Shown piece after piece: positions 1 through 64,000 of a DNA stretch of 64,000 nucleotides. Positions within the stretch are counted from its first letter, which is position 1. Each line of letters begins with the position of its first letter. Where the stretch lies: positions 1 through 64,000 of the forward strand of contig NZ_AULW01000015.1 in assembly GCF_000422485.1 (NCBI RefSeq). Direction: 5' to 3'. The notes beneath the pieces are model-generated. The model worked only from the letters and a program-made list of their open reading frames with translations, did not search any database and was not told the DNA's origin. The position numbers were made by a program, and so were the translations under genes. The stretch is from Paenibacillus pasadenensis DSM 19293. Its GTDB lineage: Bacteria > Bacillota > Bacilli > Paenibacillales > Paenibacillaceae.

Positions 1-1
1 A

Positions 2-229
2 AGTGCGTTGAACATTATCATCAATGCAATTAGCGTTTGGAATACCGTCTATCTCCAGCAGGCAACTGAACACCGCAAAAAGCAAGGTAAGCTTCAGGAA
101 GAACTGCTAAATCACATTTCCCCCCTTGGATGGGAGCACATCAATTTTCTAGGTGAATACAAATTCAACTTCAAGCAGAATACGTCTCTCAACTCATTAC
201 GACCGCTGAAACAACAGGAAGGTGAGTGA
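2..229 (+). CDS. Tn3-family transposase, C-terminal end (partial, runs off window start)
   Basis: Only the last 75 codons are inside the window; the frame is open from base 2. The residues match the C-terminal part of Tn3-type TnpA: an NAISVWNTVYLQQA stretch, then SPLGWEHINFLGEY and a closing SLRPL. This enzyme joins transposon ends to target DNA as the first step of replicative transposition. Two hairpins and a 38-bp terminal repeat (306-343) follow, which places the gene at the right end of the element. Base composition is clearly lower in GC than the genes that follow, as expected for an acquired element. The rest of the transposon lies outside the window. Confidence 0.9.
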   Translation, partial: SALNIIINAISVWNTVYLQQATEHRKKQGKLQEELLNHISPLGWEHINFLGEYKFNFKQNTSLNSLRPLKQQEGE

Positions 230-234
230 TCGGT

Positions 235-258
235 AGTCCGGGCGGTGTAGCCCGGACT
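235..258 (+). terminator. Hairpin after Tn3 transposase
   Basis: AGTCCGGGC (235-243) and GCCCGGACT (250-258) form a perfect 9-bp stem with a 6-nt loop, 5 bases after the transposase stop codon. No T tract follows, so it may be a weak terminator or a processing hairpin. A second inverted pair, ACGCTAAGCC (282-291) and GGCTTAGCGT (304-313), overlaps the transposon end. Confidence 0.5.
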
Positions 259-305
259 ATTGGGCTTAGAGTAAGAAAAAACGCTAAGCCAGGTACATCC
301 GAAGG

Positions 306-343
306 CTTAGCGTATATTATCGTTAAAATGTTGGCGGTACCCC
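306..343. repeat. Right 38-bp terminal inverted repeat of a Tn3-family (Tn4430-like) transposon
   Basis: Read on the minus strand the 38 bases begin GGGGTACCGCCAACATTT and end ACGCTAAG. This has the length, the GGGG start and the TAAG end typical of Tn3-family termini, and resembles the Tn4430 group as I remember it. The transposase C-terminus lies directly inside. The five bases just outside, TTCAA (344-348), should be one copy of the target duplication; the other copy is beyond the left window edge. Confidence 0.88.
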
Positions 344-376
344 TTCAATCGATAAGATGGAGGTGAATCCCTCCTC

Positions 377-1450
377 ATGGAGGGAATCCGCTTGGATGGA
401 ATCATTGGCTTGAATCTCTTTTTGGTGGCGGTATTCATCGGCCTCACCGCCTTTTTTGTCGGAGCCGAGTTCGCGATCCTCAAGGTCCGGATGTCCCGGC
501 TCGACCAGCTCGTCGCCGAAGGCAGCAAAAAAGCGGTCAAAGCGCGCAAGGTGGCGGCGGATCTCGACTACTACCTGTCCGCCTGCCAGCTCGGCATCAC
601 GATTACCGCGCTCGTGCTCGGCGCGCTCGGCGAGCCGACGGTCGAGCGCATGCTTCACCCGCTGTTCGAGCGCTTCGACGTGCCGGCGGCCGTCTCGACC
701 GTGCTGTCGTATGCGATCGCTCTGTCGATCATCACGTTTCTGCACGTCGTCATCGGCGAGCTCGCTCCCAAGACGCTCGCCATCCAGTATGCCGAGAAGA
801 TGACGCTGCTGCTCGCCGGACCTCTCTATACGTTCGGCAAAATCATGTACCCGATCATCGTCGCGCTCAATAACTCCGCCCGCGCCTTGCTCCGCCTGTT
901 CGGCGTCAAGCCGGCCGGACATGATTCGGTGCACTCCGAGGAGGAGCTGCGGCTGATCGTCGCCCAGAGCTACGAGAGCGGCGAGATCAACCGCACCGAG
1001 CTCGACTACCTGAACAATCTGTTCGACTTCGACGGCCGCAAGGTCGGCGAGATCATGATTCCGCAGGTTTCGATCGTCTCGGTGCCCGGCGGCCTGCCTC
1101 CGGAGGCGCTGCTCGAGCAGATGGACCGGCATGGCTACACCCGCTATCCGGTCGCCGCGCCGAGCGGCGGCGGCTACCTCGGCTACATCAACGCCAAGGA
1201 GATGCTGACGGGCATGGCCGCCGGCCGCAAAGCCGGACTCGATACGCTCACGCATCCGCTCCCCCGCTTCAAGGAGAGCGCCTCGATCCGCGACGTCATG
1301 ATCAAGATGCAGCAGAGCCGCGCCCATATGGCGCTCGTCATGACCGAAGCCGGAGCCCCGGCCGGCCTCGTGACGCTGGAGGACATCCTGGAGGAGATCG
1401 TCGGCGACATCCGCGACGAAGCTGCCGGCCAGCCGCTGTCCGCCTTCTAG
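377..1450 (+). CDS. CNNM/CorC-HlyC-type membrane protein (DUF21 + CBS pair), short form
   Basis: The N-terminus carries a DUF21 membrane domain (about residues 1-190), beginning with a hydrophobic segment and the AEFAILKVR motif of this family. A Bateman module of two CBS domains follows (about 205-345), with a MIPQVSIVSV stretch and a closing VTLEDILEEIVGDIRDE motif. Relatives act in magnesium or other cation export and are often labelled hemolysin-like. The protein stops about 10 residues after the second CBS domain. Most family members run near 430-450 residues and end in a CorC_HlyC domain, which is absent here (357 aa); no continuation appears in the other frames. The SD GGAGGTG (359-365) can pair with CCTCC at 370-374. 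A Tn3 end lies 33 bp upstream of the start codon. Confidence 0.88.
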   Translation: MEGIRLDGIIGLNLFLVAVFIGLTAFFVGAEFAILKVRMSRLDQLVAEGSKKAVKARKVAADLDYYLSACQLGITITALVLGALGEPTVERMLHPLFERFDVPAAVSTVLSYAIALSIITFLHVVIGELAPKTLAIQYAEKMTLLLAGPLYTFGKIMYPIIVALNNSARALLRLFGVKPAGHDSVHSEEELRLIVAQSYESGEINRTELDYLNNLFDFDGRKVGEIMIPQVSIVSVPGGLPPEALLEQMDRHGYTRYPVAAPSGGGYLGYINAKEMLTGMAAGRKAGLDTLTHPLPRFKESASIRDVMIKMQQSRAHMALVMTEAGAPAGLVTLEDILEEIVGDIRDEAAGQPLSAF

Positions 1451-1513
1451 CGCAGCGTGCGCGGGCCGGACGGGCTGGAGCGCCGGGTCAGGTCAGGTGC
1501 TCGCGTCGACATG

Positions 1514-1550
1514 AAGAAGCCTCGCGCACTTGGCGCGAGGCTTCTTTCTT
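1514..1550. terminator. Bidirectional rho-independent terminator
   Basis: A 14-bp perfect stem (1514-1527 with 1533-1546) has a 5-nt loop and a T-rich tail on the plus strand. It separates the convergent CNNM-like gene and ndk and probably serves both. Confidence 0.85.
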
Positions 1551-1583
1551 GTTGCGGCTCTCATTCGGCCGAGCTGACGCCGC

Positions 1584-1988
1584 TCAGCGGATGAAGAAGC
1601 GCTCGATTTCGATGCGGGCGTTGTCGATGGAGTCGGAGCCGTGGATGACGTTTTCCGACACGTCGAGGCCGTAGTCGCCGCGGATCGTGCCGGGCGCGGC
1701 ATCCGCCGGGTTGGTCGCGCCGATCAGATAGCGGGAGTTCTTCACCGCCGCCGTGCCTTCCACGATCATCGCGAACGAAGGGCCGGACGTGATGTAGTCG
1801 ACCAGCTCGCGGAAGAACGGCTTTGCTTCCAGATGGCCGTAATGCTCCTTGGCGGTCGCCTCGCTGACCTGGATCAGCTCCGCCTTGACGACGGACAGGC
1901 CCTTCTTCTCGAAGCGGGAGACGATCTCTCCGATCAGTCCCCTCCGTACCCCGTCGGGCTTGATCATGACGAATGCTCTTTCGCTCAT
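1584..1988 (-). CDS. ndk: Nucleoside diphosphate kinase
   Basis: Transfers the gamma-phosphate of ATP to other NDPs through a phosphohistidine intermediate, keeping the NTP and dNTP pools balanced in the cytosol. The sequence opens MSERAFVMIKPDGVRRG and contains the NPADAAPGTIRGDYG stretch. The active-site motif NVIHGSDS holds the phospho-accepting histidine. Length is 134 aa, within the family range. An in-frame opening extends 34 codons upstream. The start at 1988 is preferred because GGAGGAAGG lies just upstream and the protein then begins at the conserved N-terminus. It lies downstream of and co-directional with the glucanase gene, but the 121-bp gap suggests its own promoter. Confidence 0.96.
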   Translation of the reverse strand: MSERAFVMIKPDGVRRGLIGEIVSRFEKKGLSVVKAELIQVSEATAKEHYGHLEAKPFFRELVDYITSGPSFAMIVEGTAAVKNSRYLIGATNPADAAPGTIRGDYGLDVSENVIHGSDSIDNARIEIERFFIR

Positions 1989-2109
1989 CTGCCTTCCTCC
2001 TTCTGCTTCCTGCTTCATCGTACCTGACATGAGGCCATGTCCGGCGTGAGCGATGTCACATGTTCGCACCCACAGGAAACAGTTCGACAAAGACCGCCCG
2101 AGGTCCTGC

Positions 2110-5100
2110 CTAGTTGAAGGTCAGATTGAAGCCGCTCTGCACGTAGTTCGTGCCGGCATAGGCGATGTTGCTCGTCTGCAGATTGTTGAACGTGGCGGCG
2201 CCGTTGCCGGTATAGGTGAAGATCGCCGCCCCTAGATGCGGTCCGGAGAAGCGCGAGGTCGTGATGCCGTCGCGGCCGGTGCCGTTGATCGTGACGGAGT
2301 TGAACACGATGTTGGAGAAGCCGCCGCCGTAGCCGAACTGGATGCCGTCGCGTTGGGCGTCGACGATGTCGATGTTCGTGAACGTCACGTTTCGGATCGC
2401 GTCATTGGACGCTTCCAGGTCGATCGCGCCGCGCTCGCCGTTGTACAGATCCTGGCTCGTGCCGCAGCGCAGGATCGTCGTATCGGAGAACGTGATGCCG
2501 GTATTGTTCGCGAAATGGTAGCCCGGGAACACCGTGTTCATGCGCAGGCCGGAGCCGCCGACGCAGTCGACGATGACGTTGCGCTCGGCCTTGTGGCCGC
2601 TGCCGCCGAAGAAGGCGATGCCCGCCGCGCGCCAGTTGTTCTCGATCGTATTGGACGAGAACGTGTTGTTGACGCCGGCCGGAGCGCCGTTCACGTCGCT
2701 CGTCCAGACGGCGAGGCCGTCGTCGCCGTTGCCCCGGACGCTGCTGTTGCGGACGGTCGAGCCGCTCGTGCCTTGGGCGAAGTTGACGCCGTCGGCCAGA
2801 TTGTTGCGGATGCGGCTGTTCTCGATGACGAGGCCGGTCGCCGTGATCGCCGGCGTATGGGCGTAGTCGCCGACCCAGAAGCCGCATTCGAAGTGCTCGA
2901 CCCAGACATTGCGGATGGACGAGTTCGTGCCGAAGTTGTCCATGAAGCCTTTGTAGATGGCGTTCTGGCCGTAGCGCGAGCGCAGCTTGGAGTTCAGATA
3001 GACGTTGCTGAAGTCCAGCTTGCCCGAGATACGCAGCGAGATGCCGCCGGATGCCGCGTTCGGGTTGGTGAACTGGATGTTCGTATGCCACATGCCCGCG
3101 CCGGTGATCGTCAGGTTCTGGATCATGCTGCTGGCCGAGCCGATTTCCCACATGCCGTTCAAATGGAACGTGCCGGTCGGGATGTACAGCGTCTTGCCGC
3201 CCGACACGGCTGCGGTCACGGCGGCCTTGAAGGCGGCCAGATCGTCCTGGCCGTCGTTCGCGACGGCGCCGTACTGCGTCACGGAGACGGAGTTCGCCGG
3301 CTGCGCGATCGCGGCCGGAACGTTCTCGATCTCGAGGAAGTCGACGCCGTACTCGATGCTGTCTCCGGCCGGCTTCTGGACGCGCACGACGTCGCCCGGC
3401 TGCAGCGGCGTGTCGAGCTTCCAGTGCACCTCGTCGAAGCGGAACAGCGGCCTGCCGCCGCCCGGAGCGTCAGCCGGCATGTCGCCGGAGAAGTACTGCC
3501 AGTTGTAGTAGGACGAGACCGGCACGTTTTTCACCTTGGTCCCGTTGACGTACAGGTCGAGCGAGCCGCTCAGGCCCATGCCGTCGGCCGAGTCGGGCAT
3601 CGTGTAGCGCATCGTGACGCCCGCTCCGCCTTCGTTCGGACGGACGGTCCACTGCGCGTAGGAGCCGCTCGACGGCAGCGAGATGTAGGCTTGGCCGGAC
3701 GCTTCCGAGGCGGTCAGCGCCTGGTTGAACGTCGGCGCGGTCATGAGCGCCGCTCCGCCGCCGCGCGTCGCGTCTTCCGTGTCGTAGCGCGTGTACGGCA
3801 CGCTCGCGCCGCGGGCGGAGTAGACCGTAAGCGGCGTCTGGCTGGCGTTGTTGCCTTGCTTGGCGGGCAGCTCGTTGCCGTCGGCGGTCACGGAGAGCGC
3901 GGCCGTGTACGAGCCGCTGACGGCCGTCCAGCTGCCGGAGAGCGCGACGTTCGCCGTCGCGCCTGGCGCGAGGCTGCCCGTGTACGAGCCGCTGAACGTC
4001 TGCACGGTCGCGCCCGCGGACGTCTTGAGCGTCACGCTGACCGGATGCGCGCCGCCTGCGGTGGCGATCGTGCCCTGGTTTTTCAGCTGTACGGTGAAGC
4101 TCACGCTGCTGCCGGCCGACGGAGCGGACGGCGTCCAGGAGACGGTGCCGACGAGGTCGGAGCTGGACAGCGGCGAGACGGTCAGATTGGACGGATGCGC
4201 ATAGCTGTTGTTGCTCTCGTTCTGCTCGAAGACGGCATTGCCCTCATCGGCCTTGGCGCCGATCGCGTAGGAGCCGGCCGCCTTGGCGCCGATCGCCAGC
4301 GATACGTTCGCCGACGCGCCGGCTGCCAGCGCGGGAGCGGCTGCGGTTCCGGCCAGCTCGCCGTTCACATAAAAGCCGACCGAGGATGCCGCGGCGGCTG
4401 CGCTGCCGCTGTTGCGGACGGTCGCCGTCAGCGTGATCGCGCTGTCCTCGGCCGGAGCGGACGGCGTCCAGCTCATCGTCTGGATCGTCAGATCCGGATT
4501 GGCCGCCGGCGTGCCGAATACCTGGAACTCGGCGATCTGTCCGGCCGGAGCGCCGCTGTTGACGGAGATGGCCAGCTGCAGCCGCTTGACGGTCGCGCTG
4601 AGCGGGATCGTCACGGTGTTGCCCGTCGCCGGATTGAACGTGTAGGACTGCGCGGCCTTCAGGCTCGTGAAGCTGGTCGTCGTCTGGTCATGGCCGAGCA
4701 CCTGGATCGTCTGGTTGCGCGTCGCCCATTCCGTCGCCGGATTCAGCTTGAGCACGATCGACGTGATCTGATGGTTCGCCCCGAGATCCAGCGTCAGGCT
4801 GCTCGGGTTGCCACCGCCCTCCCAGTAGGTCGAGGTCGAATTGTCGTTGGCGTTGGCCGCGACATACGTCTGCGTGCTGCTCGACGCGCTGATCGACTTG
4901 CCGATGGCGACATTGGAGCCCGGAGCCGGGGTCGGCGTCGCCGTCGGGGTTGCCGTCGGCGTAGGTGTCGGAGTCGGGGTTGCCGTCGGCGTAGATGTCG
5001 GGGTCGGGGTCGGGGTCGGCGTTGCCGTCGGAGTCGCGGTCGGGGTCGGAGTCGGAGCCGAGGCGCCGTAGATTTCCAGCTCGGACAGCTGCGCGGCCGG

Positions 5101-5568
5101 CCATGCGGTGTTCGCCGAGAAGCTCAGGCGGACGTAGCGAGCGCTGGCGGCCGGGAAGCTCGCCGTCGCCGAGTTGCCGCCCGCGGCTGGGTCGAACACA
5201 TAGCTAGCCGAGGCGGCCAGCGTCGAGAAGCTGCTTCCGTTCGCGCTGCCCTGGATCGTCAGCGTCTGGGTCCGCTTCTCCCAGGCAGCGGGCAGCTTCA
5301 TGACGACCTGATCGATGGAGACGCTGGCGCCCAGATCGACCTGGACCCACTGCGGAAAGGCGTTGTCCGTGCTTTCCCAGTATGTGCCCGCATTGCCGTC
5401 GCGAACGTTTTCCGGAGCGTACGTCTGCGTGTAGCCGCTCGAGGAGACCGCCTTGCCGAGCGCGAGATTGGGACCGCCTGCCGCTTCCGCCGGGCGCGAC
5501 GGCCCTACGGCCGCCAGCACCGTCGTGAGCAGCAGCAGTCCGGCGAGCGAGATGGACTTGAAGTTCAT
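2110..5568 (-). CDS. Secreted multidomain alpha-1,3-glucanase (GH87, mycodextranase type)
   Basis: A 1152-aa exported enzyme predicted to hydrolyse alpha-1,3-glucan (fungal wall glucan or mutan). Signal peptide about 1-29; F5/8C discoidin domain about 33-167; Thr-Pro linker 168-215; second discoidin domain about 216-355; two CARDB-like domains about 358-588; a CBM6/35-like domain about 590-750 with a YDTEDAT stretch; then a right-handed beta-helix catalytic domain opening VTQYGAVANDGQDD. D926, D949 and D950 have the spacing (0, +23, +24) that I recall for the catalytic aspartates of the Paenibacillus GH87 enzyme AglFH1. SD GGGAGG precedes the ATG, and a cre-like site overlaps the leader. The linker-coding DNA (4924-5066) is a low-complexity repeat. 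Family assignment is from remembered domain architecture. Confidence 0.85.
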   Translation of the reverse strand: MNFKSISLAGLLLLTTVLAAVGPSRPAEAAGGPNLALGKAVSSSGYTQTYAPENVRDGNAGTYWESTDNAFPQWVQVDLGASVSIDQVVMKLPAAWEKRTQTLTIQGSANGSSFSTLAASASYVFDPAAGGNSATASFPAASARYVRLSFSANTAWPAAQLSELEIYGASAPTPTPTATPTATPTPTPTPTSTPTATPTPTPTPTATPTATPTPAPGSNVAIGKSISASSSTQTYVAANANDNSTSTYWEGGGNPSSLTLDLGANHQITSIVLKLNPATEWATRNQTIQVLGHDQTTTSFTSLKAAQSYTFNPATGNTVTIPLSATVKRLQLAISVNSGAPAGQIAEFQVFGTPAANPDLTIQTMSWTPSAPAEDSAITLTATVRNSGSAAAAASSVGFYVNGELAGTAAAPALAAGASANVSLAIGAKAAGSYAIGAKADEGNAVFEQNESNNSYAHPSNLTVSPLSSSDLVGTVSWTPSAPSAGSSVSFTVQLKNQGTIATAGGAHPVSVTLKTSAGATVQTFSGSYTGSLAPGATANVALSGSWTAVSGSYTAALSVTADGNELPAKQGNNASQTPLTVYSARGASVPYTRYDTEDATRGGGAALMTAPTFNQALTASEASGQAYISLPSSGSYAQWTVRPNEGGAGVTMRYTMPDSADGMGLSGSLDLYVNGTKVKNVPVSSYYNWQYFSGDMPADAPGGGRPLFRFDEVHWKLDTPLQPGDVVRVQKPAGDSIEYGVDFLEIENVPAAIAQPANSVSVTQYGAVANDGQDDLAAFKAAVTAAVSGGKTLYIPTGTFHLNGMWEIGSASSMIQNLTITGAGMWHTNIQFTNPNAASGGISLRISGKLDFSNVYLNSKLRSRYGQNAIYKGFMDNFGTNSSIRNVWVEHFECGFWVGDYAHTPAITATGLVIENSRIRNNLADGVNFAQGTSGSTVRNSSVRGNGDDGLAVWTSDVNGAPAGVNNTFSSNTIENNWRAAGIAFFGGSGHKAERNVIVDCVGGSGLRMNTVFPGYHFANNTGITFSDTTILRCGTSQDLYNGERGAIDLEASNDAIRNVTFTNIDIVDAQRDGIQFGYGGGFSNIVFNSVTINGTGRDGITTSRFSGPHLGAAIFTYTGNGAATFNNLQTSNIAYAGTNYVQSGFNLTFN

Positions 5569-5591
5569 GTACGTTTTCTTCCTCCCTTTAA

Positions 5592-5605
5592 TGACAGCGT
5601 TTGCA
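5592..5605 (-). promoter_or_regulatory. cre-like catabolite repression site upstream of GH87 gene
   Basis: On the minus strand the 14 bases read TGCAAACGCTGTCA, which fits the CcpA cre consensus TGWAARCGYTWNCW at 12 of 14 positions. It lies between the candidate -10 and the ribosome binding site, where bound CcpA could block transcription. Glucose control of a polysaccharide hydrolase is expected. Confidence 0.5.
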
Positions 5606-5654
5606 AACCTTCCTTTCGCTTGCGGAAGCCTCCTTTCCCCGGAAAGATACCCCC

Positions 5655-5660
5655 ATTATA
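5655..5660 (-). promoter_or_regulatory. Candidate -10 box for GH87 gene
   Basis: TATAAT on the minus strand, about 87 bp upstream of the start codon. No good -35 hexamer is seen 16-18 bp upstream, so an activator or another sigma factor may be needed. Confidence 0.35.
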
Positions 5661-5752
5661 AGTCAGGCTCGGCCGCGCGCTGAGGGGCGATCCTACGACA
5701 ATCAGGTGCGATTCCATGCAAGCGCTAGACGGGACCGCATCGGAAGGGCACG

Positions 5753-5780
5753 GCAAAAAAACCCGGCAGCGTCTGCCGGG
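5753..5780 (-). terminator. Rho-independent terminator (minus strand)
   Basis: CCCGGCAG and CTGCCGGG form an 8-bp stem with a 3-nt loop, followed on the minus strand by a run of T residues. It would end transcripts coming from the small gene at 5902-6075. The rest of 5606-5901 shows no gene. Confidence 0.85.
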
Positions 5781-5901
5781 GGAACCGCTATGCCCTTCGG
5801 CTGAAGCTGCCGGAGGTTCAGGTGATATCGGACCCGCTCAGGCGAGGCGCGCTCGCCCCGACTGAACGGGTTTCAGCGAAGTGCTCCGTTCAGGGAAGCG
5901 C

Positions 5902-6075
5902 TCAGCTGGAAGGCTCGCTCTGGCGCGCCGCCTTCGCTTCCTCGGCCTTTTTCTGCAGCCCCTTGCTCACATAGGGCTTGGGCTTGCTCTTGGCCCGCCG
6001 CTCGGCGGCCTGCCAGCGGTTCCAGCCCTTTTTGCCCGTGCCGCGGCCTGTGCCGCCGCCTTTGGACTTGCTCAT
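5902..6075 (-). CDS. Small basic hypothetical protein (57 aa)
   Basis: A short, highly charged protein, MSKSKGGGTGRGTGKKGW at the start and Lys/Ala/Glu-rich at the end, with no cysteine or membrane segment. Similar small basic proteins occur in Paenibacillus genomes as I remember, but no function is known to me. An in-frame opening reaches further upstream. The start at 6075 is preferred because GGAG lies about 10 bases before the ATG and the upstream extension is unlike the rest. A strong terminator lies downstream at 5753-5780. Confidence 0.6.
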   Translation of the reverse strand: MSKSKGGGTGRGTGKKGWNRWQAAERRAKSKPKPYVSKGLQKKAEEAKAARQSEPSS

Positions 6076-6133
6076 GTTCGTCTCAGCTCCATTCGTCTCC
6101 CCATCGTACCCGATCGGAGAGCCGGGGGCAAAT

Positions 6134-6499
6134 CTAATCGCGCGAAAGACGGTTGTAGCCGGCGTCTCCATACGGCTGCAGCTTCTCCAGCCAAGGCTTC
6201 AGCAGCAGCTTGAGCTCCCACTTGATGTCGGTCATCTTGACCGGATCGAATTCCTTGCGCTCCAGCTCCGCGTACTCGAACGCCTCCTCCCCGTGCTCGT
6301 TCCAGTCGCGCTGCACGTCGAGATTGGCGAACCTGCCCATGCGCAGCTGCGCTTGCAGCGTCGTCCACTTGTTTTTCAAGTTCGGGTAGGCGGCGAGAAA
6401 GATCTTGCCGTTCGTCCGGTTCGTGAGGCGGATGACGCCGAGATAGGTCTTCATTTCCTTGTATTGCTCCTGCAGCTCCTTGCGCCGGTTCTTGTCCAT
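6134..6499 (-). CDS. GIY-YIG nuclease family-like protein
   Basis: 121 aa, beginning MDKNRRKELQEQYKEMK, with TYLGVIRLTNRTNGKIF, where the GVI and NGKIF elements sit where GIY-YIG proteins carry their two signature strands. The end is KPWLEKLQPYGDAGYNR. Firmicute relatives of this length are usually labelled GIY-YIG nuclease family proteins. The canonical tyrosines are not obvious, so nuclease activity is unproven. The ATG at 6499 has GCGAGG seven bases upstream. An earlier in-frame GTG at 6523 has no SD and falls inside an inverted repeat. Confidence 0.65.
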   Translation of the reverse strand: MDKNRRKELQEQYKEMKTYLGVIRLTNRTNGKIFLAAYPNLKNKWTTLQAQLRMGRFANLDVQRDWNEHGEEAFEYAELERKEFDPVKMTDIKWELKLLLKPWLEKLQPYGDAGYNRLSRD

Positions 6500-6521
6500 C
6501 GGATGCCTCGCTTTCTGATTC

Positions 6522-6540
6522 ACTAAATCAGTAATTTAGT
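6522..6540 (-). promoter_or_regulatory. Inverted repeat in leader of GIY-YIG gene
   Basis: ACTAAAT (6522-6528) and ATTTAGT (6534-6540) form a perfect 7-bp inverted repeat with a 5-bp spacer, in a short AT-rich stretch just upstream of the chosen start. It could be an operator; no regulator is identified. Confidence 0.35.
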
Positions 6541-6655
6541 AAATTCTAACGTCCGCTCCTCGGCCTGTCAACCGTCGGCGGCTTGTTTTTTCGGCTTCGC
6601 TTGGCGGATCGGCCCGTCAGAGGTAAGATGGATGGGGTTGGAAAGGAAGATCAAG

Positions 6656-7822
6656 ATGAACTCGCTGAAGCTGTACTTTTGGTTCTATTTCGTGCTTTAT
6701 TCGGCCAATGCCATTTACGGGACGTTTGCGCCGGTCTATTTCCGCCAGCTCGGATACGGCAGCTCCGACATCGGCCTGCTGCTCAGCATCGGCCCGTTCA
6801 TCGCCGTGCTGGCCCAGCCGGCATGGGGCTCGCTCGCGGACAAGGCCCGCTCCAAAAACGCCGTGCTCGCGGCGCTGCTGGCGGGCAGCGGCCTGTCGAT
6901 GCTGCTGTTCCCGCTGTCGTCCGCGCTGCCGTGGCTGATCGTCGCAGTCGGGCTGTTCACCCTGTTCCAAAGCTCCACCGGCGCGATCACCGACGCGATC
7001 ACGCTGGAGGCGCTAGGCCGCGAAGCGTCCCGCTTCGGCCGCATCCGGATCGGCGGCACGCTCGGCTTCGCGGCGATGAGCGTCGGCTTCGGCATCTATG
7101 CGGAAAAGGTCCGGCTCGAAGGCATGTTCACGGCCTACGCGGCCGTCATGGGCGCGACGCTGCTGCTGCTCCTGCTCTACCCGCGCGTGCGGGGCCATCA
7201 GTTCGGCGGCCGCAAGCTGAATTTCCTGCATCTGCTCCGCAACCGCCGGCTCATGCTCTATATGGGCCTTTGCTTCGCCATCCATATGACGCTCGGCTAC
7301 TACTACGCGTTCTTCCCGCTCTACTTCACGGAGATCGGAGCCGGCAAAGACCTGCTCGGCTGGTCGATGGTCGTCTCCGCGCTCGGAGAGCTGCCGTTCC
7401 TGCTGCTCAGCGCCCTCATCCTGAAACGGTTCTCCGTCTCGGCGATCCTGCTGGCGGCAGGCGGCGTGTCGGCGCTGCGCTGGCTCCTGTACGCGGAGAT
7501 CGGCTCGATCTACGGCGCGCTCGCGGTGCAGGCGCTGCACGGGCTGACGTTCATCGTCGTCGCCGTCACGATGTCGGTGTACATCAACAAAGAGGTCGCG
7601 CCGGAGCTGCGGGCGAGCGGGCAGACGCTGAACGCGCTGCTGAACGCGGGCGCGGCGCGCATCATCGGCACCTATGCTGGCGGCTACGCGGTCGAGGCGT
7701 CGAGCCTGCAGGACGTGTTCCGCTACGCCGGCCTGCTGCTGCTCGCGGCGCTCGCGCTATTCGCGCTCGCGATCCGCCTGCTGGAGAAGCGCGGGCTGCC
7801 GGGAGCGTCGCGCGCGGGCTGA
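6656..7822 (+). CDS. MFS transporter (MFS_1-like family)
   Basis: 388 aa, very hydrophobic, with about 12 predicted membrane segments. The opening LYFWFYFVLYSANAIYGTFAPVYF... and the WGSLADKAR loop after the second segment are typical of the LacY/NupG-related MFS_1_like group. A second repeat starts near LHLLRNRRLMLYMGLCF. The substrate cannot be told from the sequence. The start at 6656 has AAAGGAAG six bases upstream, whereas a start 24 bases earlier has no SD. The gene is isolated: a divergent gene lies to the left and a bidirectional terminator to the right. Confidence 0.85.
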   Translation: MNSLKLYFWFYFVLYSANAIYGTFAPVYFRQLGYGSSDIGLLLSIGPFIAVLAQPAWGSLADKARSKNAVLAALLAGSGLSMLLFPLSSALPWLIVAVGLFTLFQSSTGAITDAITLEALGREASRFGRIRIGGTLGFAAMSVGFGIYAEKVRLEGMFTAYAAVMGATLLLLLLYPRVRGHQFGGRKLNFLHLLRNRRLMLYMGLCFAIHMTLGYYYAFFPLYFTEIGAGKDLLGWSMVVSALGELPFLLLSALILKRFSVSAILLAAGGVSALRWLLYAEIGSIYGALAVQALHGLTFIVVAVTMSVYINKEVAPELRASGQTLNALLNAGAARIIGTYAGGYAVEASSLQDVFRYAGLLLLAALALFALAIRLLEKRGLPGASRAG

Positions 7823-7900
7823 CGAGCGGATAGGCGCACGGCGCAGACGGCAGCCGGACGGACGTTCGGCCGTCATGCGGACCGCTTGATTCCATAGGAC

Positions 7901-7949
7901 AAAAAAGCGGGACGAGCCCGGCATGCTGCCGGTTTCGTCCCGCTTTTTT
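7901..7949. terminator. Bidirectional terminator
   Basis: AAAAAAGCGGGACGA pairs with TCGTCCCGCTTTTTT, with an inner CCGGC/GCCGG stem. It separates the convergent MFS and YdcZ genes. Confidence 0.92.
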
Positions 7950-7995
7950 TGCAGATCAGATCCTAGTCAAGGGCGGCTCCGCCCGCAGGCTCCCC

Positions 7996-8487
7996 TCACG
8001 CGATGTCCTGCCCCGCTTCCGCAGCGGCGGGCAGGACCCGCTCCTTGCTACGGCCGCGGCCGCCGAGCTTGAACACGACGATGCCCGCAGCCAGCAGCAA
8101 CACGCCGGCGAGCCGCGTCGGCTCCAGCGGCACCCGCTCCAGGCCGAGCCAGCCCATCGAGTCCCACAGCATGGCGAACGCCAGCTGCGAGCAGAGCGCG
8201 AGGCTGACGGCGAACGTCGGACCGAGCCGCTTCACGCCCTGCACCATGCAGGTGACGACGCCGATGCCGATCAGGCCGCTGAAGGCGAACCACGGCTCCA
8301 TGCCGGCCAGCTGGAACAGCGCCGCTCCTTCCGCCGCCAGCCCGAGCAGCAGCGCCGCCGCGAAGCCCATGCCGAGCACGAGCGTCGTCGTCGTCCACAT
8401 GCCGGCTTTGCGGTCGACGTTCGCGTTGAACAGATTTTGCAGGCTCAGCAGCAGTCCCGATGCCACAGCCCAGATGATGCCCGTCAT
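7996..8487 (-). CDS. YdcZ-type (DUF606) half-size DMT transporter, 163 aa
   Basis: A five-helix membrane protein of the DMT_YdcZ family, starting MTGIIWAVASGLLLSLQNLFNANVDRK. The QNLFNA segment and FAFSGLIGIGVVTCMV are typical of the family. Such half-size proteins are thought to dimerise, often as two different subunits encoded together. The start codon overlaps the stop of the Crp/Fnr gene (ATGA), so translation is probably coupled. A second YdcZ gene (9230-9658) opens the same operon. The hydrophilic C-terminal tail of about 25 residues is slightly long for the family. Substrate unknown. Confidence 0.85.
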   Translation of the reverse strand: MTGIIWAVASGLLLSLQNLFNANVDRKAGMWTTTTLVLGMGFAAALLLGLAAEGAALFQLAGMEPWFAFSGLIGIGVVTCMVQGVKRLGPTFAVSLALCSQLAFAMLWDSMGWLGLERVPLEPTRLAGVLLLAAGIVVFKLGGRGRSKERVLPAAAEAGQDIA

Positions 8488-9200
8488 TCCGATCGTCCTC
8501 CCGATTTCGGTTCGTAGATGTTTTCCTGCGCGAGCGCCGCAAGCGCGTCCCGGTCGCGGACCGCGATGCTCGAGCGCGCCCGCTCGATGAGCCCGTCGCG
8601 CGCGAACTGCAGCAGCACCCGGTTCAGATGCCGGTAGCTCGTGCCGATCAGGTTCGCCGCGTCTCGCAGCGCGCCGGCTTCCAGCCGGGCAGACTCGCGG
8701 CCGTCCTCCGCTCCGCAGACGCTGAGCAGATAGCTGGCGAGCCGCACCTCGACCGGATAGAGCAGGTTGAAGCTGAGCGAGTTGTTCTTCATCTGGAACT
8801 TGCGCGTGATGACCCCGAGCAGGAAGCGCAGGAACGGCGCATGATCGGCGGCCAGCCGGTCCGCCTCGCGGTACGGGATGCGGATGAGCGTCGCCGGCGT
8901 GACCGCCTCGACCGTATTCATCAGCTCCAGCCCGCGCTGCACGTACTCGATGTCGCCGAGCATCTCTGGCGGTCCGAGGAACGAGAGGATGAGCGACTTG
9001 CCGTCCGGCGTCGTCGTGTACACCTTGATCTTGCCCGCGGCGAGCAGCAGCAGGCTGTCCGATCGTCCGCCCTGGCGGACGATCGCCTCGCCCGGCTCGG
9101 CCGTGACGAGCGACGCCCGCCGCGCCAGCTCCGGCGGAATCGCCTCGCCGAGGCCCAGCTCAAGCAGATGCCGCCGGATCGTCTCCGCTTCGCTTTCCAT
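8484..9200 (-). CDS. Crp/Fnr-family transcriptional regulator
   Basis: 238 aa. A cyclic-nucleotide-binding-like beta-roll fills about residues 15-110, with GEAIVRQGGRSDSLLLLAAGKIKVY. A dimerisation helix follows, then a C-terminal HTH near 170-215 with DAANLIGTSYRHLNRVL as the recognition region. No Cys cluster for an Fe-S centre is visible, so it is not a classic Fnr. The start at 9200 has AGGAGG seven bases upstream; longer in-frame openings lack an SD. It lies between two YdcZ-type transporter genes and overlaps the second by 4 bp, so it probably controls the transporter operon, perhaps in response to its substrate. Confidence 0.88.
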   Translation of the reverse strand: MESEAETIRRHLLELGLGEAIPPELARRASLVTAEPGEAIVRQGGRSDSLLLLAAGKIKVYTTTPDGKSLILSFLGPPEMLGDIEYVQRGLELMNTVEAVTPATLIRIPYREADRLAADHAPFLRFLLGVITRKFQMKNNSLSFNLLYPVEVRLASYLLSVCGAEDGRESARLEAGALRDAANLIGTSYRHLNRVLLQFARDGLIERARSSIAVRDRDALAALAQENIYEPKSGGRSE

Positions 9201-9229
9201 CCTCATGCCTCCTCTCTGGCGCTGCCCGG

Positions 9230-9658
9230 TCATCCGATCGCCAGCAGCAGCACGCCGCCGGCCATGAGCGCGAAGCCGGCCGCCTGCGCCGGGCCGACGC
9301 TGATTCGCTTCGAGCCGAGCCAGCCTCTCCACTCGATCAGGAACGTGAGGGCGAGCTGGCCGAGCAGGACGAGCGACGTCGTCAGCGTGATGCCGATCTG
9401 ATGGATGGCCGTCACATTGCCGAAAATGATGAGCGCGCCGAGCGCGCCTCCGGTCGCGTAGACCGGCTTGACCGCCAGCAGCGTCCGCGGCTGCAGGCCG
9501 CGCAGCAGCAGCGCGAGCGCGAGCGCCCCGACGAAGCCGGTCAGCTGCGTCAGCGCCGCCGCCTGCCAGGTGCCGATCGCTTCGCCGATGACGCTGTTGG
9601 CGGCGCCCTGCAGCGTGATGAACCCGCCGGCCGCGATCGCGGCGAGGATGCCTTTCAT
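9230..9658 (-). CDS. YdcZ-type (DUF606) half-size DMT transporter, 142 aa
   Basis: A five-helix DMT_YdcZ protein: MKGILAAIAAGGFITLQGAANSVIGEAIG, then a GNVTAIHQIGITLTTSLVLLGQLALTFLIEW segment typical of the family. It ends directly in the fifth membrane helix. The ATG at 9658 has GGAGTGGG seven bases upstream, better than an in-frame start 24 bases earlier. It is the first gene of the operon ydcZ, crp, ydcZ, with 29 bp to the regulator gene. The two YdcZ proteins differ from each other in sequence and so could form a heterodimer. Substrate unknown. Confidence 0.85.
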   Translation of the reverse strand: MKGILAAIAAGGFITLQGAANSVIGEAIGTWQAAALTQLTGFVGALALALLLRGLQPRTLLAVKPVYATGGALGALIIFGNVTAIHQIGITLTTSLVLLGQLALTFLIEWRGWLGSKRISVGPAQAAGFALMAGGVLLLAIG

Positions 9659-9747
9659 GATGATGCCCACTCCATTCCTCATCCGATGGTTTTCCCTACG
9701 AATCGTACTTTAACCGTTCGGATCGGAAAGGAAAAGGACATATGTCC

Positions 9748-10191
9748 TCAGCCGAAGAAGAGATCGGCGATCGTGCTTCCTTCGCCGCTTTTCTTTCCGC
9801 GAAGCACGTCGGGATCGGACACCTTCACCAGGCCGCAGCCCTGGCAGCTGACGAACAGATAATGATGATGCTGCAGGTCGATCAGCTTGCTGAGGCCCGT
9901 CCCGGTCATCGCGACCTCGGTCGCCTCCGCCTCGTTGCCTCCGCAGTCCCTGCACCGGAACCGACGGCAGACGAAGTCCTCGAGGGACTCGCCGCCTTCG
10001 CGGTCCCAATCGCCGCTGTCCTCGCTGGCATCGGCCTGCCGGACGGCGGCTTCATCCGCCTCGTCGCCGCTCGGCTCGAGGCCGGTATCGAGATGCTCCG
10101 GCAGCACCTCGTGCCGGCACTCGGGACAGATGCTTCCTTGCAGCACGACCGTTCGGCCGCACCATGGACATTCGATCGGATGGTCGTTCAT
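9748..10191 (-). CDS. Two-zinc-ribbon nucleic-acid-binding-like protein
   Basis: 147 aa with two separate zinc motifs. The N-terminus has CPWCG then CPEC (about residues 8-26). After an acidic linker rich in Asp and Glu (about 35-75), a second module has CRDCGG, then GTGLSKLIDLQHH, then VSCQGCGL and a closing TIADLFFG. This second module matches the zinc_ribbon_13 family, which is otherwise found as a free-standing small protein. The start has GAGGAGAGG just upstream; a start 30 bases earlier is less good. Role unknown. It lies alone between the ydcZ operon and the ABC exporter genes, with a 26-bp gap to the exporter stop codon. Confidence 0.7.
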   Translation of the reverse strand: MNDHPIECPWCGRTVVLQGSICPECRHEVLPEHLDTGLEPSGDEADEAAVRQADASEDSGDWDREGGESLEDFVCRRFRCRDCGGNEAEATEVAMTGTGLSKLIDLQHHHYLFVSCQGCGLVKVSDPDVLRGKKSGEGSTIADLFFG

Positions 10192-10217
10192 CGGATCCTC
10201 TCCTCGCCTCGTTAAAG

Positions 10218-11960
10218 TCAATGCTGGGAAACCTGCCGCTCCTCGAACTGATGGCGGTGCAGCTCGCGATAGCGTCCGCCGGCGCGCATCAGCTCATCAT
10301 GGGTGCCCCTCTGCTCGATGCGCCCTTCGTGCAGCACGAGAATCTGATCCGCGCGGCGGATCGTGCCAAGCCGGTGGGCGACGACGATCGATGTCCGGCC
10401 TTTCATGAGGCTGGCCATCGCCTTTTGGATCTCCAGCTCCGCGAGCGTGTCGACGCTGCTTGTCGCCTCGTCGAGCAGCAGCACATCCGGGTCGGCCAGC
10501 AGCGTGCGCGCGATCGAGATGAGCTGGCGCTGGCCCAGGCTCAGGTTGCCGCCCTCCGGAGCAAGGCGGGTGTCGTAGCGGTCCGGCAGCTTCTGGATGA
10601 AGCGATGCGCCTGCGCCGCGCGCGCCGCCGCCTCCACCTCCGCGTCGCTCGCATCGAGCCGACCGTACCGGATGTTCTCGCGGACGGTGCCGCTGAACAA
10701 TTGCGTCTCTTGCAGCACGATGCCGATCCGGCTGCGCACGTCGTCGCGATGCAGCGAGGCGAGGTCGACGCCGCCGATGGAGATCGTGCCGGAGGTCGGA
10801 TCGTGGAAGCGCGCGAGCAGCGAGACGATCGTCGATTTGCCGGCGCCCGTCGGGCCGACGAGCGCGGTCATCGTGCCGGCCGGGACGGCGAAGGAGACAT
10901 CCCGCAGCACCGCTGCGCCTGCGCCATACCCGAAGCCGACCTCGCGGAACTCGACCTCTCCCTGCAGGACAGGCGGCCGCTCGCAACGCTCCGCGGCGGA
11001 GCGCTCCGGCTCCGTGTCCAGCGTCTCGAAGATGCGCTCGGCGCCGGCGACGCCGGCTTGGATCAGGTTGTACTGGTTGGCCAGCTCGTTGACCGGTCCG
11101 CTGAACTGGCGGGAATACCCGAGGAAGCTGACGACGAGGCCGACCGAGGCGAGCTCGCGCGAGGCGAGCCAGCCGCCGGCCGCCGCGATCAGCAGGTAGT
11201 TCAAGTGGCCGAGCAGATTCATGGACGGCCCCATCAGGCCGGAGTAGATCTGCGCCCGCGTGCCGGCCGCCCGCAGCCGCTTGTTGACAGCGGAGAATTC
11301 GGCTGCTGCGCGCTCCTCTTGGTGAAACAGCGTGACGACGTGGCGGCCGGTCACCGTCTCCTCGATGCGGCTGTTCGCCTCGGCGAGCTCGACCTGCTGC
11401 AGCTTGAACTGGCTGCGCGTCGTGCGGGCGACGAGCCGCGCCACGCCGTATAGCAGCGGCACCGTCGAGACGGCGACGAGCGTCAGCAGCGGCTGCAGCC
11501 ACAGCATGAGCGCCAGGCTGCCGACGATCGAGATGACGCTGGAGATGAGCTGCACGAGGCTCTGGTTCAAGCTGTTCGAGACGTTGTCGAGGTCGTTGGT
11601 CGTGCGGCTCATCAGCTCGCCGTGCGAGCGCTGCTCGTAAAAGCCGACGGGCAGCCGCTGCATGCGGGCGAACAGCTCGCCGCGCAGCTGCCAGACCGTG
11701 CGCTGGGTGACGGCGGCGAGCAGCCGCGCCTGCAGCCAGCCCGCCAGGCTGCCGAGCAGATAGACGGCGGCCAGCGTCAGGCAGATCGCGGCGAACCCTC
11801 CGCTGCCGCCGATCAGCGCGTCGAGCGCTTGCCCGGTCAAATACGGAGCTGCAAGCGCGCAGCCCGAAGCGCCTAGCGTCGAGACGCCGATGGCGAGCAG
11901 CAGGCGGCGGCTTTGCAGCAGATAGGCGCCGAGGCGGCGCAGCGCCGTGGAGGTTTTCAT
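10218..11960 (-). CDS. Heterodimeric ABC exporter subunit, catalytically complete half (YheH/BmrD type)
   Basis: 580 aa: a six-helix ABC membrane domain (about 1-310) fused to an ATPase domain (about 335-575). Walker A is GPTGAGKST and Walker B ends in VLLLDEAT with the catalytic Glu. The H-loop is VVAHR. The signature motif is altered to LSLGQ rather than LSGGQ. The start overlaps the stop of the upstream partner by 4 bp (ATGA), so both halves are probably made together. Since its partner has the intact LSGGQ but a degenerate Walker B and H-loop, the pair should have one active and one degenerate ATP site, as in BmrCD and LmrCD multidrug exporters. Substrate unknown. Confidence 0.92.
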   Translation of the reverse strand: MKTSTALRRLGAYLLQSRRLLLAIGVSTLGASGCALAAPYLTGQALDALIGGSGGFAAICLTLAAVYLLGSLAGWLQARLLAAVTQRTVWQLRGELFARMQRLPVGFYEQRSHGELMSRTTNDLDNVSNSLNQSLVQLISSVISIVGSLALMLWLQPLLTLVAVSTVPLLYGVARLVARTTRSQFKLQQVELAEANSRIEETVTGRHVVTLFHQEERAAAEFSAVNKRLRAAGTRAQIYSGLMGPSMNLLGHLNYLLIAAAGGWLASRELASVGLVVSFLGYSRQFSGPVNELANQYNLIQAGVAGAERIFETLDTEPERSAAERCERPPVLQGEVEFREVGFGYGAGAAVLRDVSFAVPAGTMTALVGPTGAGKSTIVSLLARFHDPTSGTISIGGVDLASLHRDDVRSRIGIVLQETQLFSGTVRENIRYGRLDASDAEVEAAARAAQAHRFIQKLPDRYDTRLAPEGGNLSLGQRQLISIARTLLADPDVLLLDEATSSVDTLAELEIQKAMASLMKGRTSIVVAHRLGTIRRADQILVLHEGRIEQRGTHDELMRAGGRYRELHRHQFEERQVSQH

Positions 11961-13846
11961 GCGGGCTCCGCCCCTTTCTGGGATTCATCCAGCTCTCGGT
12001 AAAGGGGGCTCGACGCCAGCAGCTGCTCCTGCGTGCCGACAGCGGCCAGCCGCCCTTCGTCCAGCACGACGATCCGGTCGCAGCGGCGCAGCGAGGCCAG
12101 CTTCTGCGAGACGAGCAGCAGCGTGCAGCTCTCGCCCATCCGCTCGATCGACTCGGTGATCGCCGTCTCCGTGGCGGCGTCGACGGCGCTCGTGCTGTCG
12201 TCGAGCAGAAGCAGCTCCGGCTTCAGCAGGAGCGTGCGCGCGATCGACAGCCGCTGCCGCTGGCCGCCGGACAGGTTGACGCCTTTTTGCCCGAGCCGGG
12301 TGCCGTAGCCCTCCGGCAGCGCGCCGACGAAGCCGGCCGCAAAGGCGCTGCCGGCCGCTTCGAGCATGTCGGACTCCGGGGCGTCCGGGCGGCCGTAGCG
12401 GATGTTGTCCGCGATCGAGCCGCTGAACAGATGCGCCTGCTGAAGCACGAGTCCGACCTTGGAGCGAAGCTCCTCCGGGTCCCATTCGCCGAGCGGCTTG
12501 CCTTGAAGGCGGATCGATCCTTCGGTCGGCTGGAGCAGGCCGGCCGTCAGCAGCGCGAGCGTCGACTTGCCGGATCCGTTCATGCCGACGATGCCGATGC
12601 TCTCGCCTCGCCGGATGCTCAGGCTGAAGCCGCGCAGCGCGTATTCGTCCGAGCCGGGGTAGCGGTAGGCGACCGCGCTCCATTCCAGATACGGCGCTTC
12701 CCGCGCAGCGGCTCGAGCGCTCTCCGGCATACCTGATGGATCGTCCAGCGGCGCATCGCCTTGCTGCAGGGCGGCGTCTGCCGCTGCGTCACGCGCCGCA
12801 TTTGGATCGACTTCTGGCGCTTCTTTGCGCTTTCGCTCCGCATCTGCATGGCTGCCGGAACCCGCTTCGTCCTTCGCCCCCAGCACCTCGCGGATGCGGG
12901 TCGCGGACGCCGTCGCCCGGGACAGCGTCAGCAGATGGTTGCCGAGGCCGTTCAGCGACAGCAGCAGCTGGCTCAGATAAGTGAGGTAGGCGGCCAGCTG
13001 CCCCGGCTGGATCGAGTCGGAGCCGGCCAGCGCTCCGCCGTACCAGAGCGCCGCCGCCGTCGTGAAGCCGAGCAGCAGCGACAGCAGCGGCTGGCTGAGC
13101 GCGCCGATGCGAGCGGCGGCAAGGCTGCTCGCGCGGTAGCCGTCGTTCGCGGCGCCGAATCGCGCTTCCTCATGCGGCGCGCGCACGAACGCCTTGACGA
13201 CGCGCATGTTCGCGAGGCTTTCCTGCAGCCGCGTATTGACCTCGTCGAGCGCCTGCTGCACCGAGGCGAACAGCGGCACCGTCGTCCGCTTCAGCCAGAC
13301 GAGCAGCACGGCAAGCGCAGGCACGGTGACGATGAGCACGAGCGACAGCCGCGGGCTGAGCGCGATGCACATGACGAGGCTGCCGAGCGCGATGAACAGA
13401 CTGCGAGCCAGCATCCGCAGCGCGACGAGCGTCGTCTGCTGGAGCTGCGAGACGTCGCCGGTGAGGCGCGTGACGAGGCTGCCGGTGCCGAAGCGGCCCA
13501 GCAGCTCCGGCGACAGCCGCATCGTCCGCCGGTAGAGGCCTTCCCTCAGATCGGCGCCGAACCGCTGGGAAGCGAGCGTGGAAAAGACCGTGCAGCCGAT
13601 GCCTCCCGCCAGGCCGACCAGCGCGGCCAGCAGCATCCACCCGCCGACCGTCCAGATTGAGGAGGTGTCCCCGCCGATGATGCCCTCGTCGAGAATGCGG
13701 GCCATCAGCCTCGGCTGCAGCAGGTCCATCGCGACCTCCAGCAGCATGAGCAGCGGAGCCGCGACGGCGACCGCGAGATGAGGCCGCATATAGCTGCGCA
13801 GCCGAATTCGAGCCGCTTGCGGCGGCGAGCCGGTCGTTTTGTTCAT
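11957..13846 (-). CDS. Heterodimeric ABC exporter subunit, degenerate half (YheI/BmrC type)
   Basis: 629 aa: six-helix membrane domain (about 15-320), a charged Ala/Asp-rich linker of about 65 residues, then the ATPase. Walker A is GMNGSGKST and the signature is intact LSGGQ. Walker B is LLLLDDST, with Asp in place of the catalytic Glu. The H-loop is LVSQK, with Gln in place of His. These are the marks of the non-catalytic subunit in a heterodimeric exporter. The chosen ATG at 13846 has only a weak SD (GGGATG); an alternative GTG at 13873 has none and lies beside a palindrome. A perfect 14-bp palindrome at 13876-13889 probably marks the operator of this two-gene operon. Confidence 0.92.
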   Translation of the reverse strand: MNKTTGSPPQAARIRLRSYMRPHLAVAVAAPLLMLLEVAMDLLQPRLMARILDEGIIGGDTSSIWTVGGWMLLAALVGLAGGIGCTVFSTLASQRFGADLREGLYRRTMRLSPELLGRFGTGSLVTRLTGDVSQLQQTTLVALRMLARSLFIALGSLVMCIALSPRLSLVLIVTVPALAVLLVWLKRTTVPLFASVQQALDEVNTRLQESLANMRVVKAFVRAPHEEARFGAANDGYRASSLAAARIGALSQPLLSLLLGFTTAAALWYGGALAGSDSIQPGQLAAYLTYLSQLLLSLNGLGNHLLTLSRATASATRIREVLGAKDEAGSGSHADAERKRKEAPEVDPNAARDAAADAALQQGDAPLDDPSGMPESARAAAREAPYLEWSAVAYRYPGSDEYALRGFSLSIRRGESIGIVGMNGSGKSTLALLTAGLLQPTEGSIRLQGKPLGEWDPEELRSKVGLVLQQAHLFSGSIADNIRYGRPDAPESDMLEAAGSAFAAGFVGALPEGYGTRLGQKGVNLSGGQRQRLSIARTLLLKPELLLLDDSTSAVDAATETAITESIERMGESCTLLLVSQKLASLRRCDRIVVLDEGRLAAVGTQEQLLASSPLYRELDESQKGAEPA

Positions 13847-13875
13847 CAGACATCCCAACTTTCCGTTTTGCACTT

Positions 13876-13889
13876 TACGATATATCGTA
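13876..13889 (-). promoter_or_regulatory. Perfect 14-bp palindrome (probable operator) before ABC exporter operon
   Basis: TACGATATATCGTA is identical on both strands and lies 30 bp upstream of the exporter start codon, in an AT-rich promoter-like stretch. PadR-type regulators of drug exporters bind AT-rich palindromes with ATAT centres, but no regulator gene lies nearby and the link is inference. Confidence 0.55.
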
Positions 13890-13927
13890 TTGATTTAAGT
13901 TCCATTTTAAGGCGGACCGTCTTCATC

Positions 13928-13945
13928 GTCAATGCTGAAAACGCC
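13928..13945. repeat. 18-bp direct repeat, left copy
   Basis: GTCAATGCTGAAAACGCC occurs here and again at 14833-14850, 905 bp away, bracketing the first repeat island. On the minus strand both copies place GGCGTTTTC after a GC-rich hairpin, so both may be parts of terminators. Confidence 0.75.
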
Positions 13946-14106
13946 GCGCATGGCCGGCGCACGGCGAGATGGGAATCATCGTTTCGGACGGCGATGCTGC
14001 CCCGTCCGATCCATCGCAGCGTCTCGCTTCGGCTTTGGTGGCTATGCCATGGTTGCCAGAGCCGAAACGGCGCCTCCTTCCCGTTGCGGGCATTGAAAAC
14101 CGGCAT

Positions 14107-14151
14107 CCGCTTCGCGGAGCAGACCCCTGACCGGCAACCGCTTCGCGGAGC
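14107..14151. repeat. Repeat island 1: short form of array A (2 units)
   Basis: The unit core CCGCTTCGCGGAGC occurs at 14107-14120 and 14138-14151, each preceded by ACCGGC. The same unit occurs nine times in island 2 (44611-44892). The core can fold as CCGCT/AGCGG with a 6-nt loop when followed by GG. Confidence 0.85.
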
Positions 14152-14350
14152 GGAGACTCGTTCCGATCTCCCTGGAGCCCAGATTCCTTTGATCCCATTC
14201 CCCAGCAGGGGTGGAATCCGGCCTCCAAGGTAACCGCTGCCGCTTCTCCACGAGTTCCCCGCCACGCTTCGCTCCGGTCCGCAAGCTCTACTCATGTCCC
14301 GCATACGGAGCGCAGCTCCACAACACCAAGCCCCCACTTTCCTTTTAGAT
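14152..14350. repeat. Repeat island 1: shared core segment
   Basis: About 200 bp that recur with only scattered differences at 44893-45087. Both copies run from GACTCGTTCCGATCTCCCTG through CCAGCAGGGGTGGAATCCGG to ACTTTCCTTTTAGATC. Differences between the copies change residues in every frame, so conservation as protein is not evident. Open frames cross this stretch on the minus strand, but none has convincing start signals. Confidence 0.85.
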
Positions 14351-14640
14351 CCGAGCTGCTCGGTTTTTCCGCGCAATTCCCCCCCGTTTCGCCACCTGCC
14401 TACCGGAGTTACTCGGTTTTTCCGCGCAACTCCCTCCATTCCGCCACCAGCCAACCCGAGTTACTCGGTTTTTCCGCGTAACTCCCTCCGTTCCGCCGTC
14501 CGCCTACCCGAGTTACTCGATTTTTCCGCGCAACTCCCTCCGTTTCGACTCCTGCCTTCCCGAGCTGCTCGGTTTTTCCGCGCAATTCTCCCCCATTCCG
14601 CTCATTAGCACAGTTAAGTAACTCGATTATTTCGACTTAA
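14351..14640. repeat. Repeat island 1: array B (5 units of about 52 bp plus a decayed sixth)
   Basis: Units start at 14351, 14403, 14456, 14508 and 14560, a period of 52-53 bp. Each holds a small hairpin, CCGAG-TTA-CTCGG or CCGAG-CTG-CTCGG, followed by TTTTT, then CCGCGYAACTCCCTCCRTT. A sixth, decayed unit follows (AGTAACTCGATTATTTCG). From 14641 to 14832 no gene or repeat is seen. Confidence 0.88.
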
Positions 14641-14832
14641 CGCCTCAACTTCGAGCCTCCATCTACTATTCCTTACTCGAACGAGCTTACCCAGGAGCGT
14701 CAGCTCCTCCGATACTTACGCATCGGAGAGGGGATTCTGTCTACTGCCTCCCCGGCATGCGACAAGGCGAAGCGCTGCGAAATTCGTGTTCCATAGGCCG
14801 GCTGCTCCGGCTCACCCCGGATACGAGCAATA

Positions 14833-14850
14833 GTCAATGCTGAAAACGCC
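14833..14850. repeat. 18-bp direct repeat, right copy
   Basis: Second copy of GTCAATGCTGAAAACGCC (first at 13928-13945). Its last bases form part of the terminator of the rhodanese gene. Confidence 0.75.
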
Positions 14851-14870
14851 ACGGGCATCATGCCCGTGGC
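14843..14870 (-). terminator. Rho-independent terminator of rhodanese gene
   Basis: GCCACGGGCA and TGCCCGTGGC form a 10-bp stem with a 3-nt loop; on the minus strand it is followed by GTTTTC. Confidence 0.8.
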
Positions 14871-14941
14871 GCTCTTGCATCAGCCTGCATCAACTTGCAT
14901 AAGCGTCAGTCAGCCTCAACTTGCCTCTGTCTCAACTTGCC

Positions 14942-15373
14942 TCAGCCGACGACCGGCGCGCTGCCGGCTCGGCTCCCTTCGACCGGGAATCCATCCCGCT
15001 GCCAGTACTCGATGCCGCCGAGCATCTCCTTGACCCGGAAGCCGAGCTCGGAGAAACGCAAGCCTGCTTTGGCCGCGCCGTTGCAGGCCGGGCTCCAGCA
15101 GTACAGGACGAGCAGCCGGTCCTTGGGCCAGCCGGCCGTCGAATCGGGGCTGATATCGCCGTACGGCAGGCTGACCGCCCCGGCCGCATGGCGTTCCGCA
15201 TAGGCGGAGGCGGCGCGAACGTCGACCAGCAGGAACGAGTCGAGGCCGGTCAGCTGATCGTGGCGCACATCGGACGGATCCGTCTCGACGGACAGCTTCC
15301 CGAGGAAGTGGCGGCGCGCTTCTTCCGGCGATGCGGCAGGCGTTTCATGGACGAGCGAAATCGGGCTTTTCAT
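14942..15373 (-). CDS. Rhodanese-like domain protein
   Basis: 143 aa, a single rhodanese domain (about 30-135). The domain opens with FLLVDVRAASAYAERHAAGAVSLPY. The active-site loop is YCWSPACNGA, where the first Cys is the expected persulfide carrier and a second Cys lies four residues later. These proteins move sulfane sulfur between acceptors; the partner is unknown. AAGGAG lies 10 bases before the ATG. It follows the LysR gene on the same strand with a 114-bp gap and has its own terminator downstream. Confidence 0.88.
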   Translation of the reverse strand: MKSPISLVHETPAASPEEARRHFLGKLSVETDPSDVRHDQLTGLDSFLLVDVRAASAYAERHAAGAVSLPYGDISPDSTAGWPKDRLLVLYCWSPACNGAAKAGLRFSELGFRVKEMLGGIEYWQRDGFPVEGSRAGSAPVVG

Positions 15374-15487
15374 CGGTCATCATCTCCTTGGCTTAGGTTT
15401 GTTCAACCTTGGAAATGATCCTACCACGAGCCGGCCCGCATCCGTTATCCAACGGTTTCGATGGCAGCCATCGCCCGCGCCGATGGA

Positions 15488-16408
15488 TCACGCTCTTCGA
15501 GGCGGCTCGGCTCCCTCTGTCCGTCCGAGCGGTACGTCGGCGCCGACGCTGGCCAGAAACTGGACAAACGCCGGCGACGACCGCCGCTTCGGCAAATGGA
15601 CGAGCTGGATGTGGAACTCGGCGGCCAGCGGCTCCGTGAACGCGGCGGCGCAGAGCTTGCCCTCCTCGACCTCCTGCCGCACGGCGATCGACGGCAGCAG
15701 CGCGACGCCCAGTCCTTGGGCGACGCAGCGCTTGATCGCCTCGATGCTGCCGAGCTCGCAGGAGATCCGCGCCTCCGCGCCGATCTCCTGGAGCCGCCGC
15801 AGCAGCGCCGCCCGGTACGTGCAGCCGTCCTCGGTCAGCACGAGCGGCTCCCCGTCCAGCTCCGCTGCAGCAGCCTCCGTACGCCCGGCCAGCCGATGGC
15901 CCGGCGCGCAGACGAGCAGCAGCGGCTCCGGCCGCAGCAGATGCACATCCAGCTCCGGCTCCCGCAGCGGCGGATCCAGAATGAGAGCCGCATCGAGCGT
16001 GCCCGACTTGACGCCGCGGATCAGCTCCGGCTCATTGCCGGGCAGCAGCGTCAGCGAGACGTTCGGCTGCCTCTGCCGAAAAGCCTGCAGATGCGGCGGC
16101 AGGAAATACGAGGCGAGCGTCTCAATTGAGCCGATCGTCAGGCTGACCTCTACCGCCGCTCCGACCGCTTCCAGCGACTCGGCATGCAGGCGCAGCATCT
16201 CCTTCGCATAGCCGAGCAGCTTTTCGCCCGCCGCCGTCAGCTCCATCCTTCTGCCTCTGCGCTCCAGCAGCTCGGTTCCGTACAGCTCCTCCAGCTTCTG
16301 CAGCTGCGCCGTCACGCTCGACTGGGCGTAGCCGAGCCGTTCGGCGGCCTTCGTGATGCTGCCGCAGGCGGCGACCTCGCGGAAGCTTCGCAGGCAGATC
16401 AGGTCCAT
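15488..16408 (-). CDS. LysR-family transcriptional regulator
   Basis: 306 aa. The N-terminal winged HTH (about 1-60) reads LRSFREVAACGSITKAAERLGYAQSSVTAQLQKLEELYG, typical of LysR. The effector domain (about 88-295) carries the usual two-lobe pattern, with ALILDPPL and QGLGVALLPSIAV. The ATG has GAGGAGG seven bases upstream. Neighbours are a rhodanese gene downstream and yebC upstream on the same strand with its terminator between. No divergent target gene is present, so the regulated gene is unclear. Confidence 0.9.
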   Translation of the reverse strand: MDLICLRSFREVAACGSITKAAERLGYAQSSVTAQLQKLEELYGTELLERRGRRMELTAAGEKLLGYAKEMLRLHAESLEAVGAAVEVSLTIGSIETLASYFLPPHLQAFRQRQPNVSLTLLPGNEPELIRGVKSGTLDAALILDPPLREPELDVHLLRPEPLLLVCAPGHRLAGRTEAAAAELDGEPLVLTEDGCTYRAALLRRLQEIGAEARISCELGSIEAIKRCVAQGLGVALLPSIAVRQEVEEGKLCAAAFTEPLAAEFHIQLVHLPKRRSSPAFVQFLASVGADVPLGRTEGAEPPRRA

Positions 16409-16435
16409 CGGCCTTCCTCCTCGCTCAGGGATGGG

Positions 16436-16468
16436 ATAAAAAAACAGACCCGCGCGTAAGCGCGAGTC
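16436..16468 (-). terminator. Terminator of yebC
   Basis: On the minus strand a GACTCGCGC/GCGCGGGTC hairpin with a 4-nt loop is followed by TGTTTTTTT. Confidence 0.85.
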
Positions 16469-16480
16469 CGGCGGAGGCGG

Positions 16481-17200
16481 TCATTCGGCGTAGTCGACGT
16501 TGTGATACACCTGCTGGACATCCTCGAGATCCTCCAGCGTGTCGATGATCTTGTCAAACTGCTTCTGGGCGTCTTCCGGCAGCTCGACGAAGTTCTGCGC
16601 GAGCATCGTCAGCTCGGCGACGCTGAACTCCTCGATGCCCGATGCGCGAAGCGCCTCCTGCACGGCATGGAACTGATCCGGCTCCGCGTAGACGAGCACG
16701 TCCTCGTCCTCTTCCACGATGTCGCGCACGTCGACGTCCGCTTCGAGCATCAGCTCCATGATCTCGTCCAGCGACTTGCCGGATACGCCGATGACGGCCG
16801 TGGCGTCGAACATATAGGCGACCGAGCCGTTCACGCCCATGTTGCCGCCGTTTTTGCTGAAGGCGGCGCGCACGGCGGAGGCGGTGCGGTTGACGTTGTT
16901 CGTCAGGGCGTCGACGATGACCATCGAGCCGTTCGGCCCGAAGCCTTCGTAGCGGAGCTCCTCATAGATCTCGTCGGAGCTGCCCTTCGCTTTTTCGATC
17001 GCGCGGTCGATGATCGCCTTCGGCACGTTGTACGTCTTGGCGCGCTCGAGCACGACCCTCAGAGCTCGGTTCGATTCCGGATCCGGCTCGCCCTTGCGGG
17101 CGGCGACGTAGATCTCCAGGCCGAACTTGGCGTAGATACGGCTTGTATTGGCGTCCTTGGACGCCTTCTTTTCCTTGATATTGTTCCATTTGCGACCCAT
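16481..17200 (-). CDS. YebC/PmpR-family protein, YeeI (YebC2) type
   Basis: 239 aa, the same length as Bacillus subtilis YeeI. It opens [20 protein letters not shown] and contains [37 protein letters not shown] and a closing [13 protein letters not shown], all family signatures. The family was first described as DNA-binding regulators. More recent work, as I recall, shows that YebC-type proteins help ribosomes through proline-rich stretches. An in-frame opening runs 57 codons upstream, but 17200 is the conserved start. A good vegetative promoter lies at 17280-17309. Confidence 0.95.
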
Positions 17201-17279
17201 GCTGAACCAACTTTCCGCTTGAATTACCCTCGCCTTGCATCCTTTTCCGGTGAAGGAGGGCGCCTTGAGCTCTCTCCCT

Positions 17280-17309
17280 ATTATACTTACCGCGGGCCGC
17301 GCTGGACAA
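17280..17309 (-). promoter_or_regulatory. Promoter of yebC
   Basis: On the minus strand TTGTCC (17304-17309) and TATAAT (17280-17285) are 18 bp apart, 80-110 bp upstream of the yebC start. Confidence 0.65.
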
Positions 17310-17443
17310 GTCGGAGTCGGGATGAGATTGTCACGCCGGTCGCGAAGTCGAACAGCATAAAGAGGCCGCATGAACAGGTCTGGACCACCGACCTTTCACG
17401 CAGCCTTTTTTTTATCAGCTTATGAATCCGCTCGCTCTCATCC

Positions 17444-18601
17444 CTAGCCCCAGTATTGCTTCGCGATCTTCTGGCCTTGATCGATCTTGGCCCATTGCTC
17501 GTCTTCGCTCAGCTCGTTGCCGCCATCGCAGGAAGCGAAGCCGCATTGATGGGACAGCAGCAGGCGATCCTTGTCGATGATCTTGGACGCTTCGTCAAGC
17601 AGGCGCACGACGCGGGCTTCATCGTCCAGCGTATTCGTCTTCGAGGACAGCAGGCCAAGCACGATTTCCGTCTCCGGCTTGTCCTTGAATACTTCAAGCG
17701 CCTCCAGGGAGCCGGCGCGGTCGTCGTCCCATTCCAGGAAGAACCGATCGTAGTTCAGCTGCTTCAGGAACAAGTTGGCGATCTTGACGTACGATCCTCC
17801 GCCCATGTTGCGGGAATCGTAGTTGCCGCGGCAGTTGTGGGTCCACATGCTCAATCCGAGGCTATGGCCGTAGTCGATCAGCGTATTGTTGATGTCGATG
17901 AATTCCGCGGCGAGCGCCTGGACTTCCGATTGATTGATCTGCTCGCCGGTATACGGCGAGTTCGGATTGTCATCCGCGAACAGCTCCCACAGGCAGTCGT
18001 CGAACTGCAGGATCTTGCCGCCGACAGCGGCGAAGTCCTCGACAAACTCCTTGTAGGCCTTCACCAGGCCTTCTTTGAGCTCCTGGGTCGTCTGATAGAC
18101 GGCGGCCGCGCCTCCGATATTGCCGGACCAGGACAGCTCCCCGAAAATATGCGACGGAGACGGCACGCAGAGCTTCGTCGGCTGCTCGCCGGCCGTTTCC
18201 TGCAGCTGCCGGAACGTCTTGAGGAAAGGGTGGTTTTTCCCGCTCAGCTCGCCGGTGATGCGGAGGCCGATGTCCTTGCGCGTCTCATATTTGGAAGTGC
18301 CATCTATGTCGCGGAAGAAATAGCCGTGGTCGGCAATGTAGCGCTTCACTCCACTGAATCCCCAGACAAAATCCAGATGCCACATCGATTTGGAAAATTC
18401 CCCGTCAGTCACGATCGACAGCCCATGCTCGATCTCTTTTTTCACCACTTGCCGGATCGCATCGGCCTCGCACTGCTCATACCCTTCGAAATGGTCGTAA
18501 AAAGGATATTGAATGTCGTCGCGATGTTCGATCTGCGTCTTGTAGCCGAGCAGCTCTTTCGGGCGAAGCAAGCTGCCTACGATCTGAAACTTGTCTGTCA
18601 T
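17444..18601 (-). CDS. MetE-like cobalamin-independent methyltransferase (short, YxjG/YxjH type)
   Basis: 385 aa, corresponding to the C-terminal catalytic half of MetE. It opens FQIVGSLLRPKELL; candidate zinc ligands are seen in WTHNCRGN (His, Cys), FFLEWDD (Glu) and SHQCGFASCDG (Cys). FDDCLWELFADD fits the substrate pocket region. Short homologues transfer a methyl group to homocysteine from a donor that may not be methyltetrahydrofolate. The ATG at 18601 has GAGGAGG nine bases upstream. In B. subtilis such genes are S-box controlled; no SAM riboswitch is seen here. Instead an inverted repeat lies at 18699-18717. Confidence 0.9.
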   Translation of the reverse strand: MTDKFQIVGSLLRPKELLGYKTQIEHRDDIQYPFYDHFEGYEQCEADAIRQVVKKEIEHGLSIVTDGEFSKSMWHLDFVWGFSGVKRYIADHGYFFRDIDGTSKYETRKDIGLRITGELSGKNHPFLKTFRQLQETAGEQPTKLCVPSPSHIFGELSWSGNIGGAAAVYQTTQELKEGLVKAYKEFVEDFAAVGGKILQFDDCLWELFADDNPNSPYTGEQINQSEVQALAAEFIDINNTLIDYGHSLGLSMWTHNCRGNYDSRNMGGGSYVKIANLFLKQLNYDRFFLEWDDDRAGSLEALEVFKDKPETEIVLGLLSSKTNTLDDEARVVRLLDEASKIIDKDRLLLSHQCGFASCDGGNELSEDEQWAKIDQGQKIAKQYWG

Positions 18602-18640
18602 TTGGGATGGCCTCCTCATTCTGCAACTGCTGCTTATGCG

Positions 18641-18646
18641 TACAAC
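18641..18646 (-). promoter_or_regulatory. Candidate -10 of the MetE-like gene
   Basis: TATACT on the minus strand, about 40 bp before the start codon. The -35 region is poor, which fits a promoter that depends on an activator. Confidence 0.35.
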
Positions 18647-18698
18647 CAGTATACCAAGCCGCTTGTCGCTATCGGAAAGCCCAATAAACCATAGCTGG

Positions 18699-18717
18699 CT
18701 ATAGCTAATCGCTATAG
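18699..18717 (-). promoter_or_regulatory. Inverted repeat upstream of MetE-like gene (LysR-type operator pattern)
   Basis: CTATAGC-TAATC-GCTATAG is a perfect 7-bp inverted repeat with a 5-bp gap; it also fits the T-N11-A pattern of LysR-type sites. It lies about 55 bp upstream of the candidate -10, a usual place for an activator such as MetR. ATAGC-TG-GCTAT (18691-18702) partly overlaps it. Confidence 0.5.
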
Positions 18718-18863
18718 AGACTGAATCTTAGATCTCGTCTTATGAACCTGGAAGACTGGCCGCGATCCAGAGGCACTCCTTCCCGTGTATAAGACGAAAA
18801 AGGAGTACCAGCAGGTACAGCCCATTCAGCGCGGTCAACTTCGGGTGCCAGCCTACGCCTGGT

Positions 18864-19094
18864 TTATTTCTTTGAAATGAAATTCGTTATATCCAACGTC
18901 TTGATTTCTGAACCATGGTCTGTACCTTCTTGATTATAAGTCACCAAATCAAACGAAATGGATTTCCCATTAATTAGCTTTAGATCGCGCAAATCTTGAT
19001 TATTCTCGGTTTGAAATATTTTTTGGTTTTGATTGTCCTTAATGTCCAACAAATAGAGGGCATGATTTGATGAAACGGCCCCCTCTCTCTGTTT
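18864..19094 (-). pseudogene. Remnant of an AT-rich gene (C-terminal fragment)
   Basis: An open frame of 76 codons with protein-like content (residues SSNHALYLLDIKD, then DLRDLKLINGKSISFDLVTYNQEG) but no start codon with an SD. An in-frame stop lies directly upstream at 19095-19097. GC content is far below that of the flanking genes. It reads like the end of a secreted or beta-propeller-like protein, but I do not recognise the family. It probably entered with the AT-richer block that also carries the DoxX and TetR genes. Confidence 0.4.
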
Positions 19095-19120
19095 TCAACA
19101 TTATTTTCGGAATTTGAGCA

Positions 19121-19145
19121 AAAAGAAAGACAGCCTGCAGCTGTC
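19121..19145 (-). terminator. Terminator downstream of DoxX gene
   Basis: GACAGC and GCTGTC form a 6-bp stem with a 5-nt loop; on the minus strand it is followed by TTTCTTTTT. The 233 bp between this and the DoxX stop show no convincing gene. Confidence 0.7.
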
Positions 19146-19378
19146 GTCGAGTTTTGAATATGGATTTATCTAACCTTCCGTTTAACTGTTTTTTTATTCT
19201 GGGTGGAAAAAGGATTTCTACGTATCATTTTCGTTGCATTCCTGCTACCGCCTCCACATGGCTTGTGTGCGCGATATTGCCGATTTAAACGATTTTTTTG
19301 TTAAGCGAAGCGAGCCTAGGGAAATCGCATTCCTGACCTCATTATTGCCAGTGATGCTCTCAAGCGCCGTAGTCGGAT

Positions 19379-19828
19379 TCACTGCCCAAAAATCGGTGAA
19401 GCCAATATCACTGCTGTGATAAATATGAGCTGTAGCAAAGTACGGACAAACAATCCTGGCACCGGCTTGCCGCCAATCGTCAGTTTTTCTCGTGCAGCAC
19501 GCACATTTGCAGGAAACATAGCAATCAGCAGAACCGTTAAACAAACGGAAGCGGCTTCGGAGGTGGCTGGAATCATGATACCGATCGCTGCTGCGATTTC
19601 GAGCCACCCGGTTGCCGTCACGATCAAATCTCTTCTTGGGAATGACGGAGGAACCATCCGGATCAGATCAGAACGCCTTTTCCCCCAGTGAGCGGTAGCG
19701 GTAAGCAGCAACATGACAGCAACTGCTCCTTGCAGTGATGGATGCCAGCCGTCAAAATAAGCCCAACCGAAAAATCCAGCAACTCGAAACAATAAAAAAG
19801 ATGCGATAAGTACAATAAAAGGCGCCAC
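19379..19828 (-). CDS. DoxX-like membrane protein
   Basis: 149 aa with four hydrophobic segments. The order is an N-terminal helix (APFIVLIASFLLFRVAGFFGW), a TATAHWGKRRSDLIRMVPP loop, a helix with GWLEIAAAIGI, and two more helices to the end. This fits the DoxX family, whose roles include quinone- or thiol-linked redox functions; the specific role here is unknown. The start is a GTG at 19828 with AAAGGAGG seven bases upstream; an ATG opening further upstream has no SD. It follows the TetR gene on the same strand (113-bp gap), and both are of lower GC than the surroundings. Confidence 0.78.
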   Translation of the reverse strand: MAPFIVLIASFLLFRVAGFFGWAYFDGWHPSLQGAVAVMLLLTATAHWGKRRSDLIRMVPPSFPRRDLIVTATGWLEIAAAIGIMIPATSEAASVCLTVLLIAMFPANVRAAREKLTIGGKPVPGLFVRTLLQLIFITAVILASPIFGQ

Positions 19829-19941
19829 CTTGATCCCTCCTTTGAAATTAAAAATTTTCATGATCATGTTTGAGAATAGCAAGCAAAACACGAAGCCGAC
19901 GATATGGAAGACCAGCCATCATTTCTTGATCCACTCTTCTT

Positions 19942-20544
19942 TTACTTCTTATATTTTAAACTACTTATCATGAATGCCGATAAATCTTGGGCTGTAAAAG
20001 ACGCCGTAATCGCCGGTAATGAGGAACGGACACGCAGGCCGAGCGAGATCAGAACGAACATTTCAGCCATTTTATCCGAATCAACCGATTCTTGAATAAC
20101 ACCGTGCTGCTGGCCAATCGAAATCCATTGTTTGGATAAGTCTACTGCCCGCGTATAAAAATTTTGGAGCACATCCGCGACAGCAGGCTCTTCTTCCCTG
20201 CCGAGCAAATACATCAACACCGTGTTTGTCACATCATGTTTATCTTCGAATGCCAGAAGGCTGTTCGAAATGATTTGCATCGGCCTGTCGAAAGTCTTGC
20301 CGCTTAATTCCACTTCGTTCATGAAATGCTTGTTGGTCTCTTCGAGCCGTTCCTGCAGCACCCAAGCAAAGATTTCGTCTTTGCTCTTCACGTAATGGAA
20401 GATCGCCCCCTTAGATAATTCCGATCTTTTCATGATATCCTGCATGGTGATAGCGTGGCAGCTTTTTTCCTGCAACAATTCTTTCGTTGAATGAAGTAAT
20501 TTCTGAGTCGTTTGTTTCCTGCGGTCCTCATTTTTCAAGTTCAT
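19942..20544 (-). CDS. TetR/AcrR-family transcriptional regulator
   Basis: 200 aa. The HTH (about 12-58) reads TKELLQEKSCHAITMQDIMKRSELSKGAIFHYVKSKDEIF, a textbook TetR fold, and a variable ligand domain follows. The ATG at 20544 is only one base from its GGAGG. The TTG two codons later (20538) sits seven bases from it and may be the true start. The promoter TTTACA-N17-TATAAT lies at 20578-20606. An imperfect palindrome fills the spacer, so the protein probably represses itself and the DoxX gene downstream. GC content is lower than the genome average, which suggests transfer. Confidence 0.9.
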   Translation of the reverse strand: MNLKNEDRRKQTTQKLLHSTKELLQEKSCHAITMQDIMKRSELSKGAIFHYVKSKDEIFAWVLQERLEETNKHFMNEVELSGKTFDRPMQIISNSLLAFEDKHDVTNTVLMYLLGREEEPAVADVLQNFYTRAVDLSKQWISIGQQHGVIQESVDSDKMAEMFVLISLGLRVRSSLPAITASFTAQDLSAFMISSLKYKK

Positions 20545-20577
20545 TCCTCCACGAACAGTAAACTAACACCTGTTTGA

Positions 20578-20606
20578 ATTATATAAACAGACCGTCGGTT
20601 TGTAAA
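20578..20606 (-). promoter_or_regulatory. Promoter with embedded TetR-type operator
   Basis: On the minus strand TTTACA (20601-20606) and TATAAT (20578-20583) have a 17-bp spacer. Inside it lies the inverted repeat AAACAGAC-C-GTCGGTTT (20585-20601, one mismatch). A repressor bound there would exclude RNA polymerase. Confidence 0.75.
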
Positions 20607-20799
20607 TAGAATATGGCTGAATAGAGAAAAAAAACAATTCATCCTTCTGATTCATATTGTCTCTAGTAAACTTTATGCACTTCCACCACCTGCGGTATGG
20701 TCGTGACTTTCACCCGTTAGTCGTTGCGCCGCCAAGCGCACAACGAGGCTGCCGCGATCGCAGCAGCCCATTGTGATCCATGCTTCTGAGCGGTTACTT

Positions 20800-22005
20800 T
20801 CACATCTCATTTCGTACCATCAATATGAGGCATTCCACATGGCTCGTCTGCGGGAACATGTCCACCGGCTGCGCCCACTCCAGCCGGTAGCCTCCGGCGA
20901 GCAGCACCTTGGCGTCCTTGGCGAGCGTGGCCGGATTGCAGCTCACATAGACGAGCCGCGTCGGCCGCGCGGCCAGCACGGCGTCCAGCAGCTCGCGGCC
21001 GCAGCCGGTGCGCGGAGGATCGACGACGACGACGTCCGGGCGCACGCCTTGGCGCACCCACTCCGGCAGCAGCTCCTCCGCCCGGCCTTCATAAAAGCGG
21101 GCGTTGTCGATGCCGCTCGTCCGCGCGTTGTCGCGCGCGTCCAGCACCGCCTCCGGCAGCAGCTCGATGCCGCGAACCTCTCTCGCTCCGGCCGCGAGCC
21201 AGAGGCCGATCGTGCCGGTGCCGCAGTATGCGTCGACGACGAGCTCGCTGCCGCTGAGCGCGGCGGCTTCCTGGACGGCTCCGTACAGCTTGACCGTCTG
21301 CTGCGGATTGAGCTGGAAAAATGCGCGCGGAGAAAGCGAGAACCGCAGCTCGCCAAGCGTTTCCTCCAGCTTGTCCTCTCCCCACAGATGGATCGTCTTC
21401 TCTCCGAATACGAGCGGACTGCCGCCTTTGTGGATGTTGTGCGAGATCGAGCCGACCTGCGGCAGCTCGCGCCTCGCCGCCTGCACGAAGCGTCGGCTGT
21501 CCGGGAAGCGGTCGCCGGCGGTGACGAGCGTCAGCTGCAGCTTGCCTGTGCGGCGGCTGACGCGCACGGCGATCGTCTTGACGATGCCTTGGCGCTTCTT
21601 CTCCTCGTAAACGGGGATGTCCAGCTCTTCGAGAATCCGCTTCGTCTTCTCGACCGCTTCGTTCAGGCGCGGATCGTGGACGGCGCAGCCGCTGATGTCG
21701 ACGAGCTGCCTCGTGCCGAGCGAGTACAGCCCGGCGACGAGCCCGCTCTCGCCGCGTCCGGCCTGCAGCTGCGCCTTGTTGCGGTACGCCCAGGGATCGT
21801 CCATGCCGAGGATCGGACGGAGCGGCAAGCGGTCGATGCCGGCATAACGCTGGAACGACTCCCGCACGAGCTCCTCCTTGGCCCGCAGCTGCGCTTCATA
21901 GGTCATATGCTGCAGCTGGCAGCCGCCGCAGCTGTCGTAGACCGCGCATGGCGGAACCTGCCTGTCGGGGGACTTCTTCTCGATCTCGACGAGATCGGCC
22001 TGCAA
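20800..22005 (-). CDS. 23S rRNA (uracil-C5)-methyltransferase, RlmD/RlmCD type, lacking a full TRAM domain
   Basis: Methylates C5 of a uracil in 23S rRNA using S-adenosylmethionine. Four Cys for an Fe-S cluster are seen in PPCAVYDSCGGCQLQHM and DISGCAVHD. The SAM fold has VVDAYCGTGTIGLWLA, then VVVDPPRTGCG, and the nucleophile lies in VYVSCNPATLAKD. The start is unusual: the frame opens after a TAG with only YGRLQ before the TTG at 22005. That YGRLQ plus VEIEKKSPDR looks like the last strand of a TRAM domain whose first about 50 residues are missing. The ger operon begins about 50 bp away on the other strand. The 255 bp downstream (20545-20799) show no gene. Confidence 0.88.
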   Translation of the reverse strand: MQADLVEIEKKSPDRQVPPCAVYDSCGGCQLQHMTYEAQLRAKEELVRESFQRYAGIDRLPLRPILGMDDPWAYRNKAQLQAGRGESGLVAGLYSLGTRQLVDISGCAVHDPRLNEAVEKTKRILEELDIPVYEEKKRQGIVKTIAVRVSRRTGKLQLTLVTAGDRFPDSRRFVQAARRELPQVGSISHNIHKGGSPLVFGEKTIHLWGEDKLEETLGELRFSLSPRAFFQLNPQQTVKLYGAVQEAAALSGSELVVDAYCGTGTIGLWLAAGAREVRGIELLPEAVLDARDNARTSGIDNARFYEGRAEELLPEWVRQGVRPDVVVVDPPRTGCGRELLDAVLAARPTRLVYVSCNPATLAKDAKVLLAGGYRLEWAQPVDMFPQTSHVECLILMVRNEM

Positions 22006-22056
22006 TTGGAGGCGTCCATACTATACCCGAAATTCAGGAAGAAAGCGGGTGTGATC

Positions 22057-23379
22057 GTGAAGGGTAGAGTGATGAATGTCTTCCAGGTTTTTCTCGTCCT
22101 CATGCTGTCCGACGGCCTGGCTTGCCACGTCATCATCAATCCGATGCTGCTGGATGCATCCGGTCGCGATGCCTGGATCACCGCGATCGCCGCGGGCGTG
22201 TTCTTCGTGCCCTGGAGCCTGATGATCGTCTACATCATGAAAAAAAGCGGCCAGCAGCATTGGCGGGAATGGCTGGGCGAGCATATGCATCCGGTCTTCT
22301 CCTGGATTCTCGTCGTTCCGGTGCTGCTGGTAATGTTCCTGCAGGCGATGGAATGCGTCATGCAGACCGTCAGCTGGCATATCACGAACTATTTGCCCGC
22401 CAGCAATCCGCTGCAGCTCGGGATGCTGCTCATTTTCATCTGCGTCATGCTCTGCTGGTGGGGCTTTCGCGTCGTAGCCGTCGCCTCGGGCATCCTGCTG
22501 CCGATTGTCATCGGACTCGGCCTCCTCGTCGCCTCCGGCAACAGCGAGATCAAGGACATGTCGCTGATGCTCCCCATTCTGGAGCATGGCTGGAATCCCG
22601 TCTTTCGGGGCATGATCTACGCCGGCGCCGCTTATTCGGAGCTCATGTACATCCTGCTGCTGCAGCACCGGATCCGCGGACGAATGAAGGCGTGGCATAT
22701 GCTGATCTACTCCTGCGTCATCGTTTTCATCATGGTCGGTCCCATCATCGGCGCGATCACCGAATTCGGTCCCGAGGAAGCGGCCAACCAGCTCACCTCC
22801 CCTTACGAGCAGTGGAGGCTGCTGCGCATCGGACAGTATATCGAGCATCTGGACTTCTTTCCGATTTTCCAGTGGCTGTCCGGCGCGTCGATCCGCATCG
22901 CGCTGCCGGTGCTCGTGCTTGCGGAGACGTTCGCCAGCAGAAACGAGAAGGCCCGCCGCATCTTCATCCTGGCGGTGTTTCTATTTTACGGCGCCGCCAC
23001 GTTCGTTCCTTTGGACGAGTACGATATGTACCTGTTCATGTACACCTATTTCATGCCGGGAGTCACGCTCGTGCTGCTGCCGGCATCGCTAGCCTGGTTC
23101 ATCGTCGCCCTGTGCATCAAGCCGGACCGAAGGAGGGATTCCGATGGAGGACAACCGCAAGACGGATCAGACGGACAACCGGAAGAAGAAGGAAGCGGAC
23201 AAGGACGAAGAGCAAGCCGAAGGAGCAGCCGGAGCCGGATCGGAAGAGCGGACCTCCGAGCACGAAGCAACCGAATCCGGACGAGCGTCCGGACGGCCGC
23301 AAGCCTCAGGGGCAAGCGCGGCGCCAGGAAGCGGAAGCGCAGGAGGCGCCGGCTAAAGGCTGGACGAAGGAGGAGCTGA
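22057..23379 (+). CDS. GerAB-type spore germination permease with aberrant C-terminal extension
   Basis: A polytopic membrane protein of the APC-like GerAB family (about 10 helices, residues 1-355), which takes part in sensing small-molecule germinants in the spore inner membrane. Typical features are NVFQVFLVLMLSDGLA at the start and the PLDEYDMYLFMYTYFMPG region near the end. The start is uncertain: GTG 22057 gives the usual short N-terminus, and ATG 22072 has a better SD. The family normally stops near residue 360, but this frame has no stop there. It runs about 80 more codons as an Arg/Ser-rich tail across the start of gerAA. That tail is probably not a normal part of the protein. Confidence 0.85.
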   Translation: MKGRVMNVFQVFLVLMLSDGLACHVIINPMLLDASGRDAWITAIAAGVFFVPWSLMIVYIMKKSGQQHWREWLGEHMHPVFSWILVVPVLLVMFLQAMECVMQTVSWHITNYLPASNPLQLGMLLIFICVMLCWWGFRVVAVASGILLPIVIGLGLLVASGNSEIKDMSLMLPILEHGWNPVFRGMIYAGAAYSELMYILLLQHRIRGRMKAWHMLIYSCVIVFIMVGPIIGAITEFGPEEAANQLTSPYEQWRLLRIGQYIEHLDFFPIFQWLSGASIRIALPVLVLAETFASRNEKARRIFILAVFLFYGAATFVPLDEYDMYLFMYTYFMPGVTLVLLPASLAWFIVALCIKPDRRRDSDGGQPQDGSDGQPEEEGSGQGRRASRRSSRSRIGRADLRARSNRIRTSVRTAASLRGKRGARKRKRRRRRLKAGRRRS

Positions 23380-24815
23380 AGCGCGTTTTCGAGCATTCGG
23401 CCGACGTGATCGTCAAGAGCTCTTTTTTTGGACGGGACAACGCCAAGGAAGTCGTGCTCGTCTTTTCGGTCGGCCTCTGCGACACGATGATGATCAACCG
23501 GCATGTCCTGCCATCGCTGAGCGCGCATTATGACCGCGACGAATCGCTGACCCGTCCGCTGCTCCGGCTGTCGGACGCTCTCACGATCGAAGGCTTCGTC
23601 AAGACGCCGATACGGACCGAGCTCGAGGAGGCCGTCTATTCCGGAGCGCTGCTGCTTCTATTCGTCCGGGAAGGCTTGCTGGCGTCCGTCGATCTGTGCA
23701 ACGCGCCGAGAAGGACGCCGGACGAATCAAGCACCGAGATCTCGATCAAAGGTCCGCGCGATTGCTTTATCGAGGATCTGGACACGAACGTCGCGCTGAT
23801 CCGCAAGCGGATCCGCTCCAGCTCGCTGCATGTGGAGGGCTTCACGATCGGCAGGCGGACCCGCACGCGGATATCGCTGCTGTACATCCACGATATCGCG
23901 GATCCAAAGCCGCTCGAGGAGGTGCGCAAGCGGCTTCGGGAAATCGACATCGACGGCCTGTATTCGATCAACCAGCTGGAGGACCTGCTGCTGCACAATC
24001 GGTTCAAGATCCTGCCGCTGATCGACTTCACCGGCCGGCCCGACTTTGTCGTCACGAGCCTGCTCAACGGGCGCTTCACGATTATCGTCGACGGCAATCC
24101 GATGGTGCTGATCGCCCCGGCGACGCTGTCGTTCATCCTGAAGTCGCCGGAAGACGTGCACTTCAACTTCTCTTATGTATCGTTCTCCAGAATCATCCGG
24201 ATTTTGAGCATGTTCCTTTCGATCTTCCTGCCCGGAATATGGATCGCGCTCATGGCGTTCCATCAGGACCAGATTCCCTTCCGCCTGATGGCTACGATCT
24301 CGGTCTCTCGGCTTGGGCTGCCGCTGTCCGCGCAGATGGAGATGCTGCTGCTCCTGCTGCTGCTCGAAATCTTCAAGGAAGCGGGCGTCCGGCTCCCGAG
24401 CGCGATCGGGCAGACGCTCACCTCGATTGGCGGCCTCATCATCGGCGACGCCGCCATCCGGGCCGGCCTCGTGTCGCCGTCGGTCGTCGTCGTCGGGGCG
24501 ATTACGGCCGTAGCGGGCGTGACGCTGGTCAACCAGGTGCTCAGCACGGTCGTGAGCATCTTCCGGATGTTCTTCTTTTTCCTCGCTTCCTTTTTCGGCA
24601 TGTACGGGGTCATCCTCGGCATCGTGCTCATGGTCGCCTACATGGCGAGGCTGCAGTCGTTCGGCGTGAGCTATCTCGCTCCGCTGTCGCCGCTGCTGCC
24701 GAAGGATGCGTTCATGTCGTACCTGCGGCTCCCGTTCGCCTATATCACCAAGCGGCCGGACAGCATCGCCAAATCCGGCCAGGACGACGACCATCAAGGA
24801 GGCGACATGACTTGA
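23144..24815 (+). CDS. GerAA-type spore germination protein, +1 frameshift near the N-terminus
   Basis: GerAA-type germinant receptor subunit of the spore inner membrane. The ATG at 23144 has an excellent AAGGAGGG SD and codes MEDNRKTDQTDNRKKKEADK; that frame ends at 23356. The rest, from about 23205 to the stop at 24815, is one base ahead: a hydrophilic KSKPKEQPEPD linker, WTKEELKRVFEHSADVIV, the soluble domain, then about five membrane segments (residues about 345-530). Codon third positions switch from one frame to the other near 23200-23230. Removing one base gives 556 codons. No good start exists in the second frame before GTG 23406. This is either a mutated gene, a sequencing error, or less likely a programmed shift. 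Confidence 0.8.
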
Positions 24816-25986
24816 GGAAGCTCCTTCTCGGAATTCTGGCAGCGCTGCTGCTGTCCGTGCAGGGCTGCGGCAACTCGAAGGACACCAGTCGCTGGCTTAC
24901 GTGTCGGCTCTCGGACTGGACTACAAAAACGGCAAGTATGTCGCGTACGTCCAGGTGCTGAACTTCAGCAACATCGCGCGCAGCGAAACGGTCACGCTCG
25001 GCCAAGAAGTGCCGATCTGGATCGGGCGCGGCGACGGAGAGACGATCTCGGGAGCGATCGCCGAGACGAACGCCACCTCCCAGTCGCGGCTGTTCTGGGG
25101 CCATGTGAAGGCGGTCATCGTGACGGAGAATTTCATGAAGCGCGGGCTGTCCGGGCTCACCTCCTCGCTGCTGCGGGACAGGCAAGCCCGATATACCGTG
25201 CTGTTCTACGGAACGAAGGAAAAGATGGAGGACATTCTGACGCAGAAGTCGATCTTCAACCTTTCGCCGCTGGATACGATGATGTTCACCGCCGTGCAGA
25301 TGAATACGCAGAAGGCGTACATCCTGCCCGTGAACGCGAACAAAGCGTTCGCGTATCTGAACGAGCCCGGCGGCGCCGGCATGCTGCCTGAGATCGGCAT
25401 CTATCGCCACACCTGGCACGAGGACTTCAAGAAGAAGCCGATGTTCATCATCAAAGGGGCGTTTTTCTTCGAAGGCTACAAGTACAAGAACCATATGGCG
25501 ATGGAGCCGCTCAAGGGCATACGCTGGCGGGACGAGAAGCTGGACCTCACTCCGCTCAAGCTGCTTAAAAATGGCCGGCCATCCGCCGTGCTCATGCTCG
25601 GCCATCCCCGGTTCTCGATCAAGATCCGAGTCGAGCAAGGCAAGCCGCGCTACGACGTCAAGATCAAGACGACCGGCTATATTTCGGAGCAGGTCCAAAA
25701 GGCTACGATCCAAGAGCTGCAGAACGAAGCGGCACTAGCGATCCGCAAGGAAGTGCAGAATACGTTCGCGATCGCCACGGCGGAAAAGACGGACTGCTTT
25801 CGGCTGCAGCTCGAGCTGTACCGCAAGCATCCGGAGCTATTCCGGCAGCTGATGCGTCAAGGTCCGTTTTTCCTGGAAAGCGACTCCCTCGCCTCGGTCG
25901 AGGCGGACGTGTACATCCGGACGACCGGCAAGTTCAAGGGCAGCGTATATTCGGACAAGCAAGACGGCGATGAAGACGGGTCCTGA
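24812..25986 (+). CDS. GerAC-type spore germination lipoprotein, -1 frameshift after the lipobox
   Basis: GerAC-type lipoprotein subunit of the germinant receptor. A TTG start at 24812 overlaps the gerAA stop. It encodes a lipoprotein signal peptide, MRKLLLGILAALLLSVQGC, with the lipidated Cys at residue 19. That frame loses similarity after NSKD. The frame one base back resumes with QSLAYVSALGLDYKNGKYV and continues normally to 25986, through a domain ending in VEADVYIRTTGKFKG. One base appears to be missing near 24880. With it restored the gene would have 392 codons, the usual size. Downstream translation could otherwise start at GTG 24901 but would yield no signal peptide. Confidence 0.82.
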
Positions 25987-26000
25987 GGGGCCCCTTTTTT
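25978..26000 (+). terminator. Terminator of ger operon
   Basis: GGGTCC-TGAG-GGGCCC (one G-T pair), followed by C and six T residues; the stem overlaps the gerAC stop codon. Confidence 0.75.
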
Positions 26001-26065
26001 GCCGTTTTTGGTTTATAATCGACGAATCAGGTTTACATAATTATTCGTACAAATTTAATGGGGCG

Positions 26066-26095
26066 AAAAACGACCCGACGCAGCCTTGCTGCGCC
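26066..26095 (-). terminator. Possible terminator of MFS gene
   Basis: On the minus strand GCGCAGC-AAG-GCTGCGT forms a hairpin; GTTTTTCG follows a few bases later. Confidence 0.45.
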
Positions 26096-26104
26096 AGGCA
26101 CTTG

Positions 26105-27409
26105 CTAGCCGCGATGGGCCTGCTCTTCCTCCTCGACCGGCTTGAACCGCTGCTTGGCGAAAAAGTAGCCGAACAGCAGCGCGATCAGCGTGTAGATGAT
26201 CGCGGTCACCGTGAACGCTCGCGCATAACCATGGTACGCTCCGTATCTCGCGACGAGGCCGGTGCTGATCGGCGCGGCGATGAACCAGCCGAGATTGAAC
26301 ATCGCCTCCCCCGAGCTCGCCGCCAATCCTCGCAGCGACCGATGCACGTACCTCATCTTGATCGTGCTGTAGAACGGATTCGCCGCGTTCATGAGCGCCT
26401 GCCGGAACAGATAGCCGAAGCTCGCAAGCCAGAATTGATGCGTGTAGGCGGTCAGCACGAGGAACGGAATCGAGCTGAGCTGCAGCCATACGACCGCCTT
26501 CACCTCCCCCATCCTCCGGGCGATCGCCGGACCGAGCAGGAACGCGATCGCCGTCGCTCCCTGGCCGAGCGCCACGACGAGGCCGATGCTCGAGTGCGAA
26601 GCGTGGAACCTATCCTCGAAATAGACATTCAAATAGGGCACGACCATGCCGCCCGCCATCGCGGACAGCAGGCTGAGCAGCGTAAAGGCCGCGATCGCCG
26701 CATACGACGAGCGATGCAGCCGGAAGCGCTCGCGGAAGCTTGGCTTCGGCGAGCTCGCGGCGGCGGCAGCCGCCCCGGCCGCGCCGGCCGGGGCGCCGAA
26801 CTTCAGGATCGGGACGAGCCCGGCCGCCGCGATCGCGACGCCGACCAGCAGCGTCGCCCGCAGGCTGGCGAGCTCGCTCCAGCCTCCGATCGCTCGCAGC
26901 GCGTCGCTGATCAGCCCGCCTCCGAGATTGCCGGCGACATTCGCCGCCATGACGAGCGCCATGTTGAAGCTGAACAAGTGGACGCGCTCCCGCGGCGAGG
27001 AGTTGTCGGCCATGAACGGCAGGATCGTGGCCGATACGATCGCTTGCGCCATGCCGGCCGCGAAGGCAAGCGCGGTCAGCTGGCCGCTGCCGGCCGCGAA
27101 GGCGCGGGCCGCGAGCACCGCGATGACGGCCGCCGCTCCGATGCCGATCATCCGCTTCGCGCCGAACCGGTCGTTGGCGAGGCCGGCGGGGATGAGGATG
27201 AGCGCGGCGGCCAGAGCCGTCGCCCCGACGATGTCTCCCACCATCGTCGGCGCATGTCCGAGAGCTTTGACATAGAGATTGTAGATGAGGCTGTACATGC
27301 CGAGACCGATGTTCCACAATAGGTTGAAGACGAAAAACAGCCGGATGTTGCGGCTGTAGCCGCCCAGCTGCTCGCGCCACTCTTGGATGAAGGTAGACAT
27401 GTCCTCCAT
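26105..27409 (-). CDS. MFS transporter
   Basis: 434 aa, about 12 membrane segments in two halves, with a central Ala-rich loop (about 215-235). NIGLGMYSLIYNLYVKALGHAPTMVGDIVG at the start and IPAGLANDRFGAKRMIGIG (motif A region) are typical MFS features. The C-terminal tail is acidic (VEEEEQAH). Substrate unknown. Two starts are possible, ATG 27409 or ATG 27400; the GGAGG lies between them and is close to the second, so the choice is uncertain. The gene follows pncA on the same strand with a 53-bp gap and may be co-transcribed with it. Confidence 0.85.
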   Translation of the reverse strand: MEDMSTFIQEWREQLGGYSRNIRLFFVFNLLWNIGLGMYSLIYNLYVKALGHAPTMVGDIVGATALAAALILIPAGLANDRFGAKRMIGIGAAAVIAVLAARAFAAGSGQLTALAFAAGMAQAIVSATILPFMADNSSPRERVHLFSFNMALVMAANVAGNLGGGLISDALRAIGGWSELASLRATLLVGVAIAAAGLVPILKFGAPAGAAGAAAAAASSPKPSFRERFRLHRSSYAAIAAFTLLSLLSAMAGGMVVPYLNVYFEDRFHASHSSIGLVVALGQGATAIAFLLGPAIARRMGEVKAVVWLQLSSIPFLVLTAYTHQFWLASFGYLFRQALMNAANPFYSTIKMRYVHRSLRGLAASSGEAMFNLGWFIAAPISTGLVARYGAYHGYARAFTVTAIIYTLIALLFGYFFAKQRFKPVEEEEQAHRG

Positions 27410-27462
27410 CGTACCGCAAAAGGCGGTTTCCTACAACGGGAACAGCGGGAGGAATCGGCCGC

Positions 27463-28011
27463 TCAGCGGATGTCCGCGCCCAGGCATCCGCGAAAATGCT
27501 GAAGCGCCCATTCGTGGCCGACCGCGTTGAAGCTGGCGACCGCCCGCTCGTGGATGACGAGCCGGTAGCCGAGATTGTAGGCGTCGACGGCCGTGTGCAG
27601 GATGCAGATGTCCGTGCAGTCGCCGACGAGATGCAGCTCCCGCACGCCTCTCTCCCGCAGTCGCAGGTCCAGGTCCGTGCCGGCGAACGCCGAGTAGCGG
27701 GTCTTGTCCCGGTACAGCACGTTCGGCAGCCCGCGGATCTCCTCGTACAGCTCGCCCAGCTTGCCGTACAGCTCCCTTCCCTTCGTCCCCCGCAGATTAT
27801 GCGGCGGGAACAGCTTCGTTTCCGGATGCCAGGCATCCCCCGGTTCATGCACGTCGACGGCGAAAACGACCCACTCCCCGGCCTCGGCGAACTCCCGCGT
27901 CAGCCGCACGACCTCGTCCTCGATCGCCCGGCCCGGCTCGCCGCAGGTCAAAGCTCCGTCCTCCGCGATGAAATCGTTCGTGTAGTCGATGTTGATGAGC
28001 GCTCTTGCCAT
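27463..28011 (-). CDS. pncA: Nicotinamidase (cysteine hydrolase)
   Basis: Converts nicotinamide to nicotinate and ammonia for NAD salvage. The catalytic triad is visible: Asp in LINIDYTNDF, Lys in YRDKTRYSAF and Cys in GDCTDICILHTA. Metal-ligand motifs VDVHEPGD and WHPETKLFPPHN are present. The sequence follows B. subtilis PncA (YueJ) closely from memory. 182 aa, the usual length. The ATG has GGAGGGATGG upstream. The gene heads a possible two-gene unit with an MFS transporter. Confidence 0.93.
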   Translation of the reverse strand: MARALINIDYTNDFIAEDGALTCGEPGRAIEDEVVRLTREFAEAGEWVVFAVDVHEPGDAWHPETKLFPPHNLRGTKGRELYGKLGELYEEIRGLPNVLYRDKTRYSAFAGTDLDLRLRERGVRELHLVGDCTDICILHTAVDAYNLGYRLVIHERAVASFNAVGHEWALQHFRGCLGADIR

Positions 28012-28136
28012 CGTCCATCCCTCCGCTTGTCGTTTTCCCCATCCTACCGAATCGCGGCTGCCGCTGCAAATCGGCCGAGGGATTGACGGAAGCGGCTTCG
28101 CCCGCTAGCATACGAAAGTGGAAGGAGCGTGTCCCC

Positions 28137-28499
28137 ATGCCAACCGCTTTTGTGCTCGGAGCGGCATTTTTGTTTCTCGGCGTCGCGATCGGAGCGTTCG
28201 GCGCGCATGCGCTGAAGGCCCGCCTGGCCGGCGATGCCGGCAAGAACTATCAGACCGGCGTGCTCTACCATCTGCTGCACGGCGTCGGCATCGTCGCTGT
28301 CGGCGCATCGCCTGAGGCGGCCTCCTCGTCGCTGGTGCATGCCGCGGTGTGGCTGTTCGCCGCCGGCATCGTGCTGTTTTCCGGCAGCCTGTACGCGCTC
28401 AGCCTGAGCGGAGTGAAGAAGCTCGGCGCGATCACGCCGCTCGGCGGCCTGGCCTTTCTCGCCGGCTGGGCGCTCGTAGCGATCGCCTACATCGGATAG
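28137..28499 (+). CDS. DUF423 small membrane protein (YwdK type)
   Basis: 120 aa with four hydrophobic segments. LGVAIGAFGAHALKARL near the N-terminus and GITPLGG-like AITPLGGLAFLAGW at the end are hallmarks of DUF423 proteins such as B. subtilis YwdK. Function unknown. AAGGAG lies nine bases before the ATG at 28137. The gene is divergent from pncA and closed by a strong bidirectional terminator. Confidence 0.88.
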   Translation: MPTAFVLGAAFLFLGVAIGAFGAHALKARLAGDAGKNYQTGVLYHLLHGVGIVAVGASPEAASSSLVHAAVWLFAAGIVLFSGSLYALSLSGVKKLGAITPLGGLAFLAGWALVAIAYIG

Positions 28500-28520
28500 C
28501 GGAGCGAGTCCGATCGCAAG

Positions 28521-28574
28521 AAAAAGGGCTGTCCCCGGCCGACATTCGTCGGCCGGCAGGGACAGCCCTTTTTC
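28521..28574. terminator. Bidirectional terminator
   Basis: AAAAAGGGCTGTCCC pairs with GGGACAGCCCTTTTT around an inner CCGGCCGAC/GTCGGCCGG stem. It lies between convergent genes. Confidence 0.95.
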
Positions 28575-28617
28575 TTTTCATCCGCAGGATGCGTCTCGGA
28601 TCCGGCGGAAGCTGGCG

Positions 28618-28914
28618 CTACAGGCGGTCGAGCTGGCGAGACTTCAGCTTCGGCTCGCAGGCTTTGCAGACGCCGATGACCTGTCCGTTCTCATCGGAGT
28701 AAAAGGCGAGCCGCGCGGACGGCTGCCGGCAGAGCGAGCAGGGCTGTCCCTTGCCGCGGGCGGCGGCGGGATTGGGTTTGCTCTTGCGCCTGCGCGCTGC
28801 ATCCAGCGCGATGACGTTGGAGTGGCGGCGCGAGCTGGCTTGGCGGCGGTTCAGCCAAACGACGAGCGCGCAGACGGCCGCGGCAGCTGCGATGATCAGC
28901 ACCGGCACGAGCAT
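28618..28914 (-). CDS. Small membrane-anchored zinc-ribbon-like protein
   Basis: 98 aa: an N-terminal membrane helix (MLVPVLIIAAAAAVCALVVWL, residues 1-21), a basic linker rich in Arg, Lys and Ser, then a C-terminal CSLC...CKAC pair that could bind zinc (about 66-90). I do not recognise a named family. The ATG at 28914 has AAGGAGAG upstream. It lies just downstream of a short oxidoreductase remnant on the same strand. Confidence 0.65.
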   Translation of the reverse strand: MLVPVLIIAAAAAVCALVVWLNRRQASSRRHSNVIALDAARRRKSKPNPAAARGKGQPCSLCRQPSARLAFYSDENGQVIGVCKACEPKLKSRQLDRL

Positions 28915-28951
28915 GAGCCTCTCTCCTTCCTTGCAGCATAGCTTGTCATCC

Positions 28952-29077
28952 TTATTCTGCCTCTTTTTCCCCGTTTTGCGCAAGTGCCCGCAGATGGCGG
29001 CCGATGGATCCGCTCGCGCCGGTCAGCGCGATGACGGGACGAGCGCCGGCGGAGCCGGATTTTTCAGAGGTTGTCAT
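28952..29077 (-). pseudogene. N-terminal remnant of an NAD(P)-dependent epimerase/SDR gene (41 codons)
   Basis: The frame has a good start (AAGGAG 11 bases before ATG) and reads MTTSEKSGSAGARPVIALTG followed by ASGSIGRHLRALAQ, then stops. TGASGSIG is the glycine-rich NAD(P)-binding loop at the start of extended SDR proteins, but the remaining about 250 residues are missing. It seems to be the 5-prime scrap of a deleted gene that still has its translation start. Confidence 0.5.
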
Positions 29078-29233
29078 GGCATGCAAGGCTCCTTCCGGAC
29101 CGACGGCTTCAATAGCTTCTTGCCCGCTCCGTTCTCCGGCCAGCCGTGCCGGAGCCCAGCCTTGCGAACCGCGGGAAGGATATGCGATGATAAGGCCAGC
29201 AAGAACATTTTCCAAAAAGAGGAGTGACCTCCC

Positions 29234-29542
29234 ATGCGCAAGGAGATGGAGCGGTTCAAGCAGCAGCTGAGCGAGCAAGGCAAGCTTCAGGGGCGCGAGG
29301 CGGTCCTGATCGCCTTCGACCATCTGCTCGACCTGCTGGATGAGCATGAGGAAAAGCACCGCCTGGAAATCGGCGCCCGCAGTACGAACGGCGAGAAGTC
29401 CAAAGGAGAGGTCGAGTCGGCGATCCGGGCCGAGACGGAATTTTTCCGCAATGCCGTCCATACGGTCATCGATCGCACGGTAGCCGATCTGGTCCATCGC
29501 GGCGACAAGGAATGGAAAAAGTTCTACGACCGCATTGAATAG
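29234..29542 (+). CDS. Hypothetical protein, helical (102 aa)
   Basis: A soluble, charged and probably helical protein: MRKEMERFKQQLSEQGKLQGREAVLIAFDHLLDLLDEHEEKH..., ending DKEWKKFYDRIE. No Cys, no membrane segment and no family I recognise. GGAG lies about 11 bases upstream of the ATG. It is followed by a strong terminator, so it is a single-gene unit. Confidence 0.65.
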   Translation: MRKEMERFKQQLSEQGKLQGREAVLIAFDHLLDLLDEHEEKHRLEIGARSTNGEKSKGEVESAIRAETEFFRNAVHTVIDRTVADLVHRGDKEWKKFYDRIE

Positions 29543-29561
29543 GCTCCGCTCCGACGCCTTG

Positions 29562-29588
29562 CGCCCCTCGCTCCGAGGGGCGTTTTTT
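29562..29588 (+). terminator. Rho-independent terminator
   Basis: CGCCCCTC-GCTCC-GAGGGGCG followed by six T residues, 20 bp after the stop codon of the preceding gene. Confidence 0.93.
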
Positions 29589-29657
29589 AACGCCTCCGCC
29601 CGCCCGCGCCGCATCCGCCCTTCCGCTTCGACGGCCCACCCCTCTTGTCCACCGGAT

Positions 29658-29670
29658 GAATAGTCTATTC
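29658..29670 (+). promoter_or_regulatory. Short inverted repeat before amidase gene
   Basis: GAATAG-T-CTATTC lies 30 bp upstream of the amidase start, in the only AT-rich part of this intergenic region. Possible operator; no clear promoter hexamers were recognised. Confidence 0.25.
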
Positions 29671-29700
29671 TATCTTGTTCCGCAAAGGAGTGATAGATAG

Positions 29701-30978
29701 ATGGCGATTGCAAAAACCCCGATCCTCGGCCAGCCGGCCGTATCCGCGGACGCGATGGCCGCCTACGTGCGGACGGTCAATCCGTCGTTCAATGCGGAGA
29801 TCGCCCGCCAGTTCCGGCTCGTCGGCAGCCGGCTCGGCATCCGCGGCGACATCGCGCTCTGCCAGTCGATCCACGAGACGAACTGGTTCCGCTTCGGCGG
29901 GGACGTAAGGCCCGAGCAGAACAACTTCGCCGGCATCGGCGCGACCGGCGGCGGCAATGCCGGCGCCAGCTTCGCGACGATCGCGGAGGGCGTGACGGCG
30001 CAGATCCAGCATCTGTACGCCTACGCCTCGACCGCGCCGCTGCCTGCCGGCGAGAGGGTCGTCGATCCGCGCTTCTCGCTCGTCGCTCGCGGCAGCGCGC
30101 CCAACTGGGAGGATCTCGCCGGAAAATGGGCCGTGCCCGGCTACAATCGGACGAAGTACGCCTCGCTGCAGGCCGCGCTCGAGGCCGGCGACACGTACGG
30201 CCAGAAAATCATGCGGCTGTACGGCACGATGACGGCGGCCGCAGCCGCGGCAGCGCCGCAAGCGCCGCTGCCGATTGTGGCGCTTGACGCCGGCCACGGC
30301 GGCACCGATCCCGGCGCCCAAGGCTTCGGCATCGTCGAGAAGGACAGCGCGCTCGACCTGACGCTGCGGGTCGCCGCGCTGCTGCGCGCCGGCTATGCCG
30401 TCGACGTGCGGCTCACGCGCAGCACGGACGTTTTCGTGCCGCTTGGAGAGCGGGCGACGATAGCCAACGGCTGGAAGGCGGATTATTTCGTCTCCCTGCA
30501 TCATAATGCGGCCGGCGGCGAAGGCTTCGAGTCGTATGTCTACCCCGGCACGCGCTCCGGCCCGTCGGGCGTGCGCCAGGATGCGGTCCATGCGGCGATC
30601 ATGAAGGCGCTCGCTCCGCTCGGCGTCGCGGACCGCGGCAAGAAGGAGGCGAACTTCGCCGTGCTGCGGCAGACGACGATGCCGGCGGTGCTGCTGGAGA
30701 ACCTGTTCGTCGACAACGCGCTCGACGCAGGCTTGCTGAAGGACTCGGCCGTGCGCCAGAATCTGGCGGCGGCAATCGCGGAAGGAGTGGCGAAAGCGAT
30801 GGCATTGACCCCGAACTATCCGGCCAGCACGCCGGACTACAAGATCCAGGCGATCGAATGGCTGTACACGCAAGGATACTTGACCGATTCGGTATGGAAG
30901 CAGCAGCCCGATACCCCTCTGCCCCTGTGGGCGGAAGCGCTCATCCTGCAGCGGATGTACGCGCAGCTTCAAGGATGA
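29701..30978 (+). CDS. Two-headed peptidoglycan hydrolase: glucosaminidase + N-acetylmuramoyl-L-alanine amidase
   Basis: 425 aa. The N-terminal glucosaminidase domain (about 20-175) has CQSIHETNWFRFGG, whose Glu is the expected catalytic residue. The Amidase_3 domain (about 195-365) has the zinc ligands in DAGHGG, the Glu of GIVEKDSALDL, SLHHNA and the catalytic Glu of LLENLF. The C-terminal 60 residues resemble a small helical appendage (IQAIEWLYTQGYL). There is no signal peptide, so release needs cell lysis or a holin-like path, as for mother-cell or prophage lysins; no phage genes lie nearby. SD AAAGGAGTGA is 11 bases upstream. Confidence 0.88.
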   Translation: MAIAKTPILGQPAVSADAMAAYVRTVNPSFNAEIARQFRLVGSRLGIRGDIALCQSIHETNWFRFGGDVRPEQNNFAGIGATGGGNAGASFATIAEGVTAQIQHLYAYASTAPLPAGERVVDPRFSLVARGSAPNWEDLAGKWAVPGYNRTKYASLQAALEAGDTYGQKIMRLYGTMTAAAAAAAPQAPLPIVALDAGHGGTDPGAQGFGIVEKDSALDLTLRVAALLRAGYAVDVRLTRSTDVFVPLGERATIANGWKADYFVSLHHNAAGGEGFESYVYPGTRSGPSGVRQDAVHAAIMKALAPLGVADRGKKEANFAVLRQTTMPAVLLENLFVDNALDAGLLKDSAVRQNLAAAIAEGVAKAMALTPNYPASTPDYKIQAIEWLYTQGYLTDSVWKQQPDTPLPLWAEALILQRMYAQLQG

Positions 30979-31012
30979 CCCTCCTTTCGGAGGAGGAACC
31001 GTTCCAAGCCGC

Positions 31013-31060
31013 AAAAGGCAGCCCTCCCGGCCATCGCGCCGGCTCGCGGGCTGCCTTTTT
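31013..31060. terminator. Bidirectional terminator
   Basis: AAAAGGCAGCCC pairs with GGGCTGCCTTTTT, between the amidase and LysR genes, which converge. Confidence 0.9.
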
Positions 31061-31074
31061 CGTTGCTCCGCATT

Positions 31075-31953
31075 CTACTCGTCGAGACTGCCGACGTACT
31101 CGCGGATGTAGTCCATGAACCGCTTGGCCGCAGGGGACAGCAGCTTGAACGAGGCGGCGGCGATGCCGAGCGTGCGGTAGCGCCCGTCCTCAAGCTCGAC
31201 CATGCTCGCCCGGTGGTCGCGACCGCGCAGGACAAGCTCGGGCAAGATGCTGATGCCGAGCCCATGCTCGACCATCGCGATGATGGCGTAGTCGTCATGC
31301 GTCTCGTATTTGATGCGCGGACGGCGGATCGACTCCTCGAGGATGCGCCGGACATCATAGTCCGAGCCTTCCTTCGGAATGATGAACACCTCGTCCTCCA
31401 GCTGGCTGAGGGACAATCGCCGCTCTCCGCAGAGCGGGTGGTCGGGCGGAAGCACGCAGAGCATCCGGTCCTTCTTGAGCGGAAGCGTGTCGAGCCCCTC
31501 CCTCGACGGCAGGGACAGGAAGCCCAGATCCATGTTGCCGCCCGCGATGCCTTCCTCGATGTCGCGATAGTCGCCCTCGATCAGCTTGAGCTCGATGCCG
31601 GGATAGTCGCGGTCGAACGCCTTGATCATCGCCGGCAGCCAGTGCACGGACACGCTCGTGAACGTGCCGAGACGGACGGTTCCGGCCTGCAGCCCTTTGA
31701 TCAGGGCAATCTCCTGCTTCAGCTGCTCCTGGGCGGCCAGCAGCTCGCGCATCGGGCGGAGCAGCCGCTCGCCGCTCTCGGTCAGCCGGATGCCGGAGCG
31801 GCTGCGCGTCAGCAGCGCCAATCCGAATTCCTTTTCGAGGCTGCTGATCGCATGGCTGACGCCCGACTGCGTGAGGCCGAGCGTCTCGCCGGCGCGCGTC
31901 AGGCTGCCGAGCTCGACGACCGCGCTCAGCACCTCGTATTTGAACAAACTCAT
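31075..31953 (-). CDS. LysR-family transcriptional regulator (divergent to EamA transporter)
   Basis: 292 aa with an N-terminal winged HTH (about 1-60; VVELGSLTRAGETLGLTQSGVSHAISSLEKEFG). A type-2 periplasmic-binding fold follows (about 88-285), with VRLGTFTSVSVHWLPAMIKAF and EHGLGISILPELV. The ATG has GGGAGAG upstream. It is transcribed away from an EamA-type exporter gene across a 135-bp interval, the usual arrangement in which a LysR protein controls its divergent neighbour. Inducer unknown. Confidence 0.92.
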   Translation of the reverse strand: MSLFKYEVLSAVVELGSLTRAGETLGLTQSGVSHAISSLEKEFGLALLTRSRSGIRLTESGERLLRPMRELLAAQEQLKQEIALIKGLQAGTVRLGTFTSVSVHWLPAMIKAFDRDYPGIELKLIEGDYRDIEEGIAGGNMDLGFLSLPSREGLDTLPLKKDRMLCVLPPDHPLCGERRLSLSQLEDEVFIIPKEGSDYDVRRILEESIRRPRIKYETHDDYAIIAMVEHGLGISILPELVLRGRDHRASMVELEDGRYRTLGIAAASFKLLSPAAKRFMDYIREYVGSLDE

Positions 31954-32088
31954 GCTCGATCTCTCCCGCCGGATTCATTCCTTTTTCTCATATTCTCCAT
32001 GACAAACATTCAATTCCCTTATGCTTCCTTCCTGAGTATACTTGACCTCGGATGAAAGCTTCAAGAAAGAATGGAGAATGGAACGAAG

Positions 32089-32994
32089 ATGAAGAAATCG
32101 GAATGGCTGCTGCTTGTCGTCACGTTATGCTGGGGGTCCGCTTACTTGCTGTTGAAGGCGGCGATGGAGGCGGTCGAGCCGCTCATGCTGATCGGGCTGC
32201 GCTTCATGATCGGCTTCCTGATCGCCGGCGCGATCCTGTATCCCCGGCTGAGGAAGGCGACGCGCCGAACCGTCGCGCTCGCCGCGATGCAAGGCGCGCT
32301 GCTGTTCCTCATCTCCGTGACGGTCACGTTCGCGCTCAAGTCGACGTCGACCGCGAACGCCAGCTTCCTGCTCAGCCTGACGGTCATCTTCGTGCCGCTC
32401 CTGTCCGCGACGTTCCTGCGCCAGAAGCTGACGCCGCAGCTGACGGCGGGCATCGGCTTCGCCATCGCCGGCATCGGCCTGATGACGCTGAAAATGCCGC
32501 TGTCGATGCAGCCCGGCGACCTGCTCTGCATGCTCGCCGCCCTCATCAACGCGACGTACGTGCTGCTGACGTCCCGAGCGGCTAAAGAAGTCGACACGAT
32601 CAATCTCGGCGTCCTGCAGCTCGGCTTCGCCGGCCTGTTCGGACTGATCTTCGCCGGCTTCATGGGCCAGCTGTCGCTTCCGTCGACCGGCGGAGGCTGG
32701 GGAGCGATCCTCGCGCTCGCTGTCGTCTGCAGCGCCTTCTGCTACATCGCCCAGCCGGCCGCGCAGAAATTCACGACCGCCTCGCGAGCGGGACTCATCT
32801 TCTCGATGGAGCCGGTGTTCGCGGCGATGTTCGGCTTCCTCGTCGTGGGAGAAATGCTCTCTGCGCAAGGCTATGCAGGCGCGGCGCTCGTCCTCACCGG
32901 CGTGCTCGTCTCGGAGTACGGAGCCCGCTGGCTGCAAGCGCTGCGCCGCCGCAGCCGCCCGCAGGCGCAGCCGGAGCCGGGCATGCTGCCCTAG
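32089..32994 (+). CDS. EamA/DMT-family transporter
   Basis: 301 aa with ten predicted helices in two EamA repeats (about 5-135 and 150-285). The first helix carries SEWLLLVVTLCWGSAYLLLKA and the second repeat ends near GAALVLTGVLVSEY. DMT proteins of this type export metabolites or drugs. Start: ATG 32089 has GGAG 12 bases upstream; an in-frame ATG at 32071 has only AAGAAAGA before it. A TATACT lies just before 32041. It is divergent from a LysR gene that probably regulates it. Confidence 0.88.
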   Translation: MKKSEWLLLVVTLCWGSAYLLLKAAMEAVEPLMLIGLRFMIGFLIAGAILYPRLRKATRRTVALAAMQGALLFLISVTVTFALKSTSTANASFLLSLTVIFVPLLSATFLRQKLTPQLTAGIGFAIAGIGLMTLKMPLSMQPGDLLCMLAALINATYVLLTSRAAKEVDTINLGVLQLGFAGLFGLIFAGFMGQLSLPSTGGGWGAILALAVVCSAFCYIAQPAAQKFTTASRAGLIFSMEPVFAAMFGFLVVGEMLSAQGYAGAALVLTGVLVSEYGARWLQALRRRSRPQAQPEPGMLP

Positions 32995-33025
32995 GCGCAA
33001 GGCTCGAGCGCATCGGATGCATAGG

Positions 33026-33056
33026 AAAGAGCGGAACGATTGCCGTTCCGCTCTTT
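33026..33056. terminator. Bidirectional terminator
   Basis: AAAGAGCGGAACG pairs with CGTTCCGCTCTTT and is followed by further T residues on the plus strand; it lies between convergent genes. Confidence 0.92.
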
Positions 33057-33073
33057 TTCGTCTTCTTCTTTGT

Positions 33074-33307
33074 CTATAGCAGCACAGGCGAGCGCCGCGC
33101 CGCCAGCTTGACCGCTTGACGCATCGCGGCGGCGCGCACCCGCTCCGGTCCGTAGGCGGCGTCCTCGCTGCGGAACAGCTCGCACAGCGCCTGCTGGGCC
33201 GCCTGCACGGCGAGCCGCTCGTCGCCGAGCAGGTAATAGCAGACGGAATAGCATTCCTGCTCCGACTGCCGCAGCCTCAGAATTCTCTCCTCGGATCGCT
33301 TCCTCAT
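33074..33307 (-). CDS. Small sigma-factor-region-2-like protein (77 aa)
   Basis: The residues SEQECYSVCYYLLGDERLAVQAAQQALCELFR resemble region 2 of sigma-70-like proteins (the YRILGDEALAEDAVQETF type) but no region 4 follows. It may be a reduced sigma-like or anti-sigma-related protein, or only a resemblance. The ATG has AAGGGAGAG upstream, and TATAAT lies about 40 bp before it (33346-33351, minus strand). Function unknown. Confidence 0.55.
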   Translation of the reverse strand: MRKRSEERILRLRQSEQECYSVCYYLLGDERLAVQAAQQALCELFRSEDAAYGPERVRAAAMRQAVKLAARRSPVLL

Positions 33308-33345
33308 GCCGCTCTCTCCCTTGCCTCGTTCTCTATCTAAGACGG

Positions 33346-33351
33346 ATTATA
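33346..33351 (-). promoter_or_regulatory. Candidate -10 for small gene at 33074
   Basis: TATAAT on the minus strand, about 40 bp upstream of the start codon; the -35 region is not recognisable. Confidence 0.35.
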
Positions 33352-33463
33352 CCTGCAAAATGTATCCGGAATAGGTCCGACTTTAAGTATAACGGGCTTT
33401 GACCTGACAGAAAGCAACAAAAACATAGCATTTTCTGAAGTTTTTCTTAAACCGAGGCCGCGC

Positions 33464-36238
33464 TTACGCGTCGGCCTTGCGCAGCGATTCGACCGGCGTG
33501 CTCCGCAGCGCCGTGCGGACGGAACCGGCCTGCAGCAGCACGGCAAGCGCGGACAGCGTCAGCAGGATGCCGCCGAGCAGCCAGCCGTCGAAGTCGACCC
33601 GCAGCGGCTCCTCCCACGGGCGCAGATCCGTCTGGATGACGCGGGCGAACGCGCTCGCGCCGCTCCATCCGGCCGCCCAGCCCGCCGCGAGGCCAAGCAG
33701 GCCGAGCAGGCTCCCCTCCAGCATGAACGCCCGCCGGAGCGTCGGCGCCGGCACGCCGGCGCAGCGGAGCATCGCGAGCTCGCGCTCGCGGTCGAGCATC
33801 GAGCGCCGCTGCAGGACGGCCAGGCCGAGCAGCCCGATCGCCGCCGAGAGCGCGGTGAAGGCCAGGAAGCCGGTCACGAGCCGCTTCGAGGAAGCATGCT
33901 CCTTCCACGTGTCCAGATAGGGAATGGCGGCCGTCGAGGCGCCAGCGGACAGGAGCCGGGAGACGACCTCCTCGTCCTGCTTGAGATCGGTCGCGTCGAG
34001 CTGCAGCAGGATCAGCCCTTTGAACTTCTGATTGTCCCATGGGCGATGGTAGCCCTCGTGCAGCTGCTTCCAGACATCGGGATGGACGTAGGTCGTATCG
34101 TAGACGTACTCCGTATGGACGCCGGAAGCGGAATTCGGCTCGGCGAAGCCGGCGATCGTGAACGTCTGCTTCAGGTCGGGCGGCTGTCCGGCGGCCCTGA
34201 CTTCTGCCTTGAAAAAGCCGAGCTCGATCGTGTCGCCGACGCGGTAGAGCTTTTCCGGAGACCAGAAGGTCGCGGACGGCTCGACGCCGAAGTCCTTGTA
34301 GCTTCGCGGCAGGACGATGTACCTCTTGTCCGCCATCACCTTGTCCCAGGCTTCCTGATCGGTCGCAAAGGCCAAGGACCGCTCCAGCAGCTTCCAGCCG
34401 CCTCCCCGGACGAGCTCGGGGGTGACCGGCACGAACGATTGCCCGCCCCTGCTGGAGCTGTCAGACAGCGAGATGGAAGCCATCGTCGGCTGGACATGCG
34501 CGTAGCTCTCTACCGCTTGACGCAGCGTCTCGTCGCTCTTCAGCAGCTCCAGCATGTCCTGCTTCTCGCTGTCGCTCTCGTACGCGACGAAGCCGCCGTA
34601 GCCGAGCAGCGCCTGCGGACCGCGCGCCGGATCCGAGTTCGGGAGGATGAGGCTGGATATGCCCGAGGTGAAGGTGATCGTCATCATCGCGACGGCGAAC
34701 AGCAGCATGACGGTGAACGTGCGTCCCGGACGCTGCGCCGCATAGCGCAGAGCGAGCAGCACGTCCGCTCCGGCGCGCGCTCCGAGCCGCGAGCCTGCCG
34801 CCTGCAGCAGCAGTTGCAGCAGCAGCGTCAGCGCGGCGGCGGAGGCGAGCCAGACGAGCGCCAGCCGCAGCATGACCGAGCCGTCCGCAACCTGCGGCGA
34901 CCAGCCCCAGGTGTGGTAAGCCTGCAGCCCGGCGACGGCGCAGGCCGCTGCGGCGGCGACGGCCAAGCGGATGGAGCGGCGACGCTTGCCGCTCGCAGAC
35001 GCGCCCTCCCTTGATTCGCCCCGCATCGCGCCGACGATCGAGCCCGTGCCGGCCAGCCGGCTCGCCGCCAGCACGAGCAGCAGCTGATACAGCAGCACGG
35101 CCGCCCCTCCCGCCAGCAGCACCGGCAGCGGCAGATGCGGCTCGATCGGGATGCCCGACGCTTCGGCCGAGCGGCCGAGCTCCGAGCCGTAGATCGCCTT
35201 CACAAGCCCCCAGCCGCCGGCCAGTCCCGCCGCGATGCCGGCCAGGCCGGACAGCAGCCCGAGCAGCAGCGCCTCCGCCCGGAACAGGCTGCGCGCCTGC
35301 TTGCGGCTGAGGCCGATCGCCCGCAGCACGCCGTACAGCTCCGCCCGCGAGTCGGCGAGCATGAGCACGATCTGCCGCAGCAGGAACGCGCTGGAGAAGA
35401 TCGCCGTCAGGCTGATGACGCCGATCAGGATGACGAGATTGCTGCGCGTCATGTCCTCCGCTTTCCGCTTGACGAAGCGAGTCTCGTACCAGCCCTCCTG
35501 CTTCGACGAAAAGCTCATGCCGAGCACCGAATCGGCCGGATTCATCCGCGAAGCGAGAATCGCCGACCAGCTGCCCTCCGGCAGCGCGGCCAGCCGCCGC
35601 GCGTCGTCCGGATGGAGCGCGAGCGTCGCGTTATGCCGCGCCCCGTCGCCCCGGTAGCCGGACAAGCCGGACGGAGGCGGCGCATCGCGCAGCTTGAAGC
35701 CGACGCGGGCGCCGTCCGGAGCGCCGGCATAAACGATGTCGCCGGCCTGCAGTCCGAGCGTCTCCGCCGCATCCGCGTCGAGCAGCGCCTCGCCCGGCCG
35801 CAGCGGCTCGTCCCACAGCCGCGAGCCCGGCTCGAACGCAGCGGCCGCCGGCGCCTCGAAGCCGATCGCGAGCGCCTGCTGCAGCATGGCCGCCTCCGCG
35901 TCGGGCTCCGGCGAAGCGTACAGCATCACCGTCGCCGACGCGGCGGGAAGATAGCGGTACGGAAACGGCCCTTCGCCGTTGCCCTCCGCCGCGACCTCCC
36001 GAGCCCTCTCCGCCGTGAAGCCGGCCTCCTGGCCGGCAGGGACGAGCTCCCAGTCGATCGGCCCGAAGTGGCGGCTCAGCCAGCGGTCGCCGCTTTCGCG
36101 GACAGAGCCGTAATGAAACAACGACATCGCCAGCAGCATCGCGCCGATCGCTCCGGCCAGCACGGCGAGCGCCGTCTGCCGCCCCTGCCGGCGCAAATAG
36201 CGCGAGCCCATCGCCCACGAAATGCCGCGGGTCAGCAT
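33464..36238 (-). CDS. FtsX-like ABC transporter permease (large, MacB-related)
   Basis: 924 aa. An N-terminal membrane helix (about 20-40) precedes a large extracytoplasmic region (about 45-265). The first FtsX domain (about 270-390) opens ILIGVISLTAIFSSAFLLRQIVL; two central helices and a second extracytoplasmic region (about 520-780) follow. A final FtsX domain (about 790-915) has DRERELAMLRCAGVP. Such permeases do not form a channel but pass conformational energy to the cell surface, for lipoprotein, peptide or lytic-enzyme handling. The start overlaps the ATPase gene by 7 bp. It is last in the operon with a two-component system and probably answers to it. Confidence 0.9.
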   Translation of the reverse strand: MLTRGISWAMGSRYLRRQGRQTALAVLAGAIGAMLLAMSLFHYGSVRESGDRWLSRHFGPIDWELVPAGQEAGFTAERAREVAAEGNGEGPFPYRYLPAASATVMLYASPEPDAEAAMLQQALAIGFEAPAAAAFEPGSRLWDEPLRPGEALLDADAAETLGLQAGDIVYAGAPDGARVGFKLRDAPPPSGLSGYRGDGARHNATLALHPDDARRLAALPEGSWSAILASRMNPADSVLGMSFSSKQEGWYETRFVKRKAEDMTRSNLVILIGVISLTAIFSSAFLLRQIVLMLADSRAELYGVLRAIGLSRKQARSLFRAEALLLGLLSGLAGIAAGLAGGWGLVKAIYGSELGRSAEASGIPIEPHLPLPVLLAGGAAVLLYQLLLVLAASRLAGTGSIVGAMRGESREGASASGKRRRSIRLAVAAAAACAVAGLQAYHTWGWSPQVADGSVMLRLALVWLASAAALTLLLQLLLQAAGSRLGARAGADVLLALRYAAQRPGRTFTVMLLFAVAMMTITFTSGISSLILPNSDPARGPQALLGYGGFVAYESDSEKQDMLELLKSDETLRQAVESYAHVQPTMASISLSDSSSRGGQSFVPVTPELVRGGGWKLLERSLAFATDQEAWDKVMADKRYIVLPRSYKDFGVEPSATFWSPEKLYRVGDTIELGFFKAEVRAAGQPPDLKQTFTIAGFAEPNSASGVHTEYVYDTTYVHPDVWKQLHEGYHRPWDNQKFKGLILLQLDATDLKQDEEVVSRLLSAGASTAAIPYLDTWKEHASSKRLVTGFLAFTALSAAIGLLGLAVLQRRSMLDRERELAMLRCAGVPAPTLRRAFMLEGSLLGLLGLAAGWAAGWSGASAFARVIQTDLRPWEEPLRVDFDGWLLGGILLTLSALAVLLQAGSVRTALRSTPVESLRKADA

Positions 36239-36918
36239 GACGAGCCTCCGCGGTCCTCGACGATCCGCCCGTTGAACATGCGGATCTGCCGCGGCAGCCG
36301 CTGCGCCAGCCGGTCGTCATGCGTGACGAGCAGCAGCGTCATGCCGTACTGGCGGTTCATCAGCTCCAGCAGACCGATCACCTGATCGGCGGCATCGGAA
36401 TCGAGCGCGCCGGTCGGCTCGTCGGCGAACAGGATGTCCGGCCGCCCGGCGACGGCGCGGGCGATCGCCACGCGCTGGCTCTGGCCGCCGGACAGAGCCG
36501 ACGGCCGAGCGCGGCGCTTGGCGGCGAGGCCGACCAGGTCGAGCGCCTCAAGCGCCTGCCGCTCCGCCTCGCGGCGCGACATGCCGCCGGCGAGCAGCGG
36601 CAGCTGCACGTTCTCCTCCGCGCTCAGCACCGGCACGAGATGATACGCTTGGAACACGAAGCCCATGCGCTTCAGCCGCAGCGCCGCCAGCTCGCTTTCG
36701 CGCCGCCGGTGGACCGCCTCGTCTCCGATCCAGATCTCCCCGCCGTCGACCGGCTCCAGGCCGGCAAGCACATGCAGCAGCGTCGACTTGCCGCAGCCGG
36801 ACGGCCCGGTCACCGCCGCCATCTCCCCCTTGTCCAGCGTCAGGCCGACCTCGCGGAGCGCTTTTGTCGCCTCGACTCCCGTTCCATACGTCTTATTCAG
36901 TTCTGTCGCTCTCAGCAT
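36232..36918 (-). CDS. ABC transporter ATPase (LolD/MacB family)
   Basis: 228 aa, a single ATPase domain. Walker A GPSGCGKST, signature LSGGQSQRVA, Walker B ILFADEPTGALD and H-loop LLVTHD are all intact. The DEPTGALDS stretch is typical of the LolD/MacB/BceA type that pairs with FtsX-like permeases. The ATG at 36918 has AAAGGAG ten bases upstream, better than an in-frame TTG nine bases earlier. Its stop overlaps the start of the permease gene. The 166-bp gap to the kinase gene leaves room for its own promoter. Confidence 0.93.
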   Translation of the reverse strand: MLRATELNKTYGTGVEATKALREVGLTLDKGEMAAVTGPSGCGKSTLLHVLAGLEPVDGGEIWIGDEAVHRRRESELAALRLKRMGFVFQAYHLVPVLSAEENVQLPLLAGGMSRREAERQALEALDLVGLAAKRRARPSALSGGQSQRVAIARAVAGRPDILFADEPTGALDSDAADQVIGLLELMNRQYGMTLLLVTHDDRLAQRLPRQIRMFNGRIVEDRGGSSC

Positions 36919-37084
36919 CGGCTGCAATCTCCTTTTCCTCCCCGCGCTTCGGGGATGCCTCTACCGTACCAGGCCGGGATGCAGTCCTCGCCGAAACGAT
37001 GTGCAGAACCTGTGCAGAGCGGACGGACTGTCGGCCTATTCGCGGAAATGCGGGCGCGAACGACGGGCGCGAACGATCCGACGC

Positions 37085-38281
37085 TCATTCGCGGAACAGC
37101 GGCAAGCGCACCGTGAATTCGGCGCCGCCGCCGACGCGGCTCTCCACCTGCACCGAGCCGTCATGCGCCTCGGCGATGCCCTTGACGACAGCCAGCCCGA
37201 GGCCGATGCCGCGCGGCGCCGGACTTCCGTCCGCATAGGTCGGCTTGCGGTAATACCGGTGGAACAGCTGCCCCGCCTCTTCGGGCTCGAAGCCCCAGCC
37301 GTCGTCGCGCACGCGCAGCACAAGCTCCGCTCCGCTCGCCGAAGCGCTCACCGTCACGCGGCTGCGGGCATGGCGGATCGCGTTGCCGAGCAGGTTGAGC
37401 AGCAGCTGCGAGAACCGCTTCCCGTCCCCGTACAGCAGCAGCTTGCCGTCCAGCTCGGCGACGAGCCCGATGCCCCGATCGTCGGCATCCGGCTGCAGCA
37501 GCTCCATCGCCGCCGCCGCGACGGCGGCCGGCTCGAACCAATTCTTCTCCAGCTGCAGGCGGCCGCTCTCGGCCAGGCTCAGATCCTGCAGATCCTGCAC
37601 GAGCCGGCTCATCGCGGCGGCTTGCTCCGACAGAGCAGCCAGCCGCTCGGGCGGCAGCGGGCGCTGCTCGTACAAGGCGTTGTCGAGCGAGGCGCGGATG
37701 ACGGAGAGCGGCGTGCGCAGCTCATGCGCGACCTCCGCGACCATGAGCCGGCGCGTCGTGCGCAGCTGCCGGATGAGCGCGTCGGCCCGCCCCAGCGCCT
37801 GCTCCAGCTGCCGCTCCTCGGCCGCGTCCGCGCGCGCGGACCCCGCCCGCTCGCCGGACCCGCCTGTCTCGTCCGATGGCAGCGCAGCCTCGGTCGCCGC
37901 GCCCTCGCGGGGGACATGGAGGCGCGCCGCAGCCGCCTGCCCAGCCTCAGTCTCAGCATCCGTCCGCGCGGCTGGCGCTCGCCCTCTGTCTGCCGCCGCG
38001 TCGCCTCCATCCCGATCCGGCTCATCCGCCAAGCGCTCGGCGACCCGGCTCCATGCCGCCAGGCGCCGCCGCCAGCGGCGACGCTCCAGCCGCATGGCTG
38101 CGGCGATCAGCAGCGCCGTAAGCGCAGCCGGCGGCAGGCAGCGCCCCAGCGCCGCCCAGGACGAGTCTCCCGCCACGGGACCGGCCGGCAGCAGCGCCGC
38201 GAGCAGCGCGGCGGCCGCCCCGCCGCCGATCGGCAAGGCCGCGGCGGCGGCGATCCGCTGAATCCGCTGCGCGTCCATCAT
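37085..38281 (-). CDS. Sensor histidine kinase of the transporter-linked two-component system
   Basis: 398 aa. Two membrane helices lie within the first about 65 residues with almost no extracellular loop, so it may sense within the membrane or through its transporter, as BceS-type kinases do. An Ala/Arg/Asp-rich linker of about 85 residues follows. The H-box is VAEVAHELRTPLS with the phospho-His near residue 185. The ATPase has LLNLLGNAIRHA, RVRDDGWGFEPEE and GIGLGLAVVKGI. The start overlaps the response regulator stop by 4 bp. The linker is unusually long for so small a sensor. Confidence 0.92.
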   Translation of the reverse strand: MMDAQRIQRIAAAAALPIGGGAAAALLAALLPAGPVAGDSSWAALGRCLPPAALTALLIAAAMRLERRRWRRRLAAWSRVAERLADEPDRDGGDAAADRGRAPAARTDAETEAGQAAAARLHVPREGAATEAALPSDETGGSGERAGSARADAAEERQLEQALGRADALIRQLRTTRRLMVAEVAHELRTPLSVIRASLDNALYEQRPLPPERLAALSEQAAAMSRLVQDLQDLSLAESGRLQLEKNWFEPAAVAAAAMELLQPDADDRGIGLVAELDGKLLLYGDGKRFSQLLLNLLGNAIRHARSRVTVSASASGAELVLRVRDDGWGFEPEEAGQLFHRYYRKPTYADGSPAPRGIGLGLAVVKGIAEAHDGSVQVESRVGGGAEFTVRLPLFRE

Positions 38282-39012
38282 CGGCCGGCTCCCGCATCGG
38301 GATTGAACTTGTAGCCGACCCCGTACACGGTCAGCACGAAGCGCGGATCGGCCGGATCGTCGCCGAGCTTGCGCCGCAGGTTGCGGATATGGCTGTCGAT
38401 CGTGCGCTCATAACCGGCGAACGCGTCGCCGAGCGCCTCCTCCAGCAGATGCGTCCTCGTGAATACCCGGCCCGGCCGCGAGGCGAGCCGCAGCAGCAGC
38501 GCGAACTCGGTCCGGGTCAGCTCAAGCGCCCGGCCTTCGAGCTCCGCCTCATGCGACAGCGGCCGAATCGTCAGCTCGCCGCGCTCCAGCACCTCTCCTT
38601 CGCCGCCTGGCTCCTGGACGTCCGCGCCGGACGCCGTCGCCGTTCGGCCTGCGCGCCTCAGCACCGCCTTCATGCGAGCATGCAGCTCGCGCAGGCTGAA
38701 CGGCTTCTGAATGAAATCGTCCGCTCCGAGCTCCAGCGCAAGCACGCGGTCGAACTCATCGCCTCTGGCCGTCACCATGAGCAGCGGCAGCTGCCAGCTG
38801 CGGTCGTTGAGCCGGCACAGATCCAGTCCCGTCCGCCCGCCTTCGAGCATCCAATCGACGAGCAGCAGGTCCGGCCTGCCGCGCTCGATGAGCGCTTCCG
38901 CCTCCTCCGCCGAAGCCGCTCCCTCGACCTCCCAGCCTTCCTGCCGCAGGAAGCGGGCTCCTTCCTCCAGCAGCTCCCGCTCATCCTCGATCCATACGAC
39001 CTTCATGTCCAT
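38278..39012 (-). CDS. OmpR-family response regulator
   Basis: 244 aa. Receiver domain about 1-120: acidic pocket EDE near residue 10, phospho-Asp in LLLVDWML near 52, switch Thr in VTARGD and Lys in FIQKPFS. The winged-helix DNA-binding domain (about 140-240) has LTRTEFALLLRLASRPGRVFTR and RTIDSHIRNLRRKLGDD. GGAG lies nine bases before the ATG. It is first in the operon response regulator, kinase, ABC ATPase, FtsX permease, so it probably controls the transporter genes. Confidence 0.95.
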   Translation of the reverse strand: MDMKVVWIEDERELLEEGARFLRQEGWEVEGAASAEEAEALIERGRPDLLLVDWMLEGGRTGLDLCRLNDRSWQLPLLMVTARGDEFDRVLALELGADDFIQKPFSLRELHARMKAVLRRAGRTATASGADVQEPGGEGEVLERGELTIRPLSHEAELEGRALELTRTEFALLLRLASRPGRVFTRTHLLEEALGDAFAGYERTIDSHIRNLRRKLGDDPADPRFVLTVYGVGYKFNPDAGAGR

Positions 39013-39084
39013 CCCCCGTCCGCTCCTGCTTGATCTCTCGGTTTCCTATTATATCCATCCCTGCATCCGCTGCAAAGCAAATAC

Positions 39085-39120
39085 GGGACGAACGGAGAAC
39101 TGCTCCGCTTCGTCCCGTAT
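39085..39120. terminator. Hairpin between lipoprotein gene and two-component operon
   Basis: ACGGGACGAA pairs with TTCGTCCCGT around an inner CGGAG/CTCCG stem. Tails are only moderately T-rich, so efficiency is uncertain. Confidence 0.6.
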
Positions 39121-39165
39121 CGCTTTTCATGCCTGCAGCGCGCAGGCGGCGCTCCGAGCGGCCGG

Positions 39166-39573
39166 TCAGCCGACCTGGAACTCGTTGCGCTTGATGATGT
39201 GGATGTCGTCTCCGGCATAGATGTGGATGTAGATCACATACTTGCCCGGCTCCGGAAACGTATGCTCCACCTCATATTCCTTGTCCGACTTCTTCGTCGA
39301 GGTGAGCAGCACCGGGAGCTCCTGCTCCGTCTCCTCGCGGATGTCGAAGTCGATCTTGAGATCGTCCTCCTGCAGGAGGGACTCGATGCCCTCGATCTCC
39401 GCCGTCAGCTGGAGCGGCGAGCCGGCGACAGCCGCCGGCTCGCTCGCGATATGCGTCTCCACGGCGGATTCATCCACGCCGCCGCTGCGCGAGGAGCAGC
39501 CCGCCGCGACGAGCAGCAGCGCAGCCAATAGGATCAGTCCGAATTTCTTCAACGTCATTAGCCTCCTTGGCAT
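39166..39573 (-). CDS. Lipoprotein with YtkA/FixH-like domain
   Basis: 135 aa. A lipoprotein signal peptide ends LLLVAAGC, with the lipidated Cys near residue 26. The mature part, about 100 residues, is a small beta domain (SPLQLTAEIEG, then YEVEHTFPEPGKYVIYIHIYAG) that resembles YtkA-like domains, some of which are linked to copper or cytochrome oxidase. The His-rich DIHIIKRN end could bind metal, but this is inference. The start is uncertain between ATG 39573 and ATG 39558; the AAGGAGG lies between them, very close to the second. TATAAT lies at 39591-39596. Confidence 0.72.
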   Translation of the reverse strand: MPRRLMTLKKFGLILLAALLLVAAGCSSRSGGVDESAVETHIASEPAAVAGSPLQLTAEIEGIESLLQEDDLKIDFDIREETEQELPVLLTSTKKSDKEYEVEHTFPEPGKYVIYIHIYAGDDIHIIKRNEFQVG

Positions 39574-39590
39574 GTTCCCTATCCTTTCCC

Positions 39591-39596
39591 ATTATA
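39591..39596 (-). promoter_or_regulatory. Candidate -10 of lipoprotein gene
   Basis: TATAAT on the minus strand, about 20 bp before the upstream start codon; the -35 is weak. Confidence 0.4.
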
Positions 39597-39639
39597 CCCG
39601 CTCGTCCGCTCTTTGGCTTCGGCGAACCATGAACTTTTC

Positions 39640-39669
39640 TTGTCGAGCGCTGCCGGATTGTGCTACAAT
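39640..39669 (+). promoter_or_regulatory. Promoter of FMN riboswitch transcript
   Basis: TTGTCG (39640-39645) and TACAAT (39664-39669) with an 18-bp spacer, ending about 20 bp before the riboswitch. Confidence 0.65.
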
Positions 39670-39687
39670 TCGGTCTAACTGAATCTG

Positions 39688-39836
39688 AACCTTCGGGGCA
39701 GGGTGAAATTCCCTACCGGCGGTGACGGCGCCAGCTTGGCGCCGAAGCCCGCGACTCCCGCTGCCGCTTCATGCGGCGGCGGGACTGACTTGGTGCGAGT
39801 CCAAGGCCGACGGTATAGTCCGGATGAGAGAAGGTG
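39688..39836 (+). ncRNA. FMN riboswitch (RFN element)
   Basis: The conserved parts of the RFN element are present in order: CTTCGGGGCAGGGTGAAATT, CCCTACCGGCGGTGA, AAGCCCGCGA, GACTTGGTGCGAGTCC, AAGGCCGACGGTATAGTC and CGGATGAGAGAAGG. It senses flavin mononucleotide and normally switches off riboflavin synthesis or uptake genes when FMN is plentiful. The gene downstream is an EamA transporter, not a rib gene. Confidence 0.95.
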
Positions 39837-39878
39837 AAACCCTGCTTGGCGCCATTTTTGGCGGCAGGCGGGTTCTTC

Positions 39879-39920
39879 ATGCCCCCGTCCTGATCCTTCA
39901 GGCGGGGGCATGCTGCTTCT
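39879..39920 (+). promoter_or_regulatory. Expression-platform hairpin of FMN riboswitch
   Basis: ATGCCCCCG pairs with CGGGGGCAT, with an inner CCTGA/TCAGG stem. It lies between the aptamer and the start codon. Its tail (GCTGCTTCT) is not strongly T-rich, so it could act as a weak terminator or as part of a translational switch. Confidence 0.6.
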
Positions 39921-39947
39921 AACGAGGTTCAATTCAAATTCCGTTTC

Positions 39948-40949
39948 ATGGGGGTTTTTGAATTGGGTACGACCGCTGCCGCATCGAGTCCGCTGCAGGC
40001 GGACCGCGGCGGACTGCTCTCCTGCGGGCGCGGCATCTGGTATGTCGCGCTCGGAGCGACGCTCTGGGGAGTCGATCCGCTGTTCCGCATCCTGCTGCTC
40101 CAGCATTTCACGTCCGCGCAGATCGTCTTTCTCGAGCATCTGCTGCTGGCCGTCTATTCCGTTCCGGTCCTGATCCATTACCGTCATCAGCTCGCCGGCA
40201 AGCTCACGCTCGGCATCGTCGGCGCGATGCTGTTCATCTCCTGGGGAGGCTCGGCGATCGCCACCGTCATGTTCACCGCGGCGTTCAGCTACGGCAACTT
40301 CAACGCCGTCCTGCTGCTGCAGAAGCTGCAGCCGCTGTTCGCGATCCTGCTCGCGCGGATCGTGCTGCGCGAAGCGCTGCCGCGCCGCTTCGGCTGGTTC
40401 CTGCTGCTGGCGCTGGCCGGCACCTACCTGCTGACGTTCGGCTTCGGCTCCCCGGCGCTCGGCCTGCATGACCTCGCTACCCTCGGCTGCCTGCTCTCCA
40501 TCGGGGCGGCGGCGCTGTGGGGCGGATCCACCGTCATGGGCAAGTACCTGCTCACCAAGGGCATGGGCTTCCACTTCGTGACGGCGCTGCGCTTCCTGCT
40601 CGCCATCCCGCTGCTCGGCCTGCTCGTCCTCGTCGCCGGCGACGGCTGGCAGACGCTCGGCGCAGGGGGTGCGGCGGCGCTGCTGCTCGTGAACCTGCTG
40701 TTCCAGGCGTTCATCCCGGGCTTGCTGAGCATGCTGCTCTATTACAAAGGGCTGTCCGGCACCAAAGCCTCGCTCGCCACGCTCGCGGAGCTGGCGTTCC
40801 CTGCCGTCGGCGTGCTCATCAACTGGCTCGTCTTCGACCAGGCGCTCACCGCCGGCCAAGTCGCCGGCTTCGTGGTCATCTGGACCGTGCTCGTGCTGCT
40901 GAGCCGCAGCGCCTCGCGCTCCGCTCAGCCCGCCGCTCCTGCGGGCTGA
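39948..40949 (+). CDS. EamA/DMT transporter under FMN riboswitch control (candidate flavin transporter)
   Basis: 333 aa with ten predicted helices in two EamA repeats (about 30-160 and 180-320). A 25-residue soluble start is followed by GRGIWYVALGATLWGVDPLFRILLL; FVTALRFLLAIPLLGLLVLV lies in the second repeat. Since the leader carries an FMN riboswitch, the likely role is riboflavin uptake or export, like the DMT-type predicted flavin transporters (ImpX) found downstream of RFN elements in other bacteria. The start codon has no good SD: ATG 39948 is tentative, and TTG 39963 lies eight bases after GGGGG and is an alternative. A bidirectional terminator follows. Confidence 0.88.
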   Translation: MGVFELGTTAAASSPLQADRGGLLSCGRGIWYVALGATLWGVDPLFRILLLQHFTSAQIVFLEHLLLAVYSVPVLIHYRHQLAGKLTLGIVGAMLFISWGGSAIATVMFTAAFSYGNFNAVLLLQKLQPLFAILLARIVLREALPRRFGWFLLLALAGTYLLTFGFGSPALGLHDLATLGCLLSIGAAALWGGSTVMGKYLLTKGMGFHFVTALRFLLAIPLLGLLVLVAGDGWQTLGAGGAAALLLVNLLFQAFIPGLLSMLLYYKGLSGTKASLATLAELAFPAVGVLINWLVFDQALTAGQVAGFVVIWTVLVLLSRSASRSAQPAAPAG

Positions 40950-40984
40950 CTTCAGCCTTCAGCCCCCGGCAACGCTGCCAGATC

Positions 40985-41044
40985 AAAAAGGGCGGCAGCC
41001 CGAATCCTCCCCTCTGAGGCGGATCCGGGCTGCCGCCCTTTTTA
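40985..41044. terminator. Bidirectional terminator
   Basis: AAAAAGGGCGGCAGCCCG pairs with CGGGCTGCCGCCCTTTTT around an inner GATCC/GGATC element; it lies between convergent genes. Confidence 0.95.
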
Positions 41045-41063
41045 CGTCCTATCCTGTCGATGC

Positions 41064-41372
41064 TCAGGCTTCGTCCGCACGCATGAACCGCGCTTCGTCG
41101 AAGCAGCCGTCCAGTCCGGGCTCCGTGCCCTCCGCCGCCAGCAGCGCCAGCTGCAGCTCGCCTCCGTCGCCGGGCAGGCTGATGCGCCGCGCCGCGTTCA
41201 TGACCCGATGCCAAGGCAAGCCTTGGGACTCGCCCATGCTGTGCAGCACGCGCACGACTTGGCGCGCCGCGCGCGGCTGGCCGGCTGCCGCCGCCACCGC
41301 GCCGTACGTCATGAGCCGTCCTTCGGGAATGGCTTTCACGACTTGGACGACGCTTGCCGTGAATGGCTGCAT
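41064..41372 (-). CDS. Alkyltransferase-like protein (MGMT family, active Cys replaced)
   Basis: 102 aa, matching the DNA-binding domain of O6-alkylguanine transferases: VVKAIPEGRLMTYGAVAAAAGQPRAARQVVRVLH. The catalytic motif PCHR is here PWHRV, so Trp replaces the acceptor Cys. Proteins of this kind (ATLs) cannot dealkylate but bind alkylated bases and pass them to nucleotide excision repair. The gene is the last of a unit with the DUF6509-like and helicase genes (20-bp gap). Confidence 0.85.
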   Translation of the reverse strand: MQPFTASVVQVVKAIPEGRLMTYGAVAAAAGQPRAARQVVRVLHSMGESQGLPWHRVMNAARRISLPGDGGELQLALLAAEGTEPGLDGCFDEARFMRADEA

Positions 41373-41392
41373 GTCATCCGCCTCCCCTTTGC

Positions 41393-41707
41393 TCAGACGT
41401 TGTCGGCTTCGCCCGCATGGGCGGCGCAGAACGCCGCCGCTTCCGCCAGCTCGTCCTCCTCCAGCCCGAAGTCCAGCAGCTGGTCGGTGCCGCGCTCGCG
41501 GATCTCATGCGAGACGACGCGGCCTTCCCCGCCAGACGCGAGCGCGTAGACGACGCGCACGTACAGGCCCGCCGGGCGGTACAGCTCGTCCTCCTCGTCG
41601 ACCTCGATCAGCAGCGTGAACTCGTAGCGGTCGCCGCTCAGAATGCCGAACGGATCCTTCAGCTTCTCGACCGTATATTCGCTAATTTCCAATAGCTCCA
41701 GCTCCAT
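41393..41707 (-). CDS. Small acidic protein, DUF6509-like
   Basis: 104 aa, acidic and soluble. It opens MELELLEISEYTVEKLKDPF and continues GILSGDRYEFTLLIEVDEEDELYRPAG, which I recognise as the DUF6509 pattern of Bacillales; it ends with a GLEEDELAEAAAFC stretch. Function unknown. The ATG overlaps the helicase stop codon by one base (TGATG), so it is translationally coupled to the helicase gene. Confidence 0.7.
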   Translation of the reverse strand: MELELLEISEYTVEKLKDPFGILSGDRYEFTLLIEVDEEDELYRPAGLYVRVVYALASGGEGRVVSHEIRERGTDQLLDFGLEEDELAEAAAFCAAHAGEADNV

Positions 41708-43650
41708 CAGCTTCCCTCCTCATCTTGAAGCGTGCCCTCCGGCACGAGCTCCAGCACCGCCTGCCGCACCGCCGGCTCGTCCAGCCGGTCCGACAGCACG
41801 ACGATCTCGCCGCGATCCTCGCGCGTCCGGATGAGCCGCCCGAATCCTTGACGCAGCCGCAGCTGCATGAACGGCTTCTCCACCTCGGCGAAAGCATCCT
41901 GCGCTTCCGACCGCCGGGCGTTGTAGACCGGATCGGCGGGCGGCCACGGCAGCTCCCAGACGACGACGAGCGACAGCGAAGGACCCGGTATGTCCAATCC
42001 TTCCCAAAGCGTCGCGGCGGCAAGCACGCTTTCCTCGTCGTTTTGGAACCGGCCGATCAGATGGCTGATCTCCGCGTCGCCCTCGTACAGCATCCGGTAG
42101 CCGTCCAGCTCCCCGCTCGACGCCGCCCAGTCGCGGAACTCCGCCAGCTGCCGACGGTCCGGGAACAGCAGCAGCGCGCGGCCGCCGCTGCGCCGAAGCG
42201 CCTTCAGAGCAGCAGCGCGCTTGGCCTCCGGTCCGTCCGTGCGGACCGTCCGCACCTGCATCTGCTCGGCGTAGTCATACGGACTCGGCGTGCTGAACTG
42301 CAGGTAGTCCCGGATGCCGAGCGAATCGGCCACATAATGGAACGAGCCGCCCGCCGAGAGCGTCGCCGACGAGAAGATGATCGGCATCGGACGCGCGAAC
42401 ACGCGCTCCGCCAGCACCTCCTTGACGAGCCGCGGCATGAGCACGAGCGACAGTCCGTCCGCCTCGTCGGCGAGCCAGGCGATCAGCCCGTCCGGACGGT
42501 CGAACAGCGCGAGCGCGGTGCCGATCATGTCCAGATGCTCCTCGACGATCGTCAGATGATAAGCGTCAAGGGTGAACAGTCCGCTTTCGAACACGAGTTG
42601 CTCCTCGATCTCCTCCAGCTGCGAGCGGAAGGCGCGGACCTCGCGCGTCAGCTCCGGCGTCCAGCGGAACTCGAGCCGGTCCGAGCCGGCCACCGGCCTG
42701 GCCTCGCGCCGCAGCAGGCGGAACAGCGACTCGCTGCGCGCGATCGCGTCCTCGATGCCGTAGGCGAGCGACTCGCGGATGTCGTTCTGCAGCAGCCGGC
42801 TGACGATCGACTCGAACATCGCATGCTGCAGCTTGTAGGTGAGCGCGTTCTGCGCGGCCGCCTCGAGCAGATGGCCCTCGTCGAAGACGACCGAGCTATG
42901 CTCCGGAAGCAGCGGCAGCTGCCCTTCGCGCTTGCGCGCCTCTGCCGTCCACACATGCTCCATATAGAAGTCATGCGAGCAGATGAGCACGTCCGGCGCC
43001 TTGCGGTAGTGGTCGCGCGAGAGCGTCATGCCGCAGCGATGGCGCTGCAGGCAGATGAGGCAGTCCTGGAACACGTCCCAGCCGATGCGCGACCAGTCGG
43101 CGTCGTCGAGCTCGGGGTAGTCCTTGCGGCTGCCGTACGGGTGGAACGCCTGCATCGTCGCGGGACGATGCACGAACTCCGGCAGCGAGCGGTGGAGCTC
43201 GTCGAACCGCTCGCCCCCTTCGCCGCCGCGGGCCGCGTCAAGCTTGTTCAGGCACAGGTATTGGCCTTGCGACTTCGCCACGCGGGCGTCGACGGCAAGT
43301 CCGAGATGGCGGGCGATCTTGGCCAGGTCGCCCTCCGGCTTCGTCAGCTGCTCGATCAGCGACTCGTCGGCGCAGGCGATGACGGCGGGCTTTTGCGTAT
43401 AGCGGGCGTAGGCGGCGGCGTACAGCAGGTAGACGAGCGTCTTGCCGGTGCCGACGCCGGCCTCCGCGAACAGCGTCTTGCGCTCCTGGTAGGCGCGCTC
43501 GAGCTGGAACGCCATGAAGATCTGCTCGTCCCGCACCTCGAAGCCGGCCTCGGGAAGAATGTCGTAGAAAACGTCGGCGATCCAGTCGCTCGCCTGGCCG
43601 ATGAACGGCAGCGAAGGATCGTAGACGAACGGATAGCGGGTCTGGGTCAA
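41707..43650 (-). CDS. DinG/XPD-family ATP-dependent DNA helicase
   Basis: 647 aa, superfamily 2 helicase. It opens with YPFVYDPSLPFI and DEQIFMAFQLERAYQERK; Walker A is AGVGTGKT and the DEAH-like motif is VVFDEGH. Cys in QYLCLNKLD and CLICLQRHRC could hold an Fe-S cluster, as in XPD and DinG. The C-terminal motif QGFGRLIRT is present. The frame is open 60 codons upstream, but homologues begin near LTQTRYPF. The TTG at 43650 has GGGGAGG ten bases upstream and is the likely start. Promoter TTTACA-N17-TATGAT lies at 43756-43784. Confidence 0.9.
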   Translation of the reverse strand: MTQTRYPFVYDPSLPFIGQASDWIADVFYDILPEAGFEVRDEQIFMAFQLERAYQERKTLFAEAGVGTGKTLVYLLYAAAYARYTQKPAVIACADESLIEQLTKPEGDLAKIARHLGLAVDARVAKSQGQYLCLNKLDAARGGEGGERFDELHRSLPEFVHRPATMQAFHPYGSRKDYPELDDADWSRIGWDVFQDCLICLQRHRCGMTLSRDHYRKAPDVLICSHDFYMEHVWTAEARKREGQLPLLPEHSSVVFDEGHLLEAAAQNALTYKLQHAMFESIVSRLLQNDIRESLAYGIEDAIARSESLFRLLRREARPVAGSDRLEFRWTPELTREVRAFRSQLEEIEEQLVFESGLFTLDAYHLTIVEEHLDMIGTALALFDRPDGLIAWLADEADGLSLVLMPRLVKEVLAERVFARPMPIIFSSATLSAGGSFHYVADSLGIRDYLQFSTPSPYDYAEQMQVRTVRTDGPEAKRAAALKALRRSGGRALLLFPDRRQLAEFRDWAASSGELDGYRMLYEGDAEISHLIGRFQNDEESVLAAATLWEGLDIPGPSLSLVVVWELPWPPADPVYNARRSEAQDAFAEVEKPFMQLRLRQGFGRLIRTREDRGEIVVLSDRLDEPAVRQAVLELVPEGTLQDEEGS

Positions 43651-43755
43651 GCGGGCATAGCCTCCCCTTGCAGGTTGAAGATCAGGAGAGCGGACGGCTG
43701 CGGGCGGTTTCGGTTGCCCTGCCTCGCAGCGCTCCGCTGCCCATGTCGAACCTTC

Positions 43756-43784
43756 ATCATAATCCGCCGGGTAGTCTGTGTAAA
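43756..43784 (-). promoter_or_regulatory. Promoter of helicase operon
   Basis: On the minus strand TTTACA (43779-43784) and TATGAT (43756-43761) with a 17-bp spacer, about 105 bp before the TTG start. Confidence 0.7.
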
Positions 43785-43849
43785 GGGGCTTGCCTCCACC
43801 CGCCGCCGATCCGCTGCCCGTCGGCAGCACATTTTCTCGAGTGCGCTAC

Positions 43850-44530
43850 CTAGCTCCGCTGCTGCAGCTTGCGCGCTTCGGCCGGGAGCGCCTCCGACTC
43901 CAGCACCGTCTTGCCCTCCGGCGCATGCTGGGCGGCGGCCAGCATCGCGGCCGCGATGACGCGGGCCTCGACCGGCCGATAGCGGGCGAGCGGCCCTTTC
44001 ATCAGCGGACCGAACGCCTTGCCGACCGCTCCAGCCGCCGCTTCGAGCGTGCGCTTCTCGGCGCGGGCGCCCAAGATTTGGGACGGCCGCAGCAGCACGA
44101 GCTTGCGCAGGCCGAGCTTGCCGAGCTCCTGCTCGAGCTCGCCTTTGACCCGCAAGTAAAAGGCGCGGGACGACGCGGAGGCGCCGATCGACGAGACGAT
44201 GACGAGCGAGGCGGCGCCTTCGGCGGCAGCCGAGCGGGCGAGCCGCAGCGGCAGCTCGTAGTCGACCTCCCGGAATGCCGCCTGGCTGCCGGCCTTGCGG
44301 ATCGTCGTGCCGGTTGCGATGAACAGATCCGCTCCCTTCAGGCGGCCCTCCAGCGCCGCCTCCGGCCGATCCTGCTCCCAAACGACCCCCTGCAGCTTCG
44401 CATGCGTTGTCCCCGTGCTTCGGCGGCCGGCCGCGATCACTTCGGTGTAGGCTTCGCTCTCCAGCAGCAGCCGCAGCAGCTCTCCTCCTACGAGTCCGGT
44501 CGCGCCGGCAATGACGGCCGTTCGTGCCAT
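43850..44530 (-). CDS. Tip30/HTATIP2-like NAD(P)-binding oxidoreductase
   Basis: 226 aa, atypical SDR. The NAD(P)-binding loop is VIAGATGLVGGELLRLLL. Further family signatures are ATGTTIRKAGSQAAFREVDYE, LVIVSSIGASASSRAFYLRVKGELE (Tyr and Lys of the YxxxK-like site) and LLRPSQILG. The reaction is unknown. The ATG at 44530 lies nine bases from GGAGG; in-frame openings further upstream cross the repeat island and are not genuine. Repeat island 2 begins 80 bp upstream, so the promoter must lie within or next to it. Confidence 0.85.
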   Translation of the reverse strand: MARTAVIAGATGLVGGELLRLLLESEAYTEVIAAGRRSTGTTHAKLQGVVWEQDRPEAALEGRLKGADLFIATGTTIRKAGSQAAFREVDYELPLRLARSAAAEGAASLVIVSSIGASASSRAFYLRVKGELEQELGKLGLRKLVLLRPSQILGARAEKRTLEAAAGAVGKAFGPLMKGPLARYRPVEARVIAAAMLAAAQHAPEGKTVLESEALPAEARKLQQRS

Positions 44531-44610
44531 CCGCATCCCCCTCCTTCTTCGATCTGTCCTCATTATTCCATGCCGGAGAGAACATGGCAAAACGGCCGAT
44601 CGGACGGCGG

Positions 44611-44892
44611 AGCGGAAACCGGAAATCGCTTCGCGGAGCGAGCGTCGTGACCGGCATCCGCTTCGCGGAGCATCGTGACCGGTATCCGCTTCGCGGAGCC
44701 GGCGTCGTGACCGGCACGCGCTTCGCGGAGCGAGCGTCGTGACCGGCATCCGCTTCGCGGAGCGGGCAATGTGACCGGTATCCGCTTCGCGGAGCGGGCA
44801 ATGTGACCGGTATCCGCTTCGCGGAGCGGGCATCGTGACCGGTATCCGCTTCGCGGAGCGGGCATCGTGACCGGTATCCGCTTCGCGGAGCG
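44611..44892. repeat. Repeat island 2: array A (nine 32-bp-type units)
   Basis: Nine copies of CGCTTCGCGGAGC, first at 44627-44639 and last ending at 44891. The last units repeat exactly every 32 bp (GTGACCGGTATCC, then GCTTCGCGGAGCGGGCATC). Between cores only about 19 bases vary slightly, so these are tandem repeats, not spacers. The core can fold as CCGCT/AGCGG. Two copies occur in island 1. Confidence 0.93.
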
Positions 44893-45087
44893 GGGACTCG
44901 TTCCGATCTCCCTGGAGCCCAGATTCCTTTGATCCCATTCCCCAGCAGGGGTGGAATCCGGCCTCCAAGGGAACCGCTGCCGCTTCTCCACGAGTTCCCC
45001 GCCCCGCTTCGCTCCGGTCCCCAAGCTCTACTCATGCCCCGCATACGGTACGCAGCTCCACACCAAGCTCCTACTTTCCTTTTAGAT
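44893..45087. repeat. Repeat island 2: shared core segment
   Basis: Nearly identical to 14152-14350, in the same orientation and with the same order of flanking arrays. It begins GGACTCGTTCCGATCTCCCT and ends ACTTTCCTTTTAGAT. Short indels separate the copies (for example CACAACACC against CACACC), which argues against selection as coding sequence. Confidence 0.88.
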
Positions 45088-45413
45088 CCGAGCTGCTCGG
45101 TTTTTACGCGCAACTCCCTCCGTTCCGACTCCTGTCTACCCGAGCTGCTCGGTTTTTCCGCGTAACTCCCTCCGTTCCGCCACCTACATACCGGAGTTAC
45201 TCGGTTTTTCCGCGCAACTCCCTCCGTTCCGACTCCTGCCTATCCGAGTTACTCGGTTTTTCCGCGTAACTCCCTCCGTTCCGACTCCTACATACCGGAG
45301 TTACTCGGTTTTTCCGCGTAACTCCCTCCGTTTCGCCTCCTGCCTATCCGAGTTACTCGGTTTTTCCGCGCAACTCCCTCCGTTTCGCCTCCTGTCTACC
45401 CGAGCTGCTCGCG
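45088..45413. repeat. Repeat island 2: array B (six units of about 52 bp plus a partial seventh)
   Basis: Units start at 45088, 45140, 45191, 45244, 45295, 45348 and 45400. Each has CCGAG-TTA/CTG-CTCGG, then TTTTT, then MCGCGYAACTCCCTCCGTT. The seventh unit breaks after its hairpin and runs into CGCGGAGCGAGC, which resembles the array A core. From 45414 to 45500 no gene or clear repeat is seen. Confidence 0.93.
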
Positions 45414-45500
45414 GAGCGAGCCGATGCCTTTCGGAGAAGCGGCAGCGGTCCTCTTGGAAGACGGATGGCCTCCGAATAGGAGGTCAGGGGATCAAGCCAT

Positions 45501-45712
45501 CCGGCTTCCAGTGGAATCGGAGAAAGGCTCGGCTTGCGCAGCGGCCTTCTTGTCCCATCGGACTTGCCAGCTTCCTGCCGAGAAAGGATCGGCTCGCGCA
45601 GCGTGTTCCTTGTCGCACATGGCCTGCTTATCCGGCTTACCGCCGAGAAAGACTCGGCTCGCGCAGCGAATTCCTTGTCGGACACAGCTCGCTTTTCCGG
45701 ATCGTTCCGGAG
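45501..45712. repeat. Repeat island 2: array C (three units of 60-65 bp)
   Basis: Three units share CGGAGAAAGGCTCGGCTTGC or the variant CCGAGAAAGACTCGGCTCGC, followed by GCAGCG, then TTCCTTGTC or TTCTTGTC, then GCTT. AGAAA occurs at 45521, 45581 and 45646. The CCGAG-AAAGA-CTCGG hairpin has the same stem as array B. No copy is seen in island 1. Confidence 0.8.
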
Positions 45713-45775
45713 ACAAAATAAAGCCGTCTCCCAAGCAGCCCGAAAGCCTGCCGGGAAACGGCTTGAAGCGCGCAA
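45713..45775 (-). terminator. Terminator of fatty-acid operon
   Basis: On the minus strand AAGCCGT and ACGGCTT close a stem with inner TCCC/GGGA and GCAG/CTGC pairs, followed by TATTTTGT. It lies about 70 bp after the thioesterase stop. Confidence 0.65.
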
Positions 45776-45842
45776 GAGCTGCGCATCCGGAACATAGCGG
45801 GAACCCGCGACGTCCGCATGCAGATGCTGCGCCCTTGCTCCC

Positions 45843-46280
45843 CTACGAGCCGAGCACGCGGAAAGTGCCCGTGCCGAAGGCGCACAGCTCGCCCGACTCG
45901 GTGCGGGCGTAGGATTGCGTGCTCACCATCTTGCGCGACTGATGCACGATCTCGGCGCTGACGATGAGCCGTCCCTCCTTGATCGGAGAGACGTAGTTCA
46001 GGTTCAGGTTCGTCGTCACGACGGCCCGGTCCGGATGGGCGGCCATCGCCACGAGCCCCATCGCGGAGTCGATCAGCGTCGCGTACACGCCGCCGTGCAG
46101 GATGCCGATCAGGTTCATATGATGCGGCTTGATGTCGAGGTACACCTCCGCGTAGCCTTCGCGGATGACCTTCATCTCCGCTCCGAGGAAGCCCCAGAAC
46201 GACTGTTCGGCGGCGGCGGACCACTGCTCCAGCAGCTTTTTGCCTTCTTCGGATGAATCCGCTTCCAAGTTCAGGTTCAT
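45843..46280 (-). CDS. PaaI-type hotdog thioesterase
   Basis: 145 aa hotdog-fold protein. The motif MNLIGILHGGVYATLIDSAMG holds the HGG turn and the Asp of the PaaI/YbgC-like acyl-CoA thioesterases; VVTTNLNLNYVSPIKEGRL follows as the central strand pair. It would hydrolyse acyl-CoA or phenylacetyl-type thioesters and could relieve CoA trapping during fatty-acid breakdown. AGGAGG lies seven bases before the ATG. The start overlaps the stop of lcfA by 4 bp, so the gene is the last of the fad operon. Confidence 0.88.
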   Translation of the reverse strand: MNLNLEADSSEEGKKLLEQWSAAAEQSFWGFLGAEMKVIREGYAEVYLDIKPHHMNLIGILHGGVYATLIDSAMGLVAMAAHPDRAVVTTNLNLNYVSPIKEGRLIVSAEIVHQSRKMVSTQSYARTESGELCAFGTGTFRVLGS

Positions 46281-47965
46281 TTCGTCTCCTCCTGCTTCTG
46301 CAGCTCCTCGTCCAGCAGCTTGCGGCGCAGCACCTTGCCGACGAGCGTCTTGGGCAGGCTGTCGCGGAACTCGTACGCCTTGGGCACCTTGTAGGCGGCG
46401 AGCCGCTCCTTGCACCAAGCCTTGAGCTCCGCCGCATCCGGCTCGGCGCCGCTGCGCAGCACGACGAACGCCTTCACCGTCTCGCCCCGGTACGGATCGT
46501 TGACGCCGGCGACGATCGCCTCCTCGACGTCCGGATGCTCGAACAGCACCTCCTCCACCTCGCGCGGATAGATGTTGTATCCGCCCGCGATGATGAGGTC
46601 CTTGCGCCGATCGAGGATGTAGAAAAAGCCGTCGTCGTCCATGCGCCCGAGGTCGCCGGTGTACAGCCAGCCGTCCTTGAGCGTCTGCGCCGTCTCCTCC
46701 GGCCGCTTCCAGTAGCCGGACATCACCTGCGGCCCGCGCACGATCAGCTCGCCGATCTCGCCCGGCCGCACGTCCTCGCCCGTCTCCGGATGCACGATGC
46801 GCGCCTCCGTGTCGGGGAGCGGGATGCCGATCGAGCCGCTCTTGCGCAGCTCCCAGATGTTGTTCGCATGCGTCACCGGCGACGCCTCCGTGAGGCCGTA
46901 GCCCTCGATCAGCTTGCCGCCCGTCAGCCGCTCGAAGCGCTCCTGCACCTCGAGCGGCAGCGCGGCGGCGCCGCTGATGCAGACGTTGATCGAGCTGAGG
47001 TCGTACTTGGCGACGTCGGGATGGTTGATGATCGCGATATACATCGTCGGCGCGCCGGGGAATACCGTCGGCTTGTGCTTGTGGATCGCCTTGAGCACGG
47101 CATTGATCTCGAAGCGCGGCATCAGATACAGCGTCGCGCCGAGCCGGATGCCCTGGTTGAGCAGCACCGTCATGCCGAAGACGTGGAAAAAGGGCAGAGC
47201 GGCGAAATACCGCTCCTTGCTCCCTTCGTTGCGATAATTCCACAGCTCGCTCTGGATCGTGTTGGCGATCAGGTTGCGATGCGTCAGCATGACGCCTTTG
47301 GCGAAGCCCGTCGTGCCGCCGGTGTACTGGATGAGCGCCAGATCATGCCGCGACTCCACCGGGACGCGGCATGGATCGGAGAGCGACTCGCGCAGCAGCT
47401 TGACGAAATTCAGCAGCTGGCGGTCGCCGTAGTCGAGCTTCGGCAGCGGCGTGCCGTCCTTTTTCGCCTTGAGCGGGTAGAGCAGGTTTTTCGGAAAGGG
47501 CAAGTAATCGGCGACGGAAGCGACGATGATCCGCTCCAGCGGCTGCTCGCGAGTCGCCTGCCGCACCCGCCCGACGAGCAGGTCGAGCGCGACGATGAAG
47601 CGGGCTCCCGCGTCGAGCAGCTGATGCTCCAGCTCGCGCGGCATGTAGAGCGGGTTCGTCATGACGACGATGCCGCCGGCCAGCAGCGTGCCGTAATAGG
47701 CGATGACCGCCTGCGGGCAGTTGGGCAGCATGACCGCGACCCGGTCTCCTTTTCTGAGGCCGAGACTGATCATGGCGTTGGCGTAGCGGTAAGACGAGTC
47801 GAGCAGCGTGCCGTAGGACATGCGGGCGCCCATGAATTCGAGCGCCGTCTGGTTCGGACTTCTCTCCGCCGTGCGCACGAGGAACTCGGCCAGGTTCTGG
47901 TCGGGATAATCGTACGTCGGCGGGACTTCATGCGGGTAGTGACTGAGCCAGGGTCTGTTCGCCAT
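46277..47965 (-). CDS. lcfA: Long-chain fatty-acid--CoA ligase
   Basis: 562 aa, ANL superfamily. It activates fatty acids to acyl-CoA through an acyl-AMP intermediate. The P-loop-like motif is YTGGTTGFAKGVMLTHRN; further motifs are GYGLTEASPVTH, YTGDLGRMDDDGFFYILDRR and the catalytic Lys in KTLVGKVLRRK. It begins MANRPWLSHYPHEVPPTYDY, like B. subtilis LcfA. The ATG at 47965 has GGGGGTGG upstream; an in-frame ATG 15 bases earlier is less good. It lies 21 bp after fadE in the fad operon. Confidence 0.94.
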   Translation of the reverse strand: MANRPWLSHYPHEVPPTYDYPDQNLAEFLVRTAERSPNQTALEFMGARMSYGTLLDSSYRYANAMISLGLRKGDRVAVMLPNCPQAVIAYYGTLLAGGIVVMTNPLYMPRELEHQLLDAGARFIVALDLLVGRVRQATREQPLERIIVASVADYLPFPKNLLYPLKAKKDGTPLPKLDYGDRQLLNFVKLLRESLSDPCRVPVESRHDLALIQYTGGTTGFAKGVMLTHRNLIANTIQSELWNYRNEGSKERYFAALPFFHVFGMTVLLNQGIRLGATLYLMPRFEINAVLKAIHKHKPTVFPGAPTMYIAIINHPDVAKYDLSSINVCISGAAALPLEVQERFERLTGGKLIEGYGLTEASPVTHANNIWELRKSGSIGIPLPDTEARIVHPETGEDVRPGEIGELIVRGPQVMSGYWKRPEETAQTLKDGWLYTGDLGRMDDDGFFYILDRRKDLIIAGGYNIYPREVEEVLFEHPDVEEAIVAGVNDPYRGETVKAFVVLRSGAEPDAAELKAWCKERLAAYKVPKAYEFRDSLPKTLVGKVLRRKLLDEELQKQEETK

Positions 47966-47986
47966 GCCGTCCACCCCCATCTGTGC

Positions 47987-49768
47987 TTATGGCACGTACC
48001 GTTCGGCCTCGATGACGCGGGAAGCGATGCGGCGCTTCAGCTTCACCGTATCGAGGGCGCCGTTTTTCGTCAGCTTCTTCAGCACGGACAGCTGCGTCTT
48101 GAGCATGTCGCCCGTCTCCATCGCCGCCAGCGTCTCCTTGGCCAGCTCGGCGATGCGGCTGAACTCCTCCTGCACGAACACGCTCGTCATGTCGACGCCG
48201 AGCTGCGCCTTCGCCCCGCCCTGCAGCGAGATCCGCTTCTGCGTCCGCAGCAGCGCGCTTTCCATCGCGAACACGCCGATCATGATGTCCGCGAGGTTGC
48301 TCAGCACCTCCTGCTCCTGCTCGAGCTTCGTCTGGTACTTCTGCACGGCCGACGCGCCGGCCATGAGGAAGATCTTCTTGGCGCTGGCGAGCAGATGCGC
48401 CTCCAGCTCCAGCGGCTGCTCGAACTGCAGGCTTGAGGCGCGCAGCTCCATCAGCTCGTTCTGCAGCTTCATCGCCTTTTGCAGCAGAGGCAGCTCGCCC
48501 TTCATCGCGCGCTTGATGAGCGTACCGGGGATGAGCAGGCGGTTGATCTCGTTCGTGCCTTCGAAAATGCGGTTGATGCGCGAGTCGCGGTAGATGCGCT
48601 CGATGCGGTACTCCTGCGTGAAGCCGTAGCCGCCGTGGATCTGCACGCCTTCGTCGGCGACGAAGTCGAGCCCCTCGGAGGCGAACACCTTGTTGATCGA
48701 GCACTCGAGCTGGTACTCGGCGATCGCCTTGGCGGACTGGTAGCCGACATCCGCCGCCGCGTAGTCCACGTCGGCGAGGCCGACGTCGAACAGGCCGGCG
48801 GTGCGGTACACCATGCTTTCCATGACGTAGGTGCGGATGTTCATCTCGGCCAGCTTCTTGCCGACGAGCGGGAAGCTGCTGATCGGACGGCCGAACTGCG
48901 TGCGCTCATTGGCGTACTTGGCGGAATACTCGATCGCGTCCTTGGCCGAGCCGACGCAGCCGACGGCGAGCTTGTAGCGGCCGATGTTGAGGATGTTGAA
49001 GGCGATCAGATGGCCTTTGCCGACTTCCCACAGCAGGTTTTCGACCGGCACCTTGACGTCCTCGAGGATAAGCGGGCAGGTGGACGAGCCCTTGATGCCC
49101 ATCTTCTTCTCCTCCGGCCCGATGCTCACGCCCTCCATCGTACGCTCGACGATGAACGTGCTGAAGTCGGTGCCGTTCACCTTGGCGTAGACGATGAACA
49201 CGTCGGCGAAGCCGGCGTTCGTGATGAACTGCTTCGTGCCGTTCAGCACGTAGTGGCTGCCGTCCTCGCTCAGCACCGCCGTCGCCTTCGCGCCGAGCGC
49301 GTCGGAGCCGGAGGACGGCTCGGTCAGGCAGTACGCCGCGATCAGCTCGGCGCTCGCCAGCTTCGGCAGGTACTTCTGCTTCTGCGCCTCGTTGCCGAAA
49401 TAGACGATCGGCAGCGTGCCGATGCCGACATGCGCGCCGGCCGACAAGGCGAACGCGCTCGCCTTCGTCATCTTCTCGCTGATGAGCGTGCTGCTCACCT
49501 TGTCGAGTCCGAGGCCGCCGTAAGCCTCCGGCACGTCGGCGCCGAGCAGGCCGAGCTCGCCGGCCTTGCGCAGCTTCTCGACCGTCAGCTCATAGCTCAG
49601 CTTCTCGATCTGCTCGTCGACCGGCTCGATCTCGCCGGCGACGAAGTCCTCGGTCGTCTCGGCGATCATGCGCTGCTCCTCGGTCAGCTCCTCGGGGATG
49701 ACAATGGCGTTGAAATCGAGATCGTCGATGATGAAGCTGCCTCCGAGCACTTTGCTTTTGGTCGTCAT
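47987..49768 (-). CDS. fadE: Acyl-CoA dehydrogenase
   Basis: 593 aa, FAD enzyme for the first oxidation of beta-oxidation; it passes electrons to EtfAB. N-terminal domain with AYCLTEPSSGSDALG and middle beta domain with LNGTKQFITNAGFADVFIVYAKV. The C-terminal helical domain contains VQIHGGYGFTQEYRIERIYRDSR and the catalytic Glu in RIFEGTNEINR. A further C-terminal extension of about 180 residues is typical of the FadE/YusJ-type enzymes. It lies between fadA and lcfA in the operon with short gaps. Confidence 0.95.
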   Translation of the reverse strand: MTTKSKVLGGSFIIDDLDFNAIVIPEELTEEQRMIAETTEDFVAGEIEPVDEQIEKLSYELTVEKLRKAGELGLLGADVPEAYGGLGLDKVSSTLISEKMTKASAFALSAGAHVGIGTLPIVYFGNEAQKQKYLPKLASAELIAAYCLTEPSSGSDALGAKATAVLSEDGSHYVLNGTKQFITNAGFADVFIVYAKVNGTDFSTFIVERTMEGVSIGPEEKKMGIKGSSTCPLILEDVKVPVENLLWEVGKGHLIAFNILNIGRYKLAVGCVGSAKDAIEYSAKYANERTQFGRPISSFPLVGKKLAEMNIRTYVMESMVYRTAGLFDVGLADVDYAAADVGYQSAKAIAEYQLECSINKVFASEGLDFVADEGVQIHGGYGFTQEYRIERIYRDSRINRIFEGTNEINRLLIPGTLIKRAMKGELPLLQKAMKLQNELMELRASSLQFEQPLELEAHLLASAKKIFLMAGASAVQKYQTKLEQEQEVLSNLADIMIGVFAMESALLRTQKRISLQGGAKAQLGVDMTSVFVQEEFSRIAELAKETLAAMETGDMLKTQLSVLKKLTKNGALDTVKLKRRIASRVIEAERYVP

Positions 49769-49822
49769 GGTTCGTCTCTCCTTTGGATGGTAGGTTCAAA
49801 TGGACCGGACGTCCTCCTGCGC

Positions 49823-51007
<1,185 letters not shown>

Positions 51008-51047
51008 TGTATGCTCACGCTCCTCTTCGCTTGGAACCTCGATTGCT

Positions 51048-53447
<2,400 letters not shown>

Positions 53448-53610
53448 CGTAATGTTGCCTCCTTGGACATGGTTGGACACGGTTGGATCTGCATCAGTGA
53501 CGGCGGATCGGTCGGAAATGCCGCTGCCTCGGACCGGGGCTCAGGGCGCGGACGCAGCCGCGCCCTAAGGCGCCCGGGCCATCCGGACCGCTCGGGAAGG
53601 CACGCTCATG

Positions 53611-55875
53611 TCAGCTGGCCGCTCCTTCCGGGCGGCCGGCGGAGGCGGCCGGTCCGAAGACGGCCAACTCGAGAATCTCCGCGATGTCGCGCGCCTTGAC
53701 CTGCTCGTCGACCTCCTTGAGCTTGGTGCCGTCCTCCAGCATCGTCAGGCAGTACGGGCAGGCGCTGCTGATGAGCGTCGGATTGACCTCGAGCGCCTGC
53801 TCGGTGCGGGCGAGGTTGACGCGCTTGCCGCTCGTCTCCTCCATCCACATCAGGCCGCCGCCCGCGCCGCAGCACATGCCGTTCTCGCGGCTGCGCGCCA
53901 TCTCGACGAGCTCGACGCCGGGAATCGCGCGCAGCACCTCGCGCGGCTCGTCGTACACGTTGTTGTAGCGGCCGAGATAGCAGGAATCATGGTAGGTGAT
54001 GCGCTCCCGCACCTCGTGGGCGGGGGTCAGCCGGCCGTCCTTCAGCAGCTCGGCGAACAGCTGCGTGTGATGCAGCACCTCGACGCCTTCGAGGCCGAAG
54101 TCCGGGTATTCGTTCTTGAGCGTATTGAACGTATGCGGGCAGGCGGTGACGATCCGCTTGACGCCGTAGCGCCGGAACGTCTCGATGTTCTCCTGGCACA
54201 GCTGCTGGAACAGCATCTCGTTGCCGAGGCGGCGCGGCGTGTCGCCGGAATTGCGCTCCTCGTTGCCGAGGATGGCGAAGCTGACGCCCGACTCGCGGAG
54301 CAGCCTTGCGACGGCGCGCGAGATCTTGCGGCTGCGCAGGTCGTACGAGCCCATCGAGCCGACGAAGAACAGCAGCTCGAAGTCCGGGTTCTCCTTGACC
54401 GTCGGGACGGATACGCCCTCGACGTCGCCGGTCCATTTGACGCGGTCGCTGCGGCTGATGCCCCACGGATTGCCCTGGCGCTCGATGTTCTGCATCGCGC
54501 GCTGGCCTTCATGCGGCATGCTGCCCTCCATGAGCACGAGATGGCGGCGCAGGTCGATGATCTTGTCGACATGCTCGTTGCCGACCGGGCACTGGTCCTC
54601 GCAGTTGCGGCAGGTCGTGCAGGCCCAGATCTCGTCCTCGGTCATGACGTCGCCGATCAGCGACACCTCCTCGGGCTTCCGCTCCTGCACCGTCCAGGCG
54701 GCCTTCTGCCAAGCGAGCGTCGGGCGGATGTCGGTGATCGAGCGGCCGGGATCGGCCCATGGCACGCCTGCGGATGCAGCCGCCTCCGCTGCCGCCGCCA
54801 CCTCCTGCTTGCCCGAGCCGGCCAGATCGAGCAGCGACGGACCGTGGTCGAGGCTGCGCGGCTCGAACAGATGGGCTTTGCCCGGATCCGGCGCGCCGAA
54901 GGCGAATGCCGGCACCCACGGCGAGCGTCCGGTGACGGCCGCGCCTTTGTCGATCAGATGGTCGCGCAGCTTGACGATCAGATGCATCGGCGAGAGCGCC
55001 TTGCCGGTGCTCGCCGCCGGGCAGACGTTCGTGCAGCGGCCGCATTCGACGCAAGCATAGAAGTCGAGCATCTGCTTTTGCGTGAACTCCTCGATCCGGC
55101 CGACGCCGAACGACTCCGCCTCCTCGTCCTCGAGGTCGAGCTTGGCGAGCCGCCCCGCCGGCTCCTGGCGGCGCAGGTAGATGTTGATCGGCGCCGTGAT
55201 GATGTGGAAGTGCTTCGACTGCGGCACGTAGACGAGGAAAGACAGCAGGATGACCAGATGCGCCCACCAGGAGACGAGGAACAGGACGTGGGCCGCGGTC
55301 TCGGACAGTCCTCCCATCGCCGTCGCGAGCAGCGAGGAGATCGGGGCGTAGCCCGACGGGTCCATGCCGAGCCAGATCCGCTCGAAGGCGAGCGAGAGGA
55401 CGACCGACAGCATGAGGCCGAAGATGAAGAAGACGACGATGCTCGGCTTGAGCCCCCGCTTCAGGCGGGCCAGCTTCTCCCCGTAGCGGCGGTAGGCCGC
55501 GTAGCCCATCGCGAGCAGGATGAGCGCGACGGTGATTTCCTGCACGAGGCTGAACAGGTCGTAGCCGGGGATCGGCAGATGGCCGCCTCCGGTCAGTCCT
55601 TTGACGATGAGGTCGATCGCCCCGAGCTGCAGGATGACGAACCCGTAGAAGATGACGATGTGCATGATGCCGCTCTTCACGTCCTTGAGCAGCTTCGTCT
55701 GGCCGAATACCTGCGCGAGGAACTCCTTCATCCTCCCCGGCGCCTGCTCCGGCAGCTTGGCCGGACGTCCGAGCTTCAAATAAAGATAGCGATGGTATAC
55801 GGCCCGGTAGAACAGGTAGACGCCGTAGCCGGTGACGGCGAGGAACAGCGCGAATTGAATCCATGCTCCGATCAT
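53611..55875 (-). CDS. fadF: Membrane-bound Fe-S oxidoreductase for fatty-acid oxidation
   Basis: 754 aa. The N-terminal membrane part (about 1-250) has six helices related to nitrate-reductase gamma-type subunits. Two 4Fe-4S motifs follow, CVECGRCTNVCPAA and CTTCRNCEDQCPVG. The C-terminus has two CCG-type domains, with CPHTFNTLKNEYP, CYLGRYN, CCGAGGG and CPYC, as in heterodisulfide reductase subunits. It probably takes electrons from EtfAB and passes them to the quinone pool. ATG 55875 lies nine bases from AAAGG and is preferred to the in-frame ATG 55884. It is first in the leftward fad operon. Confidence 0.92.
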   Translation of the reverse strand: MIGAWIQFALFLAVTGYGVYLFYRAVYHRYLYLKLGRPAKLPEQAPGRMKEFLAQVFGQTKLLKDVKSGIMHIVIFYGFVILQLGAIDLIVKGLTGGGHLPIPGYDLFSLVQEITVALILLAMGYAAYRRYGEKLARLKRGLKPSIVVFFIFGLMLSVVLSLAFERIWLGMDPSGYAPISSLLATAMGGLSETAAHVLFLVSWWAHLVILLSFLVYVPQSKHFHIITAPINIYLRRQEPAGRLAKLDLEDEEAESFGVGRIEEFTQKQMLDFYACVECGRCTNVCPAASTGKALSPMHLIVKLRDHLIDKGAAVTGRSPWVPAFAFGAPDPGKAHLFEPRSLDHGPSLLDLAGSGKQEVAAAAEAAASAGVPWADPGRSITDIRPTLAWQKAAWTVQERKPEEVSLIGDVMTEDEIWACTTCRNCEDQCPVGNEHVDKIIDLRRHLVLMEGSMPHEGQRAMQNIERQGNPWGISRSDRVKWTGDVEGVSVPTVKENPDFELLFFVGSMGSYDLRSRKISRAVARLLRESGVSFAILGNEERNSGDTPRRLGNEMLFQQLCQENIETFRRYGVKRIVTACPHTFNTLKNEYPDFGLEGVEVLHHTQLFAELLKDGRLTPAHEVRERITYHDSCYLGRYNNVYDEPREVLRAIPGVELVEMARSRENGMCCGAGGGLMWMEETSGKRVNLARTEQALEVNPTLISSACPYCLTMLEDGTKLKEVDEQVKARDIAEILELAVFGPAASAGRPEGAAS

Positions 55876-55917
55876 GGTGGTCATCCTTTCTTCTTGGCGG
55901 CTTCCAGGCATCCCCAT

Positions 55918-55932
55918 ATGAAGCGCTTACAT
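55918..55932 (-). promoter_or_regulatory. cre-like site upstream of fadF
   Basis: On the minus strand the sequence reads ATGTAAGCGCTTCAT, centred on the palindrome AAGCGCTT, one mismatch from the CcpA consensus. It lies about 45 bp before the fadF start. Catabolite repression of the FadR regulon is known in B. subtilis. Confidence 0.5.
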
Positions 55933-55973
55933 ATAGGAGACGAAAAAATCTTAGCGGAACCAGGAGCGTTTCG

Positions 55974-56002
55974 TTGACAATCCGTGTCCTATCCCCTAAG
56001 AT
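55974..56002 (+). promoter_or_regulatory. Promoter of fadR-etfBA operon
   Basis: TTGACA (55974-55979) and TAAGAT (55997-56002) with a 17-bp spacer; transcription would start near 56009. Confidence 0.8.
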
Positions 56003-56010
56003 GAAGAAAA

Positions 56011-56028
56011 TGAATGTGTATTCATTCA
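56011..56028 (+). promoter_or_regulatory. FadR box
   Basis: TGAATGTGTATTCATTCA matches the B. subtilis FadR operator pattern TGAATGANTANTCATTCA at all but one defined position. It overlaps the expected transcription start of fadR and lies in the interval shared with fadF. Confidence 0.88.
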
Positions 56029-56061
56029 CCATACGTAAATACTACCACCGAGGTGCAGCCC

Positions 56062-56643
56062 ATGACAAGTAGGAAGCAGGAAAAATATGAATTGATTCTG
56101 GAAGCCGCGCTCAAAGTGATCGCGGAGAACGGCTACCACGGCTCCCAGGTGTCGAAGATCGCCAAGGAAGCCGGCGTCGCCGACGGTACGATTTATCTTT
56201 ATTTCAAAAAGAAAGAGGATATCCTCATTTCTTTGTTCCAGGAGAAGCTCGGCAGCCTTGTCGAGCGGTTCAACGCCCGCGTGCGGGAAACGTCGTCGGC
56301 CGAGGAGGCGCTGCGCGCCGTATGCGAGATCCACTATACCGAGCTCGAGAGCAACGTGAACCTCGCCTACGTCACGCAGATCGAGCTGCGCCAAAGCTCG
56401 CTGGAGCTGCGCAAGGCGATCGGGCTGGCCGTCAAGCCGTATATCGAGCTGATCGAGCATATTCTGGATAAAGGGGTGAGAGAGGGAGAATTCCGTCCGG
56501 ACCTGGACCTGAAGCTGACCCGCCTGCTGCTGTTCGGGGCGATGGACGAGGTCGTCACGTCCTGGCTCATTTCCGGCATGAAATACTCGCTGACCGCCCA
56601 GGTCGGCAAAACCGTCGAGTTTTTCCTGCGCGGCCTCAAATAG
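56062..56643 (+). CDS. fadR: Fatty-acid degradation regulator FadR (TetR family)
   Basis: 193 aa. The N-terminal HTH (about 8-55) is KYELILEAALKVIAENGYHGSQVSKIAKEAGVADGTIYLYFKKKED, the FadR/YsiA type. A helical ligand domain follows that in B. subtilis FadR binds long-chain acyl-CoA and so releases DNA. It represses fatty-acid degradation genes; a FadR box lies 33 bp upstream, which implies self-control. The ATG at 56062 has GAGGTG eight bases upstream; a start 48 bases earlier would overlap the operator. It heads the rightward operon with etfB, etfA and an SDR gene. Confidence 0.95.
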   Translation: MTSRKQEKYELILEAALKVIAENGYHGSQVSKIAKEAGVADGTIYLYFKKKEDILISLFQEKLGSLVERFNARVRETSSAEEALRAVCEIHYTELESNVNLAYVTQIELRQSSLELRKAIGLAVKPYIELIEHILDKGVREGEFRPDLDLKLTRLLLFGAMDEVVTSWLISGMKYSLTAQVGKTVEFFLRGLK

Positions 56644-56690
56644 CCGCCGCTTTGAAATCATTCGCGACCTACCAAGGAGGAGCTGAGCGC

Positions 56691-57452
56691 ATGAATATTT
56701 ATGTCCTGCTGAAGCAAACGTTCGATACCGAGGAGAAGATCGTCATCGAGGACGGCCGCGTGTCCGACGACGGCGTCAAGTTCGTCATCAATCCGTACGA
56801 CGAGTACGCCGTCGAGGAAGCGCTGCAGCAGCGCGACCAGCACGGCGGCAAGGTGACCGTCGTCTCCGTCGGTCCGGACCGGGCGGCCGAGGCGCTGCGG
56901 CAGGCGCTCGCCATGGGCGCCGACGAAGCCGTGCTGCTGACCGACGGGCGCATCGGCGCTGACGAAGGCGCGGCCGCGGCCGCGCTGGAGAAGTATCTGT
57001 CCGGCCAGTCCGTCGATCTCGTGCTCGGCGGCAACTTCTCGGTCGACAGCGGCGGCGGCCAGGTCGCGGTGCGGCTGGCGAGCCGGCTCGGCCTGCCCCA
57101 TGTCTCCTCCATCACCTCGCTCCGGATCGACGGCTCCACGGCGACCGCGAGGCGCGACGCCGAGGGCGACACGGAGACGCTTGAAGTGACGCTGCCCGCC
57201 CTCTTCACCGCGCAGCAAGGACTCAACGAGCCGCGCTACCCTTCCCTGCCGAACATCATGAAGGCGAAAAAGAAGCCGTTCCAGACGTTGTCGCTCGACG
57301 ATCTCGGCCTGAGCGCCGCGGAAGCGCTTACCGAGCGCGTCTCCCTTTCCCTGCCGCCGGAGCGCGGCGCCGGCCAGCTGATTCCGGGATCGCCGGCCGA
57401 GCAGGCCGCGCGCCTGGTCGAGCTGCTCCGCACCGAAGCGAAAGCCATTTGA
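56691..57452 (+). CDS. etfB: Electron transfer flavoprotein subunit beta
   Basis: 253 aa. EtfB carries AMP and, with EtfA, one FAD, and takes electrons from acyl-CoA dehydrogenase. It opens MNIYVLLKQTFDTEEKIVIEDG and contains KFVINPYDEYAVEEAL and the family motif PALFTAQQGLNEPRYPSLPNIMKAKKKP. AAGGAGGAG lies upstream of the ATG at 56691, 47 bp after fadR. Confidence 0.96.
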   Translation: MNIYVLLKQTFDTEEKIVIEDGRVSDDGVKFVINPYDEYAVEEALQQRDQHGGKVTVVSVGPDRAAEALRQALAMGADEAVLLTDGRIGADEGAAAAALEKYLSGQSVDLVLGGNFSVDSGGGQVAVRLASRLGLPHVSSITSLRIDGSTATARRDAEGDTETLEVTLPALFTAQQGLNEPRYPSLPNIMKAKKKPFQTLSLDDLGLSAAEALTERVSLSLPPERGAGQLIPGSPAEQAARLVELLRTEAKAI

Positions 57453-57469
57453 CCCGAGGAGGAATTACG

Positions 57470-58434
<965 letters not shown>

Positions 58435-58435
<1 letters not shown>

Positions 58436-59361
58436 TGGAGGCGGATCCGCGCCTCGGAGCGGACGCCGCCGCTCCGTCCAGGCCGAGCCCGGCTGCGGCG
58501 GCGCCCGGCCCGTTCCGGGCCGACCTGCTGGCGGGCAAGACGATTCTCGTCACCGGCGGCGCGACCGGCCTCGGACGGGCGATGGCCGAAGGCTTCGGCC
58601 GGCTCGGCGCGCGCGTCGCGCTGGCCGGGCGGCGCGAGGAAAAGCTGCGCGAGGCCGAGGCGGCGCTCGCGCAGGCCGGCTGCGACGTCTTCGTCCACGC
58701 CTGCGACGTCCGCGATCCCGAGGCGGTCGCCCGGCTCGCGGACGCGCTGGACGCCCGCTTCGGCGGCATCGATGTCCTCGTCAACAACGCCGCCGGCAAC
58801 TTCATCAGCCCGACCGAGCGGCTCTCGCATCGCGCCGTCGACGCCGTGCTGAACATCGTGCTGCACGGGACATTCTACGCGACGCTGGAGTTCGGCAAGC
58901 GCTGGATCGCCGCCGGTCGGCCGGGGACGGTGCTGAACATCGTGACGACGTATGCCGAGACCGGCTCCGCCTACGTCGTGCCCTCTGCCGCCGCCAAGGC
59001 CGGCGTGCTGGCGATGACGCGCTCGCTCGCCGTCGAGTGGGCGCGCTACGGCATCCGCCATGTGGCGATCGCGCCCGGCCCTTTTCCGACCGAGGGCGCC
59101 TGGTCGCGGTTGCTGCCGACGCCGGAGCTGGCCCAGGGCATGCTCGACCGCATCCCGCTGAAGCGCGTCGGCAGCAAGGAGGAGCTGGCCGATCTGGCCT
59201 CCTATCTCGTCTCCGACTATGCCGGCTATCTGAACGGCGAGTGCGTGACGATCGACGGCGGCGAGTGGCTGCAGGGAGCCGGACAGTTCAACGGCCTGCT
59301 GGCCGTCACCGAGCCGCAGTGGGACCAGCTTGCGGAGCTGAGCCGCAAGGGCGGCAAATAA
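58435..59361 (+). CDS. fadH: SDR-family 2,4-dienoyl-CoA reductase-like protein
   Basis: 308 aa. An Ala/Pro-rich N-terminal tail of about 30 residues precedes a complete SDR domain: LVTGGATGLGRAMAEGFGRLG for the cofactor, LVNNAAGNFISPTERLS, and SAYVVPSAAAKAGVLAMTRSLAVEWARYGIR with the catalytic Lys. The serine in place of the usual tyrosine before AAAK, and the NNAAGNF motif, are typical of the dienoyl-CoA reductase group (FadH/YkuF), which handles unsaturated fatty acids. Symbol given by analogy with B. subtilis. It is coupled to etfA (TGATG overlap) and followed by a terminator. Confidence 0.8.
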
Positions 59362-59390
59362 AGCGCGGCCTCGCCGTCAACCGAATCGAA

Positions 59391-59437
59391 AACGGGAAGA
59401 AGCGGAGCGATCATCGCTCCGCTTCTTCCCGTTTTTT
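59391..59437. terminator. Bidirectional terminator
   Basis: AACGGGAAGAAGCGGAGCGA pairs with TCGCTCCGCTTCTTCCCGTT and is followed by further T residues; it lies between convergent genes. Confidence 0.95.
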
Positions 59438-59458
59438 CTGTTTTGAACGCTCATGAAA

Positions 59459-60826
59459 TCAACGCTTCGGATGCGCCTTCAGCCAAGCCAGCATGTCGTC
59501 GAGCGTGGCGACCGGCACGATGTTGAGGCGATCCGCCCCTTTGCGGGCGTCCTCCTCCTGACCGGCCGGCACGAAAAACACGTCCGCGCCGGCGCGCTGC
59601 ACCGCATAGGCTTTCTGCTCGATGCCTCCGATGCGGCCGATCCGGCCCGCCGCGTCGATCGTGCCGGTGCCGGCGACGCGGTTGCCTCCGGCGACGCCTC
59701 CCGGCGTCAGCTGGTCGATGACGGACAGCGCGAGCATCGCCCCGTGCGATGGACCGCCCTGATAGAGCAGATAGCTCCGGTAATCCATCCGCCGCGTCAG
59801 ATCGGCCTTGGTCCGGTCCTGCACCTGAATGCCGAGCACGGCGCGCTGCGGGTCTTCGTCCAACGCCTTGGAGCGGATGACGGCGACGGCTTTGGCGCTC
59901 CCGCGCTCATAGCCGATCTTGACCGGCTCGCCCGGCGCGACGTCCGCCATCCGCTCCGCCAGCTCGCCGGTCGTGCGCGCCTGCCGGCCGTCTACCGACA
60001 GCAGCAGGTCTCCTGGCTGCAGCAAGCCCTCCGCCGGACCGCCCTCCTGCACGGCGAGCACCTGCACGCCCTGCGGCAGGACGCCTTGGCCGAGGCCCAG
60101 CTTCTGGAGCGCGACGGCGGTGCCGACCTCATTGGCGCCGGCCCGCTGGATATGGACCTGGCGCTGGATTTCCGAGATCGGGATGCTCGTATCGCGCTTC
60201 TCCAGCCTCATCTGCGGCAGCAGCGCGGCCGCGAGCCAGTCGATCGGAAACGCGGGCCGCTCGATGACGAGCACGCCTTCGAGCGAGCCTGCCGCATGCC
60301 CGCCCTCCACCTGGGCGTAACGGCTCATGCTGAGGGTGAAGCCCGGCGTAATCGCCGAATACGGCATCGGATAAAGCAGCGCCGCTCCGAGCAGCAGGAC
60401 GGCGGCGGCAAAGCCGAGCGTGCCGTACGGAACGCTGCGCCGGCTCCGCTCCTCGAGCGCCGCATCGAGCAGCACGAGCGCGGCCGTCAAGCCGCAGGTC
60501 CAGGCGAGAAAGCCGAGCCGCTCCGGCGCCGCCAGCAGCAGGCACGCGGCGAGCAGCCCGCCGGCCGCGATCGGCAGCCGCAGCCAGCCGAGCCGCCTGC
60601 GGCCGGTCCGGCTCCACGCCCGGTAAGCTCCGACCGTCCAGCAGAGCGGGATCAGCGCGCAGGCGCGGGCCAGCGCCTCCAGCAGATCGATCCAGTACAG
60701 CCCGCCTGCGCGCACCGGGTCGGCCAGCCAGACGAGCGGACCGCATGCCGCGACGGCCAGCGCCGCCGCGAACGATGCGACATACCAACGATTGTTCAAG
60801 CCCACCACGCCCCGTTTCCGCGTCAT
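59459..60826 (-). CDS. Membrane-anchored PDZ-Lon (S16) serine protease
   Basis: 455 aa. About six membrane helices occupy residues 1-165. A PDZ domain follows (about 235-330; GVQVLAVQEGGPAEGLLQPGDLLLSVDG). The C-terminal Lon-type protease domain (about 335-450) has the catalytic Ser in GGPSHGAMLALSVIDQL and the Lys in RIGGIEQKAYAVQRAGADVFFVP. The PDZ-Lon pair is as in YlbL-type proteins, which usually have one N-terminal helix; this one has a much larger membrane part. Substrates unknown. The ATG has AAAGGAAAG upstream. Confidence 0.85.
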   Translation of the reverse strand: MTRKRGVVGLNNRWYVASFAAALAVAACGPLVWLADPVRAGGLYWIDLLEALARACALIPLCWTVGAYRAWSRTGRRRLGWLRLPIAAGGLLAACLLLAAPERLGFLAWTCGLTAALVLLDAALEERSRRSVPYGTLGFAAAVLLLGAALLYPMPYSAITPGFTLSMSRYAQVEGGHAAGSLEGVLVIERPAFPIDWLAAALLPQMRLEKRDTSIPISEIQRQVHIQRAGANEVGTAVALQKLGLGQGVLPQGVQVLAVQEGGPAEGLLQPGDLLLSVDGRQARTTGELAERMADVAPGEPVKIGYERGSAKAVAVIRSKALDEDPQRAVLGIQVQDRTKADLTRRMDYRSYLLYQGGPSHGAMLALSVIDQLTPGGVAGGNRVAGTGTIDAAGRIGRIGGIEQKAYAVQRAGADVFFVPAGQEEDARKGADRLNIVPVATLDDMLAWLKAHPKR

Positions 60827-60938
60827 TCCCTGTTCTTTCCTTTCCTAAGCATACAGGAGACGCCGAGCCGATTTCAAACTGCGGGGGGACGCATGGTACA
60901 ATGAAGCAAAGCGCTGCGACAGAAAGGTTGAGCCCGCC

Positions 60939-61880
60939 ATGAACGAACTGAATTGGAACGCCATCAACGCCGGACTTCCCCGCTGGATGGAAGAGGCCCG
61001 CGGCATCGCGCCGCTCGGCAAAGTCGCCTCCTATATTCCCGAGCTGTCCAAAGCCGATCCGGAGGCGCTCGGATTCCACATCCTGGCCGCGGACGGCAAG
61101 TCGCTGTCCGCAGGTGACTGCGGCCAGCGGTTCACGATGCAGAGCATCTCCAAGGTGTTCACGCTCATGCTCGCGCTGATGGACAACGGCGAGGAGCGCG
61201 TCTTCAGCAAGGTCGGCATGGAGCCGACCGGGGACAGCTTCAACAGCATGCTGAAGCTCGAGCTCGTGCAGCCGGGCATCCCGTTCAATCCGCTCATCAA
61301 TGCCGGCGCGATCGTCATCAGCTCGCTCATAGCCGGCTCGTCAAACGAGGAGAAGTCGGAGCGGATCGCCGCTTTCCTCGGCCGGCTCGCCGGCGGCGGG
61401 CCGCTCGAGCTGGACGAGGCGACGTACCGCTCCGAATCCAGCTCCGGCCATCTCAACCGCTCGATGGCGTATTTCCTGACGGACAACGGCGTGCTCGAGA
61501 GCGCCGTCGAGGATGTGCTCGAGGTGTACTTCAAGCATTGCTCGCTGCTCGTCGACTGCGGCCAGCTCGCCCGCATGGCGCTCGTGCTGTCGCTGGACGG
61601 GCTCGATCCGGTCAGCGGCGAGCGGCTCATTCCGCGCCGCTTCGTGCAGATCGCCAAGACGTTCATGGTCACCTGCGGCATGTACAACGGCTCGGGCGAG
61701 TTCGCGATCGACGTCGGCCTGCCGGCCAAATCCGGCGTATCCGGCGGCATCCTCGCCCTGCTGCCGGGCCGCGCGGGCATCGGCGTCGTCGGCCCTTCGC
61801 TGAACCGGCACGGCAACAGCATCGCCGGCGTGCATCTGCTCGAGACGCTGTCCAAGGAATTCGACTGGAGCTTGTTTTGA
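60939..61880 (+). CDS. glsA: Glutaminase
   Basis: 313 aa. Hydrolyses glutamine to glutamate and ammonia. It is a serine-dependent, beta-lactamase-like enzyme: the SxxK motif is in FTMQSISKVF. Other family motifs are KVGMEPTGDSFNS, PFNPLINAGAIVISSLI, YKHCSLLV-like YFKHCSLLVDCGQLARM and GLPAKSGVSGGILALLPG. AAAGG lies upstream of the ATG and a TACAAT box about 40 bp before it. The gene stands alone, divergent from the PDZ-Lon gene. Confidence 0.96.
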   Translation: MNELNWNAINAGLPRWMEEARGIAPLGKVASYIPELSKADPEALGFHILAADGKSLSAGDCGQRFTMQSISKVFTLMLALMDNGEERVFSKVGMEPTGDSFNSMLKLELVQPGIPFNPLINAGAIVISSLIAGSSNEEKSERIAAFLGRLAGGGPLELDEATYRSESSSGHLNRSMAYFLTDNGVLESAVEDVLEVYFKHCSLLVDCGQLARMALVLSLDGLDPVSGERLIPRRFVQIAKTFMVTCGMYNGSGEFAIDVGLPAKSGVSGGILALLPGRAGIGVVGPSLNRHGNSIAGVHLLETLSKEFDWSLF

Positions 61881-61897
61881 AGCCGCGCGGCGCGGAG

Positions 61898-62995
61898 CTA
61901 GCCGGCGCGCCGCACCTGAAAGGTCATATGCAAGCCCCAGCCCGCCTCGCCTTCTTGCTCCCACAGCTCTCCGCCGTTAAGCTCGACGATCCGCTTCGCC
62001 TCGCTCCGCCAGGCGGCGGAGCCCGGTCCGCTCCCTCCCTGCCGGTCGAGCAGCAGCTGGATCAGCAGATCGAGCTGGCCGTCCTGCGAATTGACCGAGT
62101 TGACATGGATGTTGAGCCGGGTGCTTCCGACCTCGGGCTCCTCCCGGGCGATCTGCAGCAGCAGATCGAGCAGCTCGGACAGCTGCTCCTTGCGCCCATG
62201 CACCTGATGGGGCACCTCCGCCGACACCCAGCAGGTCAGGCGGCTCGGGGATTCCGACTCGCCGTGCTTGTCCGTCAGCTCCTTGGATAGATCGAGGATC
62301 GAGAACGGATGCTCGTCGAAGCCCACCCAGCTGTCCTCCTGATCGGCATGCTTCAACAGCGTCTGGGCGAGCGAGGCGAGATGCTCCGCGTTCATCCGCA
62401 GCTCGTCGAGCATGTCGAGCTGGCTCTGGTCGAGCGTCGTATCCGCCAGCAGCTGCGCCATGCCGTCGATGTTGGTCAGCCCGTTCATCATGTCAAAGGC
62501 GAGCTGGCGCAGCCGCTCCCCCTTCGTGATCAAAGCCGGACCTGCTGCGGCCCCGCCGCCGTCCGGCAATCCGGACGAGCCGCTCTCGACCGGCCGGCCC
62601 GCGGCCGGTGCGAGGGGAGCCCTCGAATCGGCGGCGCGGAGCAGGCGGTCTTTCTCCTCTCCGCTGAACGAGCGCTCCTTCCGCAGCATGCCGAGCTTCT
62701 TGACGTCTGCCGCCTCCTCGGCGATCCGGACCTGAATGCGATGGAAGCGGAGCACGACATCCTCCTCCTCCGGCGCCTCCGCGAGGGGGAGCACCATGCC
62801 CAGATGCAGCACCGGCTCTCCGGCATGATGAAGCGCGACGACGCAGTCGCCCTCTCCCGTCTCGTCGGCTATGTAATAAGCGTCCGCCTGCACGGCTGCG
62901 CTCAGCTCCTGCAGCACGAGATTCAGCTCGTCCTGCGCCTGCCGGACCTCTGCCCGAGGCAGGCTCGCTTCGTCGATATGGCCTTTTCTCTCCAT
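61898..62995 (-). CDS. Degenerate sensor-kinase-like protein
   Basis: About 365 aa, no membrane helix. A helical N-terminus and a small beta domain (about 25-115; DAYYIADETGEGDCVVALHH) resemble a GAF-like sensor. The middle part (about 155-215), RLRQLAFDMMNGLTNIDGMAQLL then DELRMNAEHLASLAQTLLKH, looks like a HisKA four-helix dimer, but Asn stands where the phospho-His is expected. The C-terminus (about 225-365) follows a HATPase outline (GGELWEQEGEAGWGLHMTF) but lacks clear N and G boxes. It may be a pseudokinase or binding scaffold. The first of two adjacent ATGs is too close to AGGAGAG, so the second is used. Confidence 0.6.
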   Translation of the reverse strand: MERKGHIDEASLPRAEVRQAQDELNLVLQELSAAVQADAYYIADETGEGDCVVALHHAGEPVLHLGMVLPLAEAPEEEDVVLRFHRIQVRIAEEAADVKKLGMLRKERSFSGEEKDRLLRAADSRAPLAPAAGRPVESGSSGLPDGGGAAAGPALITKGERLRQLAFDMMNGLTNIDGMAQLLADTTLDQSQLDMLDELRMNAEHLASLAQTLLKHADQEDSWVGFDEHPFSILDLSKELTDKHGESESPSRLTCWVSAEVPHQVHGRKEQLSELLDLLLQIAREEPEVGSTRLNIHVNSVNSQDGQLDLLIQLLLDRQGGSGPGSAAWRSEAKRIVELNGGELWEQEGEAGWGLHMTFQVRRAG

Positions 62996-63117
62996 CATTC
63001 TCTCCTACTTTCTCTCCTTTCCTTTTCCCAAAAAACAAATAGAGCCTCGGAGCAAGCCGTCACGGTGGACGGCTGTTTCCTCGGCTCATGTTCAGCGTGG
63101 CTACGGCCATCTGTTCA

Positions 63118-63801
63118 TTAAGTCGATGTTTCGGACGGAAAGGTGAATACGATGATGCTCTGGTCCTGATCAAACTTCCAATCCAGATAAATCCCGTCGG
63201 ACGTGCGTCCGAGCGCCTCGATCATATCGACCTCGGTCACCAGCAGCGATTTTTCAAGCGCTCGCTTGGCGACCCTCAGGGCGGGCTCGTAGCCGGCTCT
63301 CAGCAGCTCCTTCTCAAGCTTGATCAGGATGCCGGAGCGGACGATGACGAGCGTGCGCGCGTTGGTCCAGAACGAATGCATGGCATCGGGCATCTTCTCG
63401 GCTTCGGCCGAAATGCGCTCGACTTGGCGGTGGATGTACTCCTTGCCGCGGTACGATTCCTGATAGCGGTCGAACAGCGAGCTGTCGACGAGGCCGATCA
63501 TGATGCCGGAGTGGTTGTCCAGGTTCCAGTCGTAATAAATGTGCTGAAGCTCGAGACCTAACGTACGGAGGATCAAAGCCTTGAACTCCGGCACGATCAG
63601 GTCCATCACCAGCTGCCGCGTATCCCTGACGGCCTCGTCCTTGTTCTGCTGGAGCATTATTTTCTCCACGACGCTGACGAACTGGCGGAAATGCATGCTT
63701 ACACATACCTCGTTGGCGGAAACGTAAATCGACTCCGGCCCTTTGCCGAAGCGGTCCCGGAGCAGCTTCCCCATCTGGCTCGTAAGCTGAGTCATAGCCA
63801 T
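63118..63801 (-). CDS. MpsC/DUF2294-family protein with two tandem domains
   Basis: About 227 aa, soluble. Two copies of the MpsC (DUF2294) pattern are visible. The first (about 1-115) has GKLLRDRFGKGPESIYVSANEVCVSMHFRQFVSVVEKIML and ends LELQHIYYDWNLDNHSGIMIG. The second (about 130-225) has NARTLVIVRSGILIKLEKELLR and DGIYLDWKFDQDQSIIVFTF. The family is named after a sodium-translocating, membrane-potential-generating system, but the role of the free-standing protein is unclear. ATG 63801 has GGAG six bases upstream; ATG 63825 is also possible. Promoter elements lie at 63864-63895. Confidence 0.8.
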   Translation of the reverse strand: MAMTQLTSQMGKLLRDRFGKGPESIYVSANEVCVSMHFRQFVSVVEKIMLQQNKDEAVRDTRQLVMDLIVPEFKALILRTLGLELQHIYYDWNLDNHSGIMIGLVDSSLFDRYQESYRGKEYIHRQVERISAEAEKMPDAMHSFWTNARTLVIVRSGILIKLEKELLRAGYEPALRVAKRALEKSLLVTEVDMIEALGRTSDGIYLDWKFDQDQSIIVFTFPSETST

Positions 63802-63863
63802 GCGGTTCTCCAAGACTGAACTCATCCTTCTTCCCCGATTCTCCTATTAACCACAAAAATAAG

Positions 63864-63895
63864 TTCCGAATCATTCGGGAACGAATCGTATTATA
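63864..63895 (-). promoter_or_regulatory. Promoter region with inverted repeat before MpsC-like gene
   Basis: TATAAT (63890-63895, minus strand) is followed by an imperfect inverted repeat, TTCCGAAT-C-ATTCGGGAA (63864-63881), between the expected transcription start and the gene. Possible operator. Confidence 0.45.
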
Positions 63896-63970
63896 GCATA
63901 CGCGAAATGTTTCCGTCATCTGTTTGCTTCTGCTTGTTCGCAATCGGCGGAGCATGATAGGATACGAATT

Positions 63971-64000
63971 ATGGACAACACTACCCATCCGTTGAAATGG
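63971..64000 (+). CDS. Start of a further gene (partial, runs off window end)
   Basis: Ten codons, MDNTTHPLKW, are open to the window end. A promoter-like TTGTTC-N18-TAGGAT lies just upstream, but the SD is weak (AGGAT). Too short to identify. Confidence 0.4.
   Translation, partial: MDNTTHPLKW

Follow-up and report, generated by a model that had tools for sequence, protein, structure and literature searches.

Two frameshifts of opposite sign in a GerA-type germinant receptor operon of Paenibacillus pasadenensis

Disrupted ger operons occur in Bacillus anthracis, and programmed +1 frameshifting is a feature of prfB. A disrupted GerA-family pseudogene, CBO1973A, is described for Clostridium botulinum in PMC4161481, and according to the account in PMC8038838, L-alanine activation of the Bacillus subtilis GerA receptor needs all three subunits. 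Here, we analysed a window of 64,000 nucleotides from P. pasadenensis DSM 19293 (contig NZ_AULW01000015.1, positions 1 to 64,000), which carries a GerA-type germinant receptor operon in the order gerAB-gerAA-gerAC. Like GerA-type receptors, it has three adjacent, co-directional subunit genes (+ strand), and its GerAA body matches the whole domain; the locus differs from them in its gene order, in a long hydrophilic N-terminal tail of gerAA that overlaps the gerAB tail, and in the gerAA and gerAC bodies, neither of which shares the frame of its start codon. With CBO1973A and the B. anthracis loci it shares the disruption of a reading frame in a redundant receptor gene, but it retains the complete, conserved operon, altered by two small indels. 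Inactivation of ger genes is already known, and this locus presents no new mechanism; no report of it was found in our literature searches.

Two frame breaks in the operon

The GerA, Spore_permease and GerAC domains adjoin on one strand, and their models (PF03323, PF03845, PF25198 and PF05504) all scored over cut-off; the NCBIfam models GerXA, GerXB and GerXC were also matched, at scores below their equivalog cut-offs. The parts of the operon are as follows.

22072-23379, + strand: gerAB-like permease gene, GerXB type (PF03845, E=2.5e-18; TIGR00912, 152.6 bits, over cut-off)
23144-23356, + strand: gerAA start ORF of 70 codons, ATG with a strong SD site
23204-23222, + strand: gerAA frame change, net +1 modulo 3 (codon-usage switch at 23213, alignment switch at 23215)
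23361-24815, + strand: gerAA body, open, with the conserved GerA domain (PF03323, E=8.5e-139; protein 89% identical to that of G001, the nearest relative)
24812-24961, + strand: gerAC start piece, TTG with SD site, encoding a signal peptide and a lipobox-like cysteine before running out of frame to a stop
24883-24888, + strand: gerAC frame change, net -1 relative to all six relatives
24889-25986, + strand: gerAC body, Spore_GerAC_N and Spore_GerAC (PF25198, 7.3e-29; PF05504, 2.6e-18)

A working receptor needs each subunit in frame; the gerAB body is read from an in-frame start, and the gerAA and gerAC bodies are not. In gerAA, ATG 23144 is preceded by AAGGAGG and its ORF stops at TAA 23354-23356, while the GerA domain sits in the +1 frame relative to this ATG and is open to TGA 24813-24815 without an internal stop. 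The ORF and PF03323 positions thus bear out a sequence-only reading of this DNA, which had placed the SD-led start and the GerA body in different frames. A maximum-likelihood fit of codon usage, with the conserved genes of the same contig as reference, put the frame switch at 23213 (23204-23222 lying within 3 log units), and alignment to G001 independently set it at 23215; both positions fall inside the interval 23200-23230 that had been predicted. Over 23144-24815 (1672 nt) the two frames are offset by a single base, and the proposed recovery of a 556-codon gene by removing one base is therefore arithmetically correct. That the second frame has no other good start was likewise confirmed: the nearest upstream start in the body frame, GTG 23112, lies within gerAB and has no SD match, and the downstream starts, GTG 23406 (no SD) and GTG 23454 (5-nt SD match), both lie inside the conserved domain. 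The distance from the ATG to the domain is 204, 297, 213, 213, 69 and 69 nt in six same-genus orthologues, all multiples of 3, compared with 217 nt in the window, where gerAA has a tail exceeding that of G001 by 13 nt; since the tail length varies, an indel of any size 3n+1 could account for the change.

The gerAC gene is also frameshifted, by a net -1 at about 24885, between the lipoprotein signal and the domain, a break that the earlier reading had missed. The signal that follows TTG 24812 is lipoprotein-like and an SD site precedes the TTG; the body frame is not reached from this codon, and its first in-frame start codon is GTG 24901. All six relatives are in frame at about 24885. The operon is broken twice, by the gerAA and gerAC shifts. 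The locus is present in seven of eight genus genomes, the window's own included, and the disruption is absent from six of six same-genus orthologues in both genes; for the gerAA split, this was the comparison with relatives that had been proposed as a check. We rejected the TTG start of gerAC as a sign of decay, as gerAC of G006 and G007 also begins with TTG. A terminator-like hairpin with a T-run at the end of gerAC (25978-25993) fits the end of an operon. No Rfam match was found over 21900-26100, and a scan of the same interval for sigma-70-like promoters gave one hit against 1.3 expected, which is uninformative for a spore gene.

The overlap of gerAB and gerAA

Genus-wide, the gerAB tail and the gerAA start share 56-209 nt, read in different phases: with the gerAA starts judged from SD sites, the gerAB frame continues beyond the gerAA start for 200 nt in G001, 134 in G005, 209 in G006, 170 in G007, 56 in G004 and 56 in G003. 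At loci of other genera with both ends readable, the overlap is mostly 4 nt and at most about 53, or is replaced by a gap. Because of this out-of-phase overlap, the +1 change in the window's gerAA also shifts the gerAB tail, which had escaped the earlier reading. The conserved gerAB body is intact and untouched by the indel, and its C-terminal tail is off-frame from about 23213 to TGA 23377-23379, where gerAB now ends. In the gerAA start ORF, the first part is the gerAA N-terminal tail and the last part matches the gerAB tail frame of the relatives, its terminal TAA aligning with the gerAB stop of G001.

The open overlap exceeds synonymous resampling of gerAA in three of six genomes (P = 0.005, 0.006 and 0.011), the other three giving P = 0.185, 0.68 and 0.65. 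Substitutions between G006 and G007, sorted by codon position, number 6/12/11 in the overlap, without a third-position excess, and 17/9/84 in the body. These patterns faintly hint that both frames of the overlap may be in use (dual coding).

Receptor loss or sequencing error

We consider it probable that the operon was recently inactivated in this lineage by two small indels, as ordinary decay of one redundant germinant receptor. Both shifts are present in the assembly and absent from the six relatives. The first indel, at about 23213 where gerAB and gerAA overlap, would be a net +1; the second, at about 24885 in gerAC, a net -1. Translation from ATG 23144 would yield a hydrophilic peptide of 70 residues and then stop, and GerAC would be cut short directly behind the lipid anchor and lack its domain; since GerAA would not be reached from its start and GerAC would be cut, no working receptor would be expected to form. 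The earlier claim that the receptor is not made unless ribosomes shift frame holds in that full-length GerAA synthesis would be stopped, and its picture was incomplete in lacking the gerAC shift and the altered gerAB tail. With 12 GerA-subunit loci in the genome (a split pair on contig C2 counted once), other receptors remain, which is probably why the loss is tolerated. If recent inactivation is correct, the strain cannot use one nutrient signal for waking spores, annotation should not count this operon among the working receptors, and the locus illustrates cleanly both how one receptor out of many paralogues was recently lost and how a single indel alters two overlapping genes.

The operon may instead be intact in the organism, with two single-base errors of sequencing or assembly in it, which we regard as possible but rather unlikely. 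Such errors would fit a draft genome of 49 contigs, and also the gerAA and gerAC bodies, which are fully open with no internal stop accumulated and bear no mark of relaxed selection. Pooled over the three genes, the window lineage carries no excess of amino-acid change relative to G001, with 67 versus 47 amino-acid changes (gerAB 25 vs 14, gerAA 20 vs 12, gerAC 22 vs 21) beside 53 versus 31 fourfold-site changes (8 vs 9, 22 vs 13 and 23 vs 9, respectively). A loss must therefore be very recent, unless the shifts are errors.

Sequencing error would spread frameshifts over ordinary genes, and no such spread was seen among the genes screened. When 174 genes of G001 (59,253 aa) were aligned to contig C5 of this genome, 149 were in frame throughout and 25 rows had a lasting frame change. 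Three of these rows are the present operon (gerAB and gerAA share one event, gerAC has the other), two are one break on the G001 side, in a protein whose 1152-residue ORF is intact in the window at 2110-5568, and 20 are over-extended ends or diverged or compensated stretches, so that the aligned C5 genes include no further break in this genome. A screen of 80 genes (25,789 aa) on contig C2, a region that is not an unbiased sample because it was picked for a split gerA already seen there, gave 12 rows with one real break on this side, at about C2:238327, where a second gerAA paralogue is split mid-domain by a frameshift. Rows were sorted by codon-position substitution pattern, the 20 C5 rows and the other C2 rows being judged by eye; individual frame-change runs no longer than 30 nt are too short to call. 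The screens covered genes present in G001 at 60% identity or more, and reverse screens, with genes of this genome as queries and G001 as target (26 rows on C5 and 16 on C2), were used only to assign the side of a break. A longest-ORF frame screen, whose 12 and 23 split ORFs included many shadows on the wrong strand of this GC-rich DNA, was dropped and replaced by selection on codon-position-3 substitutions. An ORF of 71 codons near C2:235205 was rejected as a shifted gene, the same short intact ORF being present in both genomes with a non-coding upstream part.

Over all 254 genes aligned to the sister genome G001, the gene-breaking shifts on this side thus number three: the pair in this operon and a third in a different gerAA paralogue, again a ger gene, which counts against error. 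By hand arithmetic, the chance that a random second break falls in the same operon, given one, is about 2/173. The control families of this genome contained no frame-split pair among 129 matches (57 MFS_1 and 72 SBP_bac_1; pairs checked by hand, with eight adjacent MFS pairs all in one frame), and neither site has a homopolymer of 3 or more (none at 23204-23222 nor at 24883-24888). Taken together, the distribution of the frameshifts and the lack of homopolymers favour mutation over error.

Selected loss, partial function and recoding

Frame breaks affect two of the 12 GerAA loci in this genome, the window counted, and two of 10 in G001, and no frame-split GerAA was found among 58 matches in six other genus genomes, a count that misses N-terminal breaks like the window's. 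It is conceivable that the sister pair is repeatedly switching off germination receptors and that loss is a running, selected process that tunes spore waking; we put this forward tentatively and think it improbable.

Some function might persist if ribosomes that had terminated at 23356 or 23379 re-initiated at GTG 23406 or GTG 23454 to make a shortened GerAA, the former GTG lying about 27-50 nt past the two stops and the latter having its SD match. However, both codons are inside the conserved domain (PF03323 from about 23373) and would give domain-truncated products, gerAC is broken too, and an in-frame GTG with equal SD score and offset occurs in intact relatives such as L002, so that it is not an adaptation. 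We therefore judge partial function very unlikely.

Programmed +1 frameshifting to full-length GerAA, at which the sequence-only reading had hinted, or a phase-variable locus, is hardly credible: recoding needs an intact, conserved body frame, which is present, and full-length GerAA would depend, as in prfB, on a +1 shift close to the start, but unlike prfB the site has no in-frame stop, slippery codon or conservation, there is no slippery, mono- or dinucleotide run at 23204-23222, the six relatives need no shift, and gerAC would need an unrelated shift of opposite sign. Phase variation by a simple repeat was rejected, as there is none at the site; the nearest short repeat (about 23181-23192, by eye) is trinucleotide and would keep the frame.

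Other genes are also split in the sister genome. Two gerAA genes of G001 are divided between frames, at about 4329278 and about 3882600 of its contig C1, and the one at about 4329278 is intact in this genome. Elsewhere in the window, a minus-strand ORF of 1152 residues at 2110-5568, beta-helix-like by eye, is intact here and split by a frameshift in G001.

What the first reader, a model, noticed from the sequence alone, without database searches (positions are those of the whole stretch)
39640..40949. FMN riboswitch controls an EamA-family transporter
A complete RFN element with promoter and downstream hairpin leads directly into a ten-helix DMT/EamA gene instead of a rib operon or ribU. This makes the protein a candidate riboflavin or flavin transporter of a family whose substrates are mostly unknown. 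The start codon lacks a clear SD, so the switch may act on translation as well.
Basis: partly seen in the sequence, partly recalled or inferred. Interest (0 to 1): 0.65.

Follow-up and report, generated by a model that had tools for sequence, protein, structure and literature searches.

The report
FMN riboswitch before an ImpX-type transporter
A vitamin-B2-sensing RNA switch sits in front of a membrane transporter gene of the known ImpX family of riboflavin importers, so the cell probably makes the importer only when flavin runs short; this is an ordinary arrangement for the group, with a corrected start codon and a probable second, translation-level layer of control.

Summary
A full FMN riboswitch aptamer (39685-39839 +, Rfam RF00050, 107.8 bits, gathering score 66.2) is followed 108 bases later by a ten-helix EamA/DMT gene. 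The pairing is no accident: in 98 related genomes, 42 orthologues (50-100% identical) all lie 106-251 bases behind an FMN riboswitch. A Fusobacterium gene that lies behind its own FMN riboswitch, between near-matches to the published F. nucleatum impX primers, falls in the same clade (profile score 144 bits, against at most 16 for any other EamA protein of the host). F. nucleatum ImpX rescues an E. coli riboflavin auxotroph (PMC4418817). So this is a new member of a known kind, most likely a flavin-repressed riboflavin importer.

Two corrections. The start codon is most likely TTG 39963 with a good Shine-Dalgarno, not ATG 39948. The leader also holds two conserved pairings, a Shine-Dalgarno/start hairpin and a helix between the aptamer's 5' strand and the sequence just before that hairpin. 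These support control of translation; the terminator-like hairpin has a weak T tract in this genus. The genome also has rib genes behind their own FMN riboswitch and an unswitched ECF riboflavin-type protein.

The parts
39640..39669 (+). sigma-A type promoter, -35 TTGTCG, extended -10 TG(C)TACAAT
   Evidence: shuffle mean 0.1; same -10 in close relatives
39679..39694 (+). 5' strand CTGAATCTGAACCTTC: holds the P1 5' strand of the aptamer and can instead pair with 39923-39937 (anti-sequestor helix)
   Evidence: cognate pairing stronger than non-cognate, 0 of 20000 permutations
39685..39839 (+). FMN riboswitch aptamer (RFN element), P1 39689-39694/39830-39835
   Evidence: Rfam RF00050, 107.8 bits
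39841..39872 (+). hairpin between aptamer and terminator-like hairpin
   Evidence: fold -25.1 kcal/mol over 39840-39875; similar hairpins visible in close relatives
39878..39912 (+). GC-rich terminator-like hairpin, weak T tract in this genus (GGGGC-TTTTT in several relatives)
   Evidence: -29.5 kcal/mol; comparison
39923..39937 (+). 3' strand of the anti-sequestor helix (CGAGGTTCAATTCAA)
39927..39968 (+). sequestor hairpin with the Shine-Dalgarno in its loop and the TTG start in its 3' arm
   Evidence: -13.9 kcal/mol, z -4.2; cognate-arm test
39949..39955 (+). Shine-Dalgarno TGGGGGT, aligned with AGGAGG in relatives
   Evidence: anti-SD duplex -9.1 kcal/mol
41018..41034 (+). terminator-like hairpin with T tract after the gene
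   Evidence: though shuffles give 1.2 such sites on average

Best explanation
The locus is an FMN-repressed, single-gene transcription unit for an ImpX-type riboflavin importer of the drug/metabolite transporter superfamily. When FMN is plentiful it binds the aptamer and fixes the P1 stem; the GC-rich hairpin forms and, in relatives with a T tract, ends transcription. With P1 holding the aptamer's 5' strand, the segment TTCAATTCAAA is free to pair with TTTGAATTG, closing the Shine-Dalgarno and TTG start in a hairpin. When FMN is scarce the 5' strand leaves P1, pairs with that same segment and opens the ribosome-binding site, so the importer is made. Shown by sequence: aptamer, gene, conserved linkage, kinship with ImpX, conserved alternative pairings. 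Inferred: riboflavin as substrate, direction of transport, repression by FMN, and the balance between termination and translation control.
For: Aptamer. Linkage: 42 of 42 orthologues with at least 50% identity lie 106-251 bases behind an RFN on the same strand in 98 relatives; the two weaker homologues (45-46%) have none. Four more RFN-linked orthologues in a different family of the phylum. Kinship: a Fusobacterium gene behind its own RFN (118 bits) lies between sites matching the impX primers of PMC4418817 with 3 mismatches each and none expected; it is 31% identical over 281 aa, scores 144 bits with the profile of the window's orthologues while other EamA proteins of the host score at most 16, and joins them in one clade with local support 0.93. 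The second RFN in the genome, and in the relatives read, precedes ribD or another rib gene with few exceptions. Alternative helices: cognate arms pair better than non-cognate ones, anti-sequestor z -4.3 (0/20000), sequestor z -4.3 (1/20000); one leader per genus, z -3.6 and -2.6. The two states are near-equal in energy in the window (P1 -153.5, anti-sequestor -153.2 kcal/mol), as a switch needs. Ten-helix DMT fold.
Against: Identity to the Fusobacterium protein (31%) is below the 38% orthologue cut-off used in PMC4418817. No transport or expression data. The core of the anti-sequestor in the window leaves part of the sequestor standing. The window's own anti-sequestor pairing is only moderately better than shuffled sequence (12 of 200 shuffles as good). 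Several genera and the Fusobacterium leader lack one or both extra helices. Clade members without an RFN exist, one of them in an F420 gene cluster, so the clade may not be uniform in substrate.
Confidence: 0.78

Rival explanations
1. FMN-controlled, but the cargo is another flavin-related compound (FMN, lumichrome, a precursor, an antivitamin such as roseoflavin), or the protein exports rather than imports.
For: Many DMT proteins are exporters (general knowledge). A clade member without RFN sits in a cofD-cofC-DMT-nitroreductase cluster of Thermomicrobium, which hints at deazaflavin-related cargo in part of the clade. The cell has riboflavin synthesis genes.
Against: F. nucleatum ImpX restores growth of E. 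coli dribB at low riboflavin (PMC4418817), an import phenotype. Repression by FMN fits an importer better than an exporter.
Confidence: 0.15
2. The switch works only by transcription termination; the start-site hairpin and the 5'-strand pairing are incidental.
For: Clear GGGGC-TTTTT terminators in several relatives, and no sequestor in several of them.
Against: In the window's genus the T tract is weak (2 T of 8) while the sequestor is strong; across leaders longer T runs go with weaker sequestors (Spearman 0.70, sequences not independent). Cognate arms match. The anti-sequestor strand lies downstream of the terminator-like hairpin, so it cannot act on termination there.
Confidence: 0.3
3. The riboswitch is a relic next to an unrelated transporter.
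For: None found.
Against: 42 of 42 linkages over many genera and a second family; intact aptamer core.
Confidence: 0.01

Closest known systems
ImpX (Fusobacterium nucleatum; predicted also in Desulfitobacterium hafniense)
   Same: EamA/DMT protein, single gene behind an FMN riboswitch; same clade by profile and tree
   Different: 31% identity; the Fusobacterium leader lacks the GC-rich hairpin and a clear anti-sequestor pairing
RibU / YpaA (ECF S component)
   Same: RFN-controlled riboflavin uptake in Bacillota
   Different: Unrelated protein; in this genome the ECF riboflavin-type protein (PRK13661 model, 248.8 bits, G000:C7) has no RFN
RibN (Rhizobium, Ochrobactrum, Vibrio)
   Same: Riboflavin transporter, RFN-controlled in alphaproteobacteria; by general knowledge also DMT type
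   Different: Restricted to Proteobacteria per PMC4418817; no RibN sequence was obtained, so not compared
YddG, LicB, triose-phosphate translocator, SLC35 nucleotide-sugar transporters
   Same: Ten-helix DMT fold
   Different: Other substrates, 13-20% identity

Membership tests
FMN riboswitch (RF00050) | Full-length covariance-model match above the gathering score | tested here: met
   107.8 bits against 66.2, positions 1-138 of 138
FMN riboswitch (RF00050) | FMN binding and ligand-dependent expression | not testable with these tools
   needs in-line probing or a reporter
DMT / EamA | EamA domain repeats and ten-helix DMT fold | tested here: met
   two EamA stretches; AlphaFold2 ten helices, best PDB hits are DMT proteins
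ImpX | Same clade as the Fusobacterium ImpX orthologue, apart from other EamA proteins | tested here: met
   profile 144 bits against at most 16; clade support 0.93
ImpX | Single gene directly behind an FMN riboswitch, in a riboflavin producer | tested here: met
   neighbours on the other strand
ImpX | At least 38% identity over 80% length to the F. nucleatum prototype (cut-off of PMC4418817) | tested here: not met
   31% over 281 aa against the F. vincentii orthologue. This is a practical search cut-off of that paper, not a structural criterion; I therefore write ImpX-type rather than ImpX orthologue by that paper's rule
ImpX | Riboflavin uptake | not testable with these tools
   shown for F. 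nucleatum only (PMC4418817)
RibU | ECF S-component domain | tested here: not met
   only EamA found in the window protein
RibN | Orthology to RibN of Rhizobium | not tested
   alphaproteobacterial plasmid RFN loci that were read gave rib genes or hypothetical proteins, no RibN

The most novel reading that the evidence does not exclude
Orthologous FMN riboswitch leaders have moved between transcription termination and translation control: the same aptamer 5' strand that builds P1 doubles as an anti-sequestor for a hairpin over the start codon, and genera with poor terminators have strong sequestors, so one leader family records both designs.
Probability: 0.45. Interest if true: 0.45.

Novelty: new member of a known kind. 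Interest (0 to 1): 0.3.

Why it matters
It gives the EamA protein a testable substrate, riboflavin, instead of a bare family name, and shows that an ImpX-type gene is the regular FMN-controlled transporter in nearly half of the related genomes examined, a group for which my library searches returned no report. The leader set offers natural variants for asking how a riboswitch exchanges a terminator for a start-site switch while the aptamer stays the same.

Tried and rejected
Exact primer match for F. nucleatum impX in genome contigs: only chance hits in Haemophilus and a Peregrinibacteria genome, no RFN near. RibN could not be recovered from alphaproteobacterial plasmids. One search was an uninformative probe with an arbitrary short peptide. 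A first automatic terminator finder gave unreliable hairpins and was replaced. No solved protein is close by sequence. I considered and rejected chance linkage and ATG 39948 as start.

Full report
What is there. The window carries one Rfam match in 64 kb, the FMN riboswitch aptamer at 39685-39839 on the + strand (107.8 bits, full length). An extended -10 promoter lies just before it. A GC-rich hairpin follows at 39878-39912 (-29.5 kcal/mol), then the EamA gene. The likely genes on both sides are on the other strand: upstream a small protein without a Pfam match, a response regulator and histidine kinase, and an ABC transporter pair; downstream a methylguanine-methyltransferase-type DNA-binding protein, a DUF6509 protein and a helicase. 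So this looks like a one-gene unit.

Is it more than chance? Among 98 related genomes, 93 have at least one FMN riboswitch and 44 have two or more. Of 44 homologues of the window protein at E <= 1e-40, the 42 with 50% identity or more all lie 106-251 bases behind an FMN riboswitch on the same strand; the two weaker ones do not. The other riboswitch stands before ribD or another rib gene in the loci that I read, apart from the exceptions listed under things noticed. In 398 genomes drawn from the phylum, five members outside the window's family were found; four, all in one other family, also lie behind an FMN riboswitch.

What the protein is. PMC4418817 reports that F. nucleatum ImpX, predicted as riboflavin transporter from its riboswitch, restores growth of E. 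coli dribB at low riboflavin. A search of plasmid records found a Fusobacterium vincentii record of 2.1 Mb (filed as a plasmid) with a homologue. That gene lies behind an FMN riboswitch of 118 bits and between sites that match the published impX primers with three mismatches each where none is expected, so it is very likely the orthologue of the tested protein. It is 31% identical to the window protein over 281 residues. A profile of the window's orthologues scores it 144 bits, and the best other EamA protein of the host 16 bits; a tree joins it with them at local support 0.93. The predicted structure has ten long helices (28-50, 56-77, 88-115, 118-139, 148-164, 179-203, 208-230, 240-271, 274-294, 302-325), and its solved neighbours are LicB, the triose-phosphate translocator, SLC35 proteins, CMP-sialic acid transporters and 5i20, which I recall as YddG.

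The start codon. TTG 39963, in frame, has GGGGGT seven bases upstream. Close relatives without the ATG carry AGGAGG or GGAGG and TTG at that same place. I therefore take TTG 39963 as the likely start, giving 328 residues.

How the switch may work. Three helices share strands: P1 of the aptamer (39689-39694/39830-39835); a helix between 39679-39694 and 39923-39937; and a hairpin 39927-39968 that holds the Shine-Dalgarno in its loop and the start codon in its arm. The second and third cannot both form fully, nor can the first and second. In 28 distinct leaders, cognate arms pair better than arms swapped between species: second helix -12.0 against -10.0 kcal/mol (0 of 20000 permutations as good), third -10.1 against -8.0 (1 of 20000); with one leader per genus z is -3.6 and -2.6. 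The sequences are related, so these are not strict probabilities. In the window leader the folds with P1 and with the second helix are about equal in energy, so FMN could tip the balance. The second helix uses sequence downstream of the terminator-like hairpin and so can only act on translation or mRNA life. In the window's genus the T tract is poor; in leaders with long T tracts the start-site hairpin is weak (Spearman 0.70). The literature held here treats dual termination/translation control by riboswitches as known in other cases, and the F. nucleatum impX aptamer is itself a standard FMN riboswitch model (PMC11014391), so neither element is new in kind.

What remains open. Transport, substrate and FMN response are not shown for this locus. 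The genome also has a protein of the ECF riboflavin-type S-component model (248.8 bits, above cut-off) without a riboswitch, so the ImpX-type protein may not be the only route. A clade member in Thermomicrobium, without riboswitch, lies in a cofD-cofC-DMT-nitroreductase cluster, which leaves room for other flavin-like cargo in the wider clade.

Verdict. Correct observation, mostly correct reading, known kind. What is added is the firm link to ImpX, the corrected start, and a testable two-layer switch.

Noticed in passing
L073 (G044:C1:2411401-2414500), 1-1155: A third FMN riboswitch in one related genome precedes a different DMT gene, not related to ImpX by BLAST, nearest to TIGR03340 (130 bits, below cut-off). 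Homologues occur in 35 of 98 relatives; this copy is the one seen behind an RFN. Possibly another flavin transporter.
   Followed up: partly
L022 (G080:C1:438015), 1501-2678: A strong FMN riboswitch (114 bits) whose next gene is a class I methyltransferase-like protein about 280 bases on, not a rib gene or transporter.
   Followed up: no
L093, 3443-6656 (Thermomicrobium roseum megaplasmid): ImpX-clade protein without riboswitch in a cofD-cofC-DMT-nitroreductase cluster; may move an F420-related deazaflavin.
   Followed up: partly
G000:C7:99816-100448 (L154:1317-1949): ECF riboflavin-type S component (PRK13661, 248.8 bits) without an FMN riboswitch in the window's genome.
   Followed up: partly
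window 32101-32910 +: A second EamA/DMT gene in the window, no riboswitch found near it.
   Followed up: no
NZ_CP084075.1 (L094): A 2.1 Mb Fusobacterium vincentii record filed as a plasmid, by size more likely the chromosome.
   Followed up: no
window about 44560-45030: Minus-strand reading frames contain a run of repeated peptide units (RSAKRIPVT, READTGH), apparently a DNA repeat array next to an oxidoreductase-like gene.
   Followed up: no
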